From NCBI GenBank assembly GCA_947461595.1, contig CANHLZ010000004.1, positions 1-35,548 of the forward strand: a DNA stretch of 35,548 nucleotides, read 5' to 3'. Below the pieces are notes generated by a model. That model worked only from the letters and a program-made list of their open reading frames with translations, ran no database searches and was not told the origin of the DNA. Positions 1 to 35,548 of the stretch are shown here, piece by piece. Both the position numbers and the translations under genes were made by a program. The DNA comes from Bacteroidota bacterium. GTDB lineage: Bacteria > Bacteroidota > Bacteroidia > Chitinophagales > Chitinophagaceae. Every line of letters begins with the position of its first letter. The first letter of the stretch is position 1.

Positions 1-991
1 CATTGGCAGAATAAACAATGTCTTCATTTTTTGGATCTGCTTTTACTTCTGCAAAATCACTACCTCGCCCCCAATATCTATTGTCACTGGATAATAGGTA
101 CCAACTTTCTCCAGCTTCATCACTTCTATAGACGCCTCCATTTTTTTGTGCATCTACTGTCGCATACATTCTATTAGAATTGCTTGGCGCAATAGTAAAT
201 CCAATTCTTCCTAATCCATCTTGAGTAGTAGAAGGCAATCCTTTGGTAATTTTTTTCCAAGTAGTTCCGCCATCCAAAGATTTATACAATCCACTTTCTT
301 CTCCATCCCAAGCACCATTTTCCCAAGGTCCTTGACGGGCTGCCCAAATAGTTGCAAAAATAATATTGGTATGATTGGGATCAATCAATACCTGCACTGC
401 ACCTGTATTTTCATTGATGTATAAAACCTGCTCTAAAGTTTTGCCGCCATCCAAACTTCTATATACACCACGTTCTTTATTAGGACCATAAGGATGACCT
501 AAAGCGGCTACGAAAATTCTATTTTCATTCGTGGGATCAATACTTATTCCACCAATTTGTTGCGCATCATTTAAACCTAGATTGGTCCAGGTATTGCCTG
601 CGTCAATTGATTTGTATAATCCGTTGCCTATAGATAAGTCGGGACGTTGAATGCCCTCACCACTTCCCACATAAAGTATATTTGAATTGGAAGGGGCCAC
701 TGCTACATCTCCTACGGATCCTGTATTTTGTTTATCAAAAATGGGTTTCCAAGTATGACCAAAGTCGGTGGTTTTCCATACACCTCCATTGTTGACACCC
801 ATATAAAATACATTGGGCTCATTGTTAACACCTGTTATACCAACCGTTCGACCTCCTCTATGAGGCCCTATCATTCTATATTTTAAACTTGCTAATAAAG
901 AGGGTTCTACTTGTGCCCAAGTGGATATTGAAAATAGATTTGCTACAACAAGCAAACTAACAATGCCCATTTTTTTAAAAACTGGTATCAT
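1..991 (-). CDS. VPS10/sortilin-like BNR-repeat beta-propeller protein, C-terminus off window
   Basis: Open minus frame from ATG at 991 to the window edge, absent from the ORF track because it has no stop here. N-terminus reads MIPVFKKMGIVSLLVVANLFSISTWAQVEPSLLASLKYRMIGPHRGGRTVGITGV; repeated S-x-DGG-x-TW-type Asp-box motifs; homologous to the products of 1111-4173 and 20992-24180. Confidence 0.85.
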   Translation of the reverse strand, partial: MIPVFKKMGIVSLLVVANLFSISTWAQVEPSLLASLKYRMIGPHRGGRTVGITGVNNEPNVFYMGVNNGGVWKTTDFGHTWKPIFDKQNTGSVGDVAVAPSNSNILYVGSGEGIQRPDLSIGNGLYKSIDAGNTWTNLGLNDAQQIGGISIDPTNENRIFVAALGHPYGPNKERGVYRSLDGGKTLEQVLYINENTGAVQVLIDPNHTNIIFATIWAARQGPWENGAWDGEESGLYKSLDGGTTWKKITKGLPSTTQDGLGRIGFTIAPSNSNRMYATVDAQKNGGVYRSDEAGESWYLLSSDNRYWGRGSDFAEVKADPKNEDIVYSAN

Positions 992-1110
992 GTTGAATAT
1001 TTTTGGTATTAAATATACAAATAAAATTCTTTGTTTTAATTGTAATTGGTTGCTACAATTATATTGATTAAATTCATTGATAGATTTAACCAAATGAAAA
1101 ATTTTCGTTT

Positions 1111-4100
1111 ATGAAAAAACAACTATTTGCATTACTCGGTATCCTCCTAAGTGTCACCGTGTTAGCACAAACCACTGGTACTGAATTATTTTCAGCCATG
1201 CCTTTTAGATTTATGGGTCCAGATGGCAACAGGGCCATTGCCGTTGTGGGGGAGCCTGGAAATCCAATGGTATCCTATGTGGGTGCAGCCTCTGGAGGAA
1301 TTTTTAAAACCACAGATGCGGGTATACATTGGAATCCCATTTTTGATCAAATGGATAATTCTTCAATAGGCGCGTTGGCCATTTCTGAGAGCCATCCTCA
1401 ACAAGTTTGGGCTGGAACAGGGGAGACTTTTGTCATTCGTCCTGCACATGCCAATGGGAATGGTATTTATAAGTCAAGTGATGGTGGAAAAACCTGGCAA
1501 AATAAGGGGTTAAAAGAAACAATTTTAATAAGTAAGGTTATTGTAGATCCAACGGATACGAATACTGTATATGTGGCTGCCATGGGACATATGCATGGAC
1601 CACAACAGGAAAGAGGGGTTTATAAAACTACCAATGGCGGACAAAGTTGGGAGCGTATTTTATTTGTAGATGAAAATACAGGTTGTATAGATTTATCCTT
1701 AAATGGCAAAGACACTAAAAATTTAGTGGCTGCTATGTGGCAAGTGGATATTAAAACCTGGAATTTAAATAGTGGTGGACCAGGTAGTGGTTTTTATAAA
1801 ACCAATGATGGTGGTAAAACTTGGAAGCCAATGCAAAATGGTTTACCAGGAGGTGCAGGTCATCCAGTGGGAAAAACTTCTATTGATTTTGCGCAAAGTA
1901 ATCCCTCAACTATTTATGCATTAGTAGAAGACAAAGTACCTGGATTATATAAATCAATAGATGGAGGTGAGCATTGGAAACTTATGTATCAAGCGCATTC
2001 TATGGCACAACGCGCTGCTTATTATACAAGGGTGCGTGTGTCTACTCAGGATGAAAATAAATTGTATACTATTTGTGTAACTATAATGGAGTCAAAAGAT
2101 GGGGGTGTTACTTTTAATGGCGAAGGAACTTATGAACCAGGAGGGGACAATCATGATATTTGGTTTGATCCTAAAAACGCAAAAAGAATTATGGTAGCGC
2201 ATGATGGAGGTTTGAATATGAGTTCCAACGCAGGAGAATCATGGAGCAATATTAATTTACCTATTGCGCAAATGTATCATGTGGCCGTTGATAATATGAT
2301 TCCATATCATTTAATGGGCAATAGACAGGATGGGTATTCTTATCGAACTGCAGCCATTAGCATGCAAGGCTCCATCCCATTAGGTTTATGGGAAGGCGTG
2401 GGCGGATGTGAAAGTGGTTTTGCACAGCCTGATCCATTTGATAATAATATTATTTGGTCTGGTTGTTATGATGGGGGATTAGACGTGACTGATGTTAGAA
2501 CTGGTTATTCTCATGATGTTCGTCCTTGGCCGGAAGCTGGATTTGGTTGGGCTCCAGCAGATATGAAATATCGTTGGCATTGGAATTTTCCGATGGCTTT
2601 ATCGAAACATCAGAAAGGGGTGGTGTATGTAGGAAGTCAATATGTACATAAAACTTCTAATCAAGGAATGTCCTGGACAGTAATTAGTCCTGATTTAACC
2701 ACGAATGATAAATCACATCAACAAAATTCAGGGGGAATGAATTCGGATAACCTCATGACATTTGATGGTTGTACTTTGTATGTGATTGCAGAGTCGCCAG
2801 TAAAGCAAGGTGTCTTATGGACTGGAACTAATGACGGACAAATTCAAGTAACGGTGAATGAAGGAAAAACTTGGAGCAATGTTACACAAAATTTAAAAGG
2901 CATTGCACCATGGGGAACTATTCGAAGTATTGATCCTTCCAATTTTGATGCAGGTACTGCTTACATTAGTATTTCTTATCAACAATTAGGCGATTTCAAA
3001 CCTTATATTTTCAAAACATCAGATTATGGTAAAACTTGGAAAGCAATAGGGGCAGGCATTCCAGCGAGTAATAGTTCTTTTGTACATAGCATTAAGGAAG
3101 ATCCTGCGCAAAAAGGTTTATTGTATGCAGGAACAGACAATGGCTTGTATATAAGTCCAGATGATGGAGCAACATGGGTTGCGTTAAAAAATAATTTACC
3201 TCCAGCACCCGTTTATTATATTGCTATTCAAAAAAACTTTAGAGATTTAGTATTGGCCACCTATGGTCGTGGTTTTTATATTTTAGATGACATAACACCC
3301 ATAAGAGAATGGAGTAAGCAAACTGTAAGAAATAAAAATGAATTATTTGCACCAAAGCAAGCATATAGATTTCATTACAAGACAGGTATTCATTCCGAGT
3401 CTTCCATGTCTACAGGTCAAAATCCACCTTATGGCGCGAGTATAAATTATTATTTAGCAGATCATGTTCAGGAGAATCCATCTATTATTATTTTGAATCA
3501 AAAGGGAGATACCATTAATAAAATAGAGGGCAGTAAACAAAAAGGTTTTAATAGAGTCTGGTGGAACCTAGCACATACTTCAATTGTATTACCTCCTTTA
3601 AAAACAATACCTGATCAAAAAAATTATATTAAATTAGATTCCGCAGGAAACAGACCTTTAAATATTTATGATTTAGATATTGGCCCAGGGCTAACACCAA
3701 TTAAAGTGCCTGCAGGAAAGTATACGGTAGTTTTGAAGTTGGGAAGTTTTGTGCAAAAGCAAGACCTACAAGTATTCAATGATCCAAATCTACATTCAAA
3801 CAGCGCTTCTATACAAGCACAATATGATTTAGGTAAACAACTCTTGTCTAGTATTAATAATTGTTTATCCTTAATAGAGCGTATGGAAGTGAATCGAGCT
3901 AATTTTTTAAAACAAAATACCAGTGAAAGTATATTAAAAGAAAAGGAAGTGTATCATTTAGAAAAGCAATTGTTTGAAATTCATTTAACAGGCGCTAGAA
4001 TGGATGTTTTTAGAAATCCAGCTCAAATTTTAGAACGTCTTCTTGCCATTTCTTCTGAATGTCAAACTATGGGAGCTGATTTTGCACCAACAGCGCAACA

Positions 4101-4173
4101 AAAATTAGTTTACCAAGCTTTGAATAGCCAATTAAAGAAAGTAGAACTTTCTTATTTGCAATTAAAACTCTAA
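1111..4173 (+). CDS. VPS10/sortilin-like glycosyl hydrolase-type beta-propeller protein, secreted
   Basis: 1020 aa, signal peptide (MKKQLFALLGILLSVTVLAQ), many Asp-box repeats (KSSDGGKTWQ, KTNDGGKTWK, KTSDYGKTWK). Confidence 0.88.
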   Translation: MKKQLFALLGILLSVTVLAQTTGTELFSAMPFRFMGPDGNRAIAVVGEPGNPMVSYVGAASGGIFKTTDAGIHWNPIFDQMDNSSIGALAISESHPQQVWAGTGETFVIRPAHANGNGIYKSSDGGKTWQNKGLKETILISKVIVDPTDTNTVYVAAMGHMHGPQQERGVYKTTNGGQSWERILFVDENTGCIDLSLNGKDTKNLVAAMWQVDIKTWNLNSGGPGSGFYKTNDGGKTWKPMQNGLPGGAGHPVGKTSIDFAQSNPSTIYALVEDKVPGLYKSIDGGEHWKLMYQAHSMAQRAAYYTRVRVSTQDENKLYTICVTIMESKDGGVTFNGEGTYEPGGDNHDIWFDPKNAKRIMVAHDGGLNMSSNAGESWSNINLPIAQMYHVAVDNMIPYHLMGNRQDGYSYRTAAISMQGSIPLGLWEGVGGCESGFAQPDPFDNNIIWSGCYDGGLDVTDVRTGYSHDVRPWPEAGFGWAPADMKYRWHWNFPMALSKHQKGVVYVGSQYVHKTSNQGMSWTVISPDLTTNDKSHQQNSGGMNSDNLMTFDGCTLYVIAESPVKQGVLWTGTNDGQIQVTVNEGKTWSNVTQNLKGIAPWGTIRSIDPSNFDAGTAYISISYQQLGDFKPYIFKTSDYGKTWKAIGAGIPASNSSFVHSIKEDPAQKGLLYAGTDNGLYISPDDGATWVALKNNLPPAPVYYIAIQKNFRDLVLATYGRGFYILDDITPIREWSKQTVRNKNELFAPKQAYRFHYKTGIHSESSMSTGQNPPYGASINYYLADHVQENPSIIILNQKGDTINKIEGSKQKGFNRVWWNLAHTSIVLPPLKTIPDQKNYIKLDSAGNRPLNIYDLDIGPGLTPIKVPAGKYTVVLKLGSFVQKQDLQVFNDPNLHSNSASIQAQYDLGKQLLSSINNCLSLIERMEVNRANFLKQNTSESILKEKEVYHLEKQLFEIHLTGARMDVFRNPAQILERLLAISSECQTMGADFAPTAQQKLVYQALNSQLKKVELSYLQLKL

Positions 4174-4197
4174 ATTTATACAAACGTAAAAAAACAA

Positions 4198-5247
4198 ATG
4201 AAAAAATTAATTATAATAGCAGTATTTGGGTGGTTCACTAATAGTAGCAATGCTCAAAGTAATCAATGGTCTGCTCAAAAAGCAAATGAATGGTATCAAA
4301 AGCAAGGCTGGTTGGTGGGCGCTAATTTTTTACCCAATACCGCTATCAATCAATTAGAAATGTGGCAAGCAGCTTCATTTGATACAGTTACCATCAATAA
4401 GGAGTTGAGTATGGCTGCAGGTATTGGGATGAATACGATGCGTGTTTATTTACATGATATGGCTTGGAAGGCTGATGCAGTTGGATTTAAAAATAGAATG
4501 AATCAATTTTTAGCCATTGCGCATAAAAATAAAATAAAAATTATTTTCTGTATTTTGGATGACTGCTGGAATCCTGATGCGACGCTTGGTAAACAACCTG
4601 ATCCAAAACCAGGGGTACACAATTCGGGATGGGTAAGAAGCCCAACCATGAAAATACACAATGACATAAGCGCTTGGGGCGACTTGGAAAAATATGTAAA
4701 AGATGTGTTAACCAGTTTTAAAAATGACAATAGAATTTTATTATGGGATTTGTACAATGAGCCAGGCAATAGCGGGTATGGATTAAGTTCGCTGCCATTA
4801 TTAAAAAAAATGTATGAATGGGCTTGGGCAGTAAGACCTGCTCAACCATTGTCAACCGGTGTTTGGTATAACGAACAACCTTCCATCAATGATTTTCAAC
4901 TTAAAAATTCAGATGTAGTAACTTTTCATAACTATAGCGATACCATTGAATTAAAAAAAGCACTGGATACTTTAGTAAAATTGGGTCGACCTGTAATTTG
5001 CACTGAGTATATGGCGAGAACCAATAATAGTAAGTTTATTACCCATTTACCCATTTTTAAAAGATACCATGTAGCGGCTATTAATTGGGGCTTGGTGAGT
5101 GGAAGAAGTAATACAATTTTTCCATGGGGAAGTAAGCTAGGCTCGCCAGAACCAACTATTTGGTTTCATGATGTATTTAGAAAAGACGGAACTCCTTTTA
5201 ACCAAGAAGAGGTAACATTTATAAAAAACATTACCTCTTCAAAGTAA
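4198..5247 (+). CDS. Glycoside hydrolase family 5-like (cellulase/mannanase-type) secreted enzyme
   Basis: Signal peptide; TIM-barrel-type sequence with LLWDLYNEPGNS (acid/base Glu) and PVICTEYMAR (nucleophile Glu). Confidence 0.75.
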   Translation: MKKLIIIAVFGWFTNSSNAQSNQWSAQKANEWYQKQGWLVGANFLPNTAINQLEMWQAASFDTVTINKELSMAAGIGMNTMRVYLHDMAWKADAVGFKNRMNQFLAIAHKNKIKIIFCILDDCWNPDATLGKQPDPKPGVHNSGWVRSPTMKIHNDISAWGDLEKYVKDVLTSFKNDNRILLWDLYNEPGNSGYGLSSLPLLKKMYEWAWAVRPAQPLSTGVWYNEQPSINDFQLKNSDVVTFHNYSDTIELKKALDTLVKLGRPVICTEYMARTNNSKFITHLPIFKRYHVAAINWGLVSGRSNTIFPWGSKLGSPEPTIWFHDVFRKDGTPFNQEEVTFIKNITSSK

Positions 5248-5259
5248 ATTAGAGAACTA

Positions 5260-6672
5260 TTATTTTTTTATTGGCTGAGTGTTTACCTCCCAATGATCGG
5301 TTCTAAATAAATTTACAGGCAAGCCTTCTTTGTTAAATAAATTAGGCATTGCTGTATTGTTAAATGCAAAACGAACCGCTACGGGGCCTTTAACATTTTT
5401 ATTAAAAACTACTACTGTGTTGCCTACAATTTTAGCTTGTGCAGGATAAAATATTTTATCCTCATTAGCTATTTCAAAAAAAGGAATTATCTCCCCTTTG
5501 GATATCAGTCCATTATTAGCATTATTAAACTGAATGCTAATTTTATCTTTGTCAATGGTATGTGATTGATAGGTTGGGCTTTGACAAGCAATGGTAGTAA
5601 AACCATAGGTTTGGTTTAAAGCCAAATCACTTAGTCTTTTAGCCACTTCTATTTTACGTGTTGGGTGAATATTGGTGGTATCTGGAATCAAATCTGTAAT
5701 AACCACCATGCCTGTTTCCAGATGATTAGCCACTTTTGATTGAGCTTCTCTTAATAAGGCGCCTATATTATTATTACCATAAGTGAAGGGCGCTATTTGA
5801 ACAAAATAGAATGGAAAATTTTTATTCCAATGATGTCTCCAAGCATCAATCATTCCTGTAAATAATTTTTCATAGGCATAATGAGTGCCTGTATTGCTTT
5901 CGCCCTGGTACCAAATAACACCAGCAATGGAATAATTGGTTAAAGGATAAATCATTGCATTGTAGGCTCTAGCCGTTTTGTGGGGCCACCAAGCTACTTC
6001 ACCTAAAGAATCAGCACCTTTTTTTATTATAGCGTCATTGTTAATTACATATTCGGGGGTCCAAGTTTCAGCGGGGGTACCGCCCCAATTTGAATTGATT
6101 AATCCAATAGGACTATTCAAACTTTGGTTTAAATTTTTTCCGAAAAAATAACCAATGGCACTAAAGTGTTTCATTTCTTCTGGGCTACATACCATCCATT
6201 TTCCTTCTAGATTATCTTGTGGAAAATTTGAAGTTGATTTAGCAACATAGAAAAAACGAATAGACTTATTAGTAGCATTGGGTGCCTCCTCTAAGGTTTC
6301 TTTTAAACCTTGATCTCCAGACCATTCCATATTGCTTTGTCCGCCACATACCCAAACCTCTCCAATTAAAACATCTTCTAATACAATGGTATTGCTAGCG
6401 CTGATTGTAATTTGATAAGGGCCACCTGCAGCTGGGGTTTTAATGTTGACTACCCATTGCGCACCATTACTAGTAGTTGCTTCATAGGAATTATTATCCC
6501 AATTGGTTTTGATGGTCACTTTTTCGGAAGGAGCTGCCCAGCCCCATATTTTCACAGTAGATTTTTGTTGCAATACCATATGCGAACCAATGATATTGGG
6601 TAAACGAACCGCAGCGTTCATTTGCACCCAGCCAACCAGTAAAAGCACAATCATTATTGAATACTTTTTCAT
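5260..6672 (-). CDS. Sialate O-acetylesterase-like (SASA/SGNH family), secreted
   Basis: Signal peptide; LPNIIGSHMVLQQKSTVKIWGWA N-terminus typical of the family; GEVWVCGGQSNMEWS and GVIWYQGESNT SGNH blocks. Confidence 0.88.
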   Translation of the reverse strand: MKKYSIMIVLLLVGWVQMNAAVRLPNIIGSHMVLQQKSTVKIWGWAAPSEKVTIKTNWDNNSYEATTSNGAQWVVNIKTPAAGGPYQITISASNTIVLEDVLIGEVWVCGGQSNMEWSGDQGLKETLEEAPNATNKSIRFFYVAKSTSNFPQDNLEGKWMVCSPEEMKHFSAIGYFFGKNLNQSLNSPIGLINSNWGGTPAETWTPEYVINNDAIIKKGADSLGEVAWWPHKTARAYNAMIYPLTNYSIAGVIWYQGESNTGTHYAYEKLFTGMIDAWRHHWNKNFPFYFVQIAPFTYGNNNIGALLREAQSKVANHLETGMVVITDLIPDTTNIHPTRKIEVAKRLSDLALNQTYGFTTIACQSPTYQSHTIDKDKISIQFNNANNGLISKGEIIPFFEIANEDKIFYPAQAKIVGNTVVVFNKNVKGPVAVRFAFNNTAMPNLFNKEGLPVNLFRTDHWEVNTQPIKK

Positions 6673-6708
6673 TTTTATTGTTTTAAGGTTAATGTATATT
6701 TTAAATTT

Positions 6709-8904
6709 TTAATTCCACCAATAAGTTAATTTAAATACCACTGCTCTATTTTTTACAAACACAGGACCAATGTAATAGTTGTCGGTATACACTATAAATA
6801 AATCAGAGACGGGTTTATAGCGCCATTGAAACCTGGTATTAAAGTTAATATTTTTTGTTTGTTCGTTATACTGGTAGAAGGCAGTAAAAAATAATTTATT
6901 CGTCATGGTAATATCAACTTTAGGACCAATTAAAAAGAAATTATTATTGCCCCATGGTTGTGGCAATTCAATATGATTATAAATAGCAGCTAAATCAAAG
7001 TTGACATAGGGCTGAATACGATAACCAATATTGCCTGTAATGCTCAGTAATTTACCATCGGCATAGTATCCCCCTTTTCTTGCAGATAGCAAATAAGTTA
7101 ATCTATGTTGAGGTGCTGAAATCCAATCCACCCCAACAGTAGTCCATTGATGTTTGGTATTTGCTGCCAAGGTTTGCTTACCAATTCTAGTGGGATCAAA
7201 GGGGGCTAATAATTCTACATAGTCGTTTTGAATGACCGTAGAAAAAGTACTCTTGTCTCTGTAGGTAATTAAATAATTAAATAATTTAGTGTTATCTGTT
7301 AAATTAAATTTTGAATTATAATAATAAGTGGTGCTGAACTGAGGGCCATGGCTTAAGATAGAACCGCTTTTAGGAAAATACAAGCGCGTAATACTTGGCA
7401 TAAACTTGATATAATTATTTCTTGGAATATAGCCTACTTCTGCATTGTAATTATTACCTACCACTTCGTGCTGCCAAGAAACAATCCATTTTCTACTACT
7501 GTATTGTAAATTACCTGCGTTTAAAAAATCTTTCCCTGATTGATTAGGCGTAAATGATTTTATTAAAATTGTTTTGCCTGACCAAGTATTATTTTTTGGA
7601 GCTAAATTGTATTCAAAACCAAAGTTTCTATTAAACGGGTTGCCTATTGTTTTAGCAATAGTGTTTTGTGTTGGGTAATCAAAAGCGGTTTTGTCGATAT
7701 AAAATAATTCAATACTCGATTTTTTAAATAATTTTCTTTGCAAAGCAATGACTGAAAAATTTTGTGCTAAGAGACCTGTGCTTTTATCATCACTCGTTTT
7801 CATATCCATAATACCAATACGCCAATTTTTATCAATTCTTCCACTCATTCTAGCTCCAAAATCAATATTGGTATTTAAGCCAATTCTTCTAGAGAAAAAC
7901 GGACGCACATTGTCAAAACCTAAATTAGAAAATAGATCGGCATTTTCTAAAAAAAATTGCCGCTTCTCTGGAAAAAATAATTCAAAGCGACTTAAATTAC
8001 TTACCTGACGGTCCACTTCTACTTGAGAAAAATCTGGATTGACGGTTAAATCTAAATTCAAAGAAGAGCTCAAACTTATTTTGGCATCTAGACCATATGC
8101 ACTTCTATTCACATAAGCTTGGTTAATTTTTGTACCATCATTAGTAGCAAATTCTTTTGAAACACTGGATTTAAAATAAGGAATGAGTGAAAAATTATTT
8201 TGATGTACTGGAAGAGGCGCGTCCCAAACTAGTGATCCAGTATAAGAAAGAGAAGCCGTAGGGAATTGCCTTGGTACAGGAGCCCAGCTCGACTTCTCTG
8301 TTGTTTTTAAATCATTTCTACTAAAATTCACTCCCCATTCTTGAACACCTTTTTTATACCTAATCGATTTAAAAGGAATGGCGGCCTCCCAAACATATTT
8401 TGAAGAGTCATTATAAATAGCAGAGGTCCATTTATTATCCCAGTTTAAATCTACAGAGCCTCCATCAAACATAGTACCATCCCATTGGGCACCCACTGCA
8501 CTGGCACCAAAGGCAAATCCATTCGTTAAATCACCATAGGTATCCAAGAAGAAAATAAAGTTATCATTCTTTCCAAAGTTCCAATCTCTTTTTAAAGACT
8601 CTACCATATCTACTCCATCACCCACTTTTTTACAAATAGCAATGATGTATAGATTATTTCCATCGTAAGTCATTCTTACTTCGGTGGGCACTTTAGAAAC
8701 ACTGGTGTCCATGGGTAGCACCATTGGGAATTTATCGACCGATTGCGCCTTTAGCCAGGACTGCTCATTCATCACCCCATCTACTTTTATGGCATCCGTT
8801 GCTTTGTGAATAAAATATTTAATGTTAGCGTTCTTTTTTTGAGCTACTGTTTTTTGGGCTACAACGCAAAGGCTTAATAGACAAAGAATTCGAAGTAGTT
8901 TCAA
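6709..8904 (-). CDS. DUF5916 protein with N-terminal CBM9-like domain and outer-membrane barrel
   Basis: 731 aa, signal peptide; IKVDGVMNEQSWLKA CBM9-like start; LTVNPDFSQVEVDRQVSNLSRFELFFPEKRQFFLENADLF, characteristic of this family; C-terminal aromatic (YWWN). Confidence 0.85.
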   Translation of the reverse strand: MKLLRILCLLSLCVVAQKTVAQKKNANIKYFIHKATDAIKVDGVMNEQSWLKAQSVDKFPMVLPMDTSVSKVPTEVRMTYDGNNLYIIAICKKVGDGVDMVESLKRDWNFGKNDNFIFFLDTYGDLTNGFAFGASAVGAQWDGTMFDGGSVDLNWDNKWTSAIYNDSSKYVWEAAIPFKSIRYKKGVQEWGVNFSRNDLKTTEKSSWAPVPRQFPTASLSYTGSLVWDAPLPVHQNNFSLIPYFKSSVSKEFATNDGTKINQAYVNRSAYGLDAKISLSSSLNLDLTVNPDFSQVEVDRQVSNLSRFELFFPEKRQFFLENADLFSNLGFDNVRPFFSRRIGLNTNIDFGARMSGRIDKNWRIGIMDMKTSDDKSTGLLAQNFSVIALQRKLFKKSSIELFYIDKTAFDYPTQNTIAKTIGNPFNRNFGFEYNLAPKNNTWSGKTILIKSFTPNQSGKDFLNAGNLQYSSRKWIVSWQHEVVGNNYNAEVGYIPRNNYIKFMPSITRLYFPKSGSILSHGPQFSTTYYYNSKFNLTDNTKLFNYLITYRDKSTFSTVIQNDYVELLAPFDPTRIGKQTLAANTKHQWTTVGVDWISAPQHRLTYLLSARKGGYYADGKLLSITGNIGYRIQPYVNFDLAAIYNHIELPQPWGNNNFFLIGPKVDITMTNKLFFTAFYQYNEQTKNINFNTRFQWRYKPVSDLFIVYTDNYYIGPVFVKNRAVVFKLTYWWN

Positions 8905-9021
8905 TTAGAATAGGTAAAAAATGATAAAATGACTTGACTGTAGTCAATTGAGAAATTAAATTTAATACTTTTTAAAGTATTAAATTAATCTTATCTTTAA
9001 GACAACTTAAAACTTATTATT

Positions 9022-10314
9022 ATGTCATTTAATAGAAGAAAATTCATTTCCCTTACCGCACTTACTGCTGGAACACTAGGGGTTAGTAATCGTATTTTTG
9101 GCTCTAATGTGTATAATGCACACAATGATGCAAATTTACCCAAAGCCATACGTGATTTACAGCCAATGGTTAGTGGAATTATACCCATAACCGTTGCCGA
9201 AAGAAAAGAACGCATTGCCAAGGCGCAACGTTTAATGAGTCAAGAAAAAATGGATGCGATATTTATTGAAGGAACCGTTTCTTGTTATTATTTTACTGGA
9301 ATGCGTTGGGGTCAAAGCGAAAGAACTTTTGGTGTGGTCATCCCTGCCAAAGGAGACATTGCCTATATCTGTCCTAAATTTGAAGAAGGCAGAGCAAGAG
9401 AATTAATACTTCCTGTATTTGGGGAAGAAGTACGTTGTTGGGAAGAACATGAAAGTCCTTATGCACTGATATTGGGCATTGTAAAAGACAGAGGGGTAGT
9501 TCATAATAGAATTGGCATGGAAGAAAGAGTTCGCTTTTTTATTGCTAATGGTGTAAAAAAATTAGCGACTGGATTTGATATAGTAGATGCTACGCCTATT
9601 ACAGCAGGCTGTAGAGTCATAAAAAGTAAAGCGGAAATTGCGTTAATGCAAAAAGCAAGTGATGCCACTATAGATGCCTATAAAGCAGCTTTTACTACTA
9701 TTCGTGTTGGTATGTCACAAACTGAATTAAGTAATAATATTTCGTCAGCTTTTAAAAAGCTTGGTTTTAATGGTGGTGCATCTGTTCAAGTGGGAAAATA
9801 TTCTGCATTACCTCATGGAAGTATTACGCCACAAACTATTCGTGATGGAGATGTAGTGATGGTGGATGGTGGCACTAGTTGTGAAGGGTATGCTTCGGAT
9901 ATAACAAGAACCATAGTAATGGGAAAACCATCTAAACGTCAAATAGAGGTTTGGAATTTAGAGAAAAAAGCACAAGACGCAGCATTTGCTGCGATAAAAA
10001 TTGGTGCTCCTTGCGAGCAAGTGGATGCAGCAGCAAGAGCAGTAATTGAAGAAGCAGGCTTTGGTAAAAATTATAATCTTCCTGGTTTACCTCATAGAAC
10101 TGGCCATGGTATTGGATTGGAAGGACATGAGTGGACCAACTTTGTAAAAGAAAATAAAACGCCTATTGCAGTTGGAATGTGTTTCAGCAATGAACCTAAC
10201 ATTTCTATACCGGGTGAATTTGGAATAAGATTAGAAGATTGTGTTTACATTGCTGAAGATGGTGCACATTTCTTTTCAAAACAAAGTATTTCCATTGATC
10301 AACCTTTTGGTTAA
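9022..10314 (+). CDS. M24-family Xaa-Pro peptidase, Tat-type signal
   Basis: Metal-ligand blocks DGGTSCEGYASDITRT, HRTGHGIGLEGHE, SNEPNI, RLEDCVYI; N-terminal NRRKFISLTALTAG. Confidence 0.9.
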   Translation: MSFNRRKFISLTALTAGTLGVSNRIFGSNVYNAHNDANLPKAIRDLQPMVSGIIPITVAERKERIAKAQRLMSQEKMDAIFIEGTVSCYYFTGMRWGQSERTFGVVIPAKGDIAYICPKFEEGRARELILPVFGEEVRCWEEHESPYALILGIVKDRGVVHNRIGMEERVRFFIANGVKKLATGFDIVDATPITAGCRVIKSKAEIALMQKASDATIDAYKAAFTTIRVGMSQTELSNNISSAFKKLGFNGGASVQVGKYSALPHGSITPQTIRDGDVVMVDGGTSCEGYASDITRTIVMGKPSKRQIEVWNLEKKAQDAAFAAIKIGAPCEQVDAAARAVIEEAGFGKNYNLPGLPHRTGHGIGLEGHEWTNFVKENKTPIAVGMCFSNEPNISIPGEFGIRLEDCVYIAEDGAHFFSKQSISIDQPFG

Positions 10315-11609
10315 TTGATTCTATCAATGGTAAGCAAAACCGATGGTGTTGCTGGTCTTGATGGTGTTAACTGAGCGATGCTACCTGTGGCAATGCTATT
10401 ACTATTTTTAATACTGTAATACAATTCTACATAATCATTGCTGCTCAGCTCTACATAATAAGAGCCTGTGAGCATATTTTTAATTCCACTTCCGGTAATG
10501 TTAAAATTGACATTGGTATTTAAATAAGCAGATCCATTGCGCCTAATCCAAACACTCGCTATATCTGCACCTACATCATTTTTCAATAGCTGTATTGCAT
10601 ACTTAACATTGTAAATACCAGCATGCAATACGGTAATTTTAGTAGGCGCTAAACTACTGTTGTTGCTTACTGTTATATTATTTGAAAAACCAATTATTGG
10701 AAATTTCAAAGCAGTGGCCGTGGATACCAAAGCGGGTTGTGCTGCAGTATCATAAAAACTACCATAATCATCTCTAATAGGCGCATAGCCCAAAGCAGTT
10801 GCTATATCTTTAGCAGTGACTTCTCCTATACTTATTTTTTTATTAATTCGATTACTAAGGGAGGCCGTATCCACTTTATTTAGTTTGCTATCTATTCTTG
10901 AACTCAAGAAACTGGTATCAGTTTTAGCAATCAATTTAATTCTATTGGATAAGCTTAGGGTGTCTGTACTATTAAGCTTTAAATTAATTCTGGCAGAAAG
11001 CTTTAAAGTATCCAAGGCGTTCAATTTTTTGTTAAGGGCCGTAGTTACCAAAGCACTTGTTGGCTTTAAGCTATCAGGGGTGTTGTCTATTTTATCAATG
11101 GATAATAAAGCTTTTAAATCTGAAAGATTATCCAACCCAGTACCACCTTGGCTTAGTCCAATAATTCCATTTATATTTTGAGCACCTACATTGTCAGCAT
11201 AAAATGAAAAGGGTACGTAATTAATTTTTTGTGTACCCATATTAATAAAATTTAAATCTCCAAGGGTATCCACTTCAATTTGTAAATATTTTTCTGCTTT
11301 AGACCAATTGATATTTTCAAATGGGCCAAGGGTAACTGTTTTATTAGCTTCCAACTGGCCAACCACTATGGTAAATAAACCAAGTGCATTGGTAGTGATA
11401 GGCACAATTTCTTGGTACTCAATTTTAGTACTAGCTGTATCTACTTTTATGGAAACCCTTATGTTTAATAATTTATTGGGGATACTGGATCCGCTATTAT
11501 TTCTGGCAATTGCTTGAAAATTTATTCCTTTATTACTTTGCGCTTGAATGGTAGACGATAAACACATTTTAAATAGGATGATTAAAATGCAGCAATATAT
11601 TTTTTTCAT
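10311..11609 (-). CDS. Tail-fibre-like/repeat-containing secreted protein of unknown function
   Basis: Signal peptide; GINFQAIARNNSGSSIPNKLLNIRVSI N-terminus as in Bacteroidota tail-fibre-like surface proteins; four ~16-aa repeats (LNxxDTxxLSxRIx). Confidence 0.65.
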   Translation of the reverse strand: MKKIYCCILIILFKMCLSSTIQAQSNKGINFQAIARNNSGSSIPNKLLNIRVSIKVDTASTKIEYQEIVPITTNALGLFTIVVGQLEANKTVTLGPFENINWSKAEKYLQIEVDTLGDLNFINMGTQKINYVPFSFYADNVGAQNINGIIGLSQGGTGLDNLSDLKALLSIDKIDNTPDSLKPTSALVTTALNKKLNALDTLKLSARINLKLNSTDTLSLSNRIKLIAKTDTSFLSSRIDSKLNKVDTASLSNRINKKISIGEVTAKDIATALGYAPIRDDYGSFYDTAAQPALVSTATALKFPIIGFSNNITVSNNSSLAPTKITVLHAGIYNVKYAIQLLKNDVGADIASVWIRRNGSAYLNTNVNFNITGSGIKNMLTGSYYVELSSNDYVELYYSIKNSNSIATGSIAQLTPSRPATPSVLLTIDRIN

Positions 11610-11613
11610 CGAT

Positions 11614-12129
11614 TTATACTTTAATTAATTTATACGTTTTCATATGGTAATATCTATTGCCCACAATATAATGGACCATTATAAAGTAAATTCCAGTATT
11701 TGCCGAAATAAATGGAATCTGCATTTTAAATTTCACGCCCGAAAATGGGCCTTTAAATTTTTGTTTTAATTGTCCAAAAGCATCAGTCACTTGAATACTT
11801 TCAATAAATACATTTAACTGGTTGCATAAAAGATTTAAATTATTGTTAACGGGATTGGGCCCTACTATTAAGTTCAAATCATTGATGGTGAAAGAAGAAA
11901 TGGCATCACTACTATTAATAGTAGGTTGCAATAAACCGCCAGTTACAATCAATCCATTTTGATTTACCAAAGTATTGACGAAGGTGGTTTCTCCAAAACT
12001 CCAATAAAAACTAGTATTTTCTATCTGGATTTTGCCGCTATTGACATTGGCAAAAGGCATAAAAATAAATTGAGCTTGAACTATTTTTGAAATAAATAAT
12101 ACAATAAAAATTAAGATTGCTTTTTTCAT
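11614..12129 (-). CDS. Small secreted protein with T9SS type A sorting domain
   Basis: Start placed at MKKAILIFIVLF (12129) rather than the ORF-track start 12162; C-terminal region VGPNPVNNNLNL...GQLKQKF...TGIYFIMVHYIVGNRYYHMKTYKLIKV resembles Por secretion domains. Confidence 0.72.
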   Translation of the reverse strand: MKKAILIFIVLFISKIVQAQFIFMPFANVNSGKIQIENTSFYWSFGETTFVNTLVNQNGLIVTGGLLQPTINSSDAISSFTINDLNLIVGPNPVNNNLNLLCNQLNVFIESIQVTDAFGQLKQKFKGPFSGVKFKMQIPFISANTGIYFIMVHYIVGNRYYHMKTYKLIKV

Positions 12130-12394
12130 TACGATATTTTTAAAAATGCATAAAGAGCTCAAATGTATTTTATAAAACTTTAAAAATTATGCCAGCTATG
12201 CTAGAAAACAATCGAAATCTTTCCATACTTATTCTATATAATTATACCAGTTTTAATAATGCGCTAAATCATACATTAAGCTAAGCTGCTGCTAGTCATT
12301 ATTTTACAAATTGAGTTTTATTGAATAAAAAGATTTTAGACTAAGACCCCATTCTTTATCCATTTATTTTGTAACTTAAATTCAAATTAACAAT

Positions 12395-14020
12395 ATGAAA
12401 AAACACATGACTAAGCTAAGACAATTTTGTTTTTTGTCTTTTGCATTTTTAATCTGTATTCCAGTTTTTGCTCAAAAAAAATATACTGAAAAAGACATCG
12501 CACTAATGAAACAAAAATTAGTTTCCAGTGTTGCAGGCCATGCTAAAGATGTACAAGTAATGGTTGATCAAATTTTTAGTTATGGTGAATTGGGATTTCA
12601 AGAGTTTGAAACCTCCAATTTTTTAACGAGCGTATTAGAAAAAAATGGGTTTGCTGTTGAAAAAAATATTTCTAATGTACCTACTGCTTGGATGGCCAAA
12701 TGGGGTTCAGGCTCGCCTGTTATTGCATTGGGTAGTGATATTGACTGTATCCCAAAAGCTTCACAAAAACCAGGTGTAGCTTACAAAGACCCAATAGTAG
12801 AAGGAGCTCCAGGACATGGAGAAGGACACAATTCTGGCCAAGCTGTTATAATTTATGCCGCCATTGCTATGAAAGAAATGATGGAGAAAGAACATATGCC
12901 AGGTACGATTGTGATTTGGCCCGGCGTTGCAGAAGAATTAGTAGCTACAAAAGCATGGTATGTAAGAGATGGGTATTTTAAAAATATTGATGCTTGCATA
13001 TTTACACATGTGAGTGGAGATTTTGGTTCTAATTACGGCGATAATGGTGGCAATGGATTGGTGAGTGTTCGTTTTGATTTTAATGGAGATGCGGCACATG
13101 CTGCTGGTGCACCTTGGCGTGGCAAAAGTGCCTTAGATGGGGTTGAATTAATGGATATTGGTTGGAATTTTAAAAGGGAACATTTAAAACCAACCAATCG
13201 CTCTCATTATGTAGTGGTAGATGGTGGAGATCAACCTAATGTCGTTCCTAGTAAAGCAAGTGTGTGGTATTATTTTAGAGAAAGAACTTATGAGGATATA
13301 AAAGCCAATTATGAAACTGGCATTAAAATATCTGAAGGAGCTGCAATGATGACAGGAACAACAGTAACACATCAGGTTTTAGGTACCGCATGGCCAGGAC
13401 ATTTTAATAAACCTTTAGCGGAAGCCATGTATGCGAATATAAAAAAAGTGGGAATGCCTACCTGGGATGAAAAAGACATTCAAATGGCTAAGGCCGTTCA
13501 GGCATTGGTAGAAGCGCCCAAAAAAGACAATGAAGGCAAACCTATTGATGGATTAAAAACGGTTTTAGACACGCTAAAAGGATCTGTCGCATTTTCATGG
13601 GGTGGAGGTTCGGATGATATTGCAGACATTTCTTGGACAGTACCAACTATTGTATTAAGGTATCCTGCCAACATACCTGGAACCAAAGGACATCATTGGG
13701 CAGATGCGATAGCGATGGCTACGCCTATTGCACACAAGGGCTCTTTAGTAGGCGCAGAAGCGGCAGCAATGACTTTATTAGATTGCTTTACGAATCCAAA
13801 ATTAATAGAAGAGGCGAAGTCCTATTTTACCAATGTGCAAACCAAAGATGTAAAATACATTCCATTTATTACAGCCAATGATCCGCCTGCGACTCATTTG
13901 AATAAAGAAATTATGGATAAATATAGAACACAAATGAAACCCTTTTATTATCAACCAGAAAAGTATGGTAGCTATTTAGAACAATTAGGTGTTAGTTATC
14001 CAACGGTGAAGAAACCTTAA
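12395..14020 (+). CDS. M20-family amidohydrolase/peptidase, AbgB-like, secreted
   Basis: Signal peptide; GSDIDCIPKASQKPG, GHGEGHNSGQA, AEELVATK, DAAHAAGAPWRGKSALDGVEL. Confidence 0.87.
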   Translation: MKKHMTKLRQFCFLSFAFLICIPVFAQKKYTEKDIALMKQKLVSSVAGHAKDVQVMVDQIFSYGELGFQEFETSNFLTSVLEKNGFAVEKNISNVPTAWMAKWGSGSPVIALGSDIDCIPKASQKPGVAYKDPIVEGAPGHGEGHNSGQAVIIYAAIAMKEMMEKEHMPGTIVIWPGVAEELVATKAWYVRDGYFKNIDACIFTHVSGDFGSNYGDNGGNGLVSVRFDFNGDAAHAAGAPWRGKSALDGVELMDIGWNFKREHLKPTNRSHYVVVDGGDQPNVVPSKASVWYYFRERTYEDIKANYETGIKISEGAAMMTGTTVTHQVLGTAWPGHFNKPLAEAMYANIKKVGMPTWDEKDIQMAKAVQALVEAPKKDNEGKPIDGLKTVLDTLKGSVAFSWGGGSDDIADISWTVPTIVLRYPANIPGTKGHHWADAIAMATPIAHKGSLVGAEAAAMTLLDCFTNPKLIEEAKSYFTNVQTKDVKYIPFITANDPPATHLNKEIMDKYRTQMKPFYYQPEKYGSYLEQLGVSYPTVKKP

Positions 14021-14042
14021 AATATTTCAATAGGTATTTAAT

Positions 14043-14078
14043 AAAAAGGTCCCCCCGATTAATCGGGGGGACCTTTTT
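14043..14078. terminator. Perfect 36-bp palindrome, probable bidirectional intrinsic terminator
   Basis: aaaaaggtccccccgatt|aatcggggggaccttttt; 18-bp arms, A-tract on the left and T-tract on the right, between convergent genes ending at 14020 (+) and 14110 (-). Confidence 0.93.
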
Positions 14079-14109
14079 TAATGAAGTAGATTATGCTATT
14101 TATTTATCA

Positions 14110-15402
14110 CTATGCTTTTTTAGCTAATTTTTCAATAGCGTAAACTAATTTATCTAAATCTTGAATTCTTGTATACACATGTGGAGTGATTCTAACACAA
14201 CTAATATTTCCCCAAACAATACCAACGGTATGTATTTTATAATCATTGAATAATGCGTTGTCTAATTCTCCAGGGGTCATACCATCAATACTCACTCCAC
14301 AAATAGCACATGAGTAGGCGTCTTTAAGAGATGTTTTAATTTTTACTTTTGGAATATCTTTTACACGAGTAGCCCAATAATTTTTTAAATAACGGATACG
14401 TTCTTCCTTTCTCTTACTTCCAATGGCCATATGAAAATTAACTGCCTCTCCAATACCTTGTTCAATAGGAAAGCTTCTTGTACCAAGGGTTTCAAATTTT
14501 CTAATATCAGTTCCTTTTGGGTTGTCATTACAAACCAAAGGCCAAATTTTTTCAATATTTTCTTTTTTAATCCATAGCATTCCACTTCCTATTGGTGCGG
14601 ATAAAAATTTATGTAAAGAGGTTCCAAAATAATCACAACCAAAATCAGGAATTTTGAAATCCATTAAACCAAAACTATGTGCCCCATCGACAATGGTTTC
14701 AATACCATGTTTTTTTGCAAGCGTGCATAATTTTTTTACAGGCATAATTTGTCCCACCCAATTGACCATATGGGTAATGTGAAATATTTTTGTATTGGGC
14801 GTGATGGCTTTTTCAAAAGCACTTACTATTTCTTCGTCATTTTCAATGGGGTATTGAAAATCAAGTTGTGTATACACCAATCCCTCTCTTGCCACTCTTT
14901 GTTTCCAAGCATTAATCATATTGGGATAATCTTGCTTGGTTCCAATCACTTCATCTCCCGCTTTTAAGTTTAATCCAAAGATCACTGTATTTAATGCCTC
15001 AGTTGAATTTCTATTAATGGCAATTTCCTCAGGATCACATCCTGCCAATTGTGCTAACTTATACCTTAATGGTTCTCTTCCTTGGTCTAAAATACGCCAC
15101 ATAAAATAGGAAGGACCTTCATTGGTCATCTTATTAAATCTGTCCACCGCTTCTTGCACCACTCTTGGACTTGGACTAACCCCCCCATTGTTTAAATTTA
15201 CAAAAGCTGGATTTACGGTATACCCTTGCTGAATGACACTCCAATAATCTTCATCCATGGCTAAATCCTTGGCGGAGATTAATTTTCTTTGTTGGTTTAG
15301 GTGTTGAAATTCGGCAGCATGTGCTTGATTGAATAAGCTATTTGCTGAAAAAGCACCAGCCATTAGGCCAATGTGTTGTATAAAATTGCGTCTGTTTGCC
15401 AT
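14110..15402 (-). CDS. Class V aminotransferase (isopenicillin-N-epimerase-like), PLP-dependent, Tat-type signal
   Basis: INRNSTEALNTVIFGLNLKAGDEV, TIVDGAHSFGLMD and GTSLHKFLSAPIGSGMLW (Schiff-base Lys context); N-terminal NRRNFIQHIGLMAGAFSANSLF. Confidence 0.88.
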   Translation of the reverse strand: MANRRNFIQHIGLMAGAFSANSLFNQAHAAEFQHLNQQRKLISAKDLAMDEDYWSVIQQGYTVNPAFVNLNNGGVSPSPRVVQEAVDRFNKMTNEGPSYFMWRILDQGREPLRYKLAQLAGCDPEEIAINRNSTEALNTVIFGLNLKAGDEVIGTKQDYPNMINAWKQRVAREGLVYTQLDFQYPIENDEEIVSAFEKAITPNTKIFHITHMVNWVGQIMPVKKLCTLAKKHGIETIVDGAHSFGLMDFKIPDFGCDYFGTSLHKFLSAPIGSGMLWIKKENIEKIWPLVCNDNPKGTDIRKFETLGTRSFPIEQGIGEAVNFHMAIGSKRKEERIRYLKNYWATRVKDIPKVKIKTSLKDAYSCAICGVSIDGMTPGELDNALFNDYKIHTVGIVWGNISCVRITPHVYTRIQDLDKLVYAIEKLAKKA

Positions 15403-15470
15403 AAGTGTATATTGAATTACTAAGTTGGTTTAAAAACTGATCCTAGTAATAGTATTTAAATTTATCATTT

Positions 15471-16781
15471 CTAAATTTTAGGTAAGCTATATCCGTTGTG
15501 ATAAGCTTTAGTAAAATATTCTTTATTGATGGCCTCATCGGTAAATAAATTTTTACTAGCATCCCAGTTTACTTTTTGTCCAGAACGATACGCAATATTT
15601 CCCATTTGCGCAACGGTAGCAATATGGGCACCTTCTTCAATTGGGCAATGTAAACTACCCGGTGTATTGTTTCTTATGGCATCTATAAAGTTTAACCAAT
15701 GTAAATTCACTCCATTGTCTTCTTTTTTATGAAGTGGAATAGCTACTTTATTTTTAGCTTGTCTTTCTTCAATCACTTCCCATCCACCTCTATCTAAAAT
15801 AAGGGTTCCATTGTTACCAATAAAAGCAATACCATGATCGCGACCATAAGAACCATTGTCAATACCCATTGCAGAATCCCATACCAAATTGAAGTTATCA
15901 AATTCGTATAAGGTAGTTAAGGTATCAGGGGTCTCTTCTGCTAATTCTGGATAAGCGAATTTACCTCCTAAAGCACTCACACTTTTTGGATTGCCCGCTT
16001 TCATTCCTTGAATTGCATAATCTAACAAATGCACACCCCAATCTGTCATCAATCCACCTGCATAATCCCAAAACCATCTAAAATGAAAATGGAAACGACT
16101 AGCATTGAATTCACGAGTGGGTGCCGGTCCTAACCAAGTGGTATAATCAACACCGGCTGGTGGTGCACTATTCGCTACCACTGGCTGAGGACGCATCCAT
16201 CCTTGATAACACCAAACCTTAGTTGTACGAATATTTCCTAATTGTCCAGAATGCACCACTTCTAATGCATCTGTAAAATGTTTTTGACTTCTTTGCCATT
16301 GACCTACTTGTACGATACGGTTGTATCTGTTTTTAGCAGCAATCATTGTATTACACTCACCAATTGAATTACCGGCTGGCTTTTCTACATAAACATGTTT
16401 TCCTGCAGCACATGCATTAATCATTTGCAATGCATGCCAATGATCGGGAGTACCTACAATTACAATATCAATATCTTTACGATCTAAAATTTTACGATAG
16501 TCGCTATAGGTATCAATTTTTGTAACGCCGGGCTGCTTAATCAATAATTCAGCTTTTCTTTTGTTTAATACATTTTCATCAATATCACATAAGGCAACCA
16601 CTTCTACATTTTTAACGGATAAGGCGCCTAAAGTATTCGCCCATCCCATTCCATTCACACCAATGGTGGCTACTCTTAAAGTATCGGTGTTGAAAATTTT
16701 ACTACTAGCAAATAAGTTGGAAGTCACTAAAGCTCCGGAAGTTAACGCTGCATTTCTTAAAAAAATACGTCGGCTGTTCAT
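15471..16781 (-). CDS. Gfo/Idh/MocA-family oxidoreductase, Tat-type signal
   Basis: SRRIFLRNAALTSGALV signal; LRVATIGVNGMGWA Rossmann start, VVIVGTPDHWHALQMINACAAGKHVYVEKPAGNS. Confidence 0.9.
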   Translation of the reverse strand: MNSRRIFLRNAALTSGALVTSNLFASSKIFNTDTLRVATIGVNGMGWANTLGALSVKNVEVVALCDIDENVLNKRKAELLIKQPGVTKIDTYSDYRKILDRKDIDIVIVGTPDHWHALQMINACAAGKHVYVEKPAGNSIGECNTMIAAKNRYNRIVQVGQWQRSQKHFTDALEVVHSGQLGNIRTTKVWCYQGWMRPQPVVANSAPPAGVDYTTWLGPAPTREFNASRFHFHFRWFWDYAGGLMTDWGVHLLDYAIQGMKAGNPKSVSALGGKFAYPELAEETPDTLTTLYEFDNFNLVWDSAMGIDNGSYGRDHGIAFIGNNGTLILDRGGWEVIEERQAKNKVAIPLHKKEDNGVNLHWLNFIDAIRNNTPGSLHCPIEEGAHIATVAQMGNIAYRSGQKVNWDASKNLFTDEAINKEYFTKAYHNGYSLPKI

Positions 16782-16908
16782 AATAGTATTGTTTAGTTTA
16801 TAAAATAATAAGCTATACTAAATATAATATTTTTTTCAGTAGTTTTAAAAAATATTACACCAACGCTAATAAGCCCCCAAAGTCCTATTAGCTATAGGAT
16901 TATGAGAA

Positions 16909-16945
16909 TAAATTAAAGTCTATAAAAATAGTAGACTTTAATTTA
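16909..16945. promoter_or_regulatory. 14-bp perfect inverted repeat, operator-like
   Basis: TAAATTAAAGTCTA-taaaaatag-TAGACTTTAATTTA; ends 7 nt before a TAnnTTTG element. Confidence 0.6.
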
Positions 16946-16952
16946 AATACCT

Positions 16953-16960
16953 TACCTTTG
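16953..16960 (+). promoter_or_regulatory. Bacteroidota-type -7 box (TACCTTTG) upstream of tRNA-like gene
   Basis: Exact match to TAnnTTTG, about 40 nt upstream of the tRNA-like sequence; no clear -33 TTTG, its position is occupied by the inverted repeat. Confidence 0.5.
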
Positions 16961-17001
16961 CTTTGTTATCAATAATCCTTTCTTCTTTACTATAAAAATA
17001 T

Positions 17002-17072
17002 TGTCATGTGGCCGAGTGGCGAGGCAAGGGTCAGCAAAACCCTTAACGATGGTTCAAATCCATCTATGACAG
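17002..17072 (+). tRNA. tRNA-Cys-like (positional anticodon GCA) with noncanonical A33 and G73
   Basis: Acceptor TGTCATG/TATGACA (7 bp, one G-U), D-arm GCCGAGTGGCGAGGC, anticodon arm AGGGT-CAGCAAA-ACCCT, T-arm GATGG-TTCAAAT-CCATC; no encoded CCA. Confidence 0.75.
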
Positions 17073-17097
17073 CTCCTATGCAGGCAATCGTTAATCG

Positions 17098-17126
17098 GGG
17101 CGGTGTTTCTACACTGCCCTTTTTTT
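17098..17126 (+). terminator. Rho-independent terminator of tRNA-like gene
   Basis: GGGCGGTGT-ttct-ACACTGCCC followed by TTTTTTT (one G-U pair). Confidence 0.85.
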
Positions 17127-17697
17127 ATTTATTATTTCTCTTGTATTGAAATCTGAATACAAAGGCAATAATTAACAACAAGGCGCAAATTTCAACTAAT
17201 AATTTTTCAGGATCTATAAAATCTATGGGCCTATCTTTTAATAAGGGGTCCATTACGAGTCCATGCACAATAAATAAAAGTCCTGTGCCATAGGAAATGA
17301 CATGTATATTTCTCCAAGTACGTGTTCCTATTTTATTTTTAATCACTTTCTGTGTTGTAATAATAACCACTAATAAAGCTAAAAATGAAATAACCCCAAT
17401 CGTTACAAATAAAGCTTGATGCGGGGCGGTCCATGGTTGAATTAAATGTGTATAGGTAAATTTGGAGCTGGGATCCAATGGAATAATTAGAAAGTGCACC
17501 AAGACCAAGCCCAATGCGATATAGGCAGTGTAGTTGTGTACATCAATTAATTTAATGGCTTTAACTTTTGAAGGCAATCTTTGCCATAAAGCAGTTTTTT
17601 TATAGGAAGTACTAATTCCTATACCCATCATAATGTTAACAGTTAAAAGCACCATGGCTATTAAACCAATGCTTCCAGCAATATCTATTGTTTCCAT
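17125..17697 (-). CDS. Ferric-reductase-like transmembrane protein with bis-His diheme pattern, no FAD/NAD domain
   Basis: 190 aa, multiple hydrophobic helices; H-x13-H (HNYTAYIALGLVLVH) and H-x12-H (HVISYGTGLLFIVH). Confidence 0.72.
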   Translation of the reverse strand: METIDIAGSIGLIAMVLLTVNIMMGIGISTSYKKTALWQRLPSKVKAIKLIDVHNYTAYIALGLVLVHFLIIPLDPSSKFTYTHLIQPWTAPHQALFVTIGVISFLALLVVIITTQKVIKNKIGTRTWRNIHVISYGTGLLFIVHGLVMDPLLKDRPIDFIDPEKLLVEICALLLIIAFVFRFQYKRNNK

Positions 17698-17919
17698 AAA
17701 TTATAGTATGTGATTGATTATTTTACCCTAAAGATACTGAACTCTGTTATGAATTCTTTTACCCTCTAAAGTCAAACAAATAATATAATAACAACATATA
17801 TTATCTAAACTTAAAACTGCCTTATTAATGATATAGTTTAGTTAATATTCCTATCAATTGATGTTTTAACATTAAATAGCAACGATATTTGCTGCAAGTT
17901 TACCTTTCAATTATAATCG

Positions 17920-18366
17920 ATGAAAACTATAGTATTTGCTTTTTTAACCTTATGGATCTCTACCACTACATTCGCTCAGGACTGGGGTCATAATTATACT
18001 CAAGCCACCGCTACTGCCCTAAAAGAACATAAACTTATTTTAGTCAATTTTTCTGGATCTGATTGGTGTGGCCCCTGTATTAAATTACATAAAGAAGTTT
18101 TTACATCGGATGTATTCATAAAAGTAGCCAATGAAAAATTGGTCTTATTGAATGCAGATTTTCCAAGATTGAAAAAAAATCAATTACCAGCAGCGCAACA
18201 AAAAATAAATGAATCCTTGGCGGATCAATTTAATAATAAAGGGGTTTTCCCTTTAACCGTATTAATTTCATCCGATGGTAAGGTTATAAAAAGTTGGGAT
18301 GGATTTCCTTCTTCCATTGAAGCATTTAATAATGATTTACAACAAACCATTCAAGACAATCAATAA
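17920..18366 (+). CDS. Exported thioredoxin-family protein
   Basis: Signal peptide MKTIVFAFLTLWISTTTFAQ; SGSDWCGPCIKLHKEVF active site. Confidence 0.9.
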   Translation: MKTIVFAFLTLWISTTTFAQDWGHNYTQATATALKEHKLILVNFSGSDWCGPCIKLHKEVFTSDVFIKVANEKLVLLNADFPRLKKNQLPAAQQKINESLADQFNNKGVFPLTVLISSDGKVIKSWDGFPSSIEAFNNDLQQTIQDNQ

Positions 18367-18368
18367 GC

Positions 18369-19304
18369 ATGGCTACTTTGTCAATGTATAAAAAGGAAAT
18401 GAAGTTGATGGGCAATCACTTTGAAATAACAGTGGTGGCTGAAGACGAAGGATGGGCCTATGAACAAATAGACAAAGGGGTAAAAGAAATACAAAGAATC
18501 GAACAATTACTTACTACGTTTTCAGAAAATAGCGAAACCAATTTAATTAATCACAGTGCAGGAATTGCTGCAGTGAAAGTGAGTACTGAAATAATTGAGC
18601 TTATACAAAGAGCTTTAAAAATCTCTTCTGTGACTCAAGGGGCATTTGACCTAACTTATGGGTCTGTAGATAAAAGCCTTTGGAATTTTGATACGACTAT
18701 GACTTCTTTACCAAGCAAAGAGCTTGCCAAAAAAAGCGTTCGGTTGATTAATTATAAACATATCATTATCGATACAGAAAAATCGACAGTCTTTTTAAAA
18801 GAAAAGGGAATGCGCATTGGATTTGGAGGCATTGGCAAAGGATATGCTGCCGAAAATGCTAAAAGAATCATGCAAGAAGCTGGTGTTAAAAGTGGCGTGG
18901 TGAATGCTTCTGGTGATTTGACTACCTGGGGTAAACAAGCTAATGGCGAAAAATGGAACATAGGAATTGTACATCCCGAATTGGCTTCTGCTATTTTTTC
19001 ATATATGAACATAAGTGAATTATCAGTTGCTACTTCGGGCAATTATGAAAAATTTATTATGATTGATGGCGAAAAATATTCACATACCATTAATCCTAGA
19101 ACCGGTTTGCCTGTCAAAGGCATTAAAAGTGTTACCATTGTGTCTACCAATGCTGAAATTGCAGATGCTATGGCTACTCCAGTAATGATTATGGGCATCC
19201 ATGCGGGTTTAGATATGATTAATCAAATAAAAGACATGGAAGCTATTATTATTGACGATGACAATCGTTTATATACTTCTGATAATATAAAGTTGACGAA
19301 ATAA
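18369..19304 (+). CDS. apbE: FAD:protein FMN transferase (ApbE family)
   Basis: IGFGGIGKGYAAENA, VNASGDLTTWG, SVATSGNYEKF, YSHTINPRTGLPV, ADAMATPVMIMG blocks typical of ApbE. Confidence 0.93.
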   Translation: MATLSMYKKEMKLMGNHFEITVVAEDEGWAYEQIDKGVKEIQRIEQLLTTFSENSETNLINHSAGIAAVKVSTEIIELIQRALKISSVTQGAFDLTYGSVDKSLWNFDTTMTSLPSKELAKKSVRLINYKHIIIDTEKSTVFLKEKGMRIGFGGIGKGYAAENAKRIMQEAGVKSGVVNASGDLTTWGKQANGEKWNIGIVHPELASAIFSYMNISELSVATSGNYEKFIMIDGEKYSHTINPRTGLPVKGIKSVTIVSTNAEIADAMATPVMIMGIHAGLDMINQIKDMEAIIIDDDNRLYTSDNIKLTK

Positions 19305-19328
19305 TAAATTAAAAAGCTAAAAAATAAA

Positions 19329-19547
19329 ATGAAAAAAAATTACTTATTTATTTCAGCAGTATGGATGCTAATATTTGCCAGTTCTTGTGAAACTGTAAAA
19401 GAGTATCAAAAAAATAGATTAAACGATTCTGAAATGGCATTGAATGCAAGAAGAGTTGAAAAAAACGAACTTAATTTCCAATCTTATAAAGAAGGCGCCT
19501 CAGGGGCCAATGGTGGAAAAACAGGGGGTGGTTGTGGTTGCAATTAA
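19329..19547 (+). CDS. DUF4266-family small lipoprotein
   Basis: 72 aa; N-terminal signal with lipobox-like ASSC; VKEYQKNRLNDSEMALNARRVEKNELNFQSYKEGASGANGGKTGGGCGCN. Confidence 0.88.
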   Translation: MKKNYLFISAVWMLIFASSCETVKEYQKNRLNDSEMALNARRVEKNELNFQSYKEGASGANGGKTGGGCGCN

Positions 19548-19575
19548 TTTTGTTTATTGTTTTATTTAGTTTTTA

Positions 19576-20871
19576 ATGAAAAAAATATCCCTCACTCTTA
19601 TTGGCCTATATTTATTATTTCTACATGGGTTTTCTCAAGTAACGGAACATTACACTCAAGTTTTTAAATCGAAGCCATTAAAGTTGGAAGAGATTAATTT
19701 AGTTACAAGTTACTATTCTCAAACCGGAAGCCATTCGGCAGTAACTGGCGGGGGTAATGGTATTATTGGTACACAAGTATTAAATGGTTCAGAACAATTA
19801 ACCGATTTTGCTAATATTTTGGAATTGAAATTAGTAGGTTACAGTGAAACCGGGATCAAACATACTATTCTTGCTGGTTTGGGTGTAGACCATCATACTG
19901 CTGCATCTCAAAGATGGATTTCAAGCACTGGGGCTTCATCGCCAGAAGGTACAAGAGTTTATCCTTCTATCAATTGGACTCAAGAAAATGAAGCAAAAGG
20001 AACTGAATTTGGATTCGGTTCTTATTATTCCCATGAATACAATTATAATTCATTTGCCCTAGATGGTCATTATGGTTTTAAAAATAAAACTGGTGGTGAA
20101 TTTAGTGGAAAAGTGTCTGCGTATTTTGATCAAGTAAAATTAATTTATCCATCAGAACTAATTCCATTTACAACAGATGGAGTGACTCCTTATGAAGTAA
20201 ATATTATAAAAACAAATGCTAGTAGAGGAGGAGCTAGTTATTATCCTTCAGGAGCTGATATTAAAACAAGTATACCCACATCTCCAAGGAATACCTATAC
20301 AGGTTCTTTAACCTATTCTCAGGTCATCAACAAAAGTGCTCAGTTTTCCTTATTATTAGATATAGTTAAGCAAGATGGTTGGTTAGGTTTGCCTTTTCAT
20401 AGAGTATTTTTTACCAATGGTAGTGAAAAAGTTGAAAATCTACCTCACACTAGGTTAAAAGTACCGATAGGGGCACGTTTTAATTATTTTATTGGCGATG
20501 ATATTATCGTAAGGACCTATTACCGTTTTTACACCGACGACTGGGGATTGGTTTCTCATACAGCCAGCATTGAATTGCCTTATAAGTTTACGCCCTTTTT
20601 CTCCATTTCCCCTTTTTATAGGTTTTATACTCAAACGGCTACCAAGTATTTTGCACCTTTAGGAATGCACTCAACCCTTGACACTTATTTTACGAGTAAT
20701 TACTCCTCTGCCGCTTTTAATAGTAATTATTTTGGGATTGGATTAAGATCGGCACCTCCAGGGGGGTTTTCAAATTCTTTTTTATCTGCTTTAGAGTTAA
20801 GGTACGGTCATTATGCTCAAAGTACCGACCTCAATTCCAACGTCATTTCATTGCATTTTACGCTTAAATAA
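19576..20871 (+). CDS. DUF3570-family probable outer-membrane beta-barrel
   Basis: Signal peptide; SYYSQTGSHSAVTGGGNGIIGTQVLNGSEQLTDFAN and amphipathic strand-like C-terminus; directly downstream of DUF4266. Confidence 0.85.
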   Translation: MKKISLTLIGLYLLFLHGFSQVTEHYTQVFKSKPLKLEEINLVTSYYSQTGSHSAVTGGGNGIIGTQVLNGSEQLTDFANILELKLVGYSETGIKHTILAGLGVDHHTAASQRWISSTGASSPEGTRVYPSINWTQENEAKGTEFGFGSYYSHEYNYNSFALDGHYGFKNKTGGEFSGKVSAYFDQVKLIYPSELIPFTTDGVTPYEVNIIKTNASRGGASYYPSGADIKTSIPTSPRNTYTGSLTYSQVINKSAQFSLLLDIVKQDGWLGLPFHRVFFTNGSEKVENLPHTRLKVPIGARFNYFIGDDIIVRTYYRFYTDDWGLVSHTASIELPYKFTPFFSISPFYRFYTQTATKYFAPLGMHSTLDTYFTSNYSSAAFNSNYFGIGLRSAPPGGFSNSFLSALELRYGHYAQSTDLNSNVISLHFTLK

Positions 20872-20904
20872 GTAAAACTTAGTCAGTTGTAACCTTTTAT
20901 ATAG

Positions 20905-20939
20905 AATAGGCGAATTAGTCTTTGACGGGTTCGCCTATT
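20905..20939. terminator. 10-bp stem-loop, likely terminator or attenuator between DUF3570 gene and VPS10-like gene
   Basis: AATAGGCGAA-ttagtctttgacggg-TTCGCCTATT; only a short T-run afterwards. Confidence 0.5.
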
Positions 20940-20991
20940 TGTATTAAATTAGATCCTTCCAATCAGTATATCAAATTTAAAAATAGCTATT

Positions 20992-23900
20992 ATGAAACAG
21001 ATCATTTTACGCAGTTTATTTTTCTTTTTATTGCCTACCATTGTTATTGCACAAAAGAAAAAAGAAACTCCGAAACCAGTAACCACAGTAAACACGGTTA
21101 ACGAAACCGAATATTATAAACCATTGTTATGGAGAAACCTGGGACCTACGAGAGGAGGTCGTTCCGTTACTTCCGTTGGTGTTGCTGGAAATAGCTATAC
21201 CTATTATATGGGGACTACAGGTGGTGGAATATGGAAAACAGAAGACGCAGGCCAAACCTGGAATAATATTTCTGATGGTTATTTTAAAACAGGGTCAGTA
21301 GGCGCTGTTGCAGTTTCAGCTTCAGATCCAAATGTAGTATATGTGGGCATGGGAGAGCATGCTCCAAGAGGAGTGACCTCAAGTTATGGAGATGGTATTT
21401 ATAAAAGTACAGATGCCGGAAAAACATGGAATCATTTAGGTTTGGAATTAACCAGACAAATAGCCAATATTCGTATTCATCCCACCAATCCAGATATTGT
21501 TTATGTAGCAGCGCAAGGGGCGATACATGGCGCAAGTCCTGAGAGAGGGGTGTACAAATCGGTGGATGGTGGAAAAACTTGGGCTAAAACTTTGTTTGTA
21601 GATGACAATTCAGGTTGTGTGGATTTAAGTATGGATATGAATAATCCTAGAATTTTATATGCAGCTATGTGGGATTATCGTCGTTTACCTTGGGAGGTAA
21701 AAAGTGGAGGTAAAGGAAGTGGCTTGTACAAAAGTACAGATGGTGGTGATACTTGGGAAAAAATTCAAAATGGCTTGCCTAAGGAATTAGGTAAAATGAG
21801 TGTATCTGTTTCGCAAGCCAATTCCAATAAGATTTATTTAGTAGTAGAGAGTGATACAGAAAAAGAACAAGGTGGTTTATTTGTTTCAGAGGATGCAGGA
21901 AAATCATGGAATAGAATTAGTAAGGACCATAGACTGGTTCAACGTGCCTGGTATTATATTGAAGCCATTGCAGATCCGGTAGATGAAAATACAGTGTATG
22001 TTTTAAATTCTCCAGCTATTAAAAGTACAGATGGTGGAAAAACTTGGCAAAGTTTTAGAGCACCTCATGGTGACTATCATCAATTGTGGATCAACCCAAT
22101 GAATAATAAAAATATGATTGTTTCCAATGACGGAGGCGCTGCTATTTCTTTTAATGGCGGTAAAACATGGAGCTCTCAAAACAATCAACCTACCGCACAA
22201 TTTTATAGAGTCAATGCTGATAATTTATTTCCATTTAATTTATATGCTGGTCAACAAGATAATACCAGTGTAAAAATTGCCAGTCAAACAACTTCAAGAG
22301 GAGGTATAACAGATCGTGATTGGACTTATAGTGCAGGGGGTGAGTCTGCATTTTTAGCATTTGATCCCAACGATCCAAGATATGTTTTAGGTGGATCTTA
22401 TCAAGGTACTATTGGAGTATTAGATACAAAAATAAATGAACAAGTTAGCGTAATGGTGGCTCCAGTGCAATATCAAGCTTTGCAACCAAAAGATATGAAA
22501 TATCGTTTCAATTGGAATGCTCCTATTGTTAGATCCGTGCATGAAGATGCTTATTACCATGCAGGCAATATTTTATTTAAAACAACCGACTTAGGAAAAA
22601 CTTGGAAAGCGATTTCTCCAGATTTAACTACGCATGATACTTCAAAAATGGGAATCAGCGGTACCCCTTATACCAATGAAGGCGCAGGCGGTGAAAACTA
22701 TTGCACCATCGCTTATGTGATGGAGTCTCCTCATGAGAAAGGAGTTATTTATACAGGAAGTGATGATGGGTTGGTTCATATCACTAAAGATGGAGGAGCT
22801 ACATGGACCAATATTACACCCGATGGTGTAAAAGGGACATTGGTGAATTCTATAGAAGTTTCTCCATTTGAAAAAGGCACAGCGTATATCGCAGTAACAA
22901 AATATAAGTTTAATGATTTCACGCCATTGATGTATAAAACAACCGATTATGGAAAAACTTGGACCAAACTGGTTGATGGTATTCCTTATGGCGCTTTTGT
23001 ACGAGTAATACGTGAAGACAATGCGGTTAAAGATTTATTGTATGCAGGAACTGAAACAGGGTTTTATATTTCATACAATGGCGGTGTCAATTGGAAGCAA
23101 TTGCAATTAAATTTGCCTATTGTAGCTATTACGGATTTGAAATTGCATCATGATAAATTATTGGCGTCCACACAAGGACGTGCTTTTTGGATTTTAGATG
23201 ATTTAGTACCGCTTAGAAAAGCTGCTTCTAATTTAAATAATGCTTTTACTTTATTGCCTGTTACGAATGTTTATAGATTAAGTGCAGGCAGTCCATTAGA
23301 CAGACAATTTAGCGAAGACGAAAACCCTATTAAGATAAACACTACTATGGTGAATCCTGCAAGCGGTGCGGTTATTTATTATCATATACAAAACAAAGAC
23401 TCCGTTAAAAAATTAACCATTGAAGTGTTGGATGCAGCTAATAATGTCATTCGAACTTATTATAATGAAAAGCCTAGCGCTGTAACTAGTAACAATAGTT
23501 TAAATGGAGATCCAAAAGTAGAAGTGAGATCGGGCTTAAATCGATTTGTATGGAGTTTAAATTACCCTAATTTACCTTCCATTGACAATGTATACATTGA
23601 AGGAAGTAGTGCAGGTCGTACCGTTGCACCAGGTGAATTTACGATCCGATTAAAAATCAATGATGCTGAACAAACTGCTAAATTTAAGGTCTTGGCTGAT
23701 CCTAGAATTAATGCTACTGATGCGGACTATGCATTACAGGATCGTATGTTAAAATTAACTTCAGATGATGTAGAAGCGATACATGTATCGGTAGTGCAAA
23801 TGCGTAAAGTGCAAGAGCAACTGAATCAATTTGTTAAAAGAGCAGAGGGTATAAAAGCAATGGAGGCATTGGTTAAGACTTCAAAAGAGTTAACAAAAAA

Positions 23901-24180
23901 TATAAAAATTTGGGAAGAAAAGTTAATTCAACCCAAGTCTCAAAGCAATGACGATGTCATTAATTTTGTAAATAAATTAAGCGCTAATTTAATTTTCTTA
24001 AAAGGAGAAATGGATAACAATGTACCTTATATTACAGAAGGTGAATTGAAGCGTTATGATGAATTACACGGAGAATGGAAAATACTGGAGCAACAAAAAT
24101 TAGACTTGGCTAACGCAATTAAAAATTTCAATGATGCTTGTAGAAAAGCCAATTGGGATTTTGTAGGGGTTGAAAATTAA
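20992..24180 (+). CDS. VPS10/sortilin-like beta-propeller protein, secreted
   Basis: 1062 aa, signal peptide, [20 protein letters not shown], many Asp-box repeats ([30 protein letters not shown]). Confidence 0.9.
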
Positions 24181-25171
24181 AGCCATCAATTTGAACAATA
24201 CCATTCGATGGGGAATGATTGGGTGCGGCAGTGTTACCGAAGTAAAAAGCGGCCCTGCCTTTAATAAGGTACCAGGATCTAAGCTAGTGGCTGTGATGCG
24301 CAGAGATGCACAAAAGGTAAAAGATTATGCTAGCAGACATCAGGTACCTTATTATTTTACGGATGCCAATGAATTAATTCAGCAACCAGAAGTAGACGCG
24401 GTATATATTGCAACACCACCGAAATACCATGAAGCGTATGCCCTAGCGGCCATGAAAGCTGGGAAACCAGTATATGTAGAAAAACCAATGGCTTTGGATG
24501 TTGATGCTTGTTTGCGCATGGAAGCATTTTCAAAACAAAGTGGTGTTAAAATGGTAGTAGCGCATTATCGTCGAGCATTGCCTTTATTTATAGAAGTAAA
24601 AAGATTAATTGAATCCAATGCCATTGGGAAAATTACTGGGGTTCGAATTGAAATGTTAAAACAACCAGGAAGTAATTTAAATCCAAATGACAATTGGAGA
24701 ATAGATCCAAAGGTAGCTGGAGGAGGCTATTTTTATGATTTAGCACCACATCAATTAGACTTAGTGTTTTATTTCTTTGGTAAACCCATTACCTACGAAG
24801 GTGCATCAAGCAATCAAGCTGGCTTGTATGAAGCAGAGGATACTGTTACAGGCACGATGCTTTTAGAGAATGGGATACAATTTAAAGGGGACTGGTGTTT
24901 TTGTGTAGCCAAAGGGCAAGATAAAGATGTATTTGAAATTGTAGGGTCCGAAGGAAAAATTTCATTTCCTGTATTTGGTCACGATATTACTTTTGAGAAG
25001 GGCGGAGTAACTAAAATAATTCATTTTGATCCTCCTATGCACAATCAACAAAATTTAATTAGCCAAATTGTTCCTTATTTTTTGGGACAAGGGCCCAATC
25101 CTTGTAGTGCAGAAGATGCTTTACAATCTATGCGCGTAATGGAAAGTTTTGTATATGCCAATAATAAATAA
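24170..25171 (+). CDS. Gfo/Idh/MocA-family oxidoreductase (cytosolic), probable TTG start overlapping upstream gene
   Basis: [55 protein letters not shown]; reading frame opens with TTG at 24170. Confidence 0.9.
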
Positions 25172-25190
25172 TTACGTTAAATAAAAAGCT

Positions 25191-25520
25191 ATGACTAGAT
25201 ATTGTTTTGCAGTAGACTTGAAAGATGATCCGCAAATAATTGCAGCTTATGAGCAATACCATCAATCGGTATGGCCAGAAATTATTAAATCTATTAAAGA
25301 TGCTGACATTACAGTTATGGATATTTATAGAGTAGCCAATCGTTTATTTATGATAATGGAAGTAGGGGCTGATTTTAGTTTTGAGAAAAAAGCAGCTATG
25401 GATGCTAATAATGAAATTGTAGTACAATGGGAGCAAATGTTATGGGATTACCAACAAGCACTGCCTACTGCAAAACCAGGAGAGAAATGGGTGCTAATGC
25501 AACAAATATTTTCACTTTAA
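25191..25520 (+). CDS. L-rhamnose mutarotase-like (RhaM/DUF718) protein
   Basis: 109 aa; CFAVDLKDDPQIIAAYEQYHQSVWPEIIKSIKDA...VQWEQMLWDYQQALP. Confidence 0.85.
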   Translation: MTRYCFAVDLKDDPQIIAAYEQYHQSVWPEIIKSIKDADITVMDIYRVANRLFMIMEVGADFSFEKKAAMDANNEIVVQWEQMLWDYQQALPTAKPGEKWVLMQQIFSL

Positions 25521-25522
25521 AA

Positions 25523-26011
25523 TTAGTGTGGCAGCTTTTCTTTAAAATAACCATAGGTCCAGGTACCCAATAATGCACTAGCTATGACAATACTTATAGA
25601 ACCAATACCAGCGCCAATTTGAGCGAACAATGGACCAGGGCAGGCACCTGTCATAGCCCAACCCAAACCAAAAAGTAATCCACCATAAATATTTCCTTTC
25701 GTAAATGGTTTATTGGCAATAACGATGTTTTCTTTTTGTAAAGTTTTGATTTTAAATTTTTTGAGAAGTGCAACAGAAAGGGCACCTACAACTACGGCTG
25801 TTCCAATGACCCCATACATGTGAAAGCTTTGAAGTTTAAACATTTCTTGAATTCTAAACCAAGAAATAATTTCTGCTTTTACAAAAACAATTCCAAATAC
25901 AATACCTACTATACTGTATTTAATTAAGCTAAGGGCGGTTTCTTTTTTTACCGAATCGTTGAGTGGTATTGATTTATCTGAATTAACTATCGCAGTATTA
26001 TCTGACATCAT
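25523..26011 (-). CDS. YeeE/YedE-family (PmpB-like) sulfur transport protein
   Basis: FTKGNIYGGLLFGLGWAMTGACPGPLFAQIGAG, conserved GACPGP motif. Confidence 0.85.
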   Translation of the reverse strand: MMSDNTAIVNSDKSIPLNDSVKKETALSLIKYSIVGIVFGIVFVKAEIISWFRIQEMFKLQSFHMYGVIGTAVVVGALSVALLKKFKIKTLQKENIVIANKPFTKGNIYGGLLFGLGWAMTGACPGPLFAQIGAGIGSISIVIASALLGTWTYGYFKEKLPH

Positions 26012-26015
26012 TATT

Positions 26016-26591
26016 TTATTTTAATTGTAAAATATAAGGCATTATAAAATTGGTCATTATAAAACCTCCTATCATGAAACAAATCGTGGCTACTAAGGAA
26101 GGCCATTGTAAATTGCTTAAGCCCATGATAGAGTGACCCGAAGTACATCCATTGGCATATCTAGTACCAAATCCTACTAAAAATCCACCTATTACCATTA
26201 ATATAAAACCTCTTACAGTAAATAAGGCTTCAACACTAAAAAGATCTTTAGGCAATAAGTTTTTAAAATCGGTGATGCCTTGTTTAGTTAATTCTTCTTG
26301 TAAAACAGGATTAATTTTTATCAATTCCGGATTGGTTAAATAATGGGTAGCAATAAATGCACCAAGGATAACGCCAACAATAAAAAATAGATTCCAAGAT
26401 TCTTTTTTCCAATCGTATTTAAAAAAGCTAATATTGGCTGGGAAACAAGCTGCACATATATGGCGCAAATTGGAGGATATTCCAAAAGTTTTATTTCCAA
26501 TAATTAATAAGGTGGGCACTGTAAGTCCAATTAGGGTTCCAGCTACATACCAGGGCCAAGGTGCAGAAATAGTTTGGATAAATTCGTTCAT
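26016..26591 (-). CDS. YeeE/YedE-family (PmpA-like) sulfur transport protein
   Basis: [28 protein letters not shown] motif; start set at [12 protein letters not shown] (26591) instead of the ORF-track 26648. Confidence 0.85.
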
Positions 26592-26654
26592 AGTAGTACC
26601 AATTTGTATAAGTCTACAAATATAGTAGATTACTATCATTTCCCCCAATAAGTT

Positions 26655-27458
26655 CTATTTGATTAAATTAGAAAAGAAAAATTGTTCAATAAGGATGAAC
26701 AAGGACATGCCAAGCACAAATACGCCAAATCCTTTTTTTAGCTTAGCCCCATCCATTTTTTTATTTAAATAATTTCCAGTGATGATACCAAGGGTGGCTA
26801 GAACAATAATTTTATATAAAAATGACCAATCTACAGTCGTATGAAAAAGGTCACCGGTAAAGCCAACCAATGATTTAATACTTATGATAACCAAGGAGGA
26901 GGCAATTGCTTTTTTCATAGGTAATTTTGCTAAAATGACTAGGGCAGGAATAATCAAAAAACCACCACCTGCTCCAACGATACCGGTTAATAAACCTTCC
27001 ACCAATCCTACAATCATTAAGGTAAATCCGTAAATAGGAATAACCCCTTCTTGTTCTTTTTTATTCTTTCCAAGAATCATAGATAAGGCGGATACCAACA
27101 TGAGAATAGCAAAAAACAACATGATAAAATGGCTCTTGGTCACTAAAATATTTTTTCCAAAAGTCATTAGATCAGGAATGGCAGGGAGTAAATATTTTCT
27201 AGCTAAAAAAACACCAAAAATGGAAGGAATACCAAAAATAAAAAGTGTTTTAAAATCAACTAAGTTTTGTTTTAAGCGTGAGATCACCCCAGCAATACTA
27301 CTTAAGCCAACAACACAAAGAGAATAGGTAGTGGCTAATAAAGGCTCTACCTGAAAAAGATACACCAATACGGGAACCGTTAAAATGGAACCACCACTCC
27401 CAATGAGTCCTAAAGAAATACCAATAAGTATAGCTGCGAGATAGCCTAGAAAATGCAT
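26655..27458 (-). CDS. TauE/SafE-family sulfite exporter-like membrane protein
   Basis: IGISLGLIGSGGSILTVPVLVYLF and VEGLLTGIVGAGGGFLIIPALV duplicated motifs. Confidence 0.9.
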   Translation of the reverse strand: MHFLGYLAAILIGISLGLIGSGGSILTVPVLVYLFQVEPLLATTYSLCVVGLSSIAGVISRLKQNLVDFKTLFIFGIPSIFGVFLARKYLLPAIPDLMTFGKNILVTKSHFIMLFFAILMLVSALSMILGKNKKEQEGVIPIYGFTLMIVGLVEGLLTGIVGAGGGFLIIPALVILAKLPMKKAIASSLVIISIKSLVGFTGDLFHTTVDWSFLYKIIVLATLGIITGNYLNKKMDGAKLKKGFGVFVLGMSLFILIEQFFFSNLIK

Positions 27459-27571
27459 TTAATTATTTTTTAACAAATCTCCGAAAACCGAGTTACAATT
27501 TAAGTACTAATTGTCACTTAAGGGCTTTTTATTAGGGGATCCAATTAGAAATTTATATTTTTCTATTAAAA

Positions 27572-27585
27572 GTGATTTTTGTCAC
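27572..27585. promoter_or_regulatory. Candidate CRP/FNR-family box GTGA-N6-TCAC
   Basis: GTGATTTTTGTCAC, 48 nt upstream of the MBL-rhodanese ATG (27634). Confidence 0.4.
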
Positions 27586-27633
27586 GGTATTTGCTAATTT
27601 TATAAGGCAACTTTGAAAGGTTAATTGATCATT

Positions 27634-29058
27634 ATGAAAGTAGAACAAATTTATACAGGATGTTTGGCTCAAGGGGCCTATTATATTATGAGTGATGGGG
27701 AAGTAGCTATTATTGACCCGCTCAGAGAAGTGCAACCTTATATCAATAAAGCGAATTTGGACAAAGCAAAGATTAAGTATGTTTTAGAGACACATTTTCA
27801 CGCTGATTTTGTCTCGGGGCATATTGACCTTGCTAAAAAAACGGGTGCTCAAATTGTATATGGTCCCAATGCAGCCCCGGCTTTTGAATTTTATGCTGCC
27901 AAAGATGGGGAAGAAATTAGTTTGGGGAAAGTAAAAATAAAAGTGTTGCATACCCCAGGCCATACAATGGAAAGCACTTGTTATTTATTATTAGATGAGC
28001 AAGGCAAAGAAACCGCCTTATTTAGTGGCGACACTTTATTTATTGGAGACGTAGGACGCCCCGACTTGGCACAAAAAATAAAATCAGACCTTACTCAAGA
28101 AATTTTAGCAGGTTATTTATTTGATTCCTTGCAAAATAAAATAATGCCCTTGTCTGATTCGATTGTGATTTATCCAGCACATGGCGCAGGAAGTGCTTGT
28201 GGAAAAAAAATGAGTACAGAAACACAGGATACTTTAGGACATCAAAAACAAACCAATTATGCATTGGATCCTAAATTAAGTAAAGAAGAATTTGTTACAG
28301 CCGTATTAGATGGGCTGGTAGCGCCTCCTGGCTATTTTCCATTAAATGTAATGATGAATATTCAAGGCTATGAAAGTATTGATAAAGTGCTAGAAAGAGG
28401 ACAACATGCACTTAGTGCTTCCGCTTTTGAAGTAGCAGCCAATGAAACCAATGCCTTAATTTTAGATACGCGCGATGCGCAAACTTTTGCCAAAGGATTT
28501 ATTCCCAACTCAATCAATATTGGTATAGATGGAAGTTTTGCACCATGGGTAGGTGCGATGATACCAGATATCAAACAAAAAATTTTATTGGTTGCAGAGG
28601 AAGGAAGAGAATTGGAAATCATTACCAGGTTAGCGCGCGTTGGTTATGATTATACTATTGGTTTTTTAGAAGGTGGATTGGAAGGATGGATAAAAGCAGG
28701 TAAAGAATTAGATCATATTAGTTCTATAGATACGAAAGCGTTGGTTCAAATTAAATCTAATGATCCTTCCATTTCTATTTTAGATGTTAGAAAAGCCTCT
28801 GAATTTAATAGCGAGCATATTAAGGGAGTACAAAATGCGCCGCTAGATTTTATCAATGAAAGCATGGCCTCCATTGACAAAGAAAAAACTTACTATGTTC
28901 ATTGTGCAGGTGGCTATCGTTCCATGATTTTTATATCCATCTTAAAAGCCAGAGGCTTCAACCACTTAATTGATATTAAAGGAGGGTTTAAAGAACTAAA
29001 AGAGTCCAAGCAATTTAAGATGACAGACTTCTCTATACCCACTAGTTTATTGTTATAA
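27634..29058 (+). CDS. CstB-like persulfide dioxygenase-sulfurtransferase (MBL fold + two rhodanese domains)
   Basis: MBL motif THFHADFVSGH; FSGDTLFIGDVGRPDL; first rhodanese lacks Cys (LLVAEEGRE), second has HCAGGYR. Start set at MKVEQIYTG. Confidence 0.88.
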   Translation: MKVEQIYTGCLAQGAYYIMSDGEVAIIDPLREVQPYINKANLDKAKIKYVLETHFHADFVSGHIDLAKKTGAQIVYGPNAAPAFEFYAAKDGEEISLGKVKIKVLHTPGHTMESTCYLLLDEQGKETALFSGDTLFIGDVGRPDLAQKIKSDLTQEILAGYLFDSLQNKIMPLSDSIVIYPAHGAGSACGKKMSTETQDTLGHQKQTNYALDPKLSKEEFVTAVLDGLVAPPGYFPLNVMMNIQGYESIDKVLERGQHALSASAFEVAANETNALILDTRDAQTFAKGFIPNSINIGIDGSFAPWVGAMIPDIKQKILLVAEEGRELEIITRLARVGYDYTIGFLEGGLEGWIKAGKELDHISSIDTKALVQIKSNDPSISILDVRKASEFNSEHIKGVQNAPLDFINESMASIDKEKTYYVHCAGGYRSMIFISILKARGFNHLIDIKGGFKELKESKQFKMTDFSIPTSLLL

Positions 29059-29097
29059 ATCAAGCAGTTAGTAATATTTTTAAAATATACTTGTATT

Positions 29098-29132
29098 ATA
29101 GCCATCCAGCGTCCATTGGGTGGCTATTTTTT
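29098..29132 (+). terminator. Rho-independent terminator of MBL-rhodanese gene
   Basis: ATAGCCATCCA-gcgtccat-TGGGTGGCTAT followed by TTTTT (one G-U pair). Confidence 0.88.
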
Positions 29133-29202
29133 ATTAATTTAAGGTAGCCTAATGGGTCAATTAATCCACGTTAAGTGATTCCAATTCAAGCACTAATATA
29201 AT

Positions 29203-29210
29203 TACATTTG
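29203..29210 (+). promoter_or_regulatory. Bacteroidota-type -7 box TACATTTG upstream of PQQ dehydrogenase
   Basis: Exact TAnnTTTG 25 nt before ATG at 29235; no convincing -33. Confidence 0.4.
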
Positions 29211-29234
29211 ATCTACCTTATTTAAAACTGCTCT

Positions 29235-31394
29235 ATGAAAAAAACTGACTACTTCCACTTTATTTTATTTATTTTTTTAATGATTTCTTGTACTACAAAA
29301 AACACCTCTATAGGCAAATGGGAAGTGTATGGAGGTAGTAAAGAAAATGGGAGGTATTCTGGATTGACCGAAATTGATACTAATAATGTAATGCATTTAA
29401 CCAAAGCCTGGGAATTTCATACAGGAGATACTGGTCAAAATACTCAGATGCAGTTTAATTCAATTGTGGTGAATGATTTATTGTATGCGGTATCCCCTAC
29501 TTTAAAATTAATGGCGTTGAATGCAGGAACAGGGATAAAAAATTGGGTTTTTGATCCATTTGATATTAATAATAATGATTATAAAGGGGCTGGTTATTTT
29601 TCAATGAATGTTTGCAGAGGAGTTACCTATTACGCAGATGATAAAACAAAAAGATTATTTTATGGTGTAGGTTCTAATTTATATTGTATTGATGCCATCA
29701 CAGGAAAGCCCATTCAAGAATTTGGCAATGCTGGAAAATTAGATTTACATAAAGACTTAGGCCGCGAAGTACAAGATTTATATATTGCTATGACCAGTCC
29801 TGGTATTATTTATAAAGACTTAATTATTCTTAGTACCAGAGTGGATGAAGGTGCCGCTGCTGCTCCTGGTTATATTAGAGCCTATGATGTGCACTCTGGT
29901 AAATTACGTTGGATATTTCATACCATTCCTCAACCTGGTGAAGCAGGTTATGAAAGCTGGGAAGATAAGGAAGCCTGGAAACATATTGGTGGTGCCAATG
30001 CCTGGTCCGGGTTTAGCATGGATGAAGCAAAGGGAATTGTTTATGCACCTATTGGTTCGGCCTCCTATGATTTTTATGGAGGTAAACGCTTAGGCGATAA
30101 TCTATTTGCTAATTCTGTTTTAGCATTGGATGCGGCGACTGGAAAAAGAATTTGGCATTTTCAGACAGTACATCATGATGTTTGGGATAGAGACTTGCCA
30201 ACGGCCCCTGCTTTAGTAACCATTACAAAAGACGGTAAGAAAATCGAAGCCATTGCACAACCTACTAAGTCAGGTTTTATATTTTTATTAGATAGAATTA
30301 CAGGTAAGCCTATTTATCCAGTGGAAGAAAAGCCAGTACCCCATGAGTCTGAGTTAGCAGGAGAGAAATTATCTCCCACACAACCTTGGCCCAGTTTTAT
30401 CGAGCCCTTTGCAAGGCAATCAATGACTGAAAAAGATTTGAATCATTTCATTCCTGATTCTTCTTATGAAGACATTAAAGCTAAATTGGCGAGTGTAAAT
30501 TCTGGTTTTATATACAATCCTACTTCCAAAAAAGGAACCGTTATTTTTCCTGGATTTGATGGTGGTGCCGAATGGGGCGGACCTGCCTATGATCCAACCA
30601 CTGGCGTATTGTATGTCAATGCCAATGAAATGCCATGGATATTAACGATGATTGAAAATAAAAATGAAGCGCCTAAAAAAGAGACTAATGAAATGGCCGG
30701 GAAAAGAATATACATGAACAATTGCGCTGCCTGTCATGGGTTAGAAAGAAAAGGGTCAGGCAATTATCCTACAATTATTGGAGCAGAAAAAAAATACACC
30801 ACAACAAGTTTTAGTGAATTGTTGGCAAGTGGAAGAAGAATGATGCCCTCTTTTAAGCGACTAAAAAAAGAAGAAGTAGAGGCGCTTTCTACTTTTGTAT
30901 TGGACATCAAGGAAAAGCAAAAACTGGCCTACACGCCGCCGATTAAAATGGAAGACCCTTATTGGAAAATGGCCTATACTTCTACTGGGTATAATAAATT
31001 TTTAACCAAAGAAGGTTATCCTGCTGTAACACCCCCTTGGGGAACACTGAATGCCATTAATTTAAATACTGGAAAAATTATATGGAAAGATACTTTAGGC
31101 GATTATCCAGAACTACTGGCCAAAGGCATTCATTCAGGAACAGAAAATTATGGAGGTCCGGTGGTCACTGCGGGTGGTGTTTTATTTATTGCAGCTACGA
31201 GAGATGGTAAGTTTAGGGCATTCAATAAAAACAATGGCAAGTTACTTTGGGAAACCACATTACCAGCACCGGGCTTTGCAACACCCACTGTATATAGCTA
31301 TCAAGGAAAACAATATGTAGTCATAGCCTGTGGTGGAGGAAAGTTAGGCACTAAATCGGGAGATGCCTATATTGCTTATGCGCTTAATCAGTAG
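29235..31394 (+). CDS. PQQ-dependent dehydrogenase lipoprotein with internal cytochrome c domain
   Basis: Lipobox-like MISC; WHFQTVHHDVWDRDLPTAPALV and AINLNTGKIIWKDTLGDYP propeller motifs; CAACH heme motif at 30724-30738. Confidence 0.9.
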   Translation: MKKTDYFHFILFIFLMISCTTKNTSIGKWEVYGGSKENGRYSGLTEIDTNNVMHLTKAWEFHTGDTGQNTQMQFNSIVVNDLLYAVSPTLKLMALNAGTGIKNWVFDPFDINNNDYKGAGYFSMNVCRGVTYYADDKTKRLFYGVGSNLYCIDAITGKPIQEFGNAGKLDLHKDLGREVQDLYIAMTSPGIIYKDLIILSTRVDEGAAAAPGYIRAYDVHSGKLRWIFHTIPQPGEAGYESWEDKEAWKHIGGANAWSGFSMDEAKGIVYAPIGSASYDFYGGKRLGDNLFANSVLALDAATGKRIWHFQTVHHDVWDRDLPTAPALVTITKDGKKIEAIAQPTKSGFIFLLDRITGKPIYPVEEKPVPHESELAGEKLSPTQPWPSFIEPFARQSMTEKDLNHFIPDSSYEDIKAKLASVNSGFIYNPTSKKGTVIFPGFDGGAEWGGPAYDPTTGVLYVNANEMPWILTMIENKNEAPKKETNEMAGKRIYMNNCAACHGLERKGSGNYPTIIGAEKKYTTTSFSELLASGRRMMPSFKRLKKEEVEALSTFVLDIKEKQKLAYTPPIKMEDPYWKMAYTSTGYNKFLTKEGYPAVTPPWGTLNAINLNTGKIIWKDTLGDYPELLAKGIHSGTENYGGPVVTAGGVLFIAATRDGKFRAFNKNNGKLLWETTLPAPGFATPTVYSYQGKQYVVIACGGGKLGTKSGDAYIAYALNQ

Positions 31395-31428
31395 TCTAGT
31401 GTATTAATTTGAAAGTTTGGGAGGTAAA

Positions 31429-31538
31429 TTATTGAGCATTCTAATTTTGATATGTATTCAAATTGTTATGTGTTCAAGTTTACAAAGCTGTCTAGTAGAT
31501 TTATATTAATTTGCAGCCTTATTGAGCACCTTAATTTA
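31429..31538. repeat. Degenerate tandem duplication in the emrA-like promoter region
   Basis: TTATTGAGCATTCTAATTTT (31429-31448) versus TTATTGAGCACCTTAATTTA (31519-31538), each preceded by TCTAGT and TTAATTTG. Confidence 0.7.
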
Positions 31539-31548
31539 AAATACTTAT

Positions 31549-32586
31549 ATGGAGGAACAAAAACTTAAAAAACAAGCTACTATTCGTAAAGTAGTTATTA
31601 GCGTTCTATTGATTGTGGCCCTTTATTTTGGAGGCAGAAAAGTAATTTTCTCCATTACACATGAAACGACCGATAATGCTCAAATTGAAACATCTATTGT
31701 GCCTGTGTTAACCAGAATTGGCGGCTATGTGAAAACAATTTCTATCAAAGATTATGATTCGGTGGGCCAAAACCAATTGGTGGCTGAAATTGATGATGCA
31801 GAATTACAAATGCAATTGGAAGAACAAAAAGCCGATTTACAACAATCATTTGCCGAAGTATCCAATGCCAAAGCACAATTAGAAAATGCTATTTTATCTT
31901 TAAAAAATAATAAAGGGGTTATTGATTTAAAAACAATCAAACAAAAAAAGACGACTACTGATTTATCTCGCGATCAAAATTTATTTAAAGAGCAAGCCAT
32001 TACTAGAAAACAATTAGAGGAAACTGAATTTCAACTATCATCTGCCAATCAAGAACTAAGCAATGCACAAACTGAATTAGCCACAGCGAATAATAGAATT
32101 GCAGTTTTAAAAGAAAATGTAAATAGAGCCTTGGCTTTTATTGACATGAAAAAAACTAAAATCAAAGAGACTGAATTAAAATTATCTTATACTAAGATAA
32201 CTACTCCAAGTGCTGGGAAGATTGGGAAAAAGAATATTAATATTGGACAGTTTGTTCAAGCGGGAACACCTTTATTTTCTATAGTGAACGACAGCAGTTA
32301 TTGGATTGTCGCTAATTTTAAAGAAAGTCAATTAGAAAGCTTACAAGAGGGAAAAAAAGTAAATATCAGAGTAGATGCTTATCCAGACCTTGCTGTAGAA
32401 GGATCTATATTGAGTTTAAGTGATGCTACAGGAGCAAAATTTTCATTATTGCCTCCTGACAATTCTAGCGGAAATTTTATTAAAGTAACTCAAAGAATTC
32501 CTGTAAAAATCGCAATCAACAATCAAGCTGCCTTCAAAAATAAATTGAGAGCTGGAATGAGCGTATTTATCACCGTTGACAAATAG
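31549..32586 (+). CDS. HlyD/EmrA-type membrane fusion protein
   Basis: Single N-terminal TM, ETTDNAQIETSIVPVLTRIGGYVKTISIKDYDSVGQNQLVAEID, coiled coil, KITTPSAGKIGKKNINIGQFVQAGTPLFSIV. Confidence 0.92.
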   Translation: MEEQKLKKQATIRKVVISVLLIVALYFGGRKVIFSITHETTDNAQIETSIVPVLTRIGGYVKTISIKDYDSVGQNQLVAEIDDAELQMQLEEQKADLQQSFAEVSNAKAQLENAILSLKNNKGVIDLKTIKQKKTTTDLSRDQNLFKEQAITRKQLEETEFQLSSANQELSNAQTELATANNRIAVLKENVNRALAFIDMKKTKIKETELKLSYTKITTPSAGKIGKKNINIGQFVQAGTPLFSIVNDSSYWIVANFKESQLESLQEGKKVNIRVDAYPDLAVEGSILSLSDATGAKFSLLPPDNSSGNFIKVTQRIPVKIAINNQAAFKNKLRAGMSVFITVDK

Positions 32587-32592
32587 TTTTGA

Positions 32593-34167
32593 ATGGCAGC
32601 GCTTAAGGGTTTAGCAAGAACCATCATTGTAATTACCACTGTATCAGCTGCCATTATGGAGTTGATAGATACTTCTATAGTAAATGTTGCCTTAAACGAT
32701 ATTTCTGGAAGTTTGGGTGTGAGTATTGAAGATGTAAGTTGGGTGATTACCTCCTATGCGATTGCCAATGTGATTATTATTCCACTTACTGGATTCTTAG
32801 CAGAATATTTTGGTCGTAAAAATTATTACATCGTATCGATGATTATTTTTACTGTGGCCTCTTATCTATGTGGCCAATCGGATAGTTTACTTGAATTAAT
32901 TATTTGGCGATTTGTACAAGGTATTGGTGGCGGTGCATTATTATCTACTTCACAAGCTATTTTATTTGATGCCTTTGAACCCAAAGATAGACCCATGGCT
33001 GCAGGTTTATTTGGAATGGGTATTGTATTAGGACCTACATTGGGACCAACTTTAGGGGGTTGGATTATAGAACACAATAGTTGGCCTTTAATTTTTATGA
33101 TTAATATTCCTATTGGAATTATTGCTACATTTTTATCCTTCACTTTCATAGATAAAAAAGTAGGGGAGGGCAAAGGGAAGGATGGGATTAAGATTGATTA
33201 TACTGGTATCATGCTGCTCATGGCAGGTATTGGCTGTCTGCAATATGTATTAGAGAGAGGTGAATCAGAAGAATGGTTTAATAGTGAAACCATTCGTTAC
33301 TGCTCTGGTATAGCAGTGATAGGATTGATATCTTTTGTATTGTATGAATTGAATATCAAGCAACCTGCCGTGAATTTACGGGTATTGAAAAATAGAAACT
33401 TAGCCTTTACTACTATTTTTACTTTTGTGGCAGGCTTTGGCTTGTTTACTTCAGTATTTGTATATCCAGTATTAGCACAAAGAATTATGGGCTATACTGC
33501 TTTTGAAACAGGCATTTCCTTATTACCTCCCACTTTAGCCGGAGTGATTATGATGCCTATTATTGGGAAATTAATGAGTAAGGGGGTATCGCCTATTCCT
33601 TTTGTTATTGTAGGCTTTACTTTGTTTTCTATTTATGCTTTTTATAGCGCGGCCATGCCATTAGATGCTGGCAAATGGGATTTTTTCTGGCCTTTATTAA
33701 TTAGAGCTTTTGGAATTTCATTAAGTCAATTGCCCTTGATTAATCAAGCAGTAGTAGGTTTGGCTCCGAAAGATTATGCTGCAGGGATATCTCTAAATAA
33801 TATGATACGTCAATTGGGCGGGGCCTTTGGAATTGCGATGGCGAATAATTATGTTGCAAGACAATATTTTGAACACCGTACCAATTTAATCGCTCACATA
33901 CCCTCTGATGGACTCGCATGGCAGGAAAGGGTTACATCTGTGACACAAGGTATTGCTTCCAAAACAGGTGATTTGACAGGTGCAAAACAAACTGCCCTTA
34001 AAATGATTGATATGTCGGTGGATAGACAAGCCTATTATTTATCCTATTTAGATACGTTTAGGTTGGTAGGTATTTTCTTTGTGGTGGTTATTCCACTTGT
34101 ATTTTTTCTTAGAACCAGTAAAAAAATGGACAAGGCTGCAGCAGAAGCTGCTTCCGAAGCACATTAA
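32593..34167 (+). CDS. DHA2-family MFS transporter (EmrB/QacA-type)
   Basis: MELIDTSIVNVALNDISGSLGVS, ITSYAIANVIIIPLTGFLAEYFGRK, ATFLSFTFIDKK; multiple TMs. Confidence 0.93.
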   Translation: MAALKGLARTIIVITTVSAAIMELIDTSIVNVALNDISGSLGVSIEDVSWVITSYAIANVIIIPLTGFLAEYFGRKNYYIVSMIIFTVASYLCGQSDSLLELIIWRFVQGIGGGALLSTSQAILFDAFEPKDRPMAAGLFGMGIVLGPTLGPTLGGWIIEHNSWPLIFMINIPIGIIATFLSFTFIDKKVGEGKGKDGIKIDYTGIMLLMAGIGCLQYVLERGESEEWFNSETIRYCSGIAVIGLISFVLYELNIKQPAVNLRVLKNRNLAFTTIFTFVAGFGLFTSVFVYPVLAQRIMGYTAFETGISLLPPTLAGVIMMPIIGKLMSKGVSPIPFVIVGFTLFSIYAFYSAAMPLDAGKWDFFWPLLIRAFGISLSQLPLINQAVVGLAPKDYAAGISLNNMIRQLGGAFGIAMANNYVARQYFEHRTNLIAHIPSDGLAWQERVTSVTQGIASKTGDLTGAKQTALKMIDMSVDRQAYYLSYLDTFRLVGIFFVVVIPLVFFLRTSKKMDKAAAEAASEAH

Positions 34168-34202
34168 AAAATAGAGTTGTTACACTTTAAAGTAAACGAG
34201 TT

Positions 34203-35489
34203 ATGAAAAAAATAATCTTATTGTTATTGACCATTGTTGTTTACAACAATACGTTTTCGCAAAATTTAATAAATAACGAACTTAAAAATTTATTAAATCA
34301 ATCTTTGGTATATTTTCCAAAAGTAAAAGAGGTTCAACAATCTGTGCAATTGGCCGAAGATAAATTGGCCTTAACGGAATTAAATAAATATCCAGATCTT
34401 ACTATTGATGCAAGCTATGCCTATGTGCAACCTAAAATTGAAGTAGCTTTTGGAGAGAACAAGCCATTTCAATTTTCACCAGAACATAATGTTTCAGGCG
34501 CCTTAAACGGATCTTATACTTTATTTGATTTTGGTCGATTACAATCGAGTATTGAAAAAGCCAAACTAGAATTACAAACCTCTAAACATGTTGCAGAGCA
34601 ATTAAAACATAGTTTGTTTTTTCAAATAAGTCAATTGTATTATCAAATTATTTATGCAAAAAAAGCAATCGAGATTCAAAATCAAGTGATTCAGTTACTG
34701 ACCGAAAATAAATCGGTGGTAGAAGTGCAATTAAAAAATGGCAATGCTATACAATTGGATCTGCTTACGATTCAATCTAAAATAGACAATGAAATTAATC
34801 GCAAGATAGATGTAGAAACTAATTTACAAAAACTTCTTAACTTATTAAAGTATGCGACTGGTGTTGGTACTATTCAAGAAGGTCAATTGGCCATTACACT
34901 TAAAAATTATACACTTGACGAAGCAATGCAAATGGCCATACTACACAATCCCAGTTTAGCCATTGCCAAAGACAAAGTAAGTGTAGCCAAGGCGGAAGTG
35001 GCCATCACAAAGTTAAATGAGCTTCCTTATGTTGGCTTAAAAGCAAGTGTAGGTTCGAGAAATGGTTATTTACCCAATATACAAGACCCAAGATTCAATT
35101 ACAACGCAGGTATCGGGTTTTCGGTGCCTTTATTTAATGGTGGTAAAACAAAGCAACAAGTTAAAATTCATGAAAGAAGTGTTGCTTTAAATGAAACCAA
35201 TGTTGTTTCCCAATTGCATGATTTTGAAAAAGACATTCAAGCAGCCATTATAGATATCAATAGCAATAATAGCAGAATAAAAAATGCAGCTTCTCAAATT
35301 GAGCAAGCTGCATTAGCACAAAAATTAAGTGTAAGTAAATTAAAAAATGGTACTACTACTCCTATTGAAATTACTTCTACTAATTCCGATTATCAAAGGG
35401 CCTTATTGAATCAATTACAATATCAATATCAACTTTGTAATGCGCAATTAGAGTTAATTAAATTGATGGGTGTTGAATTAGTCGATTAA
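34203..35489 (+). CDS. TolC-family outer-membrane efflux protein
   Basis: Signal peptide; SYTLFDFGRLQSSIEKAK and FSVPLFNGGKTKQQVK; duplicated helical domains. Confidence 0.92.
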   Translation: MKKIILLLLTIVVYNNTFSQNLINNELKNLLNQSLVYFPKVKEVQQSVQLAEDKLALTELNKYPDLTIDASYAYVQPKIEVAFGENKPFQFSPEHNVSGALNGSYTLFDFGRLQSSIEKAKLELQTSKHVAEQLKHSLFFQISQLYYQIIYAKKAIEIQNQVIQLLTENKSVVEVQLKNGNAIQLDLLTIQSKIDNEINRKIDVETNLQKLLNLLKYATGVGTIQEGQLAITLKNYTLDEAMQMAILHNPSLAIAKDKVSVAKAEVAITKLNELPYVGLKASVGSRNGYLPNIQDPRFNYNAGIGFSVPLFNGGKTKQQVKIHERSVALNETNVVSQLHDFEKDIQAAIIDINSNNSRIKNAASQIEQAALAQKLSVSKLKNGTTTPIEITSTNSDYQRALLNQLQYQYQLCNAQLELIKLMGVELVD

Positions 35490-35548
35490 AAATCGGCATA
35501 ATCACGCGCACTCATTAATATAGTTTCATTTCTATTCACTGTTTTTAA
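35486..35548 (-). CDS. C-terminal fragment of an unidentified CDS continuing off the window
   Basis: Minus frame reads LKTVNRNETILMSARDYADF* to the edge without an internal stop; stop overlaps the tolC-like stop. Only 20 codons visible. Confidence 0.4.
   Translation of the reverse strand, partial: LKTVNRNETILMSARDYADF

Follow-up and report, generated by a model that had tools for sequence, protein, structure and literature searches.

A DsbD-unlinked thioredoxin/ApbE/DUF4266/DUF3570 cassette of a Chitinophagaceae bacterium and its predicted doubly flavinylated outer membrane barrel

Results

The locus and its genes

The window analyzed here is a 35,548-nucleotide stretch of a Chitinophagaceae genome (GCA_947461595.1, contig CANHLZ010000004.1, positions 1 to 35,548); it is contig C4 of an assembly that comprises 1.77 Mb and is 73.7% complete. 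Genes for a thioredoxin (Trx), ApbE, a DUF4266 protein and a DUF3570 protein follow one another in that order from 17920 to 20871, all on the plus strand, with successive gaps of 2 bp (Trx/ApbE), 24 bp (ApbE/DUF4266) and 28 bp (DUF4266/DUF3570). A gene for a diheme membrane protein diverges from the cassette on one flank, and on the other a gene for a VPS10/BNR protein starts 120 bp downstream of DUF3570. Domains at the locus were assigned with Pfam profiles, each with its own cut-off, as follows.

17125..17697, minus strand: divergent diheme membrane protein, 190 aa (Ferric_reduct, 29.3 bits; cut-off 28)
17920..18366, plus strand: exported thioredoxin-like protein (CGPC), 148 aa (Thioredoxin_7, 39 bits; cut-off 27)
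18369..19304, plus strand: ApbE, FAD:protein FMN transferase, 311 aa (ApbE, 264.9 bits; cut-off 25.6)
19329..19547, plus strand: DUF4266 lipoprotein, 72 aa (DUF4266, 68.1 bits; cut-off 27)
19533..19544, plus strand: CXC tail of DUF4266, Cys69-Gly-Cys71-Asn72 (C69 and C71 invariant, n=103)
19576..20871, plus strand: DUF3570 outer membrane beta-barrel, 431 aa, predicted ApbE substrate (DUF3570, 97 bits; cut-off 25)
19888..19938, plus strand: predicted double FMN attachment segment of DUF3570, residues D105-S121 (conservation; beta3-beta4 loop)
20992..24180, plus strand: secreted VPS10/BNR beta-propeller protein, 1062 aa (Sortilin-Vps10, 118.2 bits)

Open reading frame coordinates and Pfam matches put the diheme gene and the four cassette genes, their strands and the 2- to 28-bp gaps where an earlier reading of the sequence alone had placed them. 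A scan for Bacteroidota-type promoters gave no excess over chance.

The cassette belongs to a published system

The sequence-only reading had left open that this combination of genes might be novel, but it was in print by 2021. Meheust et al. described clusters of DsbD, ApbE, DUF3570, a Thioredoxin_7 protein and DUF4266, listed 316 further clusters without DsbD, and pointed out the CXC of DUF4266 (PMC8238504). In the same study, DUF3570 of Chlorobium luteolum was flavinylated by its own ApbE at two [S/T]GA[S/T] sites (PMC8238504). Beyond that paper, none naming DUF4266 or DUF3570 was found in the full text of the CC-licensed literature. The window cassette shares with the published clusters the same four protein families and the DUF4266 C-terminal CXC (C69-G70-C71-N72). 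Its DUF3570 has two predicted attachment motifs, of which one is canonical and the other, site 1, reads TAAS. It differs from the published DsbD clusters in that DsbD is not linked, its ApbE is without a signal peptide, and its flanks hold a gene for a diheme protein on one side and a gene for a VPS10/BNR protein on the other. We assign the cassette to the published Trx/ApbE/DUF4266/DUF3570 system, as a member to which DsbD is not linked. What goes beyond Meheust et al. is the outer-rim position predicted for the FMN sites, the signal-less ApbE and the VIT1-type neighbors.

Conservation was surveyed in 102 loci, consisting of the window plus relatives, some of which were chosen by DUF3570. DUF3570 adjoins DUF4266 in 101 of 101 DUF4266 loci, ApbE is present in 95 of the 101 and a window-type thioredoxin in 79; DUF3570 was also found in all 52 family loci chosen by DUF4266 alone (L084-L135). 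The gene order recurs in about 100 loci, far above chance. Co-occurrence of the four genes is conserved across genomes, and the reading of the cassette as an extracytosolic flavin/thiol redox system is supported. In Chlorobi loci, a TlpA-like protein replaces this thioredoxin and DsbD is linked. The cassette is widespread, with DUF4266 in 48 of 150 family genomes.

DUF3570 is predicted to carry two FMNs at the outer rim of a barrel

Site 1 of the window DUF3570 is T108-A-A-S111, and site 2 is a canonical TGAS, T118-G-A-S121. The noncanonical TAAS aligns with the SGAS or TGAS of most Chlorobi DUF3570 proteins, and S111, A110 and T/S108 are each kept in 106 of 108 DUF3570 sequences (98%). DUF4266, in an alignment of 103 sequences, has no conserved [S/T]GA[S/T], and its Ser58 varies. 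The flavins would therefore belong on DUF3570, where the sites are conserved, and from its sequence the window DUF3570 is a predicted ApbE substrate with two FMN sites, S111 and S121. DUF4266 had been put forward as the flavinylated protein, an idea that we reject, given its lack of a conserved motif, its variable Ser58 and the demonstration that DUF3570 is the ApbE substrate (PMC8238504).

An AlphaFold2 model of the window DUF3570, built from 60 sequences, is a 16-strand barrel (pLDDT 85.8, pTM 0.80), and a Chlorobi homolog about 20% identical was modeled with the same architecture (pLDDT 82.4, pTM 0.80). Both models hold the two attachment serines in the beta3-beta4 loop, which is predicted with low confidence (pLDDT below 50 at residues 112-114). 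An even number of strands and periplasmic termini would place this loop on the extracellular side. Loops on the side of the FMN sites span 2 to 46 residues in the window model versus 2 to 10 on the opposite side, and the outer-side assignment is one of convention, made from strand parity and loop length. All nine invariant residues map to the outer half of the barrel (P = 0.02 versus all barrel residues), as do 18 of the 22 invariant or near-invariant residues when strand residues alone are counted (P = 0.004). Both FMN sites are predicted by the models to sit on the extracellular rim, where invariant residues cluster at the outer ends of strands. That topology gives a concrete hypothesis of two flavins on the barrel rim, within reach of extracellular acceptors. 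Sequence searches returned no solved relatives of DUF3570, fold comparison returned only generic porins with low TM-scores, and a 2024 paper modeling flavinylated domains presents no DUF3570 model (PMC11334425).

ApbE of the cassette has no export signal

The cassette ApbE matches solved FMN transferases (for example, 7esa; E = 2.9e-47). Its N terminus, MATLSMYKKEMKLMG, contains neither a hydrophobic segment nor a signal peptide, and an earlier start could not supply one, because the thioredoxin gene ends just 2 bp before it and the open frame extends upstream by only about 11 codons. By hydropathy, which is not SignalP, a signal-like segment occurs in 11 of 94 cassette ApbEs, mostly from Flavobacteriales and other lineages, and about 80 of the 94 have none, including nearly all of those from Chitinophagaceae and Chlorobi-type loci. 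In one locus (L132), ApbE is naturally fused to an exported thioredoxin. The sequence-only reading is to be corrected in that no export signal is present on ApbE itself. In one part of their survey, Meheust et al. filtered for extracytosolic genes by dropping those for which neither a signal nor a lipidation site was predicted (PMC8238504).

An ApbE without an export signal raises the question of the time and place of flavin attachment. With no signal peptide on the cassette ApbE, FMN may be attached prior to export. Should the FMN sites end up outside, they would have to be modified before the barrel inserts, regardless of the side on which ApbE works. In the published coexpression, most of the C. 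luteolum barrel went into the pellet and was still flavinylated (PMC8238504), which suggests that an unfolded substrate is acceptable to ApbE. A cytoplasmic ApbE acts with a soluble fumarate reductase in Klebsiella (reviewed in PMC12052999); that ApbE, like the one in the window, has no signal peptide, but its substrate is cytosolic, whereas the window substrate is an exported outer membrane barrel. A tentative and somewhat doubtful extension is that DUF3570 is a heme-free surface electron outlet whose two FMNs are added to the unfolded precursor by a cytosolic ApbE, followed by Sec export. If true, flavinylation would precede export and the outer membrane would hold a flavin-based electron port. 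A second ApbE, which has a signal peptide, is encoded elsewhere in the window's own assembly (L002, contig C73) and is an alternative that could act in trans.

Thiol proteins and the supply of DsbD

The cassette thioredoxin has a hydrophobic N terminus, and the CxPC motif is present in 79 of 80 homologs. Its nearest NCBIfam family is DsbH, at 72 bits against an equivalog cut-off of 190, which is not reached. In DUF4266, the invariant residues among 103 sequences are the lipobox C20, M36, E55, C69 and C71, and the C-terminal GGGCGCN is an invariant feature. DsbD was not found in the cassette neighborhood or in the window's own assembly. Its absence from the assembly is probably due to incompleteness, because 144 of 150 family genomes and 7 of 8 genomes of the window's close relatives carry DsbD. 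With DsbD in nearly every family genome, its co-occurrence with the cassette is uninformative as a test of the donor.

The diheme gene probably pairs with VPS10/BNR genes

The divergent membrane protein had been read as a bis-His protein, and indeed 14 homologs show no variation at its two pairs of heme-ligand histidines, H54/H68 and H132/H145. Adjacency of its gene to the cassette, however, is restricted to seven loci, those of the window and of six close relatives (L063-L068). About 22 strong homologs were found in the 399 genomes of the family survey, few occur outside the family, and most cassette genomes have no diheme gene. In a sister clade at 68% identity, the diheme gene lies away from the cassette, and in two of its genomes (G443, contig C13; G444, contig C23) it is within 0.5 kb of VPS10/BNR stretches. 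Among 22 diheme loci unlinked to the cassette, which are not independent since several share a genus, a VPS10/BNR gene lies within 102 bp of the diheme homolog or is fused to it in 13, with at least four different arrangements of the two genes. In two loci (L179 and L192), both share one open frame as in-frame fusions. Stretches matching VPS10/BNR number 5 to 31 per genome, such that a chance neighbor is expected in about 1% of loci; the shared genera make the formal P value for this association too low. The VPS10/BNR gene 120 bp beyond DUF3570 in the window clade means that a diheme-VPS10/BNR module brackets the cassette there. The neighborhood survey excludes the diheme gene as a conserved cassette member; it is probably a neighbor from a separate module, with the VPS10/BNR protein as its likely partner.

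Discussion

How the cassette moves electrons can be proposed from its parts. ApbE would put FMN on S111 and S121 of DUF3570 before the barrel folds, and the flavinylated barrel, once inserted in the outer membrane, would hold both FMNs at the outer rim. A DsbD encoded elsewhere would be the electron source, and the electrons would travel as thiols through the exported thioredoxin and the DUF4266 lipoprotein with its CXC tail. From the DUF4266 CXC, electrons would pass to the barrel FMNs and on to an acceptor outside the cell, for which a metal ion, for example ferric iron, is the likeliest candidate. The path from DsbD through thioredoxin, DUF4266 CXC and DUF3570 FMN to the acceptor is the most economical one, and we infer every arrow in it, the relay step through DUF4266 included. 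On balance, we favor the overall model of a DsbD-unlinked cassette that relays electrons via barrel FMNs to an outside acceptor, and we hold it to be moderately probable. Set against it are the missing DsbD in the window's own assembly, the TAAS in place of [S/T]GA[S/T] at site 1 and the crossing of the outer membrane by electrons, for which the model does not account.

Relay of electrons to an extracellular metal is the most likely role. Iron is favored as the acceptor because VIT1-type iron transporter genes adjoin the cassette in 10 loci from four families (one confirmed by Pfam) and VIT1 occurs in 25 clusters of Meheust et al. (PMC8238504). VIT1 is present in only a minority of loci, and genes for CusA/CusB-like efflux, Rieske and heme-binding proteins are also neighbors. 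Of the two purposes suggested in the sequence-only reading, metal reduction is plausible, and the building of an extracellular cofactor finds no support in this analysis. Alternatively, the flavinylated barrel might be a thiol or sulfur redox device that reduces surface disulfides or polysulfides instead of metals. Such a role would suit the thioredoxin and the invariant CXC, as well as the MBL-rhodanese, TauE-like and sulfur transport genes that lie close to the cassette both in the window and in the sister clade. We consider it unlikely, however, as the sulfur-gene neighbors come mainly from one group of related genomes, whereas the VIT1 adjacency spans four families and was likewise reported before (PMC8238504). 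Less likely still is envelope maintenance, in which the thioredoxin and the CXC lipoprotein would repair or protect outer membrane thiols with the flavin barrel as an electron sink. DsbD supply is typical of envelope thiol repair and protection systems, and the thioredoxin is closest to the DsbH disulfide reductase family. Yet the DsbH cut-off is not reached, cassette neighborhoods contain no conserved substrate gene, and two flavins at the outer rim are left unexplained.

The original proposal included the diheme protein in the circuit; it would then hand quinol electrons to the cassette in an MsrQ-like manner, with DUF3570 replacing the FMN-binding domain. Flavinylated systems, MsrQ-like ones among them, recurrently have PF01794 proteins as their electron donors (PMC8238504), and both the MsrQ-like systems and the window have a PF01794 diheme protein near apbE. 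A typical member of the MsrQ-like systems is an FMN-binding domain protein, but PF04205 was not found in the window's own incomplete assembly; moreover, the window diheme protein is 190 aa, has no NAD-binding domain, scores 18.8 bits against the NCBIfam MsrQ equivalog cut-off of 130, and its linkage is not conserved. The linkage is retained in seven related loci, and DUF4266 is weakly enriched in diheme-positive genomes (7 of 11 versus 40 of 138; Fisher P = 0.024), so that a functional link in trans may exist. Against these points, linkage is confined to the window clade, the sister-clade gene lies elsewhere, most cassette genomes lack the gene, and more than half of the unlinked copies adjoin or are fused to VPS10/BNR. 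Thus, the diheme protein is improbable as the cassette's electron donor, and leaving its gene out of the circuit spares work aimed at the wrong donor. The association of the diheme gene with VPS10/BNR is, in its own right, a new lead.

Secreted VPS10/BNR proteins are paired with diheme Ferric_reduct proteins in Chitinophagaceae, and the window encodes both kinds:

17125-17697 (-), diheme Ferric_reduct membrane protein
20992-24180 (+), secreted VPS10/BNR beta-propeller protein

Loci of relatives with such a pair are L177-L183, L186-L189, L191, and L192, and two in-frame diheme-VPS10/BNR fusions were found (L179:2854-6570 and L192:4848-8576). A literature search returned no paper connecting diheme Ferric_reduct with VPS10/BNR proteins. 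VPS10/BNR genes are numerous in the genome, as 22 stretches of the 1.77-Mb assembly G000 match the family, and the window carries another at 1111-4173.

The genome encodes a second ApbE, with a signal peptide, at locus L002 (G000:C73:6358-7182). An FMN-binding protein that could serve as its substrate was not found in the assembly. In one relative, a natural thioredoxin-ApbE fusion also bears a signal peptide (L132:5500-6930), and ApbE would accordingly be periplasmic there.

Metal and redox genes neighbor the cassette (thioredoxin, ApbE, DUF4266 lipoprotein, and DUF3570 barrel) in relatives. VIT1-family genes adjoin it at L095, L098, L103, L104, L106, L109, L137, L138, L141, and L154, and CusA/CusB-like metal efflux genes are close by at L098, L109, L137, L140, and L154. 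A Rieske 2Fe-2S protein gene lies near the cassette 5' end at L140, L141, L156, and L163, upstream of thioredoxin in three of the four. Chlorobi-like genomes (L161, L162, and others) each have multiple DUF3570 copies, with at most nine match places per genome, and some copies are in tandem, each with its own DUF4266. Finally, the window contains a sulfur-related cluster:

25523-29058, sulfur-transport family protein (at 25523), TauE-like permease, and MBL-rhodanese protein

A sulfur-related cluster is likewise close to the cassette in the sister clade.
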